From Acidobacteriota bacterium (lineage in GTDB: Bacteria; Acidobacteriota; Terriglobia; Acidiferrales; UBA7541), in assembly GCA_018268785.1 (NCBI GenBank), contig JAFDVY010000002.1, positions 62,001-126,000 of the forward strand: a stretch of 64,000 bases of DNA, read 5' to 3'. Position numbers and translations under genes: made by a program. The notes below the pieces were generated by a model, which saw nothing but the letters and a program-made list of their open reading frames with translations, searched no databases and was not told where the DNA came from. This document shows, one piece after another, positions 1-64,000 of the stretch. The first letter of the stretch is position 1; every line of letters starts with the position of its first letter.

Positions 1-443
1 AGCGCGAGGATGCGGTGCCTGGGATTTGCAAAAGTGATTGGCGCATCCGCGGGGCGCGAATAGAGACGTGCGAGCTTTAGACAGCCCTCAATGGCTTCCG
101 CGCCGCTGTTAGAGAAGAAGACGCGATCCATGCCGGAGATTTCGGCGAGCTTTTTGGCGAGCGGGCCTTGAAATTCGTTGTGGAAGAGATTGGAAAGATG
201 GATTGCCCGGGCAGACTCGCGGCGAATCACTTTGACGATGTTGGGATGAGCGTGGCCGAGACCGTTGACGGCGATGCCACCGAGAAAATCGAGATAGCGC
301 TTGCCGTTGGAATCGAAAACATAGGTGCCGCGACCGCGAGTAAAGACGAGCGGCTGGCGTTTGTAAGTAGGGAGAAGAAATTTCTCCGCGTCGGCGAGGG
401 CAGCTGGCGTAACTTTTTTACGAATTTTGGCGGCGTGTTTCAT
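1..443 (-). CDS. argD: Acetylornithine aminotransferase, N-terminal part (cut by window edge)
   Basis: PLP-dependent class-III aminotransferase that converts N-acetylglutamate semialdehyde to N-acetylornithine in arginine synthesis. About 147 N-terminal residues are visible. The stretch FLGGIAVNGLGHAHP (about residues 54-68) and FSNSGAEAIEGCLKLAR (about 110-126) are the usual N-terminal landmarks of ArgD/ornithine aminotransferases; the PLP lysine lies outside the window. The ATG at 443 is four bases after the argB stop (TAA, 448-450), so it is the fourth gene of the argR-argC-argB-argD operon. The reading was made by translating the minus strand directly, since the gene is open at the window edge. 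Function is clear from family and operon; substrate could also include succinyldiaminopimelate, as in other ArgD proteins. Confidence 0.9.
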   Translation of the reverse strand, partial: MKHAAKIRKKVTPAALADAEKFLLPTYKRQPLVFTRGRGTYVFDSNGKRYLDFLGGIAVNGLGHAHPNIVKVIRRESARAIHLSNLFHNEFQGPLAKKLAEISGMDRVFFSNSGAEAIEGCLKLARLYSRPADAPITFANPRHRILA

Positions 444-447
444 TTGG

Positions 448-1281
448 TTATGCGGCGGAAAGCGCGGCAGGTTCGCGCAGAATTCGGGTGCCAGGGATGG
501 GGCTGAACGGAGCGGAATTCGATTCCGCAGCGCGCATTGCGGCGAGGAGAGCGCCGGGTTCAGTGCCGCCGACGATGTGGACTCCTTTGACGCCGCCTTC
601 GAGGGCGCGCTTTGCGGCTTCGAGTTTGAGAATCATGCCGCCGGAAACGGTGCGATTTTGCACGAGCGCTTCAATTTCCTGTTCCGCGATGGCGGAAATC
701 ACTTTTTCGCCGTCGAGGACACCAGCGACATCGGTGAGATAGATGAGCTGATCGGCGCCGAGATATTCGGCACAGGCGGCTGCCATGTGATCGGCGTTGA
801 TGTTGTAGAGCTCGTTGTCCGGTCCGATGCCGAGACAGGCGGCTACGGGGACAAAGTTGCTGCGCCAGAGCGATTCGATGAGAGACGTGTTTACTCCGGT
901 GAGGTAGCCGACGAAACCGAGACCGCCGGCAATTTCATTGTGAACGAGGGGTTCGGCGCGGAAGGCCTGGGCGTCAGCCGCGGAAATTCCGATGGCGGGT
1001 TGGCCCGCGGCGGAGATTGCGGCGGAAAGCTGTTTGTTCAACAGGCCGGCGAAAACCATTACGGCGACATCACGCGTTTCACGGTCGGTGACACGGAGCC
1101 CTTTGACGAATTTGCTTTCGATGCCGAGGCGGTTGAGGGTGGAAGTGAAACTACGGCCGCCCCCATGCACGACGAGGATTTCGTGACCTTGTTTCGCGAG
1201 GGAAGCGACCTGCGCGGAGAGTTCGCGCACGACGGAATCGCTTTCCAGTAAAGCACCAGCGAATTTGATGACAAGTTTCAT
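448..1281 (-). CDS. argB: Acetylglutamate kinase
   Basis: Amino-acid kinase that phosphorylates N-acetyl-L-glutamate, the second step of arginine synthesis. The protein (277 aa) starts MKLVIKFAGALLES and carries the HGGGRSF glycine loop near residue 40, the NADHMAA stretch that follows the substrate loop, and a SGGMILKLEAA segment near the C-terminus, all normal for ArgB. The reading frame is open for 30 codons upstream, but the ATG at 1281 overlaps the argC stop (ATGA), which fixes the start by translational coupling. Length is normal. The first motif reads KFAG rather than the common KYGG, a modest variation. Confidence 0.93.
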   Translation of the reverse strand: MKLVIKFAGALLESDSVVRELSAQVASLAKQGHEILVVHGGGRSFTSTLNRLGIESKFVKGLRVTDRETRDVAVMVFAGLLNKQLSAAISAAGQPAIGISAADAQAFRAEPLVHNEIAGGLGFVGYLTGVNTSLIESLWRSNFVPVAACLGIGPDNELYNINADHMAAACAEYLGADQLIYLTDVAGVLDGEKVISAIAEQEIEALVQNRTVSGGMILKLEAAKRALEGGVKGVHIVGGTEPGALLAAMRAAESNSAPFSPIPGTRILREPAALSAA

Positions 1282-2309
1282 TGCAGTCCTGTGTTCTCCT
1301 CGAGTTTCAGAAGATGGTTGAAATTTTGAACGGCCTGGCCCGCTGCACCTTTGCCGAGATTGTCGAGACAAGAGACGGCGATGAGCTTGCGACCGGTAGG
1401 ATCGAGCGCGAAGCCGATGTCGGCAAAATTGGTGTGAGCGACGTGCTGGATCTCGGGGAGCGTGTCAGCCTTCCAGATGCGAACCATGGGGCGGCCGGCA
1501 TAGGTCCTGCGATAAACGGCTTCGATGGCTTCCGGCGTTTGCGGCTCAGAGAACGTGGCGTAGATAGTGGAAAGGATACCGCGAGCAATGGGCAGCAGGT
1601 GCGTGGTGAAGGTAAGCTGCGATTCGGCGAGGCCAGTTTGTTCGACAATTTCCGGCGTGTGGCGGTGCGAAAAGAGATTGTAGGCTTTGAAGTTTTCATC
1701 GAGCTCGGAGAAATGGAGGTCGCGGCGAAGCTCTTTGCCTGCGCCGGTGGCTCCGGATTTGCAGTCGGCTACGACCGTGGAATTCGATTCCAGCAAACCC
1801 GCGTCGACGAGCGGACGAACAGCGAGGATGACGCAGGTGGCGTAGCAACCCGGGTTCGCGACGAGTTGCGCAGTTTTAAGTTCAGTGGAATAAAACTCCG
1901 GCAGACCGTAGACGGCGGAATCGAGCCATGCGGCGTGGGGCGCGGGGAGCTTGTACCAGGATTGAAAGACCGCGGCATCGCGGAAACGAAATGCGCCGCT
2001 TAGGTCAATGACTTTGACGCCCGCTTCGAGAAGCTGAGGAGCGAGTTCGGCCGAGGCCTCGTGAGGCGTGGCGAGAAAAGCAGTTTTCGCGCCTGAGGCG
2101 AGGATATTTTCGATCGAGAGCCGGCGCACGGGCGCGCCGTTCGTTCCGCGCAATTGCGGAAAGAGTTCGGAGAGGCAGTGGGCGCCTTGCGTGTCCCGCA
2201 TAAAGAAGGTTGCGGCGGAACCGGCGGGATGACGGAGCAAGAGTTTTGCCAACTCAAAGCCGGTGTAACCGGATACACCTACGACGGCGATGGGTTCAGG
2301 CGAGCTCAT
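1278..2309 (-). CDS. argC: N-acetyl-gamma-glutamyl-phosphate reductase
   Basis: NADPH-dependent reductase that turns N-acetylglutamyl phosphate into the semialdehyde. The 343-aa protein has an N-terminal Rossmann fold with GVSGYTG (about 11-17) and the catalytic cysteine in NPGCYAT (Cys155), followed by the SGATGAGKE stretch typical of type-1 ArgC. It overlaps argR upstream and argB downstream by four bases each (ATGA), which shows tight translational coupling. Nothing is missing or truncated. Confidence 0.95.
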   Translation of the reverse strand: MSSPEPIAVVGVSGYTGFELAKLLLRHPAGSAATFFMRDTQGAHCLSELFPQLRGTNGAPVRRLSIENILASGAKTAFLATPHEASAELAPQLLEAGVKVIDLSGAFRFRDAAVFQSWYKLPAPHAAWLDSAVYGLPEFYSTELKTAQLVANPGCYATCVILAVRPLVDAGLLESNSTVVADCKSGATGAGKELRRDLHFSELDENFKAYNLFSHRHTPEIVEQTGLAESQLTFTTHLLPIARGILSTIYATFSEPQTPEAIEAVYRRTYAGRPMVRIWKADTLPEIQHVAHTNFADIGFALDPTGRKLIAVSCLDNLGKGAAGQAVQNFNHLLKLEENTGLQ

Positions 2310-2755
2310 TTCAGCAGGGCTTCTATCTTTTGCTGGAGCGAGATGCGCGTTTTTTTATTTGAAGTGATGATGAGAACGGTGTCGTCTCCGGCGATGGTGC
2401 CGGCAATTTCCGGAAATTTCGAGGCGTCAACAGCGGCGGCGAGAGGCTGAGCGCCGCTGGGAGGCGTTTTCAGGACGAGCATGTTTTCCGCCGGGCGGAC
2501 GTCGAGCAGGAATTCACGGAGCGCGCGGGCAAGAGGCGGAAGCGAAGCGGATTCCTCCGAAATCGCAGCGGTCTGTTTGTAACCTTCCGTTGTCTTAACA
2601 AGTTTCAATTCGTGGAGGTCGCGCGAGAGCGTGGCCTGGGTGACACGGAGACGCTGCTGCGCGAGGCGGCGGCGCAGATCGTCCTGGCTGGCGATGCGTT
2701 CGCCGGAGACAAGCCGGAGGATCTGGCCGTGACGGAATGTTTTGCCTGCGCTCAT
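2306..2755 (-). CDS. argR: Arginine repressor ArgR
   Basis: Transcriptional repressor of arginine genes, normally a hexamer that binds ARG boxes when arginine is bound. The N-terminal winged helix (RLAQQRLRVTQATLSRDLHELK, about residues 30-50) and the C-terminal oligomerisation/arginine-binding domain with GTIAGDDT (about 122-129) are both present. An upstream ATG (2773) would add six residues, but it overlaps a TATAAT -10 hexamer, so the ATG at 2755 (149 aa) is preferred. It is the first gene of the operon and shares ATGA with argC, so the repressor probably regulates its own operon. Confidence 0.92.
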   Translation of the reverse strand: MSAGKTFRHGQILRLVSGERIASQDDLRRRLAQQRLRVTQATLSRDLHELKLVKTTEGYKQTAAISEESASLPPLARALREFLLDVRPAENMLVLKTPPSGAQPLAAAVDASKFPEIAGTIAGDDTVLIITSNKKTRISLQQKIEALLK

Positions 2756-2764
2756 GAAAGCAAG

Positions 2765-2794
2765 ATTATACATCTATCTGCATAAAAATACAGG
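2765..2794 (-). promoter_or_regulatory. argR promoter -10 and ARG-box-like operator
   Basis: Read on the minus strand, TGTATTTTTATGCA (2779-2792) resembles the ARG box core TGAATnnnnATTCA, with A/T-rich centre and inverted ends. Ten bases further on is a perfect TATAAT (2765-2770) in an extended TGTATAAT context. The predicted transcript start would fall two to four bases before the ATG at 2755, so the message would be leaderless or nearly so. No good -35 hexamer is visible. Inferred role: autoregulation of the arginine operon. Confidence 0.5.
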
Positions 2795-2964
2795 AAGTTT
2801 AAGGCGGCGTCAACCTACATTTTTATTTTTGAGCCGATGCGGGTACTGATTGGGTCAACGCCAGCATCCTGCGGCTGTCTCAGCCGGCGCGATGGGTATA
2901 TGATCACTGCGATTTTCGAGACAAAAAAGAAACCCCGACTTTATTTCAATGGAGCGAGACCGCG

Positions 2965-3627
2965 CTGAAACATTTCCATGTTGCCACGCTACTTTTCCTG
3001 GGCATCGCTCATACCACTCTTGCCCAAGACACTACGAATAGTCCCACGGCCAAGCTCTTTCTAGCTCGCACGGGCGAGAGTCTCGATTCTCCACACTTGG
3101 GGACCTATCACTTCCTCGAGTTGCTGCAATTCCGAGGCAACTGGATTTATCCCGACGTGGGCTACATCGATTTTGCTCATGGCAACTACCGCGAATTATT
3201 TGTAGGGGCGGGCCGCACGCTGCACAAGGGCAAGCGACTGACTTTGACGGAAGAACTCTATTTCGTCCAGGCAACAGGTCCAGCCGCCAAAAGTGCCAGA
3301 TATCTATGGCCCTGGACGCTGGTCCAGCTTCGGTTCACACGGAAATTCACCAGCGAGACTCTGTATTTTCCGTACTTGCCCCTGAACAATTCCGGTCATA
3401 TTCAGCACGTCCTCGAGCGGTCAAAGTTCGAATATGCCGTCACTGAATCCTGGCAAGTGGGCGTGGGATACGGCGGTTACAAATTCGCGGATTCGGAATG
3501 GCAGCACAAACCGTTTCTGACCACGACACTTTCCACGCGCGCAGGCGCGTTCGAACTCTGGCTGCAGAAACTGCCCGATGGAGCACAAATCCAGCTGCGG
3601 TACGCTCTGCTTCATAGCAGCCACTAG
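2965..3627 (+). CDS. Secreted outer-membrane beta-barrel-like protein, non-standard start
   Basis: Unknown protein with a signal peptide and amphipathic strand-rich body, ending in RYALLHSSH. The frame is open from a TGA at 2830, but has no ATG or GTG before the body. A CTG at 2965, preceded by GGAG at 2951-2954, gives an n-region KHFH, a hydrophobic core VATLLFLGIA and a cleavage-like LAQD, i.e. a complete signal peptide. A TTG at 3097 would leave the signal out. Alternating aromatic and polar residues (for example ELYFVQ, WTLVQLRFTRKF) suggest a small barrel. Function is not recognised. It stands alone, divergent from argR. Confidence is for a real gene; the start is uncertain. Confidence 0.6.
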   Translation: MKHFHVATLLFLGIAHTTLAQDTTNSPTAKLFLARTGESLDSPHLGTYHFLELLQFRGNWIYPDVGYIDFAHGNYRELFVGAGRTLHKGKRLTLTEELYFVQATGPAAKSARYLWPWTLVQLRFTRKFTSETLYFPYLPLNNSGHIQHVLERSKFEYAVTESWQVGVGYGGYKFADSEWQHKPFLTTTLSTRAGAFELWLQKLPDGAQIQLRYALLHSSH

Positions 3628-3852
3628 CCCGGTCGACGATTGACATGGTGGTGAGGGATTCCCTTCCTAGAACTTCCGCAAAATCCGTGGTCGGATGAAT
3701 TTTAGAGAATGCGGGCACGGCTTTCCTTGTGCCGAAAGAGGCAGCAGGAGTGTGCAAGATTCGCAACAAGGCGCATGAGGATGCTGGATTTTCGGGGGTG
3801 AGTGAGGTTAGCTAGGAGTGTTACGCTTGCGTTAAGAGCACGAGCACAAAGT

Positions 3853-4212
3853 ATGCCCACCGCCTGCCAAATCACGGGATGCAAGAGCACGACGCCTGCG
3901 GCACTCGCCGAACAACAACTTTGTGTGTTGCACTACACGCTCTCGATTGAAGGAAGCTGCGCAGAGATGCGTCGCGAAACGGCGATGGGAAATGCACCGC
4001 ACGAACGATTGAAAGAAATCATGACTTTTCTAACCGATAATGGCGAGCGGTTGGCGCGAGTGGCAACGAGCGGAATGCCTCTGACAGACGATTTGAAAGC
4101 GCGTATTTTGAGCACCTTCCTAACGCTGATGAATCTACGCGAAAACCTGGACCGAGCTTCGATGCGAAGTTCGGTTGGACGTGGCGGCGGGGCGTACCGC
4201 GGCGGCCTATAG
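3853..4212 (+). CDS. Small conserved-looking protein with N-terminal Cys cluster, function unknown
   Basis: I do not recognise this 119-aa protein. It starts MPTACQITGCKS at the ATG 3853; an upstream ATG at 3802 in the same frame adds a basic, low-complexity stretch that looks non-coding. Cysteines at about 5, 10, 24 and 34 could bind a metal. The rest is helical (ERLKEIMTFL, LKARILSTFLTLMNLRENLD) and ends in a Gly/Arg-rich tail. There is no signal peptide and no clear ribosome-binding site. Neighbours give no hint. Confidence 0.45.
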   Translation: MPTACQITGCKSTTPAALAEQQLCVLHYTLSIEGSCAEMRRETAMGNAPHERLKEIMTFLTDNGERLARVATSGMPLTDDLKARILSTFLTLMNLRENLDRASMRSSVGRGGGAYRGGL

Positions 4213-4259
4213 GTTCTTTTCCCTCCAGCAACTCTACTTCTGCCCTAACAAAAGCTGAT

Positions 4260-5303
<1,044 letters not shown>

Positions 5304-5412
5304 GGTACGAGCGGTCCTGTCCCGGAGAAGCGGCTTCGTATTTATGATAGCGCCAAAGGGCGAGAGAGAGGCAACGCCGCTGTGCTACGCTTCGTCTGAG
5401 CGAATTGAGCGG

Positions 5413-8400
5413 ATGAATGTGACTTGGGCGAAGTTATTCAGGGGATTGGCGCTTGCGGCGCTCCTCACGGGAGGCGCCGCACGGATTGGCATGGCGCAAG
5501 AGGCGGCCCCGGTCGTTGTGAGCATAAGGATCGTTCATAAAGATGGATCGCTATTGAAGGATGCGCCTGCCGGACTGCCGGTGGAGGCAGGAAAGCCGCT
5601 GGATCGAGGACAAGTGGCGGCCAGCCTGCGGATCCTCTATAAGACGGGCAACTACGCAAATCTTAAAGCGGTGACAACGCCCGCGGAAGGCGGTGTGCGC
5701 CTGGATTTTGTCGCGGAAGAAAATCTTTACTTCAATCAGGTGATTTTGCGAGGGCTAACAGAGCCGCCGAGCGAAGCTTCGGCTGCAGCGGCCATGCAGA
5801 TCCAGTTGGGAGACGTGTACCGCAGAGAAAAGTTGGATACGGCGATCGAGCGCTTGAAAGGGATCTTGCAAGATGAGGGCCTATATCAGGCGAAGGTCTC
5901 CACTGAGATTCAGGCGAACGAAGGCACGCATCAGGCAGATGTGATCGTGAATGTGACACCCGGGGCGCGAGCGCGAGTTTCCGCGGTACAACTAACGAAT
6001 AACACGGAATATCCCAACGAGCAGATCGCTTCCCGGCTGAAGATGAAGACGGGAACGGCGATTACGAATGCGCGCATACAGAAAGGAACGGCGAACATCC
6101 GTAAATTCCTGACGAAAAAGGGGCACTTGAGCGGAAGAGCGGCGGTGCGCCGCGGAGAGTATGACGCAGCAAAGAATACGGTGCCGCTGACGCTGGATGT
6201 GACAGAAGGGCCACGCGTGAAAGTGGAGGTAACGGGGACGAAGATTTCCGGAGGAGAGCTGAAACGGCTGCTGCCGATTTATCAGGAGGGGGCGGTTGAC
6301 GCGGACTTATTGGAAGAAGGGAAGAAGAATATTCGTGAGCGATTGGAGCGGCAGGGATATTTTGATGCAACAGTGGATTACACGACAGCGACGCGAGACG
6401 TCAAGGAAAAGGGAAATGGATGGCAGGGGACGGAAGAGCTGATCACATACATGGTGGGGCGCGGCGAACGGCACAAGCTGATAGGAATCGACATTACCGG
6501 CAACAAGTATTTTGACGAAGAGTTGTTGCGCAGCCGGCTTTCGGTGTACCAGGGGGCGCTGGGCTCGCGCGGGAAATTCAGCCGACGATTGCTGGAAGCG
6601 GATCGTGTATCGATGGAGGGGCTGTATAAGACAAACGGTTTTCTGGACGCAAAGGTGGAAGCGGACATCCAGGACAACTATCACGAAAAAGGCGGCGATT
6701 TGTATGTGAAGTTTGTGATCAACGAAGGGGTTCAGACCCGGGTGGCTTCGCTAAAGATCGAGGGAAACCGCGCATTCTCCGAGGATGAATTGCAGGGAGT
6801 GGTGGGATCGCTGCCGGGGCAGCCGTATTCGGAAGCGAGCGTGGGAAGCGACCGAGCGAACATTTTGGCGCTGTATTATAACGAGGGATATCCGGAAGCG
6901 ACGTTAAGGACAAGTTCCGAGGATATTGACGCGTCGAAGGACAACGCAGCGGCCCAAACAGCAGCCGAGAAACGCAAAGGCAAAAAGCCCGCGGAATTCA
7001 AAGAAGTAAAAGTGACGTATCGCATCGAAGAAGGGCCACAGACGCGAGTGCGAAAGGTCCTTGTGAGCGGATACAACCACACGCGGCCGGGAATAATCCG
7101 GCGCCAAATTCAGGTCAAAGAGAATGCGCCGCTTCGGCAGGGCGAAGTGGTGGATTCACAGCGCCGGCTTTATAACCTGGGGATTTTTAACCGTGCAACG
7201 ATCGCGCCGCAAAATCCGAATGGGTCGGATCCCGATAAGGACGTAGTAGCGCTGGTGGAAGAAGCGAAGCGGTACACGCTTGCGTATGGCGGAGGATTTG
7301 AAGTACAGAGGCTGGCAAGCTCGACGAATCCGACGGGAAGCGCGGTGGAAGCGGCACCGCGCGGTATTCTGGAAATTTCAAAACTGAATTTGACGGGGCG
7401 GGCCGATTCCCTTTCGCTGAAGCTGAGGGGAAGCACGCTGCAGGGACGAGCGTTATTGGGATATTCGTCGCCGAATACGTTTGCGAGCCCGAATTTCAGT
7501 TTTCAGGCTACTGCTTACGCGGAAAAGACGCGGGATATAAGTACCTTCAACGAAACGAGGTATGAAGGGTCGGTGCAGTTGACGCAGCAAGTTTCGCCGC
7601 GGACCACGCTATTGTACCGGTATAGCTTCCGTAAGATTCTGGTTTCAGATTTAAAGATTTTGCCCGAAGAGATTCCGCTGTTTCAGCAGCCGACACTGGT
7701 TTCGCAATTTGGAATTTCGTGGGTGCGGGACACGCGGGACAATCCGGCGGACGCATCGAAGGGAACATTAAACAGCGCGGACTTTGGAATTGCGGATACG
7801 GGATTGGGGTCGAGCGCAAGCTTCACCCGTTTTTTGTACCAGAACTCGTCGTACTATCCGATCAAGCGGCGCTTCAGTTTTGCGCGGTCCATTCGGATTG
7901 GTGTCCTGAATCCGTACCGGGATACGGTTTCCCTGACATTCCCGCCACCAACGGGAAGTAACTTGCCGCAAGTGATTCCGCTGCCAGAAAGATTTTTTGC
8001 AGGGGGCGGGACTTCGTTGCGAGGTTTCGCGTTGAATCAAGCAGGACCGCGGGATTCGAACTCGGGATTTCCCGTGGGAGGGCAGGCGATGCTGGTCCTC
8101 AACCAGGAATTCCGGTTTCCGATGCGGCTGCCGTATTTCGGAACGAGCCTGGGCGGAGCAATTTTTTACGATGGCGGAAATGTCTACAGCCGTGTGACCA
8201 GGATTTCGTTCCGATATTCGCTGCCAAAACCGACGTTTGACAATTCGGCGACACCGCAATGTCTGACGAATTGTTCCAATGAGTTGAATTATTTTTCGCA
8301 TACGGTGGGCTTGGGATTGCGTTACGCGACTCCGGTGGGACCAATTCGAGTGGATTTGGGCTACCAACTGAACCGGCCATTTTTTGTATTGCCGATTCCG

Positions 8401-8502
8401 TGTCCAAACGGCGCGACAAGCTGCACAACAGGTTCGCTGGGGTTTCAGGGCGGACAACTGCCTCGATTCCAGATTTCCTTTAATTTGGGGGCATCGTTCT
8501 GA
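5413..8502 (+). CDS. Omp85-family outer-membrane assembly protein (BamA/TamA-like)
   Basis: Inserts or moves proteins at the outer membrane. The 1029-aa protein from ATG 5413 has a signal peptide (hydrophobic LALAALLTGGAARIG, then MAQEAAP), several tandem POTRA repeats over roughly residues 30-560, and a C-terminal 16-strand-type barrel ending in Phe (NLGASF). An in-frame ATG at 5344 would add 23 non-signal residues and is rejected. A conserved barrel L6-like segment GGTSLRGF is visible. The stop overlaps the next start (TGATG). Being in an operon with a TamB-like gene suggests a TamA-type role, but the many POTRAs are more BamA-like. Paralogue type is left open. Confidence 0.88.
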   Translation: MNVTWAKLFRGLALAALLTGGAARIGMAQEAAPVVVSIRIVHKDGSLLKDAPAGLPVEAGKPLDRGQVAASLRILYKTGNYANLKAVTTPAEGGVRLDFVAEENLYFNQVILRGLTEPPSEASAAAAMQIQLGDVYRREKLDTAIERLKGILQDEGLYQAKVSTEIQANEGTHQADVIVNVTPGARARVSAVQLTNNTEYPNEQIASRLKMKTGTAITNARIQKGTANIRKFLTKKGHLSGRAAVRRGEYDAAKNTVPLTLDVTEGPRVKVEVTGTKISGGELKRLLPIYQEGAVDADLLEEGKKNIRERLERQGYFDATVDYTTATRDVKEKGNGWQGTEELITYMVGRGERHKLIGIDITGNKYFDEELLRSRLSVYQGALGSRGKFSRRLLEADRVSMEGLYKTNGFLDAKVEADIQDNYHEKGGDLYVKFVINEGVQTRVASLKIEGNRAFSEDELQGVVGSLPGQPYSEASVGSDRANILALYYNEGYPEATLRTSSEDIDASKDNAAAQTAAEKRKGKKPAEFKEVKVTYRIEEGPQTRVRKVLVSGYNHTRPGIIRRQIQVKENAPLRQGEVVDSQRRLYNLGIFNRATIAPQNPNGSDPDKDVVALVEEAKRYTLAYGGGFEVQRLASSTNPTGSAVEAAPRGILEISKLNLTGRADSLSLKLRGSTLQGRALLGYSSPNTFASPNFSFQATAYAEKTRDISTFNETRYEGSVQLTQQVSPRTTLLYRYSFRKILVSDLKILPEEIPLFQQPTLVSQFGISWVRDTRDNPADASKGTLNSADFGIADTGLGSSASFTRFLYQNSSYYPIKRRFSFARSIRIGVLNPYRDTVSLTFPPPTGSNLPQVIPLPERFFAGGGTSLRGFALNQAGPRDSNSGFPVGGQAMLVLNQEFRFPMRLPYFGTSLGGAIFYDGGNVYSRVTRISFRYSLPKPTFDNSATPQCLTNCSNELNYFSHTVGLGLRYATPVGPIRVDLGYQLNRPFFVLPIPCPNGATSCTTGSLGFQGGQLPRFQISFNLGASF

Positions 8503-9158
8503 TGCGATTGTTGCGGCAAATCGGAATGGTTGGGGTGGTTATTGCCGCTCACTGTGCGCAGGGGAATGTTTCTCAAGCGCAACAAGTAGTGGATCAAATC
8601 GTGGCGCGGGTAGAGGAAGACGTCATTTTGCAAAGCGACGTAGAGCAACTGGAGAGATTCCAAACTCTTGTAGAAGGCAAACCGGAGAGCCGGGAGAAAA
8701 TCCTGGACCGCCTGATCGATCAATGGATCGTGCGCAAGGAAGCGGAAGCATCAAGATTTCCGGCGGCGAGCGAGGCAGATGTGGAGCGAGGACTGCAGCG
8801 ATTGCGAAGGTCATTTGCGAAAAATGAAGATTTCGACGCGGCGAGAGAAAAAGCGGGGCTGACAGAGGGGGACGTAAAGCAGATCGTGACAGCGCAGGTG
8901 TTTTTGTCAAACTATTTGGACTCGCGATTCAGATCGATTGTGCAGGTGGATGACAAGGCGATTCGGGATTTCTACGACGATGCGCTGATTCCGCGAGCAA
9001 AAGCCCGGGGACAAGAGCCACCGTCATTTGACAACGCGCGAGACGTGATTCAAGAAGTGCTGATTCAGCGCGGCATCAACGAACAGGCAGACAAGTGGCT
9101 GACAGAAAGCCGGGCCCGGCTGCACGTTTCGAAGTTTCTGAATGAAAGCGACCGATGA
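8502..9158 (+). CDS. SurA-N-terminal-like periplasmic chaperone without PPIase domain
   Basis: Secreted protein (218 aa) with a signal peptide ending near NVSQAQ and then VVDQIVARVEEDVILQSDVEQL, which matches the N-terminal chaperone module of SurA/PpiD proteins. Helices typical of this module follow, but no parvulin domain is present; the protein ends right after a C-terminal helix corresponding to the one that completes the SurA core. It overlaps the Omp85 stop by one base and the TamB start by four bases. Likely role (inference): holding barrel proteins for the neighbouring Omp85 protein. Confidence 0.78.
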   Translation: MRLLRQIGMVGVVIAAHCAQGNVSQAQQVVDQIVARVEEDVILQSDVEQLERFQTLVEGKPESREKILDRLIDQWIVRKEAEASRFPAASEADVERGLQRLRRSFAKNEDFDAAREKAGLTEGDVKQIVTAQVFLSNYLDSRFRSIVQVDDKAIRDFYDDALIPRAKARGQEPPSFDNARDVIQEVLIQRGINEQADKWLTESRARLHVSKFLNESDR

Positions 9159-12100
9159 CGCAGGAAACGCGACGACGAAAATGGAGATGGCTGCGGCACA
9201 CGGCGTGGGTGCTCGGGATCAAACTCCTGCTGATTACCGCGGGGCTAATCATATTTTTCGGAAGCGGAGCGGGGAATCCATTTCTAAAAAGAGCGCTGAT
9301 CCGGAAATTGAATGCAGCGACGGGGGGATCAGCGGAAGTGCAATCGCTCTCGATAGAATGGCTTGCGCTGCGGGGGACGCTTAAGGGGGTTGTAGTTCAC
9401 GGGAAGGAGCCGCAAGGAACGGAGCCGCTATTTAGCGCGGAAGAGATTGACGCGGGATTGCGAATCGATTCGTTTTGGGGACGCAAGGTTTCGCTTAACA
9501 ATCTGAAAATAGCAAAACCGCACATTCACATTCGCTCGGAGAAGAATGGAGCGACAAACATTCCTACGCCGCCGGGGCCGAAGCAGAATTCCACGACGCC
9601 TGTAAGCAAGACACTATTTGATCTGAAGGTGAAGCAGGTACAACTGCTGGATGGGTGGGTTCTCTACAACGATGTGAGAACGCCCTTTGCCGTGGAAGGA
9701 AGTGGATTGCGGCTGGCAGTGAATGCTGGAGGAAGCGCGGAAAAGCCGATTTACCTGGGGACAATGGATTGGAAAGAAGTGCAAGTCGCGGCGAAGCGAT
9801 TTGTGCCTGTGCCTGTGAATTTATCCATGAAGTTTTCCATAACGCCGGACGGATTCGAATTGGAACAGGCGCAGATTGGGGCCGGGCGTTCCCGGATCGA
9901 TTTGCAAGGACGGCTGACCAATTACAGCGATCCAAATGCTGCCTTTAAGTACCGAGTGTGGTTGGAGATCGGGGATTTTCGGAAGACGTTTCGCTCGCCA
10001 CTGACGCCGACAGGAAAGGTAGATGTGCGAGGCGAAGGAACGTTGAGCTCAGGCGTTGCACTAGGCAGTGGCAGTTTTGTTGGAACGGAAATCAACCTGA
10101 GTTACACAGGCTTTCAGGATTCGGGAGTAGGGGCGCGCGGAAGCTATAAATTCGACAAGAACGGAATACAGATCCCGGATTTTGTGGCAAGCGCGTTTGG
10201 CGGGACCGTAAGCGGTCCGGTGACGATGAAGTTTCCCGGGTTGGAATTCGTTGCGAAGACGCATATTCAAGACATTCGGATGGCACGGGTTTTGCCGGCC
10301 CTAGAGCGTGCCAGCTTTCCGGTAAACGAGTTGCATTGGGATTCCGTGATTACGGCAGACACGGTTGAGACATGGAGCGGCACATTCGCGCACTTCGAAA
10401 TTTCCGGGACGATGGACCTGAATGCGCCTGGAGAAATTGCGTCACAACATGTGCCGGTAATAGGCGGAGCGAGCTTCAACTACCGTTATGATTCCCAGAC
10501 TTTGGCGCTGGATACCGCACAATTTGATACGCCGACGAGCCGAATTCACGCAGGGGGGTCGCTGGGGAAACGCAGTTCAGGACTGGATATTCAGTTCGAA
10601 ACTAGCGCGCTGGAGGACTATGAAGATTTCATCGATGCGATTCGAGGGCCAAACCCCGAAGGATCCAGGCCGGCGCTGAGCGGAAGCGCAAAGTGGGATG
10701 GAAAACTTTCGGGGCCGCTCGGTGGACCAACGCTTGCGGGGCATGCTCGAGGCGAAAAGATTGCTTACGGCGATTTGCACTTAGATTCCCTGGAAGCAGA
10801 CATGACGTATTCGCCGAGCGAGCTCTCGATCTCGCAAGGCAGAGCAAAGCTGGGGGCGATGCAAGCCGACGTGGAAGGTTCGATGGATCTGGATGAATGG
10901 ATATTCCGGCCGGAGAACGAATGGACGGCGGACGTAAATTTCGAAACTGTGCCGCTGGAGAGTTTTCAAGAGTTCGTAAAAGACAGGTACCCGGTTGGAG
11001 GGACGCTGACAGGCCAATTCCACGGGCATGGGACGCGCGCGAATCCAAGTGTCAACGGGTTGTTCGATCTGGCGGAAGGGGATGCGTACGGAGTTTCGTT
11101 CAACAGGCTGCGCGGGCAACTGAATGTGACGCCGGAAGAAGTTCATATTTCCAATGCGGAGTTGCGGGTGTTTGCTCCGGGGAAAGAGAAGGCGGGAGCG
11201 GGAATCGTAACAGGCAGCGCGGGTTACCGGTTCGCCGATGGGAACATTTCCGTTGATTTGGTGGGAGCCGGATTGCCGCTGGAGAATTTTGAAAAGCTGC
11301 AGAGCCCGCGAATGCCGGTCGGCGGACAAATGACATTCCACATGAAAGCAACCGGGCCGGCCAAAACACCGCAAGGCGAGGGATCGATTCGCATCGTGGA
11401 TTTGCGGATTGGGCAGGAGATAATCGGAAGTTTTGACGGAACACTGAGCTCGGACGGGCACGAAGCGAAAGTGGAATTGAGCTCGGCGATGACAGATGGC
11501 AGCGTCTCGGGCGGATACACGATTGGATTGACGCCGCCGTATCCGGTTCATGGGAAAGCGAACATCCGCAATATCAACCTCGATCCTTTCCTGGTGACGT
11601 ACCTGCACCTCAAACATTTCAGCGGGCATGGAGGCGCGGAGGGGGAAATCGGATTGGAGGGAAACCTAAGCCAGCCAAGCGCGATCGTGATGGACGCGAA
11701 ATTCTCACGGCTGTCGTTCAACTATTCGAACGTGCAACTGGAGAACGCCGGACCAGTACATTTTCGTGCATCCGTGGAAGAACTAAATATTGATCCAGTG
11801 GCCTTTGAGGGAAAAGACACGAATTTCAAGCTGGAAGGGAGCGCGCGATTTACAGGGCGGCGGACCTTAGCGTTGAAATTGAACGGCGCGCTCGATTTGC
11901 GCCTGATCAGCGGATTCGTTCCAAACCTTGATGCACGCGGACCAGCGCAGGTGAACGCATCATTTGAGGGAACACTGGACCGGCCCAAGATCACGGGGCG
12001 CGTGCATATTGAAAATGCGTCAGCGCGTGTGGCGGATTTTCCAACAGGATTGAGCGCGATCAAAGGCGATCTGGTGTTTGACGCAACTCGGCTTTCGTTT

Positions 12101-13156
12101 GACAACGTAACAGCGGAAGCGGGAGGCGGAACGCTGACGCTCACGGGAAGCGTGAACTATGCGGATTCGCCGATTCACTACGACATCACGGCGCGAACAG
12201 ACCGGACGAGAATCCGGTATCCCGAGGGAATGAGCTGGCAAGTTGCCGGGAATTTGCGATTGTCCGGGACGCCAGATGCGGGATTGCTTTCCGGACGCGT
12301 GACGATTGACCGCGTGAATTTGTCCGGCGGGCTGGAGGCGGCGGGAGCATTGATCGCGTCGCATGAAAATGGCGGCACGACTTCCACTTTTTTGCAGAAT
12401 CTGCAATTCGACATTGAAGCGCTTTCGACCCCGGATGCGCGCATGGAATGGCCAAACGCGGAACTGGAAGCCGACGCAAATTTGCGGGTGAGGGGAACCT
12501 GGGAGCATCCGATTTTGCTGGGGCACATTCACGTGCTTTCCGGGGATTTGTATTTCCACGGGAACCGATACCGCGTGGCGCGCGGCGATTTGAATTTTGC
12601 GCGGCCGTTGAACATAGACCCGGACATCAATATAGAAGCAACGACGACGATTCAGCAGTATGAAATCACGCTGAATTTCAGCGGGCCGGCGAGCAAATTG
12701 AATCTTTCCTATCGTTCCGATCCGCCGTTGCCCGGCAATGACATCGTGACATTGCTGACGCTGGGGCAAACAAGCTCCGAGGCGGAATTGAGGGCAGGCG
12801 GAACTGGTTCGGCACAGAGCCCTGGCTCCGGCGCATCGGCGCTGCTTTCCGAGGCGATCTCGAGCCAGCTGGGCGGCAGGCTAGAAAGGTTATTTGGAAT
12901 TACCAAACTGCGGGTAGATCCGGGGCTTGCGGGAGTAGGTTCGACGGGATCAGAACAGAGCGCGGCGGCGCGAGTGACGGTAGAACAGCAGGTTACACGG
13001 AATTTGACGATCACGTACGTTTCAAACGTGAGCTCGACCCAGCAGCAGGTAATCCAAGTGGAATACAACGTGAATCGAAATGTTTCGATTGTGGCGCTGC
13101 GAGATCAGAACGGAACGTTCGGTATCGACGTAAAAATCAAGAAACGATTTCCGTAA
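9155..13156 (+). CDS. TamB-like translocation/assembly protein (DUF490 C-terminus)
   Basis: Large AsmA/TamB-family protein of 1333 aa, thought in this family to bridge inner and outer membranes and to move lipids or assist barrel assembly. One N-terminal membrane anchor (about residues 15-35, LGIKLLLITAGLIIFF) is followed by a very long beta-rich body with repeated G-x-hydrophobic strands and a C-terminal TamB domain (about 1080-1333) that includes the PLPGNDIVTLLTLG stretch and ends KIKKRFP. It is the last gene of the Omp85 - SurA-like - TamB operon, with ATGA overlap to the previous gene. Confidence 0.88.
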   Translation: MTQETRRRKWRWLRHTAWVLGIKLLLITAGLIIFFGSGAGNPFLKRALIRKLNAATGGSAEVQSLSIEWLALRGTLKGVVVHGKEPQGTEPLFSAEEIDAGLRIDSFWGRKVSLNNLKIAKPHIHIRSEKNGATNIPTPPGPKQNSTTPVSKTLFDLKVKQVQLLDGWVLYNDVRTPFAVEGSGLRLAVNAGGSAEKPIYLGTMDWKEVQVAAKRFVPVPVNLSMKFSITPDGFELEQAQIGAGRSRIDLQGRLTNYSDPNAAFKYRVWLEIGDFRKTFRSPLTPTGKVDVRGEGTLSSGVALGSGSFVGTEINLSYTGFQDSGVGARGSYKFDKNGIQIPDFVASAFGGTVSGPVTMKFPGLEFVAKTHIQDIRMARVLPALERASFPVNELHWDSVITADTVETWSGTFAHFEISGTMDLNAPGEIASQHVPVIGGASFNYRYDSQTLALDTAQFDTPTSRIHAGGSLGKRSSGLDIQFETSALEDYEDFIDAIRGPNPEGSRPALSGSAKWDGKLSGPLGGPTLAGHARGEKIAYGDLHLDSLEADMTYSPSELSISQGRAKLGAMQADVEGSMDLDEWIFRPENEWTADVNFETVPLESFQEFVKDRYPVGGTLTGQFHGHGTRANPSVNGLFDLAEGDAYGVSFNRLRGQLNVTPEEVHISNAELRVFAPGKEKAGAGIVTGSAGYRFADGNISVDLVGAGLPLENFEKLQSPRMPVGGQMTFHMKATGPAKTPQGEGSIRIVDLRIGQEIIGSFDGTLSSDGHEAKVELSSAMTDGSVSGGYTIGLTPPYPVHGKANIRNINLDPFLVTYLHLKHFSGHGGAEGEIGLEGNLSQPSAIVMDAKFSRLSFNYSNVQLENAGPVHFRASVEELNIDPVAFEGKDTNFKLEGSARFTGRRTLALKLNGALDLRLISGFVPNLDARGPAQVNASFEGTLDRPKITGRVHIENASARVADFPTGLSAIKGDLVFDATRLSFDNVTAEAGGGTLTLTGSVNYADSPIHYDITARTDRTRIRYPEGMSWQVAGNLRLSGTPDAGLLSGRVTIDRVNLSGGLEAAGALIASHENGGTTSTFLQNLQFDIEALSTPDARMEWPNAELEADANLRVRGTWEHPILLGHIHVLSGDLYFHGNRYRVARGDLNFARPLNIDPDINIEATTTIQQYEITLNFSGPASKLNLSYRSDPPLPGNDIVTLLTLGQTSSEAELRAGGTGSAQSPGSGASALLSEAISSQLGGRLERLFGITKLRVDPGLAGVGSTGSEQSAAARVTVEQQVTRNLTITYVSNVSSTQQQVIQVEYNVNRNVSIVALRDQNGTFGIDVKIKKRFP

Positions 13157-13191
13157 AAAGCAAATTGCAGCAGACAGGATGTTGCGGCCAA

Positions 13192-13836
13192 TTATGGCTG
13201 CTGCGAATCGGCCTGCGCCGACTGCTGATTCGAATTGCTCTGCTGGCCCTGTTGCCAGCGGCGGCGAGCTGAGAAAGACCGTTGCTTTCCATTTGCATCG
13301 GAATTCTGCGCGTGGAATTCCTGCCAGGCTTCCTTGGCCGCCTGATTGGTCAGAGTACGATTCGCAAGCTGGATTTCCTTGCTGATCTTTGGCATTTCTC
13401 CGGCGACTTTCTGCCCCAGGGGCGAACCATAAAACTGTAGCAAGCCCTTAATTTCGTCTTCGGAGTAATGCTTGTCGTAGATGGAGACGAGCTGATCGGC
13501 AAGCGAGTCTGCATCGAACTTTCTCTGAAAAACGGAAAGATAGGAATTAATGGCTTCCTGCGCTTTGTCATCGTTTGGCGCGAGCGAGATAAGGCGCTGG
13601 CGGTATTGCTCAGTGGAATTGGCCGCAGCTTCCTGGATCATGTCGCGCGCACCCACCAGTTCGAGCAAAGAACGAATGTCGGCATCTTTCTGTGGATCGA
13701 CGGCCTTAGCAGGGGGGGACTTGGCGGCAGCGACGGCTTCCTGCTGGGCGGCTTGCACAGGGACATTGGAAGCGCCCTGGATGGCTACAAGAAATGTCCC
13801 GACATAGATGATGATGAGTGCGAATACGGCTTTCAT
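13192..13836 (-). CDS. Secreted DUF2059-containing protein
   Basis: The 214-aa protein has a signal peptide (MKAVFALIIIYVGTFLVAIQGAS) and a DUF2059-type helical domain at about residues 55-170, with the characteristic IYDKHYSEDEIKGLLQFYGSPLG segment (seen across about 119-141). The tail is Gln/Ser-rich and low complexity (GQQSNSNQQSAQADSQQP). Function of DUF2059 proteins is unknown. It is convergent with the TamB gene, 35 bases apart, and is probably monocistronic. Confidence 0.82.
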   Translation of the reverse strand: MKAVFALIIIYVGTFLVAIQGASNVPVQAAQQEAVAAAKSPPAKAVDPQKDADIRSLLELVGARDMIQEAAANSTEQYRQRLISLAPNDDKAQEAINSYLSVFQRKFDADSLADQLVSIYDKHYSEDEIKGLLQFYGSPLGQKVAGEMPKISKEIQLANRTLTNQAAKEAWQEFHAQNSDANGKQRSFSARRRWQQGQQSNSNQQSAQADSQQP

Positions 13837-14013
13837 GACTTGCTTCCTTTTCTACCGGCGGCACTTGCATGGCCGCCACGAGAATTATTTTAGAAAGCGG
13901 CGAGGCGGGAATCCGCAATGTCAAGGGGCAGGAGTGTCCGCTCGGTGACTGTACCGGCGTACAGGCTTAGCGGAAGTTGGGGAAGCGGAACGAGTCTGCT
14001 AGGATGCGACGCC

Positions 14014-15444
14014 ATGACGGAACTAGCTCGCGAAGAAGACCGCTTAAAGAAGAACGAGGAAGGACTTGTCCAGCGCGAGGCTGGATTGCAGCAGCAGTTG
14101 AGCCCGGCGCAGGTGGCAATGATCGCTCTGGGAAGCACGATCGGCACCGGGCTCTTCCTCACCAGCGCGATTTCCGTAAAGTTGGCTGGGCCAGCCGTGA
14201 TTCTGAGTTTCGCCGCCGGCGCTTTGATTACGCTGACGGTGATGTGGGCGCTGGCGGAAATGGCTGTGGAACACCCCGCGGCGGGTTCCTTCGGGTTGTA
14301 TGCAGAGATGTATTTGCATCCGTGGGCTGGATTCGCGACTCGTTATACATATTGGCTGTGTCTGGTGATTGTCATCGGTAGCGAAGTTGCGGCCTCGGGA
14401 ATTTATTGCCAATTCTGGTTTCCCAACATTCCTTCGTGGCTTTGGATCTGCGTATTTTCGATTGCGCTGGTCTATATAAATACGCTGAGCATAAAGAATT
14501 TCGGAACAATCGAGTTCTGGTTCGCGATGATCAAAGTGGTGACGATCGCGGCGTTTTTGATTCTAGGAACAGCTCTCGTTCTGGGATTCGGATTTCCGCG
14601 AATCGGCACAGGCAATTTCACCGCGCATGGAGGATTTTTTCCAAACGGCTGGAAGGGAGTTGGTTTGGGAGTGATTACGGCCATTTTCAGCTTCCTCGGG
14701 TTGGAAATTGTGGGGGTGACGGCCGGAGAAGCAGCAGACCCGAAGACGGCGGTGCCGCGCGCTTTTCGGAGAACCCTGGCGTTTCTCGCGCTGTTTTATC
14801 TGGGCGGACTGGCATTGGTGGTGGCGATTGTGCCGTGGGAACAGATAGGACTGGATAAGAGTCCGTTTGTCACCGTGTTTGAAAAGGTAGGAATTCCAGC
14901 GGCAAGCCACGTGATGAATTTTGTAGTGCTGACTGCGGCGCTTTCGAGCGCACTCTGCAATTTGTATTTCGCGGCGAGGCTTTTGTTTTCACTTTCGAGG
15001 GGCAACTATGCGCCCGCGGCGCTTGGGAAACTGAACAAGCGGGGAATGCCGTTGGCGGCCGTGCTCGCCTCCAGTCTGGGCATGGCCGCGGCAATGCTTT
15101 TGAATTTGCGATTCAAGAATTCCGCGTTTCTCTATCTGATCGGAGTCGCGTTTTTTGGGGGACCATTCATCTGGCTGATGACGCTTGTAACACACATCGC
15201 TTTTCGACGCCGAATGAAATGGGAGAAGAAGAGTTACACGCGGTTTGCGCCGCCGGGCTATTGGAGTTCGGTGATCGGACTAATAAGTTTGCTGGGGGTC
15301 TTAATCTCCACCTGGTGGGTAAGGGATTTTCACGTAACGCTTCTGGCCGGGCCGCCGTGGATTGCGTTCCTGACGCTGTGCTACTTTATTTGGCGCGCCT
15401 ATCAGCGCAGCAAAACTGCCAACGGAACTGTAGAGAATGAATGA
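14014..15444 (+). CDS. APC-family amino acid permease
   Basis: Inner-membrane amino acid/proton symporter or exchanger with about 12 membrane segments in 476 aa. The first helix has the family glycine motif (GSTIGTGLFLTSAI, about residues 37-50) and the helix-6 region shows FLGLEIVGVTAGEAADP, both typical of the AAT/GabP-like branch. The frame is open further upstream to 13918, but ATG 14014 has an AGGA seven bases ahead and starts with the acidic soluble tail common in this family. It overlaps the next gene by eight bases, so the two are probably co-expressed. Substrate cannot be read from sequence; the neighbour might suggest tryptophan/kynurenine or a cysteine-like amino acid. Confidence 0.88.
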   Translation: MTELAREEDRLKKNEEGLVQREAGLQQQLSPAQVAMIALGSTIGTGLFLTSAISVKLAGPAVILSFAAGALITLTVMWALAEMAVEHPAAGSFGLYAEMYLHPWAGFATRYTYWLCLVIVIGSEVAASGIYCQFWFPNIPSWLWICVFSIALVYINTLSIKNFGTIEFWFAMIKVVTIAAFLILGTALVLGFGFPRIGTGNFTAHGGFFPNGWKGVGLGVITAIFSFLGLEIVGVTAGEAADPKTAVPRAFRRTLAFLALFYLGGLALVVAIVPWEQIGLDKSPFVTVFEKVGIPAASHVMNFVVLTAALSSALCNLYFAARLLFSLSRGNYAPAALGKLNKRGMPLAAVLASSLGMAAAMLLNLRFKNSAFLYLIGVAFFGGPFIWLMTLVTHIAFRRRMKWEKKSYTRFAPPGYWSSVIGLISLLGVLISTWWVRDFHVTLLAGPPWIAFLTLCYFIWRAYQRSKTANGTVENE

Positions 15445-16621
15445 ATTGCTCAAATGGCGGAGCGAGTTTCCAATACTCGAACGCACGACCTATCTGATCA
15501 GCAATTCGCTGGGAGCGATGCCGCGCGGAGTGTATGCAAACCTGAAAGCCTACGCGGATTCGTGGGCGCACCGCGGCGTTCGGGCCTGGGAGGAAGGCTG
15601 GTGGGAAATGGCGGTCGGCGTAGGAGACAAAGTCGCCCCGCTGATTGGCGCAAGTGCCGGCGAGATTTCCCTTCATCAAAACGTAACGCAAACGCAGGCG
15701 GTGATCACTTCCTGTTTTGATTTTCGCGGGCCGCGCAACAAAGTCGTGATGACCGACCTCGAATTTCCTTCGATTCAGTATTTCTATCACGAGCAAAGAC
15801 GGTTCGGCGCGCGCGTGGAACTTGTGCCCAGCGGGGACCCAGTCCGCTTCGATTTGGATAAATTTCTCGCCGCCATTGATGAGACAACGCTGCTCGTGCC
15901 GATTTCGCTGGTGCTTTTTCGAAGCTCGTTTGTTGTGAACGCGAAGGCAATTGTGGAGAAGGCTCACCGCGCCGGTGCGCGCGTGATTTTGGATGTGTTC
16001 CAGGGGACGGGCACGATTCCGATTGACGTGCGCGGGCTTGGCGTGGATTTTGCCGTGGGCGGAGTCTTGAAGTGGCTTTGCGGCGGTCCCGGAGTTGCGT
16101 ATCTGTATGTACGGGAAGACTTGCGGTCGAAATTGAAGCCTGCGCTGACAGGCTGGATCGCCCATCAGCGGCCGTTTGCGTTCGAAACAGGACCTATCGA
16201 TCAGCGGGAAGATTCGTTTCGCTATTTGAACGGGACGCCGCACATTCCGGCGTTGTTTGCATGCCAGCCGGGCCTGGAGATTTTGAATCGAGTCGGAATT
16301 GGCGCGATTCGGGAACAATCCATTGCCATGACGACGCGCCTCGTCGAGGGAGCAAGAGCGCGCGGGTGGCGGGTGAATACACCAGAAAATTCCGCGGAAC
16401 GCGCGGGAACGGTCTCGGTGGATTGCCCACATGCGGCAGAAGTGTGCCGCGAACTTCTGTCGCGCGAGATATTGGTGGACTACCGGCCCAAGGCTGGAAT
16501 CCGGCTTTCGCCTCATTTTTACAACACGCAGGATGAATGCGATTATGCGCTGGGGCAAATTGAAGAAATTTTAAGAACCGGCGCGTGGGCAAAACACTCG
16601 TCAGCGCTGGCGCCAGCTTAG
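15437..16621 (+). CDS. Class-V aminotransferase, kynureninase-like
   Basis: PLP enzyme of fold type I, 394 aa. The likely Schiff-base lysine is in GGVLKWLCGGPG (about residue 214); the preceding aspartate for the pyridine nitrogen is in ILDVFQGTG. Overall arrangement, including ISNSLGAMPRGV near the N-terminus and the WIAHQRPFAFE segment, resembles kynureninase and related cysteine-desulfurase-like enzymes. Its start lies inside the permease gene end, so it probably acts on an imported amino acid (inference). Exact reaction is not resolved. Confidence 0.8.
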   Translation: MNELLKWRSEFPILERTTYLISNSLGAMPRGVYANLKAYADSWAHRGVRAWEEGWWEMAVGVGDKVAPLIGASAGEISLHQNVTQTQAVITSCFDFRGPRNKVVMTDLEFPSIQYFYHEQRRFGARVELVPSGDPVRFDLDKFLAAIDETTLLVPISLVLFRSSFVVNAKAIVEKAHRAGARVILDVFQGTGTIPIDVRGLGVDFAVGGVLKWLCGGPGVAYLYVREDLRSKLKPALTGWIAHQRPFAFETGPIDQREDSFRYLNGTPHIPALFACQPGLEILNRVGIGAIREQSIAMTTRLVEGARARGWRVNTPENSAERAGTVSVDCPHAAEVCRELLSREILVDYRPKAGIRLSPHFYNTQDECDYALGQIEEILRTGAWAKHSSALAPA

Positions 16622-16626
16622 GATCG

Positions 16627-17364
16627 ATGGAAACTGCTCCCGCGCTTTCGATTATCGTTCCTTCCTATAACGAGGAATTGCGACTACCGCCTTCGTTGAT
16701 CCGGATTGCCGACTACATAAGGGAATCGGGCCGCACAACGGAAGTGATTGTTGTAGACGATGGATCCAAGGACCGGACAGCGGCTGTGGCGGAGGCCTTT
16801 CGAACGCAGATTCCTAATCTGCGGGTTGTTTCCAACGGAGAAAACAGGGGCAAGGGATACAGTGTTCGGCACGGGATGCAGGAAGCGCGCGGGAAGATCG
16901 TGCTTTTTACGGATGCCGATCTTTCCGCACCAATCGAAGAGGCCGACAAGTTGCTCGCAGCCTTGACGGAATACGATGTGGCGATCGGATCCCGAGCGCT
17001 GGACAGAAATCTGATTGCCGTACATGAATCGCGATTTCGGGAATTCGCGGGAATCATCTTCAATAAAATTGTCCGGATTGTGCTGTGGCTGCCGTTTGTG
17101 GATACGCAATGTGGATTCAAGGCGTTCCGCCGGGAGCGGTGCAAGATCATTTTCGAACAGCAGAGAATCGAGCGGTTTGGATTTGACCCGGAGTTGCTTT
17201 ACCTTGCGCGGCATCACGGGCTGAAGGCCGTAGAGATTCCCGTTCGGTGGGCACACTCACCCGCGACGAAAATAAACATGCTAAGAGACAGCATCCAGAT
17301 GTTCGTGGACGTGTTCACGATCCGGTGGAATGCGTTGTTGGGACGGTACCGGAAGGAAAAATAG
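16627..17364 (+). CDS. Family-2 glycosyltransferase (dolichyl/undecaprenyl-phosphate sugar synthase type)
   Basis: Transfers a sugar from a nucleotide donor, in this subfamily usually to a polyprenyl phosphate. The 245-aa protein has the GT-A landmarks IVPSYNEE (about 9-16), VVDDGSKDRT (about 41-50) and the metal site TDADLSAP (about 95-102). There is no C-terminal membrane pair, so it is a soluble or peripheral version. An in-frame ATG at 16585 lies inside the upstream gene; ATG 16627 has AGGA just ahead and removes a non-homologous leader. It follows the aminotransferase by five bases. Confidence 0.85.
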   Translation: METAPALSIIVPSYNEELRLPPSLIRIADYIRESGRTTEVIVVDDGSKDRTAAVAEAFRTQIPNLRVVSNGENRGKGYSVRHGMQEARGKIVLFTDADLSAPIEEADKLLAALTEYDVAIGSRALDRNLIAVHESRFREFAGIIFNKIVRIVLWLPFVDTQCGFKAFRRERCKIIFEQQRIERFGFDPELLYLARHHGLKAVEIPVRWAHSPATKINMLRDSIQMFVDVFTIRWNALLGRYRKEK

Positions 17365-17371
17365 GCGGACT

Positions 17372-17419
17372 GCTTTACAATATAAAGTACTTGACACGGC
17401 ATCGCGGCGAGAATAGAGT
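17372..17419 (+). promoter_or_regulatory. Promoter with upstream palindromic operator (site A)
   Basis: GCTTTACAATATAAAGT (17372-17388) is an inverted repeat with perfect CTTTA/TAAAG arms. It is followed after two bases by TTGACA (17391-17396), then 17 bases and TAGAGT (17414-17419). The next ATG (17426) is six bases downstream, so the message would be leaderless. The same 17-mer, with three changes, occurs at 18452-18468. Predicted to bind the winged-helix regulator encoded at 18048. Confidence 0.55.
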
Positions 17420-17425
17420 GCTGGC

Positions 17426-18040
17426 ATGGCTTTGAGCAGTCCATCGCGAGTTCCAACTCCCGAGCCGATTCCCATCGATGCCCGGGCAGCGGATCATCTC
17501 CGCTACATTCGCGAAACGATGGAAAGCGCGGGAGAATTTACGGCCGTGCCGGGCTGGGGCGGCGTGGCGATGGGGATCACGGCCCTCGCTGCCGCGTACT
17601 TTGCTTCCATTCAAACAACGGCGTCGCGCTGGCTTTTGGTCTGGTTGCTGGAGGCCGGAGTCGCATTCGCCATTGCAGCACCAGCTGCGGCGACAAAAGC
17701 GCATCGGGTGAATGCGAGACTGTTTTCCGGACCGGGACGGAAATTTTTGCGAAGCTTTGCTCCGGCGATTGTTGCCGGCGGGCTGCTGACCTACGCACTG
17801 GCGCACGCCGGGTTGTTTTCGGCGTTACCGGGAATGTGGCTGCTGCTATACGGAACGGCGATTGTTACAGGGGGCTCGTTTTCTGTGCGTGTAGTGCCCG
17901 TTATGGGGCTTTGCCTTATGCTACTTGGCGCGGTAGCTCTATTTGCGCCAGCACAATGGGGTAACGCGCTGATGGCAGCTGGCTTTGGCGGCGTGCAAAT
18001 CGGATTTGGGGTTTGGATCGCGAAGAGATACGGCGGCTAA
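17426..18040 (+). CDS. Membrane protein of unknown function, 5-6 TM
   Basis: A 204-aa protein with a soluble N-terminus (about 50 residues, [28 protein letters not shown]) and about five hydrophobic segments (for example [17 protein letters not shown] and [16 protein letters not shown]). I do not recognise a named family, but genes of this sort often sit beside HTH_34-type winged-helix regulators. The regulator starts seven bases after this stop, so the two form an operon under the 17391 promoter. Confidence 0.72.
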
Positions 18041-18047
18041 CGAATTT

Positions 18048-18434
18048 ATGGCGAGAACTTCAGCGGCTAAGCAGGAACGGGTGCAGCGGGAGAAAAGAAC
18101 GGCGCTGAGCAGTGTGCGCGGGAGCGCGCGGGACGCCGTGTCGCCGGATCTGGACCGGTTGATTCACGAGAGGATCCGGTTAGGGATTGTGAGCGCGCTT
18201 GCAGTAAACCGCTCGTTAACCTTCAACGAATTGAAAGGCCTGCTGAAAACTACGGACGGCAACCTGAGCGTTCACGCGCGGAAGCTTGAGGAAGCGGATT
18301 ACATTGTGTGTTCAAAATCTTTCGACGGTCGGCTGCCAAAAACGGAGTATCACCTGACCGGCCCCGGACGGAAGGCACTGGAACGCTATCTGAACCACAT
18401 GGAGGCGTTGATTCGAGCGACGCGCGAAGGGTGA
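18048..18434 (+). CDS. Winged-helix transcriptional regulator (HTH_34/MarR-like)
   Basis: Small DNA-binding protein (128 aa) with a basic N-terminus and a winged helix covering about residues 40-118: LAVNRSLTFNELKGLL, then the recognition region TTDGNLSVHARKLEEADYI and a wing with KTEYHLTGPGRKALERY. This matches HTH_34-type proteins. ATG 18048 is chosen because upstream codons lie inside the previous gene. Two near-identical palindromes flank its operon (17372-17388 and 18452-18468), so autoregulation and control of the isoprenyl transferase gene downstream are likely. Ligand is unknown. Confidence 0.85.
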   Translation: MARTSAAKQERVQREKRTALSSVRGSARDAVSPDLDRLIHERIRLGIVSALAVNRSLTFNELKGLLKTTDGNLSVHARKLEEADYIVCSKSFDGRLPKTEYHLTGPGRKALERYLNHMEALIRATREG

Positions 18435-18451
18435 AAATTTTTTACCTGTCA

Positions 18452-18468
18452 ACTTTACATTACAAAGT
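18452..18468. promoter_or_regulatory. Palindromic operator (site B)
   Basis: ACTTTACATTACAAAGT, with a 6-bp perfect arm on each side when one base is added (AACTTT...AAAGTT). It matches site A at 14 of 17 positions. It lies 18 bases after the regulator stop and 40 bases before the isoprenyl transferase ATG. No convincing -35/-10 pair was found around it. Confidence 0.5.
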
Positions 18469-18507
18469 TATTTGCAGAAGTGTTTTGCGGCGGAGAAAGC
18501 AGTTGTT

Positions 18508-19293
18508 ATGAGCGTTCAACCAATTGTATTGCGGCAAATTCCGGTTCCGGTTGTGGTGACTCCTGCGCCGTCCCTGCACGTCGCCATCATCACAGACGGA
18601 AACGGACGGTGGGCCAGTTCTCAGGGTCTGCCACGATCGGCGGGCCACCGCGCGGGAGCGGAAGCGGCCCGTGCGGTGATTGAGGCTGCGCCAAGACTTG
18701 GGATCCACACGTTAACACTCTTCGCGCTTTCGTCGGCGAATTGGCAGCGGCCGGCTCACGAAGTGAATGCGATTCTGAGTTTGTTGCATGAATACCTGCT
18801 GGTAGAGACCTCTCACTGCATGGATGAAGGCGTCCGCTTGAGCGTGATTGGCAGGCGCGATCGCATTCCGGCTACTTTGCGGGAAGCAATTGCCGATGCG
18901 GAAGCGTTGACGGCAAAAGGGACGCAGTTACATCTGCGGCTGGCGATCGACTATTCGGCGCGGGAAGCGATTTATCAGGCGGCTTGCCGGTTTTACAAAG
19001 CCACAAAGCTCTCCCCGGAAACGTTTTCCGATGTCCTGGCGGAAGTGCTGCACGGGGGATCGACGGAAGTCGACCTTTTGATTCGCACGGGTGGGGAGCA
19101 GCGGCTTTCAGATTTTCTTCTTTGGGAATGTGCGTTTGCGGAGTTTGTATTTCTGCAAAAGCGTTGGCCGGAGTTCACCGTGGCTGACTTAGTTGGCAGC
19201 TTGAAAGAGTTTCAAAAACGAGAGCGGACCCGTGGGGCTCTGCCAAAAGAAGCGCTCGCCGGAACCAAAGTCTCCGCAAATTCATCAAAATAA
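18508..19293 (+). CDS. uppS: Isoprenyl transferase (UppS-type cis-prenyltransferase)
   Basis: Condenses isopentenyl diphosphates into a long cis-polyprenyl diphosphate, the precursor of the envelope lipid carrier. The 261-aa protein has the catalytic aspartate in TDGNGRWA (about residues 27-34), GHRAG (about 46-50), SSANWQRP, and the C-terminal diphosphate-binding RTGGEQRLSDFLLWE. The family's usual SSENW is SSANW here. ATG 18508 is preferred to an in-frame TTG at 18472. It is not in the common frr-uppS-cdsA setting but next to a winged-helix regulator and palindrome, so it may be a second, specialised copy (inference). Confidence 0.87.
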   Translation: MSVQPIVLRQIPVPVVVTPAPSLHVAIITDGNGRWASSQGLPRSAGHRAGAEAARAVIEAAPRLGIHTLTLFALSSANWQRPAHEVNAILSLLHEYLLVETSHCMDEGVRLSVIGRRDRIPATLREAIADAEALTAKGTQLHLRLAIDYSAREAIYQAACRFYKATKLSPETFSDVLAEVLHGGSTEVDLLIRTGGEQRLSDFLLWECAFAEFVFLQKRWPEFTVADLVGSLKEFQKRERTRGALPKEALAGTKVSANSSK

Positions 19294-19309
19294 GCCGCTT
19301 ATATTTTTC
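19290..19309 (+). terminator. Weak hairpin-T-tract after uppS
   Basis: ATAAGCCGCTTAT (19290-19302) can fold into a 5-bp stem with a 3-base loop, followed by ATTTTT. It overlaps the uppS stop codon. The stem is short, so this is a low-confidence call. Confidence 0.25.
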
Positions 19310-19329
19310 CTAACATCGTTGGGGATACC

Positions 19330-19359
19330 CTGACACTTGGGCCTCGCGCGTCGTCTATA
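19330..19359 (+). promoter_or_regulatory. Possible promoter for the ECF sigma operon
   Basis: CTGACA (19330-19335), 18 bases, then TCTATA (19354-19359), with the sigma-factor ATG at 19375 and an AGGAGCGAGG ribosome-binding region between. The pair fits a housekeeping promoter loosely. An alternative is recognition by the ECF factor itself (a CGTC lies at 19350-19353), but no GGAAC-type -35 was seen. Confidence 0.35.
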
Positions 19360-19374
19360 CCCCAGGAGCGAGGT

Positions 19375-20055
19375 ATGGCAACGATGGGACTTACGCTGCC
19401 CTGGGAGGCTAAAATCTCCAGCGAGGAGCGTCAGCGGGGGTTGCGAGTGGTAGAAACAGAAAATTCAGCAGGCGGCTTTTCGCTCGCGGCAAGTGAAGCT
19501 CATCTGGAAGATCTGCGGATTGCGACGGCGTGCCAGGCCGGCCAACTGCAGGGCTATGAGCGTCTCTATTCGCTTCACGGCCGGCGGATGAAGAGCGTCG
19601 CGCGAAACCTGCTCGGAACTGCCAACGATGCCGAGGACGCCGTCCAAGAGACATTTTTGAAGATTCAGCGAGGCATTGGGACGTTTCGCGGACAATCGAG
19701 CTTTGTGACGTGGACTTTCCGGGTGTTGATCAATACCTGCTACGACGTGCGGCGCAGCCGAATGCGCAAGAAAGAAGTCACGAACGAAGGCACGGAAGAA
19801 TCGCCCGTACCGGAACAGCGCGCGCCAGGATCGCACCCCGCGCTGAAACTCGCGCTGGAGCGGGCTTTGGCAAAGCTTACGGATCATCAGCGCGAAGTGT
19901 TTCTGCTCTATGAAGTCGAAGGATTTCGCCATGCGGAGATCGCAGAGATATTGCGGATTACGGAAACGGCATCGAAAAACACATTGTTTCAAGCAAAGAA
20001 GAATCTGCGAACCATGCTGGAGCCGCCTCGCAGCCAGCCGGCGGAGGCACGGTGA
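19375..20055 (+). CDS. RNA polymerase ECF-type sigma factor
   Basis: Alternative sigma factor of 226 aa. Region 2 lies at about residues 55-120 (ERLYSLHGRRMKSVARNLLG, then DAEDAVQETFLKI, and the -10-binding FVTWTFRVLINTCYD), and region 4 at about 160-215 (KLTDHQREVFLLYEVEGF, AEIAEILRITETASKNTLFQAKKNL). An about 50-residue N-terminal extension precedes region 2. The gene has a strong AGGAGCGAGG ribosome site and shares GTGA with the next gene, its anti-sigma partner. Likely envelope stress or adaptation regulator; target promoters are not known. Confidence 0.93.
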   Translation: MATMGLTLPWEAKISSEERQRGLRVVETENSAGGFSLAASEAHLEDLRIATACQAGQLQGYERLYSLHGRRMKSVARNLLGTANDAEDAVQETFLKIQRGIGTFRGQSSFVTWTFRVLINTCYDVRRSRMRKKEVTNEGTEESPVPEQRAPGSHPALKLALERALAKLTDHQREVFLLYEVEGFRHAEIAEILRITETASKNTLFQAKKNLRTMLEPPRSQPAEAR

Positions 20056-20714
20056 ACGATATGAATGTGACTTGCGTAGATCGCGAACGAATTTTCATGG
20101 ATGGAAGCGCCGAAGAATGGGCGGCGCTGGAAATACATGCGGCGACTTGTGCGGAGTGCGGTGAGGAAGTGCGCGTTTGGAAGAGTATGTCGGCAGCTGC
20201 GGGTGAATTGAAGCAGGAGTGGGAGTCGCCTTATCTCTGGCCGAAGATCGAACAGCGATTGACCGACCAGATGGAGCAAAAGCCGTCGAGAGTGCGCGGG
20301 TGGTTGAATTCTTTGGGATTGTCCACGCTTCATTGGCAGACGGTTGCGGCAGTGGCGCTGTTGCTTGCGGTTTCTGGTACGGCAATTTGGATGGTGTTGC
20401 CTCCGGTCGATTCAGGGCCCAACAAACAGGTTTTCTTGAAGAGCAGGACCGTTAGCGAAGTGGAACGCGCGGAAGCCGAGTATCAGAAGGCGATTGACAA
20501 ACTGGATGCACAGGCGCGACCGCAATTGGAAGCCCCTTCTTCACCTCTGATGGCGAGCTACCGCGAAAAGCTTTTGGTGCTGGACAACGCAATCGGCGAG
20601 TTGCGCGAGCAAACAGGTCTGAATCCTGCGAACGCGCATCTACGCAGACAGTTGCTGGCGATGTATCAGGAAAAACAGGAAACGCTGCAGGAAGTTCTGG
20701 AGACGAAGAGATGA
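20052..20714 (+). CDS. Membrane anti-sigma factor with zinc-binding motif
   Basis: Expected to hold the upstream ECF sigma factor at the membrane. The 220-aa protein has HAATCAEC (about residues 29-36), the H-x3-C-x2-C zinc anti-sigma motif, a basic cytoplasmic stretch, one membrane segment (about 97-117, TVAAVALLLAVSGTAIWMV), and a C-terminal periplasmic part that is helical and coiled-coil-like (SEVERAEAEYQKAIDKLDAQ). The start GTG 20052 overlaps the sigma stop; an ATG nine bases downstream is an alternative. Confidence 0.85.
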   Translation: MNDMNVTCVDRERIFMDGSAEEWAALEIHAATCAECGEEVRVWKSMSAAAGELKQEWESPYLWPKIEQRLTDQMEQKPSRVRGWLNSLGLSTLHWQTVAAVALLLAVSGTAIWMVLPPVDSGPNKQVFLKSRTVSEVERAEAEYQKAIDKLDAQARPQLEAPSSPLMASYREKLLVLDNAIGELREQTGLNPANAHLRRQLLAMYQEKQETLQEVLETKR

Positions 20715-22246
20715 CGGGGAAGACGATGACTCGATTCGGAAAAGCGCGTGTGTGTCACGCGCTGGTCTTGGGCGGGATGCTGCTGATTGGCGCTGCCGGA
20801 GCGACGGCGAGGAATAATCCAGAAGACCAGGTGCAAAAGTCATTCGAAAAGACCATCAGCCTCACAGGCAATCAGGGTGTGAGTCTCGACAACCGATTTG
20901 GCAACGTGCACGTATCCGGCGGTAGCGGACACGATGTAAAGATCAACGCAACAATCCACGTGCAGGCGAAATCGAAGGAAGAGGCGCAGGAGTTTGCAGA
21001 CAAGATTCAGATTGATGTGCAGCAGAGCGGGGACGGGGTGCATGTGCGAACCGTCTACCCGGATGATCACTCGAAATACGTGCTGCACATTCAATGGAAA
21101 AAAACGTCGTACTCCGTGGACTACGACGTGACCGTCCCCGTGGATGCTCCGCTGTGGGTACGCAATGATTTCGGAAATGTGGAGACGTCTGGAGTTCGCG
21201 GCTGGGCGCGAATTGAAAACGGTCACGGAGCCATTGACGTGAAGGATGCGGGCCAAACGAAACTCACGAATGCGTTTGGAAGAATTGAACTAAACAACGC
21301 CTCTGGCAATTCCACGATCGTGAACAACAACGGCTCCGTGGAGGCGACGAACATAAAAGGCACGCTCGATATCAAGAACAGGTTTGGGAGCATTGTGGCA
21401 TCGCAAATTGGAGGAGCCACAACGATTTCAGGCGGCAATGGCAGCGTTGAGCTGACGAACGTCAGCGGCGGAGCCAGCGTGAATAACACGTTTGGCAATG
21501 TCAGCGCGCGAACAATCAACGGGAATCTGAATCTGCATAACAGCAATGCGAAGGTGGAAGTTTTCGATGTTACGGGCAATGCGGAACTTGTAACGAGCTT
21601 TGGGGAACTGGACGTAGAGCGCGTAGGCGGCGCTCTGAGCGTGGGAGACAACAATGGTCAAGTAAACGCACGAGAAATACACGGGATTGCAAACATCAAG
21701 ACGTCGTTCGGCAGAATCGTGGCCACAAATCTGTACGGAGCCGCAAACCTTGTTACAGGCAACGGCAACATAGAGGCAAATGGAATTGGCGGCGATCTTT
21801 ACGCAAAAACGAGTTTTGGTTCCCTGGATTTAAGAAACATCAAAGGCAACCTGACGGCGCAAAATTCGAACGGTGCAGTGACGGCAGCAAATGTATCCGG
21901 AGACGGAGGTGTGGACACTTCCTTCGGCGGAGTGAGCCTGAGCGCAATCGGCGGTAAGGTTCGCGTGGACAATCAAAATGGAGCGATTGAGGTGAGCACT
22001 TCTTCGGACAACTGCAGGGATGTGTCCCTCAAGACTTCGTTCTCGCACATCCTTGTTCGCGTTCCTTCAAACGGCGGCTACAAAGTTTCTGCACGGACCT
22101 CTTTCGGAAGGATCTCGTCTGAATTGCCGATTACGTCCACAGGAACTATCGGTTCGGAGGTTTTGAATGGCACGATTGGCAACGGCGCGTGCACGCTGGA
22201 GCTGACGAACAGCAATGGGAGCATAGAAATCGCAAAATCGCGCTAA
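20711..22246 (+). CDS. Secreted DUF4097-type beta-solenoid protein with alternating FG/NG repeats
   Basis: A 511-aa exported protein in the sigma/anti-sigma operon (ATGA overlap). After a signal peptide (core ALVLGGMLLIGAAGATA) and an about 110-residue N-terminal domain it is built from about 20-residue units, each with a turn F-G or N-G followed by a short strand, as in NAFGRIEL, NNNGSVEA, NRFGSIVA, GGNGSVEL. The FG and NG turns alternate through at least fourteen units, which suggests a regular beta-helix. This resembles DUF4097 'putative adhesin' proteins. The role is unknown; operon position suggests it is an envelope target or sensor of the sigma system. Confidence 0.82.
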   Translation: MTGKTMTRFGKARVCHALVLGGMLLIGAAGATARNNPEDQVQKSFEKTISLTGNQGVSLDNRFGNVHVSGGSGHDVKINATIHVQAKSKEEAQEFADKIQIDVQQSGDGVHVRTVYPDDHSKYVLHIQWKKTSYSVDYDVTVPVDAPLWVRNDFGNVETSGVRGWARIENGHGAIDVKDAGQTKLTNAFGRIELNNASGNSTIVNNNGSVEATNIKGTLDIKNRFGSIVASQIGGATTISGGNGSVELTNVSGGASVNNTFGNVSARTINGNLNLHNSNAKVEVFDVTGNAELVTSFGELDVERVGGALSVGDNNGQVNAREIHGIANIKTSFGRIVATNLYGAANLVTGNGNIEANGIGGDLYAKTSFGSLDLRNIKGNLTAQNSNGAVTAANVSGDGGVDTSFGGVSLSAIGGKVRVDNQNGAIEVSTSSDNCRDVSLKTSFSHILVRVPSNGGYKVSARTSFGRISSELPITSTGTIGSEVLNGTIGNGACTLELTNSNGSIEIAKSR

Positions 22247-22713
22247 GCGTGCCGGCGAGCGCGGTCCATTGCAAACGCCTTGCGGAGGATGCGCATGGCG
22301 GTCTCAGTCATCTGGTATTTTGGCAATTCATCTTCAGTAGCATAAGCAAAATCCGTCGCATCGCCTCCGGCTTTTGGCGCGCCGCTAATTCTTTCGCAGA
22401 GATAATCCACGATGACAAAATGAAATCGAGGATGGGGATCGGGTTCGCGCGATTCGGGTGGCGAATAGGGATTAATCCGTTCAAAGACCTCGATCAAATC
22501 CAAAACGCGCACGGCAAGACCGGTTTCTTCCGCAAGTTCGCGCGCCACGCCTTCAAGAATCGTCTCGCCGAGTTCGAGGGTTCCACCCGGAATGGACCAT
22601 TGCCCGATCAGCGGCTCGGACCCTCGACGAATCAGAAGCGCTTTGCCGTTTTCGATTACTACGCCACCGACACCAACGATGGGGCGCTCCGGATACTCGC
22701 GAGGGGAAGGCAT
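22243..22713 (-). CDS. Nudix hydrolase
   Basis: Hydrolyses a nucleoside diphosphate linked to another group. The 156-aa protein has a complete Nudix box: GGTLELGETILEGVARELAEETG read across about residues 43-65, with the REL-EE core. The N-terminal PIVGVGGVVIENGKALLIRRG is typical of the ADP-ribose pyrophosphatase/MutT-like group. Its stop overlaps the end of the convergent DUF4097 gene by four bases. Substrate is not known. Confidence 0.9.
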   Translation of the reverse strand: MPSPREYPERPIVGVGGVVIENGKALLIRRGSEPLIGQWSIPGGTLELGETILEGVARELAEETGLAVRVLDLIEVFERINPYSPPESREPDPHPRFHFVIVDYLCERISGAPKAGGDATDFAYATEDELPKYQMTETAMRILRKAFAMDRARRHA

Positions 22714-22782
22714 GGATTAAGAAAGATTAACTCCAGGTTACTGCAATAGGCTAGATTCAGACGCACAGTGAATGGTCTGGAT

Positions 22783-22809
22783 TTGACATGCCCCTGCACG
22801 GTATATAAT
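22783..22809 (+). promoter_or_regulatory. Promoter of the LysW-like gene
   Basis: TTGACA (22783-22788) and TATAAT (22804-22809) are both perfect but only 15 bases apart; a TAATAC at 22806-22811 gives 17 bases. A leader of about 60 bases, with GGAGG at 22866-22870, leads to the GTG at 22879. Confidence 0.55.
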
Positions 22810-22878
22810 ACGCTGAATGGTGGGAGGCACGCGGAGCGTGACACCCAACCGGGGAATCTCACTACGGAGGAAGTGGCC

Positions 22879-23133
22879 GTGATCCGCTGCCCTGATTGTG
22901 CTGCCGAACTCGATGTGGATGAAGACGAAGTGGAAGAGGGAGAGATCCTGAGCTGCCCGGAGTGCGAGGCGGAGATGGAAGTAACACAGACGCATCCGGT
23001 CCACGTCAACGTGATATCCGATGATGACGAGGTCGAAGAGGAAGAAGAAGGCGAAGACGACGCGGCCGACGACGACGATGACGATGAGGAAGACCTCGAC
23101 GATGATGATGATGAGGAAGACGAAGAAGAGTGA
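22879..23133 (+). CDS. LysW-like zinc-ribbon protein with a long Asp/Glu tail
   Basis: An 84-aa protein starting at GTG 22879 (GGAGG eight bases ahead). The first 40 residues, MIRCPDCAAELDV...GEILSCPECEAEMEV, form a CPxC...CPxC zinc ribbon like LysW, the amino-group carrier of lysine/arginine synthesis. The second half is almost entirely Asp and Glu and ends in three glutamates; LysW also ends in Glu, which carries the substrate. No LysX/ArgX-type ligase lies next to it, so a carrier function is not shown. Other options are a structural zinc ribbon or a binding partner for a basic protein. Confidence 0.72.
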   Translation: MIRCPDCAAELDVDEDEVEEGEILSCPECEAEMEVTQTHPVHVNVISDDDEVEEEEEGEDDAADDDDDDEEDLDDDDDEEDEEE

Positions 23134-23186
23134 AGTCGCGAGCAGCTACTTTTTCTCCGCAGCCATCTAAGTAGACGGAGCCAGAT

Positions 23187-23636
23187 ATGCGCGGCCGGCA
23201 GTTGATTCCTATCTTCGGCTTGGCAGTGCTTTTGCTGCCAGCGTATGTATTTGCACAAACGCAACAGCCTGAACCTCCGCCACCTCCCGCTCCTGCAGCC
23301 CAAGCAGGGCAAGCCGATTCCTCAAACAATAAGAAGTCCTCTTCGCGGCATCAGCACGATTTTCTGGTCAAAGGAACAGTGTTTACGCCGGAAGGCCTCA
23401 GTTTTGCCGGGGCGGAAATCCGAATTCGTAAAGCGGGTGCGAAATCGTTCCACTGGCAAAGTGAAGCAAACTCGCGGGGAGAATTTGCGATTCGTGTTGT
23501 ACAAGGCGCGAAATACGAAGTTTTCGTTAGAGCAAAGGGCTTCAAAGAGCAAATGAAGCCCGCGGATGGCATGGGAAGCGAAAGAATCGAAGAGATGGTG
23601 TTTCACATGGAACGTGAAGGGGGTAAACCGCAATGA
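23187..23636 (+). CDS. Secreted carboxypeptidase-regulatory-like domain protein
   Basis: The 149-aa protein has a signal peptide (IFGLAVLLLPAYVFAQ), a Pro/Ala-rich linker, and one beta-sandwich domain at about residues 60-145 starting FLVKGTVFTPEGLSFAGAEIRI, the pattern of CarboxypepD_reg-like domains. A glycine-rich turn SRGEFAIRV follows. It overlaps the next, similar gene by four bases, so the two are a coupled pair. Function unknown; such domains usually bind or stiffen surface structures. Confidence 0.75.
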   Translation: MRGRQLIPIFGLAVLLLPAYVFAQTQQPEPPPPPAPAAQAGQADSSNNKKSSSRHQHDFLVKGTVFTPEGLSFAGAEIRIRKAGAKSFHWQSEANSRGEFAIRVVQGAKYEVFVRAKGFKEQMKPADGMGSERIEEMVFHMEREGGKPQ

Positions 23637-23992
23637 AACGCCGCGCATGGATGGTCATACTCGTCGCGCTTCTAGTTTTTGGGTTGACGGCTGCCGCGCA
23701 AGACTCGAAGAAAGAGTCGCAATTGCGCACGGTGAAGGGAGTGGTAGTAGACAAGGGCGAAACTCCAGTGCAAGGAGGCGTCGTTTTCTTAAAGAATTTG
23801 CGGACCAACCAAGTTCGCAGCTACATCGCGGACAACGAAGGACTGTTCCGATTTAGCGGCCTGGATCCGAACGTGGACTACGAAGTGCACGCAGAGAAGG
23901 ACGGCGCAAAATCGCCAACACGCCAAGTATCGAGCTTCGACAACCGAAAAGAGATCGTCCTGACACTTAAGCTGGACAAGAAGAAAGACTAG
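23633..23992 (+). CDS. Secreted carboxypeptidase-regulatory-like domain protein, second copy
   Basis: A 119-aa protein with a signal peptide (MVILVALLVFGLTAAAQD) and one CarboxypepD_reg-like domain (TVKGVVVDKGETPVQGGVVFL, then DNEGLFRFSGLDPNVDYEVHAEKDG). It is a shorter relative of the gene just upstream. Its end overlaps the convergent kinase gene by four bases. Function unknown. Confidence 0.75.
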   Translation: MKRRAWMVILVALLVFGLTAAAQDSKKESQLRTVKGVVVDKGETPVQGGVVFLKNLRTNQVRSYIADNEGLFRFSGLDPNVDYEVHAEKDGAKSPTRQVSSFDNRKEIVLTLKLDKKKD

Positions 23993-24951
23993 CCGGCTTG
24001 CGCTTTCGGCGCGAGGAAGCGCACTGCGCGGGGAATCACTTCAATTTCCACTGGCGTGAGTCCCATTAGTTCTCCGTCACCCTGAAAATAAGCCGGTGTC
24101 TCCGTTTCGATTCGCACCCTGCGGACTTGTTTTCTCTCAATATTGGGCAGGCTCAATACTCCGTTTATCAATAGTCGGGGTAAGGCGCGCAAAAGCTGCC
24201 CGAAGCGGAGTTCTGGCAAGAATGCATAGTCCAGCAAGCCATCATCAATCCTGGCTCCGGGAGAAAGCTGGATTCCAGCACCAAATGTGGGAGTATTCAG
24301 CAAGCTCGCCAGCACGAAGCGTTGCCAAGGCCCGCCGAATGAGGAGTCGTCCAGAGCAATGCGGATGCGTTGCGGCTTGAGAGCGAGATACGCATGTACC
24401 GCCGCCAAGACATATCTAAGTCTACCGCTCAGATTCCTGTAGCGGCTATTCGCGAGGCTGGCTGATTCTGAATCGAGGCCAACGCCGCCTCCACCGAGAT
24501 AGAAACGCGTCGTTCCATCCGCAAAGCGAACTCTGACTAAATCGACTGGACGCGGAGTACCCAGGCAGGCTGCTGAGATTGCACCGAGCGGATTCAAGGG
24601 CAGGTGTAAAGCGCGCGCAAAATCATTCCCACCGCCTGAGGGGATTACTCCAAAAAGCATGTCGCGTCCGTACGCCGCGTTGATCACATTGTGAAGAGTG
24701 CCGTCACCGCCAAAAGTGAAGAGGTGTGTGAAGCCCTCTGCAATCGATTTCCTGACCAGGGCTTCGAGCTCTTCTGGACTCGCCATTTCGTAAATGGTGG
24801 CTCGAAACCCGTGTTGTTCAAACGCAGTCTTAATTTTGGGCAACAACTTGAGGGAACGGCCGCTCCCGGATGCGGGATTTGCAAAGACGGCGACAGCCCG
24901 GAAGGGGGAAACGATTTCGGACTCGCTATCGCTACTTGCGGGATCGAACAT
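23989..24951 (-). CDS. Diacylglycerol kinase-like lipid kinase (YegS/DgkB family)
   Basis: Phosphorylates a lipid alcohol such as diacylglycerol. The protein (320 aa from ATG 24951) shows AVAVFANPASGSG near the start, the nucleotide motif FGGDGTLHNVINA (about 79-91), PSGGGNDFARALHLP in place of the usual GTANDFAR, and a C-terminal domain with GDGELMGLTPVEIEV. The frame stays open upstream; an ATG at 25029 is possible and would touch the CCA end of the tRNA gene. Neither start has a clear ribosome site. Confidence 0.83.
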   Translation of the reverse strand: MFDPASSDSESEIVSPFRAVAVFANPASGSGRSLKLLPKIKTAFEQHGFRATIYEMASPEELEALVRKSIAEGFTHLFTFGGDGTLHNVINAAYGRDMLFGVIPSGGGNDFARALHLPLNPLGAISAACLGTPRPVDLVRVRFADGTTRFYLGGGGVGLDSESASLANSRYRNLSGRLRYVLAAVHAYLALKPQRIRIALDDSSFGGPWQRFVLASLLNTPTFGAGIQLSPGARIDDGLLDYAFLPELRFGQLLRALPRLLINGVLSLPNIERKQVRRVRIETETPAYFQGDGELMGLTPVEIEVIPRAVRFLAPKAQAG

Positions 24952-25028
24952 TGCGGCGCGTAGTCTTGCACAGCCGGTTTGGCGGAGCAAGGAAGGCCAG
25001 AATTCGACCGAAAGGCGAGACGAATTCA

Positions 25029-25103
25029 TGGTGCCGGCGGGGGGAATCGAACCCACGGCCTAGGGATTATGAGACCCTCGCTCTACCACTGAGCTACGCC
25101 GGC
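25029..25103 (-). tRNA. tRNA-Met (anticodon CAT), CCA encoded
   Basis: Read on the minus strand the gene starts GCCGGCG and ends CGCCGGC-A-CCA, giving a seven-pair acceptor stem. The D-arm GCTC-AGTGGTA-GAGC, the anticodon loop CTCATAA (anticodon at 25069-25071) and the T-loop TTCGATT are all in place. The last anticodon-stem pair is T-T and one T-stem pair is T-C, both minor flaws. The A after CTCAT and the paired first base point to elongator Met, though a lysidine-modified Ile tRNA cannot be excluded by eye. Confidence 0.9.
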
Positions 25104-25424
25104 GCGAAGTGAGCTTTCCATGCTAAGGAGAATGGCTTGCTCTCGTCAAGCGATGTACTTGCAGCAGAGGAAACGAAAGGAACTTTGGGTATTTAAGTAC
25201 TAAGTTTTTTGGTACCACCGTACCGTTGCTCATACTACGTGCTGGGGCCTAATCTTTCGCTGGTCGCGGGAAGGGTGATTTGCCGAGAGGCGAATCTTAG
25301 GCGAAATAAAGCCAGCCCGATCCCGTGTACTGATATGGCACAGGCTCGCCTCGCGAGCTGCTTGACATTGGTGTGCAAATAGATAGGATACCTCCGGGTT
25401 ATCTGTATTCCTCGGAGGCACCTA
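25104..25424 (+). promoter_or_regulatory. Intergenic region with promoter for the repeat peptide gene
   Basis: No gene seen in these 321 bases. Near the end, TTGACA (25362-25367), 16 bases and TAGGAT (25384-25389) form a promoter about 36 bases before the ATG at 25425, with CGGAGG just ahead of the start. An A/T-rich stretch around 25190-25215 contains TTTAAGTACTAAGTTTTTT but no clear hairpin. Confidence 0.45.
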
Positions 25425-25643
25425 ATGTCACGCAAACTCACGGTAATTCTCCTCGCCATGATAATTTTGGTGGGGGCGATGAGCCTGAAGACGGTAGTCA
25501 CGGCGCAGGATAGCGGCGCTGTGGTTATGGCAAACGGCAGTGCGCCAGTTCCGCCTGTACCTTGGAAGAATGGCAGCGCACCGGTTCCGCCAGTACCTTG
25601 GAAGAACGGCAGCGCACCAGTTCCTCCAGTGCCCTGGAAGTAA
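25425..25643 (+). CDS. Small secreted peptide with three NGSAPVPPVPWK repeats
   Basis: A 72-aa protein: signal peptide (LTVILLAMIILVGAMSLKTVVTA cleaved near AQD) and a mature part of about 45 residues ending in three perfect 12-residue repeats NGSAPVPPVPWK. There is a good ribosome site (CGGAGG) and a promoter upstream. I know no family. The proline-rich, tryptophan-containing repeat would be extended and might bind cell wall, another protein or a surface; this is speculation. Confidence 0.7.
   Translation: MSRKLTVILLAMIILVGAMSLKTVVTAQDSGAVVMANGSAPVPPVPWKNGSAPVPPVPWKNGSAPVPPVPWK
25533..25640 (+). repeat. 36-bp tandem repeat, three copies
   Basis: Copies at 25533-25568, 25569-25604 and 25605-25640 encode the same 12 residues with a few silent changes, so the protein sequence is kept while the DNA drifts. 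Confidence 0.9.
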
Positions 25644-25705
25644 GTCCCCGCAGTAGTTAAGAAATTTCTGCGGATCAGACCAGGGCAACGAAGATTGGAA
25701 GCCAC

Positions 25706-26401
25706 GTGCCTGGTCTATTTGGATACGTAGTTTGGTTGCTAGGCGCTCTACTTGAGGCCGCCGTTGTAGTGTGCGCGATTAAGCGCAAAGCTCTCCGCCC
25801 GTATCTCTTTCTAAATTTTTACATGGCCGCCTCTTTCCTCGTGACTTTGGGGCGCTATTACATGTTTGCGCATTTTGGGCTTGCCTCAAGCCAGTATGTC
25901 TATTTTTACTTCTACACCGATGCCCTCCTTACGATCATTCTCTACTTCGCCTTGACAAGTTTGTTCTCTCGCGTTTTCAGTGAAATGGGAGCGGAGCAGT
26001 ACGTAAAGCTGGGGGCAGTTCTGCTTCTTGGCGGCACCGCAGTCTTTTCCTATGCGGTGGTGCAGCAGTCCAGTACAAAGCTAGTCACGCACTTCGTTTT
26101 TGAAATGTCGCAGAATCTCTACTTTGTCGGCGTCGTGCTGACTTACGTTCTTTGGGTAGCGGTGCTAAAGCTGCGCGAAACACGCACCAGGCTTATTCAA
26201 TTAGTTTTGTCGTTGGGAGTGTACTTCAGCCTGCTAACAGCAAGCTATGCCCTAGGGAATCTGTTCCATGGGTTCGAGTCCTTTTCACAAATTCTGACGC
26301 CTCTGGTGGGCTGTTTCTTGCCCGCGGCGTGGTCATACGCTTTCTGGCGCATCCCCGAAGAGGCACGTTTGGCTACTGCTCGATTGGCGGTGATTCGATG
26401 A
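25706..26401 (+). CDS. Polytopic membrane protein of unknown function
   Basis: A 231-aa protein with about seven membrane segments (for example FGYVVWLLGALLEAAVVVCAI and LFLNFYMAASFLVTLGRYYMF). It starts at GTG 25706 with TTGGAAG ahead. No catalytic motif is visible and I do not recognise the family by name. It shares ATGA with the next gene. Confidence 0.72.
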   Translation: MPGLFGYVVWLLGALLEAAVVVCAIKRKALRPYLFLNFYMAASFLVTLGRYYMFAHFGLASSQYVYFYFYTDALLTIILYFALTSLFSRVFSEMGAEQYVKLGAVLLLGGTAVFSYAVVQQSSTKLVTHFVFEMSQNLYFVGVVLTYVLWVAVLKLRETRTRLIQLVLSLGVYFSLLTASYALGNLFHGFESFSQILTPLVGCFLPAAWSYAFWRIPEEARLATARLAVIR

Positions 26402-26799
26402 TGGCCGCTTTCATTCTGGTGTGTTCCGTGATTTTCCTGCTGCAGTTCTTTATTTCGTACTGCCGCTCTTTGATTGCCGCATCCGTGCGCGAACCGCTTT
26501 CCCAGGAAGTCCAGGAAGTGACAGGCTTGACCCGGGCGGCTACTGAAGAGGAATTTGCGCGGGTCGTGCAGCTCTTGCAGCTCTGCCCCGAACGTCCCGA
26601 AGAGCGCGGTGAAATCAGTCTGATCCGCACATACTTCCGCATGCTTGGAGTCATTCGCTCCACGATAGCCAAGATTGTGCCCTCCCTGGAAAGATGGGCA
26701 TCCGCAGAACGTGGGCAGTGTACTCATTTCGTCGCTGTAGTGCTCGGCAGGAGAATTGCGTTCAGTCGCAACCTCTTTGCCCAGCAGATTAGCGGCTGA
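26398..26799 (+). CDS. Small membrane-anchored protein of unknown function
   Basis: A 133-aa protein with one N-terminal membrane helix (AAFILVCSVIFLLQFFISYC) and a cytoplasmic helical domain (EEFARVVQLLQLCPE, EISLIRTYFRMLGVI). It starts at ATG 26398 within the previous stop, so the pair is coupled. Family not recognised; the partner may be the polytopic protein upstream. Confidence 0.65.
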   Translation: MMAAFILVCSVIFLLQFFISYCRSLIAASVREPLSQEVQEVTGLTRAATEEEFARVVQLLQLCPERPEERGEISLIRTYFRMLGVIRSTIAKIVPSLERWASAERGQCTHFVAVVLGRRIAFSRNLFAQQISG

Positions 26800-26945
26800 G
26801 AAGCCTGTTTTTCGCGTAATTCTTTCTCATGTTAAATTCGCAACACTCCCGCTGAAATTTGTGTTTCCGATTTTCTCGGCGGTGTTATCCTAGGCGTGGA
26901 TCACTCCTCGCCGGAGTGCATGCGTCCGCAGCGCAAAACGCACCG

Positions 26946-27830
26946 GTGACAAAAACCTGCTTGCATTGTGGCGCCGTACTGCCCTCAAACGTACGAATTT
27001 GCAGCTTTTGTGAATCGACTCTAACTCCGACCGCTACGGCGGTAGGGGGCGAAGCGTGGCGCGGCGAACTATCCGAGCGTCTTGCCTCTTATCGCGCGCG
27101 GCATAAGAGATCCTCTGCCGACAAGGACCAGTCTCAATTTACATTTGAGGAGGCGGAAGTATCCCCGCTAGCCGAAACACTCACGGCAGTTGCGGAAGTG
27201 AAGCCGGAAACAACTGCAGGCGAGGACTTCTCTTTTACGATCGCCATCGGACGCTGCGCTCCTGCAAAGGCAAGGAATGAAATGTTTATCGATGTTTCGC
27301 TTCCCCCTGCCTTTGAAAAGAACGGGGACGAGACTGGTGAGGCAACAAATGCGGCCCAAGAACGCGTGGGGCTTTATCCCGTCGCAGCGATAGAAGAGCG
27401 CAGAATCGTGGCGATGATTGATTCTGCATGCCTCTTATTTGCATATGGGGGATTTTTGACGCTCTTCGGATCGCTTGGCGGGCAATTCACTTTCAGCAAG
27501 ATGAGCGCCGCAGTCTACTGCATCGCTTTTGCGATCGTTTATTTGCAGTATTTCACGCTCTTCACAGTTTTTGGAGGGACAACGCCGGGGATGATGCTGC
27601 GGGGCATTCAAGTGGTGGATTTTTCCGGCGAGGCGCCTTCGCCACGGAGGCTCCTGCTCAGAGCTGCTGGGTATATGCTTTCCGCTGGGACATTTTTTCT
27701 CGGATTCCTTTGGGCGATGTGGGACGAAGACGAGTTGACCTGGCACGACCGCATTTCACACACCTACCTGAGCTCAGCGGAAAAGCTGGGCGATTCAGAG
27801 TTGGCTGGCGCGATCCACAGACACCCTTAA
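26946..27830 (+). CDS. RDD-family membrane protein with N-terminal zinc ribbon
   Basis: The protein (294 aa from GTG 26946) begins TKTCLHCGAVLPSNVRICSFCES, a CxxC-CxxC zinc ribbon, then an about 130-residue low-complexity acidic linker, and an RDD-type membrane domain (about 155-275) with RRIVAMIDSACLLFAYGG, GGTTPGMMLRGIQVVD and DELTWHDRISHTYL. Start is uncertain: GTG 26916 and TTG 26859 are in frame, and none has a good ribosome site. RDD proteins are mostly of unknown function, some linked to ion transport. Confidence 0.72.
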   Translation: MTKTCLHCGAVLPSNVRICSFCESTLTPTATAVGGEAWRGELSERLASYRARHKRSSADKDQSQFTFEEAEVSPLAETLTAVAEVKPETTAGEDFSFTIAIGRCAPAKARNEMFIDVSLPPAFEKNGDETGEATNAAQERVGLYPVAAIEERRIVAMIDSACLLFAYGGFLTLFGSLGGQFTFSKMSAAVYCIAFAIVYLQYFTLFTVFGGTTPGMMLRGIQVVDFSGEAPSPRRLLLRAAGYMLSAGTFFLGFLWAMWDEDELTWHDRISHTYLSSAEKLGDSELAGAIHRHP

Positions 27831-27885
27831 GCAAACATTCAGCGTTTATGTGGCGCGAAAGCAAGCGAGGATTGAAACCGAAGAA

Positions 27886-28626
27886 CTATTTTTTGACGGC
27901 TTCGTCAGATGCGATTTTTCCGTCGCGGATGTAGATGATGCGATGCGCGTTCTGGGCGATGTCGTTTTCGTGTGTGACAAGAATAATCGTATTGCCTTGG
28001 CTGTGGAGATTCTTGAATAACGCCATTATTTCTTCGCCCGTTTTTGAATCCAGGTTGCCAGTAGGCTCGTCGGCAAGCACGATCGAGGGCGAATTCACGA
28101 GTGCCCGGGCAATAGCCACGCGCTGGCGCTGACCGCCTGAAAGTTCATTCGGCTTGTGAGTCATTCGACTCGTAAGATCTACTCGGTCAAGCGCTTTCTT
28201 CGCCTTCTCGATGCGCTCTTCCGCGGGAGTTCCGTTGTAGATCAAGGGCAGTTCGACGTTGTGCAGCGCGGTGGCTCGCGGCAAGAGATTGAACGTCTGA
28301 AAAACGAAGCCGATCTCTTTGTTGCGAATGTAGGCCAGCTCGTCGTCATCAAGTTCGCTAACGAGGCGGCCGGCGAGCCAATATCTGCCTGAACTTGGCG
28401 AATCCAAGCATCCGATAAGATTCATCAGCGTGGACTTGCCGGAACCCGACGGACCCATAATCGCTACGTATTCGCCCTTGCGAATTTCAAGATCCACGCC
28501 GCGCAGCGCGTGCACCTGTTCCGATCCCATTTCATAGACCTTCGCCAAGCCCTCGGTCTTGATCACTACGCCTGAATCAACGAGCTCCTGGCTATACGAT
28601 TCCGGTGACATGGTCTCCACGGGCAT
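27886..28626 (-). CDS. ABC transporter ATP-binding protein (MacB/LolD type)
   Basis: ATPase of a MacB/LolD-like export system, 246 aa. Walker [10 protein letters not shown] (about 58-66), Q-loop FVFQTFN, signature [15 protein letters not shown], Walker [13 protein letters not shown] and the switch histidine in LVTHE are all present. It lies eight bases after the adaptor gene, so the two are co-transcribed. The membrane permease with an FtsX domain is not in this window's operon. Confidence 0.93.
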
Positions 28627-28634
28627 GCTCTCTC

Positions 28635-30050
28635 CTAGCTCTGTTGATCGTCCGACTTCTTTGGTGCCGAGTTGTCCACTTTGATTTGTGCCGACGGCTT
28701 TAGAGTACGCAGCGCTTTGTAACTTCCGACCACGATTTCATCGCCAGGTTGTAAGCCCTTGGTGACTTCTATGTCCGTGACTCCAGAGATTCCGGTGTCC
28801 ACGGGCCGGAATTCCGCTTTGTTTCCATTGACGACAAAAACGCCCTGCACTTCATCCTTCTTGGGATCGCCGGGCGCGGGTGGTGGTGGAGCGGCAAGCG
28901 AAACGCTTGAGCCGCCACCCTTTTGATTTTTTGCATTTTTTGCAGCCTCGTCCAAATCCTTGCGGGAGCGAACGGCAAGTGCCTGGATCGGAATCGCAAC
29001 TACGCTCTTTCTTTCAGCAGTCTTGATTTTTGCGGTCGTGGAAAGGCCAGGCCGGAGGTTTTCCGGCGGGCTGTCTAAGGTCACGACAACTTTGAAATCT
29101 TTCGCTTCCTGGGTGCTGGTCGTGGATTGCGTGGTGGCTAGGCCGGAGCTGCGCAGTACGGCTTGGGATCCAATTTCCGTCACTTTGCCATGAAAGGTCT
29201 TTCCAGGCACGGCGTCAATCGATACGTCCGCGTCCTGTCCCATGCGCACGTTCACGATGTCTGTTTCGTCCACTTTCACTTCGGCAGTCACAACGGACAT
29301 GTCGGAAAGCGTCATAAGGAAGCTGCCGTTGGAATTCTGAATACCGGGAACAACGTATTCTCCAAGGCGGACCGGGAGGTAGCTAACGATGCCATCGATT
29401 GGCGAAGTGTACGTGGTCTTATTCAAGACGTCGCGCGTACGAGCCAAAACTGCTTTGTTTTGATCCATCGTCGCGCGAGACTGGCTCATCTGCGCTTTTA
29501 ACTGCGAAACGCGGGCGTTTGCGGATTCCACGGCAGCCGCGGCCGCATCGTAAGCGGTCTTGCGCTGATCGTAATCTTGCCTGGGGATCAATCCGTCCTT
29601 ATAAAGCCCATCGCCGCGATCATAATCCAATTTCGCCTTTTCCAGATTTGCCTTTTGCTGAACTAGATCGGCTTGTGCCGATTTGTAACTGGCGTCTGCG
29701 GCCACGATTCCGGATTCCGCCGAGTTGAGAGCCGCCGCTTGCGCTTGCACGTCTGCATTGGCTTGAATATTTTCCTGCAGCAGCAACCTGTCGCCCTTCT
29801 TGATGTGTTCGCCTTCCTTCACAAGGATGGCCGTGATTCTTCCGAAGCCCTGTGCCTGCATGTTGGTGTAGGTCGTAGGCTTGATTTCGCCTGAAGCGGT
29901 TACGATTGAAACCAAGCTATCCTGCTTGGCGACCTTTGCGGTCTGCACCGTCACCACACCCTTGTTGGCAGCGTTTACGCTGTACAGCACGATCCCAGCG
30001 ATCGCACCCGCAACGACCACGCCGATACCTATCTTCTGCCACGTCTTCAT
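28635..30050 (-). CDS. Efflux periplasmic adaptor (HlyD/MacA-like)
   Basis: Links an inner-membrane transporter to the outer membrane. The 471-aa protein has an N-terminal membrane anchor ([19 protein letters not shown]), a lipoyl half ([21 protein letters not shown]), a long alpha-hairpin (about 100-220) and a beta-barrel domain with [20 protein letters not shown] 30050 is preferred over 30137 because a GAGGAAGG site is seven bases ahead. A Gly/Pro linker (about 380-405) is unusual. It forms an operon with the ATPase gene downstream. Confidence 0.88.
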
Positions 30051-30483
30051 TTCTGACCTTCCTCGCTTGCCGCCCAATGATATTGAGGTTGACGCCGCTG
30101 TTGTTCGCACCCGTCGACCGATAGCCCGCAAGGGCACTTAGTTTCTTGCTGGTCGCTCTATTGATAGATACGGCTTAGGGGGGCGAAATGTTTCGCCAGT
30201 AGACCCAGGTGCGGCAGTCTTGGATAGTTCCAGTACGCCAATAAGCCTCGAGTGGCTCCAGCAAGCCGACAGACTACGGACACCTCAATTTTATGTACAA
30301 AAGAAGCGAAAGGGAACCACTACATTGGACCTTCCGCGCCGGCTGCTGCCACAACCGCTGCTCTATTTGACGCAAGGCAGGCAAATTTGGTCAGCCGAAG
30401 ACAATGCGAAAATGAGACAAAACTGGCTTGGGCAAGAGCTAAGCTAGTCCGGAGCGGAGTTAAATCGCCAGGCTGACAGTCCC
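30051..30483. other. Intergenic region, 433 bases, no gene seen
   Basis: Contains a short hairpin GGCGAA-ATGT-TTCGCC (30182-30197) without a T-tract. Translations in all frames give only short, low-complexity peptides. No tRNA or operator was recognised. It must hold the adaptor promoter at its left end. Confidence 0.4.
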
Positions 30484-32760
30484 CTACTTGATGACTAACG
30501 TCAATGATGTGGACCCAGAAATCGCGCTGGAACCGGAACCTGAAGTCGCATTGACAATCACCGTGCTCGTTCCTGCGGGCGTTCCAGGATTTGAGGGCAC
30601 CGAGCTATATCCAGAACCCCCGCATCCCCCTGCGATTCCATATCCAATAAAAACAACAAAAAACAGGAGCAGAGAGAGACTGTGGGACAGTTCCTTCCGG
30701 CGTCCAAGTGGAAGAACAAAACACAATCCGAGTAAAGTTACTCCGCCGAAGAGCCCCAAGGGAGATCTGTTTTGAGCAATGCTTGGAGCTGTCGTCTTGA
30801 TCGTAACGGTTGTTGTACTGGCGGTGTTGCCGGAGGGGGTTAAAGAAGCGGGCGAAAAACTGCAGGAAGACTCATTCGGCAGTCCGGAACAGGCAAAGGT
30901 CGCTTGCTGGTTGAAACCGTTGGTCGGGGTAAGCGTTACAACAGCAGTTGCGCTCCCACCGGCAGAGATCGAAAGCGTCCCTGGGTTTATGCCAATAGAA
31001 AATCCTGGTGCATTTGTTGAGGAGTCCGCGTAGTAAACCGCGAGACTGCCGATAGAGGTAAAGTAAGCTGTTCCACCGGGTGTTCCTATGAGGCGTATCC
31101 CATCGCCCTGGGTATCGGGAAAGTTGAAGGTGTACGCAGTTTGGCTGCCAACCTGATTGTTGTAAGCATATGGCGGCGTTATTGTGATTCCACCAACATC
31201 GATCCACTGAAAGTTTTGACGAACCTGAACTTTTAAGTTGCTGGAATACCAGCCGCCGTTGGGGAACATCGTACCTGTTGTATAAATTACCTTGTTAACG
31301 TTATACGTTTGGGGCCAGGTGTAGCCCCACCAATCGGTCACTTTCACTTCTTCGTCCCAATCATCTTCGCTATTCCCTGGAGATCCATTGGCCATTTGAT
31401 CGGCGCAATTGAACGCGCACAGCGAACCAAAATGGGTGCTCTTGCTGACGGCACGAGTGCCCGGTTCCAATGCCAGGTTTGCCGTGGAATGGGTGTTCGT
31501 GGGGGAAGTAGCTGCATAAGGTTGCAAGAACACTTTCCGAAGCGAAAACTTGTAAGAATCCCCGCTGCAGCAGACGTTGCTCTGCAAATAGAGCGTCTTG
31601 CCATCCGTACTTATAAATTTTGAAGGAATACTGGTTCCATATTGTCCGCGATTCTGAGTCAGCCGCAACGGCCCAAAATCATTTGAGAGGACAAGGCTCC
31701 ACGGCCCCCATGGCTGCGGCGCCTCATAGAATTCATGGGTGGAACATCCCCACGTCACCATCAGATAGCGATTCAGTGGCTGATCGTAAACCGCGCCTCC
31801 CTGCGCGATCACTTTCTGATTTGCGGGGCAATCAGTCCCAAACATGGAGGCGTAGAGATTTCGCTCGTCTGTTAAGACCGCGACCTTCTGTGTGATGTCG
31901 CTTGTCCAAGTGGGAGTGCTCCCGTTCATGCCAGAAAAAAACTGCCAGGAAGAGCGGTCAAGTACACTCGAATTCGGAACACGCCCGAGAAAAACTGTGG
32001 TCTGATCTCGCCAATTGTTGTCCAACCCGTATGCATAGACGTAGCTATCAGACGCGTTGCCATAGTTCTGGCCATAATCGAGAAAGAAGATCGTCGTGAA
32101 CTTGTAGGCCAAAAGGTTCGAAGGATCCCCTGGCGTACCAAACATGGGAGTGGCAGGATTCTGCGACCAGGTCAGTCCGTGATCGGTCGACTTCACGATG
32201 GAAGCTGCTGGGGCATCTTCAAAGGTGTTCTCATTCAGGTTCTGATACGCGAGATAGATCGCACCGCCGACACACAACATACCCGTAGGTTTGTCCGTAT
32301 ATGGGCTGCCGCTGTAGTTGTTGCCAACGTCGCCAGCCAGGAAGACTCCGGCGAGGTTCGGAGGCGTTCCAGATATTTTTCCAACGGCCATCGGATAGAA
32401 GACATTGGAAAAGTTCGTTCCATCTCCGTTGGCGGCATAGAGATTCCCATCGTCCGCCCAGCAGCTTGGCCAGAGATCGCCGTTTCCTGCAAGCTGGTAG
32501 GTTGAATAAGACTCTTCTGCCGCGGTGGAAAAGAAGTTGCTCTGTGGCGGAGAGACAGTCTGTTGCATCGAGACGTCATCAACTCTTAGCCAGCGATCCA
32601 CGTTCTGACCCTTGAAGCCAGCATGCACTTTGACAGCAAGAGAGACGGTCAGGGCAAAGAAGAGTCCGATTGCGAAGCGGACAAGCCTGCGCGAGAGGAT
32701 CGTACGTACCGCAGTCCGACGATGAGAGCTTGACAATACGGCTGGAATGAATCGTTTCAT
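30484..32760 (-). CDS. Secreted beta-propeller protein, DUF4185-like, with discoidin-like and Ig-like domains
   Basis: A 758-aa exported protein. After a signal peptide (FAIGLFFALTVSLAVKVHAG) comes a propeller-like region (about 60-390) with repeated strands and the stretch TVFLGRVPNSSVLDRSSWQFF, which resembles the LxRVP..ILDRSAYEFF pattern of DUF4185. DUF4185 includes endo-D-arabinanases (GH183), so an arabinan hydrolase is possible, but this match is by eye only. Residues about 420-590 look like a discoidin-type carbohydrate domain, about 595-665 like an Ig-like repeat, then two hydrophobic segments and a G/S-rich tail. The start codon overlaps a LacI-type operator. Confidence 0.7.
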   Translation of the reverse strand: MKRFIPAVLSSSHRRTAVRTILSRRLVRFAIGLFFALTVSLAVKVHAGFKGQNVDRWLRVDDVSMQQTVSPPQSNFFSTAAEESYSTYQLAGNGDLWPSCWADDGNLYAANGDGTNFSNVFYPMAVGKISGTPPNLAGVFLAGDVGNNYSGSPYTDKPTGMLCVGGAIYLAYQNLNENTFEDAPAASIVKSTDHGLTWSQNPATPMFGTPGDPSNLLAYKFTTIFFLDYGQNYGNASDSYVYAYGLDNNWRDQTTVFLGRVPNSSVLDRSSWQFFSGMNGSTPTWTSDITQKVAVLTDERNLYASMFGTDCPANQKVIAQGGAVYDQPLNRYLMVTWGCSTHEFYEAPQPWGPWSLVLSNDFGPLRLTQNRGQYGTSIPSKFISTDGKTLYLQSNVCCSGDSYKFSLRKVFLQPYAATSPTNTHSTANLALEPGTRAVSKSTHFGSLCAFNCADQMANGSPGNSEDDWDEEVKVTDWWGYTWPQTYNVNKVIYTTGTMFPNGGWYSSNLKVQVRQNFQWIDVGGITITPPYAYNNQVGSQTAYTFNFPDTQGDGIRLIGTPGGTAYFTSIGSLAVYYADSSTNAPGFSIGINPGTLSISAGGSATAVVTLTPTNGFNQQATFACSGLPNESSCSFSPASLTPSGNTASTTTVTIKTTAPSIAQNRSPLGLFGGVTLLGLCFVLPLGRRKELSHSLSLLLFFVVFIGYGIAGGCGGSGYSSVPSNPGTPAGTSTVIVNATSGSGSSAISGSTSLTLVIK
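32747..32760. promoter_or_regulatory. LacI-type operator 1 (overlaps start codon)
   Basis: Plus strand ATGAATCGTTTCAT; the 13-mer TGAATCGTTTCAT is identical at five places in the locus. Here the complement reads ATGAAACGATTCAT, which is also the first codons of the 30484-32760 gene (M-K-R-F-I). Confidence 0.6.
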
Positions 32761-32875
32761 CTCTTTTGTAAGCCTTGCCTTCCTTAGCCAGCGCCGTTTT
32801 CTCCACCCGAATTCAGTTCGCGAACATTCATCGCAACGCTTTCGGAGAAAGCTCCTTGTGCTGGCCGCATCAAGT

Positions 32876-34324
32876 TCAATTTGGCTGTGGAACTTTTTCC
32901 TCTGCGTCCTGGTCGGCTATGGCTTTTTGCTCCGCGAGAGCTCCAAGTTCCTTCTGGGCGCGCTTCCGCGCTTTGGTATCCACTGAAGTTCGCTGAAACA
33001 ACTCCAACGCACGGTCCACCCCTTCACGATCCCCCATGCCCCGATATGCCCTCGAGAGAAGATAGTAGGCGGTCGAATCGTCCTTCTTTACGGAAACGTA
33101 GTGAGTCAGAGTCGCAACAGCCGTTCGATAATCCCTGCGATTGAGGTCGATCTTACCCAGTAAGAGATAAACTTCCACCGGAGGGCGATCCAGCCCAAGC
33201 GCCGTCTCCAGGTGCTTGCGGGCTTCATCATCCTTGCCCATCAGGATCAGAACCTGCGCTACATTGGTGTGTAGTCCTGCGGAATTCGGCTGAATCTGAA
33301 GCTCGGCCTCAAATTCGCTTAACGCCTCAGCTACTTTTGCTCTTTTTAACTTAGCGGTGCCAATCGCTTCGTGGATTCCGGGCAAATCGGGCTTCTGCTT
33401 CAGGACGGCCTGGTATTCCTCGATTGCTTCCTCCAAATGCTCGCCTGCAGCGAACGCATCGGCAACGATCTGATGCGCACGATAGGAGTCTGGGGCTATT
33501 TCCACGACGCGCTGAAAAGATGCCTGAGCTTCGTGTTCTGCTTCGAGCGCCTGGAAATAGAGCCTGTCCTCTTCCGCATTCGCTGTCTGCGCAAATTGAG
33601 GCGCCGCCGGAGGCACTCCGCCCAACTCGGTGATGCGATCAGAAAGTTCTGCAACGTCCGGGCGGCGCGCAAACGCTTGCTTGAAATCCTCCAAAGCGCC
33701 TCTCCGCTCGCCTTTCAGAAGTAATTGTTCTCCGGACAGTTGCCAAATTCGGCCTCCGTCCGGAGCGATTGCGATCAAGCGGACCGTTGCGTCTCGACCA
33801 ACTTCCAGATGTGCCTTGCCCAACGCGTACCACACGTCAATGTTCTTAGGATCAAGCTTGCAGGCTGCTTTGAACTCATTCAACGCGAGTGAGTATCGAG
33901 ATTGCGCGACATACGCGTATCCCAGCCATGTGTGGGCGATCACATCGGAAGGACTAAGTTCTACCGCCTTTTGCAACTCTGGCACGGCTTTATCTGGTTG
34001 CGAGAGTCTGTACCAGGCCAAGCCTGAGAAGAGGTGTGGGGCCACCAGATTCGCATTTAAGGAGGCGGCCTTTCGAAGGACAACCACGGCTCGAGTCAAG
34101 TCATGGTTGAAGTAGAGGGCCATTCCAAGATTGCTCAGCATTTCTGCATTTTGCGGAAGGAGACGAACAACTGCTTCGTATTCGCGAACTGCAGCCGGAA
34201 AATCGTCTCGACGCTGTGCCTCTCGCGCCGCCTGAGCGTGTTGTGTGATCTCGTCAGTGACTGTCTGTGACTGAAAAAAAAAGGCCATGCTTGCCCAGAT
34301 AACGCATTTGGCAAGCATGGCCAT
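32876..34324 (-). CDS. Secreted TPR-repeat protein
   Basis: A 482-aa protein with a short signal-like N-terminus (CVIWASMAFFFQSQT) and at least ten tetratricopeptide repeats, for example AVREYEAVVRLLPQNAEMLSNLGMAL and AVPELQKAVELSPSDVIAHTWLGYAY (read in parts). It is 12 bases downstream of the TonB receptor gene on the same strand. In Acidobacteriota such TPR proteins often accompany Oar-like receptors and may serve as a periplasmic partner; that role is inferred from position only. Confidence 0.85.
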   Translation of the reverse strand: MAMLAKCVIWASMAFFFQSQTVTDEITQHAQAAREAQRRDDFPAAVREYEAVVRLLPQNAEMLSNLGMALYFNHDLTRAVVVLRKAASLNANLVAPHLFSGLAWYRLSQPDKAVPELQKAVELSPSDVIAHTWLGYAYVAQSRYSLALNEFKAACKLDPKNIDVWYALGKAHLEVGRDATVRLIAIAPDGGRIWQLSGEQLLLKGERRGALEDFKQAFARRPDVAELSDRITELGGVPPAAPQFAQTANAEEDRLYFQALEAEHEAQASFQRVVEIAPDSYRAHQIVADAFAAGEHLEEAIEEYQAVLKQKPDLPGIHEAIGTAKLKRAKVAEALSEFEAELQIQPNSAGLHTNVAQVLILMGKDDEARKHLETALGLDRPPVEVYLLLGKIDLNRRDYRTAVATLTHYVSVKKDDSTAYYLLSRAYRGMGDREGVDRALELFQRTSVDTKARKRAQKELGALAEQKAIADQDAEEKVPQPN

Positions 34325-34336
34325 AGGGGTGTGGGG

Positions 34337-37300
34337 TTAGAACTCCAGTTTTAGACCGAATTGAATAATTCTGGGGCCGTTTTGCTGAGAAGTCATTATA
34401 CCAAACGGCGTGTTTGAGCCCTGCAGACTCCCAGCACTGAGGTCCGGCGGAGCAAAGTTATAGATGAACGTAGGCGCACCCCCCGAGCCGAATACCACCC
34501 GGTTGAACGCATTGAAGAAGTTGGCCTGAAACTGCAGGTTCACCCTTTCGTAGAGTGGGATTCGCTTGGAGATGGACAAGTCCTCGTTGAGAAACCTCGG
34601 CATGCGCAAACCCGAGAAGAAGTTTGGAGCATTGCCAAAGTCGCCTTGAGCCGGCGCCTTGAACGCGGCAGGATTGATGTAGAACTGGCATGCCGCGCGG
34701 CCTGGCGCCAGGATCGGTCCAGAGCAGTTGGGGTCGTAGGCCGGATTCTTCAGAGGCTGCCCGGGAACGACGTCCGGACGGAAGCTGAAGCCATCCGAGG
34801 CGTGATAGGGGTTTGAACTTCCGAACGCATCGTACTCGATGTGAATCGGACGTCCGCTCTGGTAGTGCAGAATCCCGCTCGTCTGCCATCCGCCGACGAT
34901 CTTTCCTACGACGCCTCCATGGTTCAGCATCTTCTTGCCAGGACCGAAAGGAAGCTCATAGGTATAGCTGATCGAAAGGTTGTGTGGAATGTCCGAACTG
35001 GTCACGGAACGCTGCGCTTTGCCGTTGTAATAATCCTGGAAGAAGGAACCCGCAAAAACCGCGTTTTCCGCACCCGCTTGCCAGCCAATGTTGGAATCGA
35101 CATCTCCGATGGTTTTGGAGAATGTATAAGCCACAAGGAAGGTCAAACCGTTGGAGAAGCGTTTCTGAAGGCTGGTCTGGAGGCCGTTGTACGAAACGCT
35201 GCCAATCGGGTTTTCCACATTGTCGATATTTCCGAATTGCGGGAAAGGCCGCAACGCCTGTCCGATGGTCGCCGCGGGACCAAAGGTAGATACGAAACCG
35301 GGCCAAGGGGCGTTAATTCCTGCGGCTGCTGCTCTCGGGTCGGTGATTGGCAGCGCCAGGAATTCGTTGAGTGGGAGGCCGCCCGCTGCTGCAGCTGCGC
35401 TGAATTGCTTCGCGAGGGCCGGATCGATCTGATTTGGTTTGGACCACACTCCCATATGATAGGCGTGCATGCCAACGTAGCCGACACTTAGCAACATTGT
35501 GCTGTTGAGTTGCCGCTGCACCTGGCCGGTCCAGAAAAATTGCGTGGGCGGAATCCCCGAACTCGGGCGAACCCAGGGCGGATTGGTATTGCCCACGAGC
35601 GCGCCAGGATCGAGATTCGCTCCGGTAATTGCGGAAGCCGGATAGGGATTATCCCAATAGTAGGCAGCCGAGCCAATCGCGTCTCCCGGCCGGTTCAAAG
35701 TAGCCAGGCCGGCGAAGCCGCTGTCATAGAGACCGCCGCCAATGCCATTGACTAGATTGTCGTTGCCAACGGGTCTGTTCACGGCAAACGATCCACGGTA
35801 GGACATGCGGTGAGTGCCCGGAGAATATGCAAATCCGATTCTGGGTTGGAAGCCCGTATAGCTTGTGTCACCAATCCGGGCCTTTCCGTTGCGGCCAGGG
35901 CCATTGCCGTAATAGGTGAAGGCTCCCGGCAAGTTGCCAGCGGCAGGATTGGGTAGGGTCGGGTCAAGCGTCGAGACGTTGCCCTTGGCTTCCGTTCTGG
36001 GCACTTGAATGTCATAGCGAATGCCTAAATTGAGCGTGAGATTGGAGCTGACTCTCCAGTCGTCCTGGAAATACACACCCGTCTGCAACCACCGCTGATA
36101 CTGCATCACCGGGTAGTCGATACGGGAAAAGTCGCTTCCGCCAAGTAGGAAACTGGCGAACGGGTTTCCCGTGCCCGCCGGAATGGATACTGCCTGATTT
36201 CCATTGATGAATCCCGTTCCGTTCTGGGCAGTTTGCGTCGCTTCGAAAACCCAGTTGCCAACGGGAAGTCCTCCTTCATTTCGCTGCAAACGGCGGAGCT
36301 CACCGCCAATGTTGAAAGAATGACGGCCGTGAATCTTCACCAGGTTATCGTTCACAATGTAGCGATTTTCCGCCACGATCGATCCTTGCGTCCCGCCAAT
36401 GCCAGTGATCGAGCTGATTCCTATATGCGGGAACGAACTGCTGCCGCCTAGTGGAGGCAGTCCCATAATTCCGAGCGCCGCAAGCCCCGGGCCCGCCTGT
36501 TGCGGTCCGGCGAGGTTGGTATCGCGAAGGAAGCCGACGTTAAGGCTGTTCACAAGAGTTGGAGAGAAGGTGTAGTTATGCGTAACACGGAACTGCTTGG
36601 TCGGAGCATCGGTAATGGCCGAGTCCAACGCGTTCAGGCTTCCGTTGTTCCCATTCAAATAGCCGCCCCAAAATGCGCTGCCGGCAATGGTCTGTCTCTC
36701 GGAGATGTGCTCGTCGAGTTTTATGACGACGCGATGTTCGTCAACCTTGGAGCTCTGAACGCGGAGAAAGTTGTTGAAAAGGCCGTCATTACTCGCCGTG
36801 GGAAAGCTCGGCAGGATCTTCTGGGAGACCGCGCTGAAGGCGCTTGTTGGAATGATGTTGTTGGCGTAGGAATCCCTCACTTGATATTGGTTGCCGTCGG
36901 GGCCTGTCACCGTATGGACTGAAAATGGATTATAAATTTCGCCTGTGAAAATGGGGTTGCCCGCGGCATCGGTAACGGCACTACCGTTCACTGTGAGCTG
37001 TGGCCCCAAAATCTGCGAGAAGTCTCCTGCGCGGAACTTGTTGGGAAATGTCGTCAGGCTGGCGTTGTTGGAACTGGGACGAAATTTGAAGCCAGTATAA
37101 TCGACAAAGAAAAACGTCTTGTTTTTGCCTTCATAGAGCTTGGGGATCCAGACCGGGCCGCCAAAATTGCCGCCGTATTCGTTCTGCTTTAAAGGAGCCT
37201 TTTTCTGACCAGTCGCGTTGCCGACAAAACCGGTCGCGTTCAGGGCATCGTTTTGCAGGTAATCGTAAAGCGTGCCGTGATATTGGTTGGTGCCCGATTT

Positions 37301-38032
37301 GAAAGTAAAGGACACCAAACCGTTCGAAAATCCGTACTGCGCGTTTTGACTGTTGTTGACCATCTTGAATTCGCCAATGGACTCAAGCGAAGGATGGTTC
37401 TGGGAGACGTCTCCGGCGAGAGCGGTGCCGCTGACCGGAATTCCGTCAATGTAAACCTCATTCGAATAACTGATCCCGCCGCTGATGTGTAAACGATAGT
37501 CCGGCGTCGCACCTGGAGTTGAACCGGCCACGCCCGGCGTCAGCAGCACGAAGCTCAAGGGGTTGCGGCTGTCACCGCTGAGTGGTACCGGCAGATCCTT
37601 GATTTCCTGTGGCGTGATACTAGTGCCGATGTCAGAGGTCTGCGTGTCGACCGCGGCGGCGTTCGCCGAGACGGTCACGGTATCTTTAATTTCACCCGGG
37701 CTCAGCGTCACGACGAGTGAAATCGTTTTGCCAACTTCGACCACAAGGCGTTCCTGCGTGGAAGTGGCGAAACCTTTTGCTTGAACCGTTAATGAATAGA
37801 CGCCAGGAGCGAGATTGAGAAAATTGAAATCGCCAGCAGCGCCGGAAGTCGAGGTCGCGACCACTCCAGTCGCTGTGTTCTTTAGCGATAGCTCGGCGCC
37901 AGCGATACTCCCCTTCTGGGTGTCTTGCGTTTCACCCCGGATAGCACCGCGGTCCGCTTGCGCGCTTGCACGAAATGGAAGAAAAAGAATGGAAAGCAAA
38001 GAGAAAAACACAACGAGAGATCTTGTCTTCAT
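34337..38032 (-). CDS. TonB-dependent receptor with N-terminal carboxypeptidase-regulatory-like domain
   Basis: Outer-membrane active transporter, 1231 aa. ATG 38032 has a GGGGAGGAG ribosome site; an upstream in-frame ATG (38056) is rejected. After the signal peptide (VVFFSLLSILFLPFRASAQ) come a CarboxypepD_reg-like domain (about 25-105), a plug domain (about 115-240) and a long barrel ending in FGLKLEF with the terminal Phe. This is the Oar-like architecture common in Acidobacteriota. A LacI-type operator lies just downstream of its promoter, so it is probably induced with the sugar genes and imports oligosaccharides (inference). Confidence 0.92.
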   Translation of the reverse strand: MKTRSLVVFFSLLSILFLPFRASAQADRGAIRGETQDTQKGSIAGAELSLKNTATGVVATSTSGAAGDFNFLNLAPGVYSLTVQAKGFATSTQERLVVEVGKTISLVVTLSPGEIKDTVTVSANAAAVDTQTSDIGTSITPQEIKDLPVPLSGDSRNPLSFVLLTPGVAGSTPGATPDYRLHISGGISYSNEVYIDGIPVSGTALAGDVSQNHPSLESIGEFKMVNNSQNAQYGFSNGLVSFTFKSGTNQYHGTLYDYLQNDALNATGFVGNATGQKKAPLKQNEYGGNFGGPVWIPKLYEGKNKTFFFVDYTGFKFRPSSNNASLTTFPNKFRAGDFSQILGPQLTVNGSAVTDAAGNPIFTGEIYNPFSVHTVTGPDGNQYQVRDSYANNIIPTSAFSAVSQKILPSFPTASNDGLFNNFLRVQSSKVDEHRVVIKLDEHISERQTIAGSAFWGGYLNGNNGSLNALDSAITDAPTKQFRVTHNYTFSPTLVNSLNVGFLRDTNLAGPQQAGPGLAALGIMGLPPLGGSSSFPHIGISSITGIGGTQGSIVAENRYIVNDNLVKIHGRHSFNIGGELRRLQRNEGGLPVGNWVFEATQTAQNGTGFINGNQAVSIPAGTGNPFASFLLGGSDFSRIDYPVMQYQRWLQTGVYFQDDWRVSSNLTLNLGIRYDIQVPRTEAKGNVSTLDPTLPNPAAGNLPGAFTYYGNGPGRNGKARIGDTSYTGFQPRIGFAYSPGTHRMSYRGSFAVNRPVGNDNLVNGIGGGLYDSGFAGLATLNRPGDAIGSAAYYWDNPYPASAITGANLDPGALVGNTNPPWVRPSSGIPPTQFFWTGQVQRQLNSTMLLSVGYVGMHAYHMGVWSKPNQIDPALAKQFSAAAAAGGLPLNEFLALPITDPRAAAAGINAPWPGFVSTFGPAATIGQALRPFPQFGNIDNVENPIGSVSYNGLQTSLQKRFSNGLTFLVAYTFSKTIGDVDSNIGWQAGAENAVFAGSFFQDYYNGKAQRSVTSSDIPHNLSISYTYELPFGPGKKMLNHGGVVGKIVGGWQTSGILHYQSGRPIHIEYDAFGSSNPYHASDGFSFRPDVVPGQPLKNPAYDPNCSGPILAPGRAACQFYINPAAFKAPAQGDFGNAPNFFSGLRMPRFLNEDLSISKRIPLYERVNLQFQANFFNAFNRVVFGSGGAPTFIYNFAPPDLSAGSLQGSNTPFGIMTSQQNGPRIIQFGLKLEF

Positions 38033-38115
38033 AACGGCTCCTCCCCAAGAAGCCAAACGGTGAAACCTTTCACAGCGAACCCATAGAATTAGCAGTATCT
38101 AGGTGTAAATCAGCC

Positions 38116-38129
38116 ATGAATCGTTTCAT
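38116..38129. promoter_or_regulatory. LacI-type operator 2, before the TonB receptor
   Basis: ATGAATCGTTTCAT, inverted-repeat TGAA..TTCA around CG. It lies seven bases downstream of the -10 hexamer of the promoter at 38137-38166, i.e. around the transcript start. A related palindrome TGAAACCTTTCA (38061-38072) lies between it and the start codon and may be a weaker second site. Confidence 0.75.
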
Positions 38130-38136
38130 TGAGCGG

Positions 38137-38166
38137 ATTAGAGCATGCTGTTCCAATGACTGTCAA
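38137..38166 (-). promoter_or_regulatory. Promoter of the TonB receptor gene
   Basis: On the minus strand TTGACA (38161-38166), 18 bases and TCTAAT (38137-38142). The context GCTTGACA ... CATGCTCTAAT closely matches the promoter at 47404-47433, including the position of the operator. Confidence 0.7.
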
Positions 38167-38195
38167 GCGTTTTGTCAAAAAGGGATTATCCGTGA

Positions 38196-39239
38196 TTAGA
38201 GCGCGGCAGGCCTGAGGGACGAGACTGCGACCGGGTTTTGTGTTTTGGTCGAACTGCGAACGGTCAGCGTGGGCTTCAAGCGAACAATGAGGGGTTTGCC
38301 CTTCAATTTGCCATCAATGCGATCCATGAGCAGGTCCGCGCCCTGGGCTCCCATTTCATAGGTAGGCTGAGCCACAACGGTCAAACGAGGATAAAAGGAG
38401 TGGTCGCCGACAATGTCATCGAACGTTGCCAACCCCAGATCTTCCGGGTAGTGCACGCCCATCTCTTCAAACGCTTGAAGAACCCCCAACGTCATCATCC
38501 CATTGCAGACAAATATCGCGGATGGACGAACGCGCCTGAGCAAAAGTTCCTTGGCAATGCGATACCCGGACTCTTCTCGGAAATCGCCTTCGAGAATCAA
38601 CTCCCGGTTGACGTCCAGATGTGCTTCCCGGTGCGCTTCTACATAGCCTCGGAGGCGTTCGCGCGCGATCTGAAGCTTATGCGGCCCGGTAATGACTGCA
38701 ATATTCCGATAACCGACGCGAAGCAAATGACGCACGCAATCCTGCCCGCCTCGAACGTTGTCCAGCAGGACAGAGTCCAGTTTTATGCCCACCGCGGCTC
38801 TATCCAGGCAGACGACAGGAATTCCAGCCTCCACTACTCGTCGAATGTGGCCGCTATCCTTGCCCGGCGCACAGGCAAGAAGGATCCCATCGACGCGACG
38901 CGATCGCAGCGCAGCGAGAATGCTCTGCTCTCTCTCGATTTGCTCGTCGGTGTTCGCGGTAACCAAAAGATAGCGCCGCTGAAGGGCTTTTTCCTCGGCG
39001 CCACGCATGATGTCCGGAAAGAAAGGGTTGGTGATGTCTGGCAGGACCATGCCGAGCATGTAAGTCTGCTTAACTTTCAAACTGCGTGCAATTTCGTTTG
39101 GATGGTAGTCCAGCGCACGGATAGCGGCCTCAACGCGCTCTCGCAGTTCACGCCCCACGCTTGGATTGCCACTCAAGACATTGGAGACAGTACCGACAGA
39201 AACCCCTGCTCGTTTCGCGACTTCAACGATTGTCGACAT
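38196..39239 (-). CDS. LacI-family transcriptional regulator
   Basis: Sugar-responsive repressor, 347 aa. The N-terminal helix-turn-helix and hinge are classic: TIVEVAKRAGVSVGTVSNVLSG, then VEAAIRALDYHPNEIARSLK (to about residue 57). The rest is a periplasmic-binding-protein-like effector domain (YMLGMVLPDITNPFF, GILLACAPGKD). ATG 39239 removes a Cys-rich leader that is out of family. A palindrome shared by five sites in the locus lies in its own divergent promoter region, which supports autoregulation and a local regulon. Effector sugar is unknown. Confidence 0.93.
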   Translation of the reverse strand: MSTIVEVAKRAGVSVGTVSNVLSGNPSVGRELRERVEAAIRALDYHPNEIARSLKVKQTYMLGMVLPDITNPFFPDIMRGAEEKALQRRYLLVTANTDEQIEREQSILAALRSRRVDGILLACAPGKDSGHIRRVVEAGIPVVCLDRAAVGIKLDSVLLDNVRGGQDCVRHLLRVGYRNIAVITGPHKLQIARERLRGYVEAHREAHLDVNRELILEGDFREESGYRIAKELLLRRVRPSAIFVCNGMMTLGVLQAFEEMGVHYPEDLGLATFDDIVGDHSFYPRLTVVAQPTYEMGAQGADLLMDRIDGKLKGKPLIVRLKPTLTVRSSTKTQNPVAVSSLRPAAL

Positions 39240-39360
39240 GTGAGAGCACCGGCCGCGCCGTAAGGACTGCAACGGCTTAGGCGTTGTGGGGGAGATGATA
39301 GCAGGAGCGTGCAGGCAAATGCCACAGGCAAAGCAACGGAACATTTCACTTTTTGGCTAT

Positions 39361-39374
39361 TTGAATCGTTTCAT
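39361..39374. promoter_or_regulatory. LacI-type operator 3, between lacI gene and divergent operon
   Basis: TTGAATCGTTTCAT; contains the shared 13-mer. It lies 122 bases before the lacI-type start and 51 bases before the ATG at 39425. No clear -35/-10 pair was found on either strand. Confidence 0.7.
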
Positions 39375-39424
39375 CACGTGTGATAAAAACGCTTTGGTCT
39401 TTTTTGGGAGAGATCGGGTTCCAA

Positions 39425-40555
39425 ATGATGGGAATCTTAGGCAACCTTACCGCGGCTCGGTGGACTCGCTCTCGCTGGTTCCAAATCAAAGCGCGCGTCA
39501 TAGGCACCGGATTGTTTTTGCTTTTCTTGTCTTCCCAGGCTCCGGTCGCTTTGGGAGCTGATCAAGATCTCTGGGTGCGCCCACAAAACCCGGGGGATCC
39601 TCTTATTTGGGGACGGAAAGACGGGATCCTGTTCGGATTGCCCTCCGTGGGTGGTCTCCCGGGACCTCGCGGGCTGATTCGCGTGGGTGTCGTTTCTCCC
39701 GAAACCAACGTCCCACAGCTTGTTAATTTTGTCGCAATAGAACCCGTTGTGACCGGCGCGGGCAGGCGCTTTGACCGAATGGCGTTCAGTGAGCTTGAAG
39801 CGAGTCAGTTGGACGAAGGCAGCAGAGGCAAGCGGTTGTGGGTAGATCCCGCAGAAGATTTTCGTGGAACGCTTGCAACGGTGAAGGAATCCCCCAAGCG
39901 AATCGAACGGTTGAGCGTACGGATCGACGTCGAAAAATTCGCGGCAAATGGTGCGCAGGTATACGTGGTTGTGTCGATCGACAGCGACCGGCCTACTGAG
40001 CTCAACTTAACCGTGTTCCAAGCTGCCGATAGCCCCAAGATCGAGGAACTTACGCTCACTGCAACGATGGGCAACTTCGAACGGTTGCGGTGGCTCTTCC
40101 TGAAAAACATAATTGTGGACAGCCGTGTGCTGTATAACTCAGAGGAGGGCAATGCGTTTTTCGAGCACGAAAACTACCCGCTGGAGGAGATGCTGCGCAC
40201 AGCAGGCGGCGATGCAATCGCCCTTTGCGCGACAAACGAAGCCACTCCTTCTTCAGAAATGGACACGCCCTCCAGCTTTTGGCACTACCCGCTTCCCCGA
40301 ATGACCCAGTATTGGAAAGTGCTGGCACGGGACATAGAGCCCGATCTGCGCGTAAGGGTGAACGGGCGGCATACCTACTGGGGATCCCACAAAACAGTTC
40401 CGAACGGAACGGCTTTTGAAAACTTCGAAGTCAGGCAGCGATACCGGCCCGGCCAGATATTTATTTTCGGCATGACGATGACCGAGCCATGGGCCTTCGA
40501 ACCGCCGATTCCGCATTTGCTGCAGCCGGATTCAAAGAATGAAAAGAAAAATTGA
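39425..40555 (+). CDS. Secreted protein of unknown function in the sugar locus
   Basis: I do not recognise the family. The protein (376 aa from ATG 39425) has a long basic n-region, a hydrophobic core VIGTGLFLLFLSSQAPVA and a cleavage-like ALGADQD. The mature part is strand-rich with conserved-looking WGRKDGILFGLPS, VFQAADSPKIEEL and WHYPLPRMTQYW. It is the first gene of an operon with the DUF2961 gene, 27 bases apart, directly under operator 3. A GTG at 39380 would lie almost in the operator and is rejected. Possibly a carbohydrate-active enzyme or binding protein. Confidence 0.7.
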   Translation: MMGILGNLTAARWTRSRWFQIKARVIGTGLFLLFLSSQAPVALGADQDLWVRPQNPGDPLIWGRKDGILFGLPSVGGLPGPRGLIRVGVVSPETNVPQLVNFVAIEPVVTGAGRRFDRMAFSELEASQLDEGSRGKRLWVDPAEDFRGTLATVKESPKRIERLSVRIDVEKFAANGAQVYVVVSIDSDRPTELNLTVFQAADSPKIEELTLTATMGNFERLRWLFLKNIIVDSRVLYNSEEGNAFFEHENYPLEEMLRTAGGDAIALCATNEATPSSEMDTPSSFWHYPLPRMTQYWKVLARDIEPDLRVRVNGRHTYWGSHKTVPNGTAFENFEVRQRYRPGQIFIFGMTMTEPWAFEPPIPHLLQPDSKNEKKN

Positions 40556-40582
40556 ACCCTTACATTACATAAGGAGAGACTC

Positions 40583-41788
40583 GTGAACAAACTCAGATTT
40601 ATTTTTTGCAAAAACTATTCGCAGAGGAAAAGGCCTGCCGCCCGGCTAGGGAGTTTGTTGCTAGCGGTCATTGGGCTCTGTGCGTTTTCGACGAGTGCAC
40701 AAGACTTGTCGTCGCTTCCATTTCAAAAGACGTATACCCAGGAGCGCGTTTCCTCGTCCGATCCTACCGGCGGAAACGACGATGGCAACTGGAAGAACCC
40801 CATCAAAGCGGGAGAGCAACGGACCATTGCCGAACTCGCCGGTCCGGGAATCATCACCCACATGTGGTTCACCATTGCGACTCCAGAACAGTATCATTTG
40901 AAAAAAATCGTACTGCGAATCTTCTGGGATGGCGATGCGCTGCCGGCGGTGGAAAGCCCAATTGGGGATTTTTTCGGATTGGGCTTGGGAGAATATTTTG
41001 TTTATGAGTCCGGACCTCTTTCAGTCGGTTCGCAAAAAGCGCTGAATTGCTATTTCCCGATGCCCTTTTACAAGTCGGCGCGCATCACCATAACGAACGA
41101 AGGGACACAGCCGATCTCGGCGTTCTACTACAACATTGACTGGCAAAAACACGAGCATCTTCCCGAGAATATGTTTCGTTTCTACGCCGAATACCGTCAA
41201 GCGCAGCCAAATCAGGGATGGACGGATGACTGGAAGGCGAACAGTGATCCCAAGGTTGACGGAGCGAAAAACAAGGATGGGCAGTCCAATTACGTGATGT
41301 TCGAGGCAGAGGGGCCCGGGCACTACGTCGGAGTCACACAGAGCATTTTGCAAAATCAGGGAGACTGGTGGGGAGAAGGCGACGACATGATGTTTGTGGA
41401 TGATCGGCAGACTCCGCACATTCTTGGTACAGGCTCGGAAGACTACTATCTGGGTGCGTGGTGCTATGGCAATTGCGGCATAAATCCGTTCGGATCAAAC
41501 CATCCTACGTTTGCTTTTCAGCGCTATGGAAATCCCGTAAACGGAGGGGATAATCGCGGCGCGGAATGGACGGTCTATCGGTTCCACACCGATTCGCCAG
41601 TGCCCTTCTCCAAATATTTCAAGATGACCATCGAGCATGGACATGCCAATCATCGCTCGGACAATTTCTATACGGTTGCGTATTGGTATCAAAAAGGACC
41701 GCACAAACTCCGGAAGCCACTTCCACCGGTTGAAGACCGCATTCCCAGGATGGTGAATGTCGGCGGGCCGAGTATGGGCAAGCCGTAA
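40583..41788 (+). CDS. DUF2961 protein (GH172-type glycoside hydrolase), copy 1
   Basis: GH172 enzymes act on alpha-D-fructofuranosides (difructose dianhydride I synthase/hydrolase) or D-arabinofuranosides. The 401-aa protein starts at GTG with AAGGAG ahead, has a signal peptide (LGSLLLAVIGLCAFSTSAQD), the family's N-terminal GPGIITHMWFT and the conserved GTGSEDYY (residues 282-289), with FWDGDALPAVESPIGDFFG between. Length fits the family. It shares the operon with the unknown secreted protein upstream. A second copy is at 50978. Confidence 0.88.
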   Translation: MNKLRFIFCKNYSQRKRPAARLGSLLLAVIGLCAFSTSAQDLSSLPFQKTYTQERVSSSDPTGGNDDGNWKNPIKAGEQRTIAELAGPGIITHMWFTIATPEQYHLKKIVLRIFWDGDALPAVESPIGDFFGLGLGEYFVYESGPLSVGSQKALNCYFPMPFYKSARITITNEGTQPISAFYYNIDWQKHEHLPENMFRFYAEYRQAQPNQGWTDDWKANSDPKVDGAKNKDGQSNYVMFEAEGPGHYVGVTQSILQNQGDWWGEGDDMMFVDDRQTPHILGTGSEDYYLGAWCYGNCGINPFGSNHPTFAFQRYGNPVNGGDNRGAEWTVYRFHTDSPVPFSKYFKMTIEHGHANHRSDNFYTVAYWYQKGPHKLRKPLPPVEDRIPRMVNVGGPSMGKP

Positions 41789-41888
41789 TTGAATTCTCAC
41801 CGGCGCTAGGCTAACACCGGCCGCAGAATCAAGAAAGTTGTGGCGCGTTACTTGGGATTGGTTGGGAATCTCGTCCAAGCTAAAGCGA

Positions 41889-44243
41889 TCAGTTGCCGGC
41901 GTCCAATCTCAGAGTGTATCCGTCGCTGGCAAGTTTGTTGCCGAAAACGATGACTGGCGCTTGGTGGTTCACTACAATCCTGTACTGCGCGGTCTGATTG
42001 ACTCCCGCAAAGCGAACTACGAGCTCCTGCAGTTTTGGCACCGCTTCAGCTTCAAACGAAATCGTGTTGCCGGATACGCGCAGATTTGTCAGGGTAGAGC
42101 CGTTGAAACCAACCGCATGCTTGCGACGGAGATCGACGAACGCGTCGCCAAGCGTGCCAGACATGATTTCCACTGAAGTCATCGCACTGCCCGTGCCCCA
42201 GTGAAAGCCGGTCATTGAACCGGGCTCATTCTTGAATCCCGTGTGCGCCCAGTTTTCCCATGGCGCAACCGCGAAAGTAGCGCGGGCGGCGCCGACTGCC
42301 CGCTCTAGATACTCCGCCTCTCCGGTTTCCTTGTAGTAGTCCAGAAGCAGAACTGCGGCGTAGCACTGCCTTGCGTCGCTCCATTCCGCGTCGGTATTTT
42401 GCGTTGTGAATCCGCCCAGCAGTTTTGGATCAAAATACGGGGGATTCCACACTTGTTGCGTCAATAGCAGGTAGTCAAGAACTTCGGAACCCTTCTGCAG
42501 CCACTTGCGCTCTTTCGACGTGCGGTAGAGCTCCAGATAGGCCATCGCGGCCTGCATGGTCGACAGGTTGTTCTGGGGATATTGGGCGGTCACACGATCG
42601 TAGAAATCAAAATTCTTTCGCGCACAAGATTTGAACGTTTCGAAATCCCACCAGAGCTGGCGCGGCAGCACTTCACGACTGACAAATTCCATGGCCCGAG
42701 TCCCTGCATCTGTATAAGTCTTTTCTCCCGTAACTTCGCCGAGTCTGAGCAAGAGAAGAGCGGAGCCCGCTGTTTCGGCGTTCAGGTCACGAAACTCCTG
42801 CCGCGGTTTGAGTTCCGCGTCGAACCACGAAGGAATTACTCCAGAAGGCCTTTGGTGCTGCACCAGAAAATCGCCATAACGCCGAACAAAAGCTGTGATT
42901 TCGCCTTTCCGATTTGGCGTCAGTTCCTCTGCCCATCGAAGCATCCAATATGCCGTCCAGGACATGCAAAAAGCATGGTAGTCGTCCGAAAAGCCGGCCC
43001 AGCCGTCCTCTTTAATCCAGCGATGCGAGGAAACTAGATAAATGGTTGGGAACGCTCCATCTTGCTGCGGACTCTGCAAAGCCAGCGTCAGAACGCTCTC
43101 CGCTTTTCGCTGTATGTCTGCATTTTGTGTTTTCCGGCCATAGAGATACCAACCGTATGCCGTTCGCAAAGACTGAAACCAGGAATTAAACCAGGCATCT
43201 TCTTCGGGTTTGTCCCAATAGCCTAGATAATTGCGATTGCTCAGCAGCGTGCCGCAATTTCCGCCACCTGCGGGACAGTCTACCTGCCGATAGACTTCGT
43301 CGGCGTAACGGATCCACGCTTCCCGTCGCCACTCATCAAATGTTTCAAGCTCCGGCTGACGCACGTTCTTTTGCAAATCCTTCGACATCAACAACGCTTC
43401 GTGTCCCATGGTTTGCCACAGTCGCCGCACGATTCGTCGGTAGCCAAGTTTCAGCGGTTGCGGAGAGGCCACAATCGTGTAAGCGTAATCGATAGTTTTT
43501 CCAGGCGTTGAGATTGCGCTGTTCGAAGAGCGCCGGAAGTAGCTATGCCCGTAAGGTTCCGATGCGACAGCTCCATAGGACATCCACGGTTTGGCTTCAG
43601 AAGTCACATCCAAATCTAGAGCAAGATGAGGTTCTGAATGGGTAGCAAGTGCGGGCATCAAAGCGGCAAGGACTGCGCCTTGCTGGAGCATCACGACCGG
43701 AGATTTGAAACCCCATTGAGGTATGAGGCCGTCGCTTTCATTTTTTAGATTTTGGCTCCAAACAAAATCGACGGGCCCCGACGTTTGCGTATCGGACGCG
43801 CGTCTTCCTGGCACGAATACGTATCTATCCTCAACAGAGCGCGTCACTGTTCCCGGGTTTGGCGTGAATTGCACCTGGACGGAGATCGCATCTGGCTCTG
43901 TAGTCAGTGAGAGTACGCGTTGCACGGATCCTGTGGCGCAATTGGAAATGATGACAATCTTGGCCGGACGCTTGCGGGCCTTGAGCGATTTAATGGCGCA
44001 AGCTTGCAGGTTGGCGGGCGTCCCCGATGTCACGCGAGTTACAAATCCCCTTGTAGATAAGGCGCCTGTCCACTTTCCATTTTGAAGAATTTCAATGACT
44101 TCGTTTGCACCCTGGCCGTCGCGAACTATTTGGACGCGTATCTTTCCGCCCTGGGCCATCAATGCAAGGCGGGAAGGCTGCTGTTCCCCCCGTAAAATTG
44201 CCGCGTTTGCAAGCAACAACGAAATGGCAAAGAGGATTTTCAT
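41889..44243 (-). CDS. Secreted six-hairpin (alpha/alpha-barrel) glycosidase-like protein
   Basis: A 784-aa exported protein (signal MKILFAISLLLANAAILRG). The first about 270 residues are strand-rich; the region about 280-700 is helical with repeated aromatic segments (DEWRREAWIRYADEVYRQVD, WFNSWFQSLRTAYGWYLYG, MSWTAYWMLRWAEELTP), as in alpha/alpha-toroid hydrolases and lyases; the last about 70 residues form a small beta domain. I could not assign a GH or PL family. It ends the operon DUF4380 - symporter - small membrane protein. Likely acts on the same polysaccharide; activity unknown. Confidence 0.72.
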   Translation of the reverse strand: MKILFAISLLLANAAILRGEQQPSRLALMAQGGKIRVQIVRDGQGANEVIEILQNGKWTGALSTRGFVTRVTSGTPANLQACAIKSLKARKRPAKIVIISNCATGSVQRVLSLTTEPDAISVQVQFTPNPGTVTRSVEDRYVFVPGRRASDTQTSGPVDFVWSQNLKNESDGLIPQWGFKSPVVMLQQGAVLAALMPALATHSEPHLALDLDVTSEAKPWMSYGAVASEPYGHSYFRRSSNSAISTPGKTIDYAYTIVASPQPLKLGYRRIVRRLWQTMGHEALLMSKDLQKNVRQPELETFDEWRREAWIRYADEVYRQVDCPAGGGNCGTLLSNRNYLGYWDKPEEDAWFNSWFQSLRTAYGWYLYGRKTQNADIQRKAESVLTLALQSPQQDGAFPTIYLVSSHRWIKEDGWAGFSDDYHAFCMSWTAYWMLRWAEELTPNRKGEITAFVRRYGDFLVQHQRPSGVIPSWFDAELKPRQEFRDLNAETAGSALLLLRLGEVTGEKTYTDAGTRAMEFVSREVLPRQLWWDFETFKSCARKNFDFYDRVTAQYPQNNLSTMQAAMAYLELYRTSKERKWLQKGSEVLDYLLLTQQVWNPPYFDPKLLGGFTTQNTDAEWSDARQCYAAVLLLDYYKETGEAEYLERAVGAARATFAVAPWENWAHTGFKNEPGSMTGFHWGTGSAMTSVEIMSGTLGDAFVDLRRKHAVGFNGSTLTNLRVSGNTISFEAEAVPKLQELVVRFAGVNQTAQYRIVVNHQAPVIVFGNKLASDGYTLRLDAGN

Positions 44244-44311
44244 AGCGCACCAATAAAGTTTCGAGTAGTTGCCAGGTAGAACCGCCGGTTACGAATGGTG
44301 ACAGCAGAGAT

Positions 44312-44527
44312 CTATTTTGGATGGCGCGGCCAAAAACAAATTCCGTACACCAACCCAAGCGCCAGCAGGCCAATACCCCACCAGATTTGCAAATGCATGC
44401 CTTGCATGGCGACACCTTGAGTATCCGAAGTGGGGGCCCAAAGTCCGGCGACAAGAATCAGGGCTCCATAGACTGCGAGGAGCCATCCGGCAAAAAACCA
44501 AATGGGAATCATTGTTTTCGTACTCAT
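44312..44527 (-). CDS. Small two-TM protein following the symporter
   Basis: A 71-aa protein with two membrane helices (IWFFAGWLLAVYGALILVAGLWA and LQIWWGIGLLALGLVYGICFW). It begins six bases after the symporter stop and has AGGG ahead of the ATG, so it is co-translated with it. May be an accessory subunit or stabiliser of the transporter; family not recognised. Confidence 0.65.
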   Translation of the reverse strand: MSTKTMIPIWFFAGWLLAVYGALILVAGLWAPTSDTQGVAMQGMHLQIWWGIGLLALGLVYGICFWPRHPK

Positions 44528-44533
44528 CTTGCC

Positions 44534-46201
44534 CTACCAAAACAGGATGTTTAGCACGACGAACCCAATCGCAACAGCGCCGGCCCAGACCGCGGGCCGT
44601 TTGAAAATCGGAAGCTCGTCCATGGACGGCAAAGTTGTCAACCCGTAAACGAGACCCTGCAGTTCTTCTTCCGGCTTGGGTTTCGTAAACAGCGTTACCA
44701 CCACCGTCACCAGCACATTCGCAAGTAGCGACCACATAGCTCGATACAGGTTCTCAGCCATATCTTTGGCGTCCGAGGAGAAAGCAACATACCGCAGCGC
44801 AGGCGGGTCCAACTTCACCCACAACCAAAGCAGGAATGAGACCAAAATACCGGCCAGCAAGCCCCAAAAACCGGCGCTCGGTGTCGTCCGCTTCCACATC
44901 ATCCCAAGCACTACCGTTCCGAACATGGGAACGATGAAGAAGACAAACACGGCCTGCGCGTAAACGATGATGCTGGAAAAATTCATCACCAGATAAGCGG
45001 TTCCGATGCTGACGATTACACCTAGAAGGGAACACCAGCGCCCCATGCTGAGATAGTGGGCATCGGAGGCCTGCTTTCGCAGGAGAGGCTTGTAAATGTC
45101 GTAAGTCCAAACCGTTGCGAAAGCACTGACGTTGCCGGCCATTCCGCTCATGAAGCCCGCAATCAACGCAGTCACACCGAGGCCAAGAAGCCCTGGGCCG
45201 CAATAGCGCGCCAGCATCAGAGGCAAGGCCTCATTGTACGTATGGACACCAGGAGTGTTTACCATAGTTTCCGGCACGAGCTTAAACGGAAGCACGCCCA
45301 GGGCGAGGAGTCCCGGAAGAATCACAATGAGCGGTACCATCATCTTGAAAAAACTCCCAATGATAGTGCCCATCTGCGCTGAACGAAGATCCTTGGCAGC
45401 CATAACGCGTTGAACGACCAAGAAATCTGTGGTCCAGTAACCAAACGAAATGGCTAAGCCCCATCCGAAGACAATTCCCGTCCAATGAACGCCCATCGGA
45501 TTGGCTGTGAACGATCCTAGATTGCTCCACATGTGAGTAAAGTCTTGTCCGGGAAAATTCTCGGATATGCGACGAACCAACCCCGACCAACCGCCGGTTT
45601 CCGCGAGACCTGCGATCGGGATCACCAAAACGCCCAGCCAAATCAGCAAGAATTGCAGAACTTCCGTATAGATGGCTGAGAGCAAGCCGCCAGCCATGAC
45701 GTAAATGGCCACCGTAAGCGAAGAAACCCAGATACTGAAGTGAATGTTCCACCCCAGAATTACTTTCATGATGACGGCCATTGAATACATGTTGATGCCG
45801 CTCATCAGGATGGTCATTACCGCGAAGGAAATGGCTGAGAGCGAACGCGCACCCTCTCCGTAGCGAAGCTGAAGATAGCCGGGCACCGAATGTGTCTTAC
45901 AAATATAGTAAAACGGCAGCATGACCAGCGAGAGGAATAGAATCGCGGGGATCGCTCCAATCCAGTAGGCATGCGCAATGAGAATTCCGTACTGGTAGGT
46001 TGCTGCGGCGTAACCCATCATTTCCAGCGAGCCCAAATTCGCAGAGATAAAACTGAGGCCAGCGATCCAGGCGGTCATCCCATGGCCGGCGCTGAAGAAG
46101 TCTTCACCGGTTTTTGCGAACTTTCTTAGATAAAACCCAAGCCCGAGGACAAAGACGAAATAAATAACAATGATTGTCAGGTCGATTGGACTAAGCGACA
46201 T
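44534..46201 (-). CDS. Sodium:solute symporter (SSS family)
   Basis: Inner-membrane sodium-coupled sugar or organic-solute importer, 555 aa with about 14 membrane segments. TM1 region DLTIIVIYFVFVLGLGFYLRK, then AGHGMTAWIAGLSFISANLGSLEMMGYAAATYQYG (read in parts) fits SGLT-like sugar transporters. ATG 46201 is chosen; an in-frame TTG at 46276 overlapping the DUF4380 stop is an alternative. Being in the operon under operator 4 with an isomerase/kinase operon opposite, the substrate is most likely the pentose or deoxyhexose used here. Confidence 0.9.
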   Translation of the reverse strand: MSLSPIDLTIIVIYFVFVLGLGFYLRKFAKTGEDFFSAGHGMTAWIAGLSFISANLGSLEMMGYAAATYQYGILIAHAYWIGAIPAILFLSLVMLPFYYICKTHSVPGYLQLRYGEGARSLSAISFAVMTILMSGINMYSMAVIMKVILGWNIHFSIWVSSLTVAIYVMAGGLLSAIYTEVLQFLLIWLGVLVIPIAGLAETGGWSGLVRRISENFPGQDFTHMWSNLGSFTANPMGVHWTGIVFGWGLAISFGYWTTDFLVVQRVMAAKDLRSAQMGTIIGSFFKMMVPLIVILPGLLALGVLPFKLVPETMVNTPGVHTYNEALPLMLARYCGPGLLGLGVTALIAGFMSGMAGNVSAFATVWTYDIYKPLLRKQASDAHYLSMGRWCSLLGVIVSIGTAYLVMNFSSIIVYAQAVFVFFIVPMFGTVVLGMMWKRTTPSAGFWGLLAGILVSFLLWLWVKLDPPALRYVAFSSDAKDMAENLYRAMWSLLANVLVTVVVTLFTKPKPEEELQGLVYGLTTLPSMDELPIFKRPAVWAGAVAIGFVVLNILFW

Positions 46202-46272
46202 CAAGCGCGGAGCCGCAATCAGGGCCGCGCAGGAACTCTTTCCCCATAGCGAGAGAAAGGACCAGTCCGGGA

Positions 46273-47253
46273 TCAACGCGCACTTCCGTCCAGCATCGGG
46301 AGCACTGCGCGGTCGATAGCGTCATCGGTCAGTTCCGTTAATTTCACGTTACGGAAGAGGCTCCATTTCTCCGTCTGTTCTACGGAATGGCCCGGCACGA
46401 CTTTCGTCATCGGGCCGAGTGTTTCCATCTCAAGAAACTCGTTGTTGGTAAAAGTCTCAAAGGAACAACCAAAATCGGGGTATGACTTTGCCGGGTCGGA
46501 ACTGGCTTGCTTTACGAACGCTTCCCCATTCAAAAGATAGGCGCCCCAAGTGCGCGGGTTGAACAAACCAATCTTTTGAGGCTCTGCGCTCCCTGAATCC
46601 TGTCTCAAAATCAAATACTTTTTCGTGAAAGTCCAGCGCTTGTCTGACAGGTCCGTATACGCCCACATCACTAGAGGATTCGTCGCTTCCAAGTTGATCG
46701 GATGTTTGCCGCGCGGCGGGAAACCAGTGATGGCCATGCCTCCAGGCGCCATCATGGTCAGCACCCACGGCGAGAATTCAAGCGTGAACAAAGAGTGATT
46801 TGTGATTCGATGAGAGACGGTCACCATTGTCCCTGATTGCGCCATGCTGATCTCTATTTCCTTCTGTAACCCGGTAAGCGGTTCGACCGGGGCTCGAGCG
46901 ATCAGTCCGTCGCGAGTCGGCACCACTTCGACGGGCACATTGTCGGGCGCCCACGTTGCGATTGCATCCTCCGGCGCCTTCCACACGCGGTCTCCTCCGC
47001 GAAGTTGAAATTTTTCCTCTCCACTCTTCCCCAACTGTTCAGCATATTCCTTGAACAGATTCTGGCCGCCAACAAATCCAAAGCGAATCACGCGAGGTCC
47101 CACATCCCCCGTGACAACAACCTCGACCTCTCCGTTGCTGACCCTGTAACAATTCTTCCAGCCTTTGTAATCGGTCTTTTCCACCTTAACCCCGGCAAGG
47201 ACGCTCGAAGTGCAAGTGAGCATAATCAAGAAAATTGGTGCAATTCGTAGCAT
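46273..47253 (-). CDS. Secreted DUF4380 protein
   Basis: A 326-aa protein with a signal peptide (IAPIFLIMLTCTSSVLAG) and a galactose-mutarotase-like DUF4380 domain, recognised from GWKNCYRVSNGEVEVVVTGDVGP and ITGFPPRGKHPINLEATNP (in parts). ATG 47253 has AGGAGAGGG ahead; a longer frame to 47355 lacks support. It is the first gene of the operon with the symporter, under operator 4. Function of DUF4380 is unknown; the fold suggests a sugar mutarotase or carbohydrate binding. Confidence 0.8.
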   Translation of the reverse strand: MLRIAPIFLIMLTCTSSVLAGVKVEKTDYKGWKNCYRVSNGEVEVVVTGDVGPRVIRFGFVGGQNLFKEYAEQLGKSGEEKFQLRGGDRVWKAPEDAIATWAPDNVPVEVVPTRDGLIARAPVEPLTGLQKEIEISMAQSGTMVTVSHRITNHSLFTLEFSPWVLTMMAPGGMAITGFPPRGKHPINLEATNPLVMWAYTDLSDKRWTFTKKYLILRQDSGSAEPQKIGLFNPRTWGAYLLNGEAFVKQASSDPAKSYPDFGCSFETFTNNEFLEMETLGPMTKVVPGHSVEQTEKWSLFRNVKLTELTDDAIDRAVLPMLDGSAR

Positions 47254-47381
47254 GGAGTCCCTCTCCTGGCGCCTCCGCCGAGCTATCCCAAACGCTCGAT
47301 TCAACCGGTGAGGCTGCTTTTGATTTTTCCCGGGCAACAAAATCCAGTCTAACAACCTTCAGCGTCTCAAATTCAGTTGCC

Positions 47382-47433
47382 GTGAATCGTTTCATTTCAA
47401 GGCATTTAAGCATGGGCAAAAAACGAGTGTCAA
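47382..47433 (-). promoter_or_regulatory. Promoter and LacI-type operator 4 for the DUF4380/symporter operon
   Basis: Minus strand: TTGACA (47428-47433), 18 bases, TTAAAT (47404-47409); the operator GTGAATCGTTTCAT (47382-47395, plus strand) lies eight bases downstream of the -10. The layout is the same as at the TonB receptor promoter. Confidence 0.7.
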
Positions 47434-47540
47434 GCATCTTTTGGATCTCCGTGAATCCCAATATGCGTGAATGGGCCTATTTGTTATTCGGTTGCGCCCG
47501 GCAAAAGTGCGGAGGCGCGAAAAGGCGTGATTTTTCCTTG

Positions 47541-47554
47541 ATGAAACGATTCAT
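47541..47554. promoter_or_regulatory. LacI-type operator 5 for the isomerase operon
   Basis: ATGAAACGATTCAT on the plus strand, exact complement of operators 1 and 2. TTGATG (47539-47544) and CAAAAT (47562-47567) are 17 bases apart and could be the promoter around it. The isomerase ATG is 104 bases downstream. Confidence 0.7.
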
Positions 47555-47657
47555 ATCATGGCAAAATGCGCTCTCGCGCAGCGCGGCGGGCGTCGCTCGC
47601 ATCTGGCGGCGACCGCGATGGTGCCGAAATTCGCGCTTCCTAAGAAAGGCTTAGCCA

Positions 47658-49250
47658 ATGCCCTCCGAGGTCTACCTGGTCGCAAGCGGAGACTTACGTC
47701 ATTCCGCCAACCTGAAGTGCTGGCCCGCTCAGAAATCGATGGAAGAGAGTTTGACCGCTGCAATTCGTAGTTTTGGATTTGAGGTTCGCCGCGCGCACCC
47801 ATTTCAGTCCGAAAAAGGTCATGGTTTTATTGACAGCCAGCGCTATGGAATTGACGTCCTTCGCCGCATACCGCAAAACGCACCGGTCATCGTCGCGGAA
47901 GCAGTCTGGCAGTATAGCCACCATGTGTTATCGGGCCTTTACCATCACCAAGGACCAATACTTACCGCAGCGAACTGGAGTGGTGAGTGGCCTGGCCTGG
48001 TCGGTATGTTGAATCTCAATGCGTGTCTCACAAAAGCCGGTATCCCCTACGCCACGATCTGGAGCGAACAGTTTCGCGACGAGTACGCGTTAGGAGGGAT
48101 CGAAAGTTGGCTGCGACATGGGCGAATCAAACATGACAGTTCCCATGTGCAGTCTCTAGGCTCCCGCGTCATTGCCGGGGTGCCTGATATCGTCGGCCGC
48201 CGCGTCGCTGAAAAGCTTCTGAGCGAGAAAGCGATTCTTGGGATATTCGATGAAGGGTGTATGGGAATGTACAACGCCATCATTCCCGATGAGTTGCTTC
48301 ACCCCCTGGGCATTTTTAAGGAACGCCTGAGCCAGTCGGCCCTGTATGCTGCGATGACGCGCGTTCCCGCGAACGAAGCTCAATCTGTCCGAAGTTGGCT
48401 CGATTCGAAAGGCATGAAATTTCACACGGGCGTGGATTCGGCAGTCGACCTAACAAACGATCAAATTCTGGATCAATGCAGGATGTATATCGCAGCATTG
48501 AGAATCGCCGATGAGTTCGGCTGCGCCGCGATAGGCATCCAGTATCAGCAAGGCCTCAAAGACCTTACTCCTGCATCGGATTTGGTGGAAGGGCTTCTGA
48601 ATAACGTCGACCGACCTCCGGTCACAGTAGCGGGCGGCACTCGCGTCTTGTATTCCGGACAGGCCTTGCCGCATTTTAATGAAGTAGACGAGTGTGCTGG
48701 CGTGGACGCACTGATTACAAACCGGGTTTGGAGGGAGCTACAGCTGGATCCGGAAACAACTCTTCATGACATTCGCTACGGCGAACAATTCAGGGACGAT
48801 TTTGTTTGGGTATTCGAAATCTCGGGAGCGGCTCCACCCAATCACTTCGCCGGCGGATATCACGGGGCGACCAGCGAGCGCCAGCCGCCCATGTATTTCC
48901 CGCTTGGGGGAGGCACGCTCAAAGGAATCAGCAAACCTGGTGAAATCGTATGGAGCAGAGTCTTTGTTGAGTCAGGCAAATTGAAGGTGGACATGGGCCG
49001 CGGTAGTGTCGTTGATTTGCCCAAGGAAGAAACGGAGCGCCGTTGGGCGTCCACGACGCCTCAATGGCCTATCATGAACGCTGTTTTGCATGGAGTTACG
49101 CGCAACCAGTTGATGGCGCGTCACAAATCGAATCACATTCAGGTTGCTTACGGCAAGGATGCGGCCTCGGCAGATGTTGCGATGATGGCAAAGGCTGTCA
49201 CATTCCGCGAACTGGGGATCGAAGTCTATCTCTGTGGTGTGGCTGACTAG
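47658..49250 (+). CDS. FucI-type sugar isomerase (L-fucose/D-arabinose isomerase-like)
   Basis: Aldose-ketose isomerase of the L-fucose isomerase fold, 530 aa. Visible features are VIVAEAVWQYSHHVLSG and GPILTAANWSGEWPGLVGMLN in the N-terminal substrate domains, IFDEGCMGMYNA in the central domain, and SNHIQVAYGKDAASADVAMMA at the end, where the metal-binding histidine of FucI lies. It is shorter than typical FucI (about 590 aa). FucI proteins accept L-fucose and D-arabinose, which have the same C2-C4 stereochemistry. First gene of an operon with kinase, GH172 protein and dehydrogenase. Confidence 0.82.
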   Translation: MPSEVYLVASGDLRHSANLKCWPAQKSMEESLTAAIRSFGFEVRRAHPFQSEKGHGFIDSQRYGIDVLRRIPQNAPVIVAEAVWQYSHHVLSGLYHHQGPILTAANWSGEWPGLVGMLNLNACLTKAGIPYATIWSEQFRDEYALGGIESWLRHGRIKHDSSHVQSLGSRVIAGVPDIVGRRVAEKLLSEKAILGIFDEGCMGMYNAIIPDELLHPLGIFKERLSQSALYAAMTRVPANEAQSVRSWLDSKGMKFHTGVDSAVDLTNDQILDQCRMYIAALRIADEFGCAAIGIQYQQGLKDLTPASDLVEGLLNNVDRPPVTVAGGTRVLYSGQALPHFNEVDECAGVDALITNRVWRELQLDPETTLHDIRYGEQFRDDFVWVFEISGAAPPNHFAGGYHGATSERQPPMYFPLGGGTLKGISKPGEIVWSRVFVESGKLKVDMGRGSVVDLPKEETERRWASTTPQWPIMNAVLHGVTRNQLMARHKSNHIQVAYGKDAASADVAMMAKAVTFRELGIEVYLCGVAD

Positions 49251-49309
49251 ACAGCTCCTTTGCTTTGATTTGTGCGTTTCGTGGCAATCCTACGCACGAC
49301 GGAGAAAAC

Positions 49310-50890
49310 TTGAGCATCGTTGCTGGAATCGATTTCGGAACGCTCAGCGTTCGCGCGTCAATTTTTGACAGCACCCGTGGAATGTTGGGATCTGGCTGCG
49401 CTGAATATCCTCTCCATCGGAAGCGCGACGATCCAGACTACGCAACCCAAAGTCATTTGGACCATATGAATGGACTCGTTGGAGCGGTGCAGATGGCCAT
49501 CGCTTCTGCGGGAATAGAGGGCACAGCCATATCTGCCATTGCCGTGGACACTACGGGTTCAAGTGTCGTTCCCGTTGGATCGCGACTACAGCCCCTGGAT
49601 GACTATTATCTCTGGTGTGACCATCGCGCTTGGCGGGAAGCCCAACTCATCACTAAGACTGCGCGAGAACTTGGCATCGAAGCCATTCGCTGGTGTGGAG
49701 GAACGTATTCGTCTGAGTGGGGATTTTCGAAGGTACTCCACTGGCTTCGCAATCATCCCGAAAAGCGAGAGAGTTTCGCCACGGCACTCGAGCACTGCGA
49801 CATGGCAGCGGCGACACTTTGCGGCATCACGCAACCAGAGGAGATTCCCCGAAGCATCTGCGCCATGGGTCACAAATGGATGTGGAACGAAAGCCTCGGT
49901 GGATTGCCTCCTGAGGACTTTCTAGTTCAGGTTGACCCTCTCCTGGCCGGCTTGCGTGCCAAAATGTCGCTCGGCAGATACGCCGCCTCGGACTCGGCTG
50001 CCGGTCAGCTTTCCAAAACTTGGGCCGACAAAATGGGGCTTCGCAAGGGCATTCCGGTTCCAGTTGGGGCTCTCGACGCACACTGGGACGCGGTCGGAGC
50101 GGGCGTACGCCTTGGTGATGTGGTCAATGTCGTTGGAACTTCAACCTGCATGATCGCCATCAGTAAGACCCCAACGCTGGTGCCCGGTGTCTGTGGCGTC
50201 GTGCCGGGTTCCGTACACCCGTCGTATACGGGCATCGAAGCAGGGCTTTCTGCGACTGGCGACATCTTCAGCGCCATTGCGCAGCGAGCGGGCACAACAG
50301 TTGGCGAACTCTCACACGGGCTTGAGTCTTACAAACCTGGCCAGACGGGATTGATGCGCCTGACTTGGGACAACGGCGATCGTACCGTGCTCGTAAATCC
50401 AGAACTTGGCGGAGTCACTTTCGGCTGGAATCTGACTCACTCGGCTCAAGACGAACTCTTTGCCGCAATCGAGGGGACCGCATTTCATACGCGCATCATC
50501 CTTGACCGCTTGGAAGAGTATGGAACTGACGTCAGCCGCGTCATCAATGCAGGCGGAATCCCACGCAAGAGTCCCATCTTGAATCAGATTTACGCGGACA
50601 TGCTGAATAAGCCTATCTTGGTACCGAAATCCGATTCCACTGGACTCGGTGCGGCAATTTTTGCGTTCCGAGCCGTGGGCGCATTTCTCTCGATCGAAGC
50701 CGCTCAAGAAGCTCTATGTCCCAAATACGAGATATACGAACCCAATCCGCAAAATCACGAAGTCTACGACCAACTATTTGAATACTACCGGCTCTTGTAC
50801 TTTGCTCTGGGGGACCAGGACTCAGAACCAGTTAAGCTTGGCAAAGTGCTTCCCGCCTTGCGAAGAATCGCCGCTGCGAGCAGACGATGA
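49310..50890 (+). CDS. FGGY-family ribulokinase (AraB-like)
   Basis: Sugar kinase of 526 aa. FGGY landmarks: VAGIDFGTLSVRASIFD (about 4-20), AIAVDTTGSSVVPVG, YYLWCDHRAWREA, GGTYSSEWGFSK, VVGTSTCMIAI, INAGGIPRKSPI. The SEW and GTSTC stretches are those of L-ribulokinases. TTG 49310 is selected because GGAG lies five bases ahead; upstream codons to 49265 look unrelated. It follows the isomerase by 59 bases. AraB-type kinases phosphorylate both L- and D-ribulose, so D-ribulose from D-arabinose is a possible substrate. Confidence 0.87.
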   Translation: MSIVAGIDFGTLSVRASIFDSTRGMLGSGCAEYPLHRKRDDPDYATQSHLDHMNGLVGAVQMAIASAGIEGTAISAIAVDTTGSSVVPVGSRLQPLDDYYLWCDHRAWREAQLITKTARELGIEAIRWCGGTYSSEWGFSKVLHWLRNHPEKRESFATALEHCDMAAATLCGITQPEEIPRSICAMGHKWMWNESLGGLPPEDFLVQVDPLLAGLRAKMSLGRYAASDSAAGQLSKTWADKMGLRKGIPVPVGALDAHWDAVGAGVRLGDVVNVVGTSTCMIAISKTPTLVPGVCGVVPGSVHPSYTGIEAGLSATGDIFSAIAQRAGTTVGELSHGLESYKPGQTGLMRLTWDNGDRTVLVNPELGGVTFGWNLTHSAQDELFAAIEGTAFHTRIILDRLEEYGTDVSRVINAGGIPRKSPILNQIYADMLNKPILVPKSDSTGLGAAIFAFRAVGAFLSIEAAQEALCPKYEIYEPNPQNHEVYDQLFEYYRLLYFALGDQDSEPVKLGKVLPALRRIAAASRR

Positions 50891-50977
50891 CTCGAGAAAT
50901 CCGGAGAGACCTCGACGCGCCGGAACATTGAGGCAAGACTTCAAGAAACTCAATAGCTTGATTAAAGGAGATCCCAA

Positions 50978-52126
50978 ATGAGATTGCGCACACTGGTCAT
51001 GCTCTTCACTTTGCTGGCAGCCGCAGGCTTGGCTATGCCACAAGAAGCTCCAAACGACGGACTGAACAATAGCCTTGGAAATCTCTACCGCCTCTCAAAT
51101 GCAAAGACACTTTCTATAAGTCCCGAGAATCTGACTGGAGAAAAAGGGAAAGGTGGGATGGCAACGACTGGGTCAGCCGCTCACGAAGCACGCGAGTTAG
51201 GCCAGGGCTGGAAGGTCAATCCTTTTGTCGTAATCAAGCCAGGGGAAACTTTCACTCTTGCCGAAATCAACGGACAAGGTGCGATTCAGCACATTTGGAT
51301 GACGCCGACAGGAAATTGGCGTTTTTCTATTCTCAGGATGTACTGGGACGATGAGAAGGAGCCTTCGGTCGAGGTTCCGGTCGGAGACTTCTTCGTCATG
51401 GGGTGGGGAAAATATGCCAGGGTCTCATCTCTGCCGATCTGCATTAACCCTGGAAGCGCATTCAACTCGTATTGGCCCATGCCGTTTAAACGCAGAGCGA
51501 AGATCACCATGGAAAACATCGACGACCGTGAAATGCGTCTGTACTACCAGATTGACTACACCCAGTCGCAGGTGCCAAAAGACGCTGCCTACTTTCACGC
51601 GCAGTTCAGAAGAACAAATCCTTTGCCTTACAAGGATGTCTACACCATCCTCGACGGAGTAAAAGGCAAAGGGCAATATGTCGGCACTTACATGGCATGG
51701 GGAGTGCATAACAACGGCTGGTGGGGCGAAGGTGAAATCAAGTTTTACATGGATGGCGATCGCGAGTTCCCCACAATAAACGGGACGGGCACGGAAGACT
51801 ACTTTAATGGTTCATACAATTTCGAGAACCAAAGCACAAAGCAATACGAAGAGTTCACGAGCCCGTATTCCGGGCTGATTCAAGTCATCAAGCCGGATGG
51901 ACTATATCAATCGCAACAAAGATTTGGTCTTTACCGTTGGCACATTGTCGACCCGGTGCGTTTCGAGACGGATCTTCGCGTTACCATTCAGGCCCTAGGC
52001 TGGCGGAGCGGGCAAAGGTATCTTCCGCTCACGGACGATATATCTTCAGTCGCATTCTGGTATCAAACCGAGCCACATGCTCCGTTCCCAAAAATTCCCA
52101 CTAAGGACGCACTCGAGATCAACTGA
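50978..52126 (+). CDS. DUF2961 protein (GH172-type glycoside hydrolase), copy 2
   Basis: A 382-aa exported protein (signal VMLFTLLAAAGLAMPQEA) with the same landmarks as the copy at 40583: GQGAIQHIWMTPTG, the region around YWDDEKEPSVEVPVGDFF, and GTGTEDYF (about residues 270-277). AAAGGAG lies just ahead of ATG 50978. It is in an operon with isomerase, kinase and dehydrogenase. The two copies differ enough to act on different linkages. Expected activity: release of a D-arabinofuranose or alpha-D-fructofuranose unit. Confidence 0.88.
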   Translation: MRLRTLVMLFTLLAAAGLAMPQEAPNDGLNNSLGNLYRLSNAKTLSISPENLTGEKGKGGMATTGSAAHEARELGQGWKVNPFVVIKPGETFTLAEINGQGAIQHIWMTPTGNWRFSILRMYWDDEKEPSVEVPVGDFFVMGWGKYARVSSLPICINPGSAFNSYWPMPFKRRAKITMENIDDREMRLYYQIDYTQSQVPKDAAYFHAQFRRTNPLPYKDVYTILDGVKGKGQYVGTYMAWGVHNNGWWGEGEIKFYMDGDREFPTINGTGTEDYFNGSYNFENQSTKQYEEFTSPYSGLIQVIKPDGLYQSQQRFGLYRWHIVDPVRFETDLRVTIQALGWRSGQRYLPLTDDISSVAFWYQTEPHAPFPKIPTKDALEIN

Positions 52127-52211
52127 CTCTTTTCTGGGCAGAATGGTCCATCGTGGTGCGCGTTAATTGCAGTAGACTCAGTCAACCGAGCGCCGGGCAC
52201 CGAAGGACAAG

Positions 52212-52994
52212 ATGGATCTGGATCTCAATGGCAAGGTTACCATCGTAACCGGAGGCGCTAGCGGCATTGGGGCAGCAATCGTGCTCGCTTGCGGAAGGGA
52301 AGGAGGAGTGCCAGTCCTCCTCGATCGAGACACCTCGGCAATTCATTGCCTGCAAGAAAAACTCCGCCAAGAAGAGATTGAAAATGACGCGTTTTCTGTG
52401 GACCTTGCCAATATTTCGGATTGCCGTCGAGCAGTAGAAGAGATTGCGAAAAAGTTCGGCCGAATCGACGGCTTGGTCAACAATGCAGGCGTCAACGACG
52501 GAGTCGGCTTGGAGCATGGAAGTCCGGAGCGATTTACCGCGTCTCTAAAGTCAAATTTGTTTCATTACTACGCGATCGCGCACACAGCGCTCCCCTTACT
52601 TAAGCAGTCGCAAGGGTCGATCGTGAACATCTCGTCGAAAGTAGTGTTTACCGGACAGGGTGGGACGTCCGGCTACGCAGCTGCCAAGGGAGCCATCTTG
52701 GCTTGTACAGAAGAATGGGCCGCGGAACTATCTCAATTTGGCGTTCGTGTGAATGTTGTGGTGCCCGCGGAGGTAAATACGCCGCAATATGCAGCATGGT
52801 TGAATAAGTTTGAAAACCCAAACATGGAACTGCAAAGGATCAGCGACAAGGTTCCTCTACACCATCGTATGACCGATCCAAACGAAGTGGCCGCACTGGT
52901 GGCCTTTCTACTCTCTCCCAAGTCCTCGGGCATCTCGGGCAAAGCTCTATTCGTCGATGGCGGCTATGTTCATCTGGACCGCCGGTTGACCTGA
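52212..52994 (+). CDS. Short-chain dehydrogenase, L-fucose dehydrogenase-like
   Basis: NAD(P)-dependent oxidoreductase of 260 aa. Cofactor loop TGGASGIGAA (about 13-22), NNAG (about 91-94), catalytic Ser in NISSKVVF, and Y-x3-K in GYAAAKGA, which together complete the SDR active site. The C-terminal GGYVHLDRRLT resembles the ending of L-fucose dehydrogenases as I remember them. AAGGAC precedes the ATG. It ends the isomerase operon; it could oxidise L-fucose or D-arabinose to the lactone, or be a housekeeping reductase. Confidence 0.85.
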   Translation: MDLDLNGKVTIVTGGASGIGAAIVLACGREGGVPVLLDRDTSAIHCLQEKLRQEEIENDAFSVDLANISDCRRAVEEIAKKFGRIDGLVNNAGVNDGVGLEHGSPERFTASLKSNLFHYYAIAHTALPLLKQSQGSIVNISSKVVFTGQGGTSGYAAAKGAILACTEEWAAELSQFGVRVNVVVPAEVNTPQYAAWLNKFENPNMELQRISDKVPLHHRMTDPNEVAALVAFLLSPKSSGISGKALFVDGGYVHLDRRLT

Positions 52995-53120
52995 GTCACT
53001 CGCAGCCCCGGAAATCACAGGTTGGGCGTAATGGCGGGTTTTCTCGTTTGGATGCCCCCGGAGACGAGAAAGAAGTACACGATGGCGAGCGGACATCCAG
53101 CAAATCGGCCTGCGCTTCTG

Positions 53121-53134
53121 GTGACTTAAGTCAC
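53121..53134. promoter_or_regulatory. Crp/Fnr-type palindrome before nirK
   Basis: GTGACTTAAGTCAC, perfect 14-bp palindrome. Its centre is about 57 bases before the nirK ATG. Compatible with TGAC-N4-GTCA sites of HcpR/FNR-type regulators; nearly the same sequence recurs at 57282-57295. Confidence 0.65.
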
Positions 53135-53184
53135 TGCTTGCAAACGGCATGCTGCCTTAGGCTGGCAGATAAGGGAGGCTCGTC

Positions 53185-54672
53185 ATGAGTGGCAAAGTCT
53201 ACCGTTGGCTGATCGCTGCAGCATCCGTTGTTCTGGCCGTAGCCCTGGGAATTTTCCTTGGAAGGAGTTCGTCTGGTCATAAGGGTGAACGCGGAAGGGA
53301 AGGCGTCGAGCAACTTGTACTTTCGCCGAAAGCGCATCTGCCGAGCGAAGATGCACGCTGGACATTCGCACCGGATGTTCCCCTGCCCATCGGCCACCGG
53401 GAACAGCGCCGTGAAATCGTTCACTGGACCATTCGTGAGGCGCAAAGCGAAATTGCTCCCGGTGTGATTTATGACGACGCCTGGGGCTTTGAAGGGCGCG
53501 TTCCTGGGCCATTGCTTCGTGTTCGCGTGGGTGACCTTGTCGAGGTACATCTGCGAAATGCGCTCAACAGCCTGCGCACGCACAACATCGACTTTCACTT
53601 TGTCATGGGGCCGGGCGGCGGAGCAAGCGCATTGAGTGTCGCCCCAGGCGAAGAAGCTGTGTTGGAAGCTCGCGCGACTGCGCCGGGATTCTACATGTTT
53701 CACTGCGCGACACCGGATATTCCGATGCATATTGCAAACGGGATGTACGGGTTCGTTCTAGTCGAACCGGAAGAGGGGCTGCCTGCGGTTGGCAAAGAAC
53801 TCTACGTTGTTCAAAGCGAGATCTATACAACCGACGACAAACCAGGACACAAGTCGTTCGATATGGTCCGTGCAGACAAAGCCGACCCACAGTACGTCGT
53901 GTTTAACGGTTCGGTTGGAGCTCTGCTGAAGGACCAAGCGCCGATTGCCATGCAGAACGAGACCGTACGCATTTACGTCGGTAATGCGGGACCAAATCTC
54001 ATTTCTTCGTTCCATGTAATCGGTCAGATTTTCGACAAGGTGTACCGGGAAGGCGATCTGCTCTCGCCGCCAGCACGTAGTTTACAAACGACCCTGATTC
54101 CAGCAGGCGGTTCGGCTGTAGTTGAGTTCACTCCACCGGTTCCGGGAACTTTTCTTCTTGTAGACCATGCGATCTTCCGCCTGCACCACGGGGCAGCTGG
54201 CAGCATCAACGTGCAAGGACAGGAAAACGCGGAAGTTTTTGAACCCAAAACTCCGAGAAACATGGTGCCCATGAGCGAAGACGCGCATCTGGGCCACGGT
54301 TCACATGAGATGGTGACTCCCGCTCGAGCGCCATTCGAGTCCGGCGTGCACTTCGCGATGTCAGCGCCAGCGCCCGAGCTAAAGGCAACCAACGGCGTAA
54401 CGATCAAGATGTTGCCCGGTTCAGGAATTTGGAAGAAAGGCCCGATGCAAACATTTGGTCCAAAGACCGTGACGATCAAGGCAGGGCAATCGGTGATCTT
54501 TAAGAACGCAGACATCGGCATGGCGCACAGCGTGTTTGGCGAGAAAGGGGAATTTGCCTCACCGATGCTGGCACCGGGCGCCACGTATGAGAAGAGATTC
54601 GATCAGAAAGGTGTCGTGCACTTTCAGTGTGCACCACACCCGTGGATGAAGGGCACGATCATTGTGAAGTGA
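53185..54672 (+). CDS. nirK: Copper nitrite reductase with C-terminal cupredoxin domain
   Basis: Reduces nitrite to nitric oxide in the periplasm. The 495-aa protein has an N-terminal membrane anchor (WLIAAASVVLAVALGIFLG) and two cupredoxin domains with all CuNIR residues: type-1 copper His133, Cys174, His182, Met187; type-2 copper His138, His173, His328; catalytic Asp136 and His277. Residues about 400-495 are a third, plastocyanin-like domain with its own His448, Cys482, His485, Met488, a built-in electron donor. Ribosome site GGGAGG precedes ATG 53185. The palindrome upstream suggests control by the Crp/Fnr regulator of the cluster. A general multicopper oxidase is ruled out by the type-2 pattern. 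Confidence 0.92.
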   Translation: MSGKVYRWLIAAASVVLAVALGIFLGRSSSGHKGERGREGVEQLVLSPKAHLPSEDARWTFAPDVPLPIGHREQRREIVHWTIREAQSEIAPGVIYDDAWGFEGRVPGPLLRVRVGDLVEVHLRNALNSLRTHNIDFHFVMGPGGGASALSVAPGEEAVLEARATAPGFYMFHCATPDIPMHIANGMYGFVLVEPEEGLPAVGKELYVVQSEIYTTDDKPGHKSFDMVRADKADPQYVVFNGSVGALLKDQAPIAMQNETVRIYVGNAGPNLISSFHVIGQIFDKVYREGDLLSPPARSLQTTLIPAGGSAVVEFTPPVPGTFLLVDHAIFRLHHGAAGSINVQGQENAEVFEPKTPRNMVPMSEDAHLGHGSHEMVTPARAPFESGVHFAMSAPAPELKATNGVTIKMLPGSGIWKKGPMQTFGPKTVTIKAGQSVIFKNADIGMAHSVFGEKGEFASPMLAPGATYEKRFDQKGVVHFQCAPHPWMKGTIIVK

Positions 54673-54706
54673 ACGCGGCGGAAATGAAAAGATGCGTTGA
54701 GTAGAA

Positions 54707-54955
54707 ATGGAGATAGTCAGGGCCATGAAATCCAAGTGGATTCCAGTCGTTGCAGCAGACAAATGCACGGGCTGTGGCCGGTGCGTCGAGGTGTGCGGCG
54801 TCCAGTGCCTCGAAATCGCCGAAGGCATTGCTGTGCTGCCGCGCCCGGACGCCTGCGGCAGCGAAGAACACTGCATCACCGAATGCCGCGACGATGCGAT
54901 CCACATGGCGTGGGTGCCCATGGAAGGAAACGAAACCATAGGGATATGGCGGTGA
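54707..54955 (+). CDS. Two-cluster [4Fe-4S] ferredoxin
   Basis: Small electron carrier (82 aa, or 76 from ATG 54725). First motif CTGCGRCVEVC (C-x2-C-x2-C-x3-C), second ACGSEEHCITEC with a short insertion between the first two cysteines; the fourth cysteine of each cluster comes from the other half, as usual. No signal peptide, so cytoplasmic. It lies 34 bases after nirK and 7 bases before the flavoprotein gene, which suggests it feeds electrons to or from that enzyme. Confidence 0.83.
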   Translation: MEIVRAMKSKWIPVVAADKCTGCGRCVEVCGVQCLEIAEGIAVLPRPDACGSEEHCITECRDDAIHMAWVPMEGNETIGIWR

Positions 54956-54962
54956 TTCCGCA

Positions 54963-56423
54963 GTGAAGACTGATTGCAATCGGAAAATGAATCACGGGAA
55001 GAATCATCCGGTCATCATCCAAGGCGGCATGGGCGCAGGTGTATCCAATTGGCGGCTCGCCCAAGCAGTCTCGCAACTCGGCCAACTCGGGGTCGTTTCG
55101 GGAACGGCTATCGACCAGATACTGGCGAGACGGTTGCAGGACGGTGATCCCGGCGGTCACATGCGGCGCGGCCTCGATCAGTTTCCGTTCCGCAAGATGG
55201 CCGACCGCATTTACGAAACGTACTACGTTCCCGGAGGCAAGGCCGAAACCCATCCATACAAGACCCTGCCGAAATATTCCAAGGACTGCCCGCGCGAACT
55301 CAACGAACTGTGTATTGTGGCCAACTTTGTCGAGGTGAATTTGGCGCGGCAAGGACACAGCAATCCGGTGGGCATCAACTATCTGGAGAAGATTCAGATT
55401 CCGCACTTGCCTTCGCTTTACGGCGCAATGCTGGCAGGTGTGGCGTACGTGATCATGGGTGCGGGTATTCCCCTGAAGATTCCGGGAGTGCTGGACCGCC
55501 TCGTCAATCACGGAGCGGTCAGCTACCAGTTGCAGGTCACTGGTGCGAAAGTTGGAGACGACACCACGATCAGGTTCGCGCCATGCGATTACATGGAGAG
55601 TTCATTTGCGCCACTGACGCGGCCGAATTTCTTTGCCGTCGTGGCCTCGAACACGCTGGCCGCAACCTTATCGAAAAAGGCGAATGGCCGGGTGGACGGA
55701 TTTGTGGTGGAGGGGCCCACCGCCGGCGGGCATAACGCGCCGCCGCGCGGGAAGCTGCAGATCAACGACGGTGGCGAACCAATTTACGGAGAACGCGATA
55801 CAGTCGACCTGCAAGAAATGCGAGAACTTGGTTTACCATTCTGGCTTGCTGGAGGCTACGGATCTGCCGAGAAACTCCGGTTGGCATTGGCCGCTGGAGG
55901 ATCTGGCGTGCAAGTGGGTACGGCATTTGCTTTCTGCGCAGAGTCAGGCTTGCAGGACAACTATAAGCAGGCACTTCTGAAGAAGGCGATTTCCGGGGAT
56001 GTGCGTCTTTTCACCGATCCCTTGGCTTCACCAACAGGTTTCCCCTTTAAGACGGTGCAACTGGAGGGTACCCTTTCGGAGAGGGAAATCTACCTCGACA
56101 GACCACGCATCTGCGATCTTGGCTATCTCCGGGAGGCATATCGGACCGCGACCGGTATGATTGACTATCGCTGTGCCGGAGAACCGGTGAGTGTGTATGT
56201 ATCGAAGGGAGGGCAGGAAGAGAGGACCATAGGCCGGAAATGTCTTTGTAACGCACTAGTTGCAAACATCGGACAACCCCAGGTCCGAGGTGGCAAATAC
56301 GTTGAGAAAGGTATGGTCACGGCGGGCGACGCTATCAGCCAAATCCAAGACTTTCTGCCGCCAAATAGTTTGAGTTATAGCGCCGCCGATGTAATCGCAA
56401 AGCTTCTGGAAGCTGAGTCTTAA
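54963..56423 (+). CDS. Nitronate monooxygenase-like FMN enzyme
   Basis: TIM-barrel flavoprotein of the 2-nitropropane dioxygenase family, 486 aa, clearly longer than the common about 350-aa members. Visible: IIQGGMGAGVSNWRLAQAVS at the N-terminus, VVEGPTAGGHNAP (FMN-phosphate region), LAGGYGSAEKLRLALAAGGSGVQVGTAF (in parts). GTG 54963 is used; ATG 54987 is an equal alternative. Its place between nirK and the NO-type regulator suggests a role in nitro-compound or reactive nitrogen removal, possibly with the ferredoxin, but this is inference. Enoyl-ACP reductase (FabK-like) is another possibility. Confidence 0.8.
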   Translation: MKTDCNRKMNHGKNHPVIIQGGMGAGVSNWRLAQAVSQLGQLGVVSGTAIDQILARRLQDGDPGGHMRRGLDQFPFRKMADRIYETYYVPGGKAETHPYKTLPKYSKDCPRELNELCIVANFVEVNLARQGHSNPVGINYLEKIQIPHLPSLYGAMLAGVAYVIMGAGIPLKIPGVLDRLVNHGAVSYQLQVTGAKVGDDTTIRFAPCDYMESSFAPLTRPNFFAVVASNTLAATLSKKANGRVDGFVVEGPTAGGHNAPPRGKLQINDGGEPIYGERDTVDLQEMRELGLPFWLAGGYGSAEKLRLALAAGGSGVQVGTAFAFCAESGLQDNYKQALLKKAISGDVRLFTDPLASPTGFPFKTVQLEGTLSEREIYLDRPRICDLGYLREAYRTATGMIDYRCAGEPVSVYVSKGGQEERTIGRKCLCNALVANIGQPQVRGGKYVEKGMVTAGDAISQIQDFLPPNSLSYSAADVIAKLLEAES

Positions 56424-56557
56424 ATAGAAAACAGCCCGGCAGCATGCTTCATCAGAAAAAAACAAGAGTTATTTTGAGAATGTGGGAAAGCCTGTAAAAT
56501 GCAAGGCGCGTTTGGAGAGCGCGCCCATGAACCATCCGACTTCCCGCGAGGCTCGCG

Positions 56558-57253
56558 ATGGCTAACGATACCGACGTCATCCTGAGGAAGACACCTCTAT
56601 TTGCCAATCTGACCGATGTCGAAATGCAGGCTCTCGCCACGCGTACGTCGCGAAAGCGATTTCAGAGGGATGAACAACTCTTTGCGGAAGGCGATCCTTG
56701 CTCTGGATTGTTTCTCGTGGCAACTGGCAAGGTCCGCATCTTCAAGCTCTCACCGTCCGGTCGTGAACAAATCCTAGCGGTCGAGGGCCCTGGCAGCTCG
56801 TTTGCTGAGCTTCCCGTTTTTGATGGCGGAAACTATCCGGCCGCAGCTTCTGCGCTCGAAGATACGGAAGTGCTGTTCATCTCGCGCAAAGACTTCCAGA
56901 ACTTTTGTCGCGAACATCCTGATGTCGGACTCAAGGTAATTGCAGTCGTAGGTTCACGATTGCGCCGGCTCGTGGGAATCATCGAAGAGCTGTCATTCAC
57001 CACAGTCCGGCAACGGTTAATTGCTTTGATCCTCCGGCTGGCACAGGCGAGTCACGCGCGGTCGAAAGAAGGAATTCACGTGGAGCTGACCAAGAGCCAT
57101 CAGGACCTGGCGGCGGAACTGGGAACTGTGCGGGAACTGGTTTCAAGGAATCTAGGTCGACTGCAGGCTGAAGGTTTCCTGGATGTTGAGGGCCGGCAGA
57201 TTATCGTGAAGGACTTGGCGGGTCTAAAACGCGAACAGGCCGCAGCCGAGTAA
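56558..57253 (+). CDS. Crp/Fnr-family transcriptional regulator (nitrogen-oxide type)
   Basis: A 231-aa regulator with an N-terminal cyclic-nucleotide-like beta-roll (about 10-125) and a C-terminal winged helix (about 165-220). The helix reads GTVRELVSRNLGRL; the E..SR residues match those of FNR that contact a TTGAT/TTGAC half-site. There is no N-terminal cysteine cluster, so it is not an FNR oxygen sensor but more like DNR/NnrR or HcpR types, which sense NO through haem. Two TGAC-N4-GTCA palindromes flank the cluster. Its own upstream region has no such site. Confidence 0.9.
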   Translation: MANDTDVILRKTPLFANLTDVEMQALATRTSRKRFQRDEQLFAEGDPCSGLFLVATGKVRIFKLSPSGREQILAVEGPGSSFAELPVFDGGNYPAAASALEDTEVLFISRKDFQNFCREHPDVGLKVIAVVGSRLRRLVGIIEELSFTTVRQRLIALILRLAQASHARSKEGIHVELTKSHQDLAAELGTVRELVSRNLGRLQAEGFLDVEGRQIIVKDLAGLKREQAAAE

Positions 57254-57281
57254 CTGGTCTCGAGCGGGGATTCGCTTGCCA

Positions 57282-57295
57282 GTGACTTTGGTCAC
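57282..57295. promoter_or_regulatory. Crp/Fnr-type palindrome before the RIC gene
   Basis: GTGACTTTGGTCAC, near-identical to 53121-53134; the following TGC is also shared. It lies between the regulator stop and the RIC start, 50 bases ahead of the ATG. Confidence 0.65.
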
Positions 57296-57345
57296 TGCGT
57301 GAATCTTGGGCTCCTACCACAATGGTCTCTGTCAGGAGGCCAGTG

Positions 57346-58068
57346 ATGAACTTCAACGCAGAAACACGAGTGAACGAAATCGCGCTGTCCGATCCGGGGG
57401 CAAGGCGAATTCTGGAAGACGCGGGTGTCGACTATTGCTGCGGGGGCGGCAAATCGCTCCACGACGCCTGCATGCGCGCCAACGTTCCTGCGGAGGTGAT
57501 CCTCGAACAGTTACGGAAAAACAGTAGAAAAGCCGAAACGGGGGAGAGCAGATGGAAACAAGCTCCGCTTGCCGAATTAACCGGCCACATCCGGGAGCGC
57601 CATCACGGCTACGTGCGTGACGTAATTCCCCGGTTGCGTGGGATGCTCGCCAAGGTGCGTGAAAAACACGGTACCAAGCACCGCGAGATCGAGGAGATCG
57701 AAAGGCTGTTCGGCGAAGTTGCCCGCGATATGCAGATGCACATGCAGAAGGAAGAACAGATTCTCTTTCCTTTTATTGATGCCTTGGAACGTGCGGCGAG
57801 CGGGCAAGGAGCGTTCGAGCCCCCCTTCTTTCAAACTGTGCGAAATCCGATCTATTCGATGATGAAGGAGCACGACGCCGCGGGAGAACTTGTGCGCCAG
57901 ATTCGCGCCGCAAGCAACACTTATCACGCACCAGAAGATGCATGCGCTACTTTTCAAGCGGCATACCAAGAATTAGAGCAGTTCGAAAAGGACCTGCACC
58001 TCCACGTGCATCTCGAAAACAACATTTTGTTTCCTCGCGCCGTGGAATTGGAGGCCGCGGCAGCCTGA
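57346..58068 (+). CDS. RIC/ScdA-YtfE-type di-iron protein (iron-sulfur repair)
   Basis: Repairs iron-sulfur clusters after nitric oxide or oxidative damage. The 240-aa protein has an N-terminal ScdA domain (ILEDAGVDYCCGGGKSLHDAC, with Cys31, Cys32 and Cys42) and a hemerythrin-like four-helix domain with HIRERHHGYV, HMQKEEQILFPF, MMKEHDAAGE and HLENNILFPRA as the iron ligands. ATG 57346 is preferred for its AGGAGG site; 57322 is in frame upstream. It sits under a TGAC palindrome, as expected for an NO-induced gene. Confidence 0.92.
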   Translation: MNFNAETRVNEIALSDPGARRILEDAGVDYCCGGGKSLHDACMRANVPAEVILEQLRKNSRKAETGESRWKQAPLAELTGHIRERHHGYVRDVIPRLRGMLAKVREKHGTKHREIEEIERLFGEVARDMQMHMQKEEQILFPFIDALERAASGQGAFEPPFFQTVRNPIYSMMKEHDAAGELVRQIRAASNTYHAPEDACATFQAAYQELEQFEKDLHLHVHLENNILFPRAVELEAAAA

Positions 58069-58081
58069 CGCGGACGAAGCG

Positions 58082-59431
58082 ATGGCGACGGCTCTTCCCC
58101 ATCCAGAAAGTTCAAGAGCGGCGCACTTTGAAGTCTTGCGCTCTCGTGATGAGGGGTTCGCGAAGTTATTGATGGCGTTCATTTCCACTGGGCTTGTATT
58201 CATGGTGTTCCCAGGGACCTTTCTCGGCGTTTGGAATTTGCTGCAAATCAGCGGGAGAGAAAGCGTGGCTTCGATTTCTCCCGCCTGGATACAGGCTCAC
58301 GGGCACGCGCAAGTGTTCGGCTGGGTGGGCAGCTTCATCATGGGCATCGGATTTTTCTCGATTCCGCAGTTGCGCGCCGGAGTGAAGGCATCTTTCGGCA
58401 GGGCGTGGACCTGCTGGGCCATGTGGTCGGCAGGTGCCGCACTGCGCTGGGTTACAAATGTGTACCGATGGGAGTGGAGAGTGATGCTGCCGGTGTCCGC
58501 GGTTCTTGAACTGGCAGCGTTTTTGATCTTTTTCCGTTCCGTGTCGCAGCACCAGCGGCAAGAATCGGGCCAAAAGCAATTAGAACCGTGGATCTGGGTG
58601 GTGATCAGTGCGAGCATTGGATTCCTGCTGCTCTTGATCCTTAATTTGGCGGGTTGTTTCTATGTTGCATTTCGAGAGACTACGCCTGCGTTTACCCATG
58701 TTTTCGATCAGCGCTACTTGACACTAATGGCCTGGGGATTCTTGGTGCCGTTCGTTTGGGGCTTCAGTGCAAAATGGATGGGAGTATTTCTCGGGCTGAA
58801 GCCCGTTCGCTCAAGAATTCTTCTCTCCGCGGTCTTTGTGAACTTAACCGGCATTGCGTTGGCACTCGCGGGGGTGGTTTCCGTTGGAGTGTGGTTTTTT
58901 CTTGGAGCTTCCGCTCTGGCGATCGCAGCGTTGCGCATGTTTGAACCTGCGATCAACGAGCCAAAGACGCGCGGCGTGCATCGAAGTTTTCCTTTCTTCA
59001 TTCGTTTTGCCTACGTGTGGCTGGTGGTCGCTGCGGGACTGGGCGTCGCGGCAGTGCGCTGGGACCACTCCGGCGGGATTTGGGGCGCATCGCGCCACGC
59101 ACTGACGGTTGGCTTTATTTCGGTGATGATCGTCTCGGTGGGCCAGCGGATTCTCCCTGCGTTTGCGGGAATGCGCGTGTTGTGGAAACCACGATTGATG
59201 TTCACGGCCCTCCTATTACTTACCGTCGGCTGCACTCTGCGAGTAGGTTGTGAAGTTCTGGCCTATCAAGAGTATGTTCACAGCGCATGGCGGGTTCTAC
59301 CGCTCTCGGCGCTGATTGAGCTTGCCGGACTCACCGCTTTTGCTTTCAATCTAGCTGGAACGTTCGTTCTGCAGCCGTCGCACGCGGTGAACGAACCAAT
59401 GATCGCGAGAATTTCCGGAGTGAATGTCTGA
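58082..59431 (+). CDS. NnrS-like haem/copper membrane protein
   Basis: Polytopic membrane protein (449 aa, about 12 segments) resembling NnrS, which protects against nitric oxide. Visible are histidine-rich helix ends such as WIQAHGHAQVFGWVGSFIMGIGFF, a pattern found in NnrS-type proteins. It follows the RIC gene by 13 bases and shares its likely transcript. It is not a NO reductase: the six conserved His of NorB are not seen. No NO reductase gene is in this window. Confidence 0.78.
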   Translation: MATALPHPESSRAAHFEVLRSRDEGFAKLLMAFISTGLVFMVFPGTFLGVWNLLQISGRESVASISPAWIQAHGHAQVFGWVGSFIMGIGFFSIPQLRAGVKASFGRAWTCWAMWSAGAALRWVTNVYRWEWRVMLPVSAVLELAAFLIFFRSVSQHQRQESGQKQLEPWIWVVISASIGFLLLLILNLAGCFYVAFRETTPAFTHVFDQRYLTLMAWGFLVPFVWGFSAKWMGVFLGLKPVRSRILLSAVFVNLTGIALALAGVVSVGVWFFLGASALAIAALRMFEPAINEPKTRGVHRSFPFFIRFAYVWLVVAAGLGVAAVRWDHSGGIWGASRHALTVGFISVMIVSVGQRILPAFAGMRVLWKPRLMFTALLLLTVGCTLRVGCEVLAYQEYVHSAWRVLPLSALIELAGLTAFAFNLAGTFVLQPSHAVNEPMIARISGVNV

Positions 59432-59466
59432 ATGGCAGCCGGCCTACACGAGGGGCCACCAAGCGG

Positions 59467-59739
59467 GTGGCATGGGTGCGAGGCGGCGCGTTTCAGCCGC
59501 GAACGTTCGGATACGCGGGCCGTTCTGCAAATGGACACGGAAGTTTGGCAAGGGTGTGGGATGCGGTCGTCGACTATTCTGTGGTCAAGAATTTCATGAT
59601 TGGCCTATATTATGGCCACGCGTGGGGCGGGTCCGCGATGGAGAGCCTCTATCCGAGGAGCGCAAACGGACGGATGGCTTATTTGGGAATCGAATATGCG
59701 ATTTTAGATTCGAAGGGGCAAATCCAAAACCGACAGTAG
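59467..59739 (+). pseudogene. Fragment of an alginate-export-type outer-membrane porin
   Basis: About 90 residues, of which the last about 60 (LARVWDAVVDYSVVKNFMIG, then LYYGHAWGGSAMESLYPRSANGRMAYLGIEYAI) look like the C-terminal strands of an alginate_exp-type barrel. The N-terminal part is missing and neighbouring frames contain no continuation. This is most likely a remnant left by deletion. The 360-base gap between the NnrS-like and NarK genes holds nothing else. Confidence 0.5.
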
Positions 59740-59745
59740 TTTGCC

Positions 59746-59759
59746 GTGAGCAGATTCAC
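59746..59759. promoter_or_regulatory. Weak Crp/Fnr-like site before the NarK fusion
   Basis: GTGAGCAGATTCAC matches 8 of the 10 outer positions of the palindromes at 53121 and 57282. It is close to the start (46 bases), which would fit repression rather than activation if real. Confidence 0.25.
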
Positions 59760-59791
59760 CATATATAAAGCAGCGCAGGAGCTTCCCGAAC

Positions 59792-62012
59792 GTGACTTCC
59801 TCTTCCTCAGGCCCGACTCGCCAGCTGATTCTAGGCACCTTGTCGTTTGCCATTTGTTTCGCTGCATGGGGTTTGATCAGCGCGTTCGCTCCGCGTTTCC
59901 GGGAACTGTTCCATCTGACGGCCACCGAGACGGCACTGCTGGTCGCCGTTCCCGTTCTGCTCGGCGCACTTCTGCGCGTTGCGACCGGCATGCTCGCCGA
60001 TCGTTTTGGCGGCCGGGTGGTATTCGCGGCGCTGATGGTCGCCGTTGCTGTTCCCGCGTACATCGTGCCGCTGGTTTCGAGCTATCAGAAGCTGCTGGTG
60101 GTTGCATTTTTTCTCGGTATCGCTGGCAGCTCTTTTGCGGTCGGAGTGGGTTTCGTCTCGCGCTGGTTCCCACCGGAGAAGCAAGGCGGAGCGCTCGGCA
60201 TCTATGGCCTGGGAAACATCGGCCAGTCCGCGGCTGTTTTTCTCGGCCCACTCCTTGCCGCCGTAGTAGGGTGGCAGAACATTTTTCGCGGAATGGCAGC
60301 GCTGCTGATTTTGTGGGGCTTGACGTTTTACCTTCTGGCACGGAATTCACCGAAGACGGTTCGTCCAGCAGGTTTTGGATCGATGCTGCAATTACTCTCC
60401 CGCGAAAGACTGTCCTGGGTGTTGTCGTTATTCTATTTCTTGACCTTTGGCGGATTTGTCGCTTTCTCTATTTACCTTCCTGTCTTGCTCAAAGATGAGT
60501 TCGGATTGAAACCAGCGGACGCGGGATTCCGCACTGCGGGCTTTGTCGTGCTAGCGACGCTTGCTCGCCCGCTTGGTGGCTGGCTCGCGGACAAAATCGG
60601 CGGCGCGCGTGTCCTCCATGGGGTTTTCCTGGGTGTGATTCCGTTTGCGCTCCTGATGTCGTGGCCGGCAATGTTACCGTTCACGATTGGGGCACTCGGC
60701 TGCGCGTTCTTGCTTGGTAGCGGAAATGGTGCTGTCTTCAAGCTGGTCCCGCAGTATTTCCCGAAAGAAGTCGGCACCGTAACGGGACTGGTAGGCGCAA
60801 TGGGCGGCCTCGGCGGATTTTTTCCGCCGCTCTTGCTTGGTTTTTTCCGTGATCGTTTCCACATTGTGTGGCCGGGTTTCGCTCTGCTCGCGCTCGTCTC
60901 GGCCGCTCTTTCGCGGATGAACAATCGCGTGTTCCTCTCGCGGCAGGAAACTGCGGAATTCGCGCTTCCCGCCGCTCTCGCGCGCACCGCGGATCGCATC
61001 CGCGCAGGCGTGACGGCCACGTTTTTCACTGGATTGCTCGTAGCCGCGATCGTCGTGGGCTCCCGCAATTTGCAGAATTTCGACGCGGCACTGGTGATTT
61101 ACACGTTCGCCACGGTTTTCGCCACGTGGGGCGTGGTCTACCACTATCGCGTATGGATCGGCAAACCTCCCACCCGCGTCTACTGGAAACGCGGATGGCA
61201 ACTTTTTCGCGCGGCCGGAATCTTCCGGGGAACTCTTCAGCTCTTGAAGAACGCCGCGACGCACATTGCCGCGCAAACTTTTATTCGCAGGCGCTCTACT
61301 CTGCGCTGGTGGATGCACCAAATGCTTTTTTGGGGTTGCCTGCTGGGCGTTGCCATCACGTTCCCGCTCGTCTTTGGCTGGATTTCGTTTCAGACTTTAC
61401 CCAGTGATCAGGAAACGTACGTCATCCTTATATATGGCTTCCCGGCACAGACCTTCCGTCTGCACACATTGTTGGCGGAGCTGATTTTTCACGGCTTGGA
61501 TATTTCAGCGATGCTCGTCCTCGGCGGCATTGGCCTTTCTCTGTGGCGGCGCTTCCGCGACCGCGGTGCGCAAGCGGTGCAGTCGTTCGCGCTGGATTTT
61601 TTGCCCATCATCATGCTCTTCGCGATTTCAATAACCGGACTGGCTTTAACCGTTTCGCAAAACTGGCTGCGTGGCGAATTTTACAGTTTTCTCGCGATAC
61701 TTCATGCAATCACCGTCATTGCCGCTCTTCTCTATCTGCCATTCGGAAAGTTCTTCCACATCTTTCAGCGGCCGGCTCAGCTCGGCGTGAAGTTCTACCA
61801 AGCCGCTGGCGCAGCGAGCGAGCCTGCGCTCTGCAAGCGCTGCGGCGAGCGGTTTGCTTCGCGGATGCACATTGACGATTTGAAGCGAGTCCTGCCGCAA
61901 GTAGGTTTCAACTACCAACTCGAAGGAACCGAGGACATCTGGCAAGAGTTGTGCCCGGCGTGCAAACGTAAGTCACTATCGCTTGCGCAGCTTCGCCTGA
62001 AGGAGGAAATCC

Positions 62013-62020
<8 letters not shown>
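59792..62020 (+). CDS. NarK-type nitrate/nitrite transporter fused to a cytochrome b-like and zinc-ribbon domain
   Basis: A 742-aa fusion starting at GTG 59792 (AGGAG ten bases ahead). Residues 1 to about 385 are a 12-helix MFS transporter of the NarK/NNP type (GMLADRFGGRVVF, then GNGAVFKLVPQYFPKEVGTVTGLVGAMGGLGGFFPP in parts). Residues about 410-665 form a second membrane domain resembling NarI/cytochrome b subunits, with histidines in WWMHQML, FRLHTLLAELIFHGLD, LAILHAITV and FGKFFHIFQ that could bind haem. Residues 679-742 are a zinc ribbon (Cys681, Cys684, Cys721, Cys724). It overlaps the nitrate reductase start by eight bases. It may couple nitrate import to quinol oxidation. Confidence 0.8.

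Positions 62021-64000
<1,980 letters not shown>

What the first reader, a model, noticed from the sequence alone, without database searches (positions are those of the whole stretch)
59792..62020. NarK transporter - cytochrome b-like - zinc ribbon fusion beside a nitrate reductase
One frame encodes a full MFS nitrate transporter, a NarI-like membrane domain with several helix histidines, and a four-Cys zinc ribbon, and overlaps a NasA-type catalytic subunit by eight bases. Such a fusion would place import, quinol oxidation and a docking site for a cytoplasmic reductase in one polypeptide, giving a NasA-type enzyme respiratory electrons without NarGHI. I do not know a described protein with this layout.
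Basis: partly seen in the sequence, partly recalled or inferred. Interest (0 to 1): 0.72.

Follow-up and report, generated by a model that had tools for sequence, protein, structure and literature searches.

The report
Nitrate importer fused to respiratory cytochrome
In soil Acidobacteriota a nitrate import protein is permanently joined to a haem-binding membrane protein that probably feeds electrons to the nitrate reductase encoded next door, part of a six-gene nitrate-reducing set found in seven bacterial phyla, in most of which importer and cytochrome are still separate genes, and which I could not find described.

Summary
The fusion is real. Window 59792-62020 is one 742-residue frame: a complete NarK transporter (nitrate-binding residues conserved), a six-helix NarI-like cytochrome b with four conserved histidines, and a Cys4 ribbon. 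The same fusion occurs in 46 of 89 loci examined, forms one clade and is not an assembly error. The same module with separate genes occurs in Acidobacteriota, Planctomycetota, Chloroflexota, Armatimonadota, Myxococcota, Cyanobacteriota and Deinococcota. In those, the transporter slot holds NarK or a SLAC1 anion channel, never both. The cytochrome is closest to QmoC/TcuB. The ribbon resembles the HycF Cys quartet that sits where FdhF docks in formate hydrogenlyase. Neighbours are NO-response genes, and in four loci narG. Best reading: a quinol:nitrate oxidoreductase built on a NasA-clade enzyme, NarGHI-like in logic, with nitrate import hard-wired to the electron-entry subunit in one clade. The respiratory role is inferred, and the Rieske protein's role is open. 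Ten literature searches found no description. New variant of a known kind.

The parts
59792..62020 (+). NarK-cytochrome b-Cys4 ribbon fusion, 742 aa, GTG start
   Evidence: same architecture in relatives
59792..60931 (+). NarK-type MFS domain, residues 1-380; nitrate-site residues R62, F115, N142, Y215, F219, R259
60944..61786 (+). NarI/QmoC-like cytochrome b domain, residues 385-665, six predicted membrane helices; conserved His H509, H567, H638, H656
61823..61975 (+). Cys4 ribbon, residues 678-728 (C681, C684, C721, C724), resembling the HycF C-terminal metal site
62013..64000 (+). NasA/NasC-type molybdopterin catalytic subunit (744 aa; gene ends about 247 bases past the window end), no Tat signal seen, 8-base overlap with the fusion gene
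   Evidence: The operon continues at window-scale 64247-64843 (four-cluster FeS protein), 64818-65324 (Rieske), 65326-65568 (DUF6755), read in L032
58082..59431 (+). NnrS-family protein (NO response), recurrent neighbour
57322..58068 (+). RIC/YtfE di-iron iron-sulfur repair protein, recurrent neighbour
56558..57253 (+). Crp/Fnr-family regulator, recurrent neighbour
53185..54672 (+). NirK-type copper nitrite reductase with C-terminal cupredoxin domain; context only, in few relatives

Best explanation
The locus encodes a membrane-bound quinol:nitrate oxidoreductase built on a NasA-clade enzyme. Proposed path: quinol is oxidised by the NarI/QmoC-like dihaem cytochrome b; electrons cross to the cytoplasmic side; the four-cluster iron-sulfur protein, docked at the Cys4 ribbon as HycB/FdhF dock near HycF, passes them to the [4Fe-4S]/Mo catalytic subunit, which reduces nitrate in the cytoplasm. 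The NarK domain brings nitrate in and may export nitrite. In the fused clade, import and electron entry are one polypeptide, fixing their stoichiometry and proximity. Shown: domain identities, conserved residues, operon membership, single origin of the fusion, transporter slot filled by NarK or SLAC1. Inferred: haem binding, quinol as donor, docking at the ribbon, nitrate as substrate, respiratory use. Unknown: whether the Rieske protein (p-side by its Tat-like motif and disulfide cysteines) is on the main electron path, and what DUF6755 does.
For: Fusion conserved with a single origin: fused CYB rows one clade, SH-aLRT 100; 38 of 399 class genomes hold the cytochrome, most in frames of 736-820 aa. 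Module complete in 55 of 60 loci whose contig reaches far enough. Cytochrome matches QmoC and TcuB models in 41 of 42 members and PF02665 in 23 of 42; NarI and EtfD are the highest-probability fold matches, 0.99 and 0.98. Ribbon aligns with HycF Cys quartet (hhalign P 4.7e-5; 9 of 42 members match the HycF model), which in formate hydrogenlyase binds a metal ion near the FdhF interface (PMC9474812). FeS partner has 16 cysteines in four motifs, best model DmsB. NAS is a NasC-like clade with the Mo-ligand motif RLCM. NarK nitrate residues conserved. Split loci carry NarK or SLAC1, never both: 11 and 12, 7 neither. Neighbours RIC, NnrS, Fnr, Rrf2; narG adjacent in L069, L070, L071, L183. Several holders keep a separate NirB-linked NasA, and G339 (100% complete) has no NirB over cut-off and no NIR_SIR or NrfA match.
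Against: No biochemical evidence. The PF02665 match of the window protein is below the Pfam cut-off, the NarI alignment is short, and no fold match reaches E 0.001. One NarI haem ligand position is moved to another helix (H567), so the haem arrangement is inferred. NO-response neighbours do not prove respiration: Bradyrhizobium has an assimilatory NasC operon with NarK and NO detoxification (PMC4724949, abstract seen). The window genome also carries NirB, and in G081 NirB follows the module, so nitrite may feed assimilation. A bc1-type, probably periplasm-facing Rieske subunit does not fit a simple NarGHI-like chain.
Confidence: 0.62

Rival explanations
1. The module is an assimilatory nitrate reductase that draws its electrons from the quinone pool; NarK import and NO-defence genes serve nitrogen assimilation.
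For: Catalytic subunit is in the NasA/NasC group; NirB is present in the window genome and adjacent in G081; Bradyrhizobium precedent of NarK and NO detoxification with assimilatory NasC (PMC4724949).
Against: NirB lies next to the module in only one of the loci checked; separate NirB-linked NasA copies in several holders; holders without detected nitrite or sulfite reductases of the NIR_SIR family (G206, G338, G339); narG beside the module in four loci.
Confidence: 0.2
2. The Rieske protein carries the catalytic and iron-sulfur subunits out through Tat, giving a periplasmic pNar-like enzyme with Rieske/cytochrome b electron supply as proposed for haloarchaea.
For: Rieske has a near-invariant RR motif before the membrane helix and the bc1-type disulfide cysteines; best models are QcrA/PetC/AioB.
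Against: No signal peptide seen on the catalytic or FeS subunit; a NarK or SLAC1 anion transporter accompanies the module in 23 of 30 split loci and NarK is fused in the fused clade, which a periplasmic enzyme would not need; the ribbon follows an even number of helices after cytoplasmic-ended NarK, so it should face the cytoplasm.
Confidence: 0.08
3. The enzyme acts on another anion (for example a chlorine oxyanion) or runs in the nitrite-oxidising direction; NarK/SLAC1 would move that anion.
For: The catalytic subunit falls below the curated NasC cut-off, so its substrate is not fixed by family membership.
Against: NarK nitrate residues conserved; neighbours belong to NO/nitrite stress.
Confidence: 0.06
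4. Sequencing or assembly error joining two genes.
For: Split relatives exist with the two genes adjacent.
Against: Same uninterrupted fusion in 46 loci from many assemblies, one clade, 79-86% identity in congeners.
Confidence: 0.01

Closest known systems
NarGHI respiratory nitrate reductase with NarK
   Same: Order of functions: nitrate carrier, haem-b quinol-oxidising membrane subunit, four-cluster iron-sulfur subunit, cytoplasmic Mo-bisMGD enzyme
   Different: Catalytic subunit is NasA/NasC-clade (744 aa), not NarG; FeS subunit is DmsB/HycB-like, not NarH; cytochrome nearer QmoC/TcuB and carries a Cys4 ribbon; no NarJ; Rieske and DUF6755 added; NarK fused to the cytochrome
NasA/NasC assimilatory nitrate reductases
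   Same: Catalytic subunit family and Mo-Cys motif
   Different: Not NirB-linked as a rule; own membrane cytochrome, FeS and Rieske partners; separate clade below the NasC model cut-off
QmoC / TcuB / TmcC / DsrM cytochrome b subunits
   Same: Haem-b membrane domain that exchanges electrons with quinone and a soluble partner
   Different: Here without the Fe-S domain of QmoC/TcuB; with C-terminal ribbon and, in one clade, N-terminal NarK
Formate hydrogenlyase HycB-HycF-FdhF interface
   Same: Cys quartet CxxC-x34-CPxC near a HycB-like ferredoxin and a NasA-like Mo enzyme
   Different: Ribbon sits on a haem-b membrane protein instead of a two-cluster ferredoxin
Haloarchaeal Nar with Rieske and cytochrome b
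   Same: Nitrate reductase gene cluster containing a Rieske protein and a cytochrome b (lead from memory; papers listed, not read)
   Different: Haloarchaeal enzyme is NarG-type and faces outward (from memory)

Membership tests
NarGHI-type nitrate reductase | NarG-type catalytic subunit | tested here: not met
   NarG model TIGR01580 gives about 54 bits on the window part of the gene and 30 bits in the genome scan against a 1084 cut-off; the window genome has no NarG over cut-off
NarGHI-type nitrate reductase | NarI-like haem-b subunit with four His ligands | tested here: inconclusive
   Four conserved His; HX17H pair aligns with NarI; PF02665 below cut-off for the window protein
NasA/NasC assimilatory nitrate reductase | Score above NasC equivalog cut-off | tested here: not met
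   786 bits against 1100; forms its own clade
NasA/NasC assimilatory nitrate reductase | Mo-coordinating Cys motif RLCM | tested here: met
   RLCMVSAG in the module enzymes listed
NasA/NasC assimilatory nitrate reductase | Operon with assimilatory nitrite reductase | tested here: not met
   NirB beside the module only in G081; not in the window's operon
NarK nitrate/nitrite transporters | Substrate-binding Arg pair and nitrate signature residues | tested here: met
   R89/R305 equivalents and N175, Y263, F147, F267 conserved
NarK nitrate/nitrite transporters | TIGR00886 curated cut-off | tested here: not met
   243.8 bits against 311.7, E 2.8e-72
bc1-type Rieske proteins | CTHxxC...CPCH boxes with disulfide Cys and N-terminal membrane helix with RR motif | tested here: met
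   near-invariant in the 69 rows compared; best models QcrA, PetC, AioB, below their cut-offs
HycF-type ribbon | CxxC-x34-CPxC quartet with metal ion | tested here: inconclusive
   Motif and alignment met; metal content not testable with these tools

The most novel reading that the evidence does not exclude
A third kind of respiratory nitrate reductase: a NasA-clade quinol:nitrate oxidoreductase in which a p-side Rieske protein and a dihaem cytochrome b oxidise quinol in a bc1-like way, so that nitrate reduction itself translocates charge, with nitrate/nitrite exchange physically coupled through the fused NarK.
Probability: 0.15. Interest if true: 0.9.

Novelty: new variant of a known kind. 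Interest (0 to 1): 0.72.

Why it matters
It would add a quinol-linked nitrate reductase type that current annotation hides as 'MFS transporter' plus 'molybdopterin oxidoreductase'. Even the split cytochrome in Deinococcus is named 'MFS transporter'. Soil Acidobacteriota scored as having only assimilatory nasA may in fact respire nitrate. It gives DUF6755 and a Rieske family a context. The NarK-cytochrome fusion, and the NarK/SLAC1 swap, make it testable whether nitrate uptake is coupled to its reduction.

Tried and rejected
Assembly or frameshift artefact: rejected by relatives. Chance open frame: rejected, 72% mean column identity over the full length in 22 fusions. Fold search: formally topped by GPCR matches with TM about 0.2, discarded as helix-bundle noise; the high-probability matches are NarI and EtfD. 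PDB sequence search with the profile: only weak hits, HycF among them at E 0.95. Positive-inside rule for the Rieske anchor: ambiguous, flanks 0 and +2.4. Phylogenetic sign test for NarK against SLAC1: too few supported pairs, not significant, although six switches are needed on the tree; the plain Fisher P of 6e-4 ignores relatedness. The G049 transporter in the tree was read in the wrong frame; its correct NarK frame is given, so its place in that tree is not used. Ten literature searches gave no description of the module; subscription journals are not covered.

Full report
Window 59792-62020 (+) is a single frame of 742 residues that overlaps the next gene, a NasA-type molybdopterin enzyme starting at 62013, by eight bases. 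Residues 1-380 are a NarK-family transporter (TIGR00886 E 2.8e-72). Every position checked against E. coli NarK except S411 is conserved. Residues about 385-665 are a membrane cytochrome b domain and residues 678-728 a Cys4 ribbon.

The fusion is not an error. The identical layout is found in two congeners at 86% and 79% identity. In a class-wide search 38 of 399 genomes hold the cytochrome, most in frames of 736-820 residues; in a phylum-wide search 59 of 396 hold it. Of 89 loci classified, 46 are fused and 43 split (some loci are the same genome seen through two tools). All fused rows form one clade with SH-aLRT 100, which also holds one locus, L061, interrupted by a stop. So one fusion event explains them. 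It has reached Obscuribacterales (Melainabacteria) and one Planctomycetota bin.

Past the end of the window come a protein with sixteen cysteines in four cluster motifs (best model DmsB), a Rieske protein with one membrane helix, and a small membrane protein of Pfam family DUF6755. In loci whose contig extends far enough, 55 of 60 have all four partners of the cytochrome. In split relatives the transporter is a separate gene at the end of the operon, just before the cytochrome, or in a permuted order FES-Rieske-DUF6755-NarK-CYB-NAS. The module occurs in Acidobacteriota, Planctomycetota, Chloroflexota (Herpetosiphon), Armatimonadota, Myxococcota, Cyanobacteriota and on Deinococcus plasmids, where the lone cytochrome is annotated 'MFS transporter'.

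The transporter slot is informative. Among 30 split loci with enough flank, 11 have NarK, 12 have a SLAC1-family anion channel in or near the same slot, none has both, and 7 have neither. At least six switches are needed on the cytochrome tree, but the number of well-supported independent pairs is too small for a significant test. A recurring need for an anion transporter argues that an anion is reduced inside the cell.

The cytochrome. Members match the QmoC and TcuB models (41 of 42) and NarI's Pfam family (23 of 42). Four histidines are conserved across 42 sequences (H509, H567, H638, H656; H567 nearly so). H638 and H656 are spaced and aligned like NarI H187 and H205. The predicted structure (mean pLDDT 86) has six membrane helices, and among fold matches NarI and EtfD have the highest probabilities, with modest TM-scores. 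Six helices after a 12-helix, C-in NarK leave the ribbon in the cytoplasm; this is inference from topology.

The ribbon. Its CxRC-x36-CPxC pattern aligns with the C-terminal Cys quartet of HycF (CxxC-x34-CPxC; hhalign P 4.7e-5; 9 of 42 members match the HycF model). In the formate hydrogenlyase structure this quartet binds a metal ion beside HycB and close to the interface with FdhF, and was proposed to regulate FdhF attachment (PMC9474812). HycB is a four-cluster ferredoxin and FdhF a relative of NasA, so the ribbon is a credible docking site for the FES and NAS subunits here. This is a parallel, not a demonstration.

The catalytic subunit. It scores 786 bits with the NasC model, below the 1100 cut-off, better than NarG, NapA or FDH models. 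It has the RLCM molybdenum-ligand motif, and all module enzymes form one clade whose nearest row is a NirB-linked NasC-type enzyme. Several module holders keep a separate NirB-linked NasA, which suggests that the module does something else.

Role. Recurrent neighbours are RIC/YtfE, NnrS, Crp/Fnr, Rrf2 and hemerythrins. In four loci narG lies beside the module; in L183 the order is CYB module, SLAC1, narI, a NarJ-like gene, narH, narG. G339, 100% complete, has the split module but no NirB over cut-off and no NIR_SIR or NrfA match. These favour respiration or nitrite production over assimilation. Against: the window genome also has a NirB, G081 has NirB after the module, and NO-defence genes accompany an assimilatory NasC in Bradyrhizobium (PMC4724949, abstract). 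In the window genome the module is the only NasA-type enzyme found at the threshold used, with no NarG or NapA over cut-off, so it may serve both needs.

Mechanism. The best-supported scheme is quinol to dihaem cytochrome b to FES to NAS, NarGHI-like in logic. The Rieske protein does not fit this simply: it has the RR motif and disulfide cysteines of p-side bc1-type proteins, so it may take part in quinol oxidation on the outer face, or serve another donor. This is the main open question and the basis of the most novel reading.

Novelty. The components are known families; the combination, the single-origin NarK-cytochrome b fusion and the widespread module were not found in ten full-text searches of open-access papers. 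I rate it a new variant of a known kind.

Noticed in passing
window 53185-54672: Copper nitrite reductase (TIGR02376 over cut-off) with a C-terminal plastocyanin/amicyanin-like domain in the same frame; present in few other module holders (4 of 35 with any match, 2 over cut-off).
   Followed up: partly
window 54963-56423: Nitronate monooxygenase/FabK-like protein of 486 aa; very close homologues also lie near the module in L075 and L110.
   Followed up: no
L186:8914-10026, L187:8914-10026: Public annotation names the split cytochrome b (no MFS domain) 'MFS transporter', apparently by transfer from the fused relatives.
   Followed up: yes
L084, L085, L086, L093, L097, L098, L105, L111, L114, L116, L183: SLAC1-family anion channel genes in or near the NarK slot of the split module; a bacterial SLAC1 tied to nitrate metabolism would merit its own study.
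   Followed up: partly
L186:17643-18242, L187:6616-7206: FmdE-family genes beside the Deinococcus modules, possibly molybdenum-related.
   Followed up: no
L061:4353-6572: Fusion interrupted by an in-frame stop near the start of the cytochrome b part inside the fused clade; sequencing error or true re-splitting.
   Followed up: no
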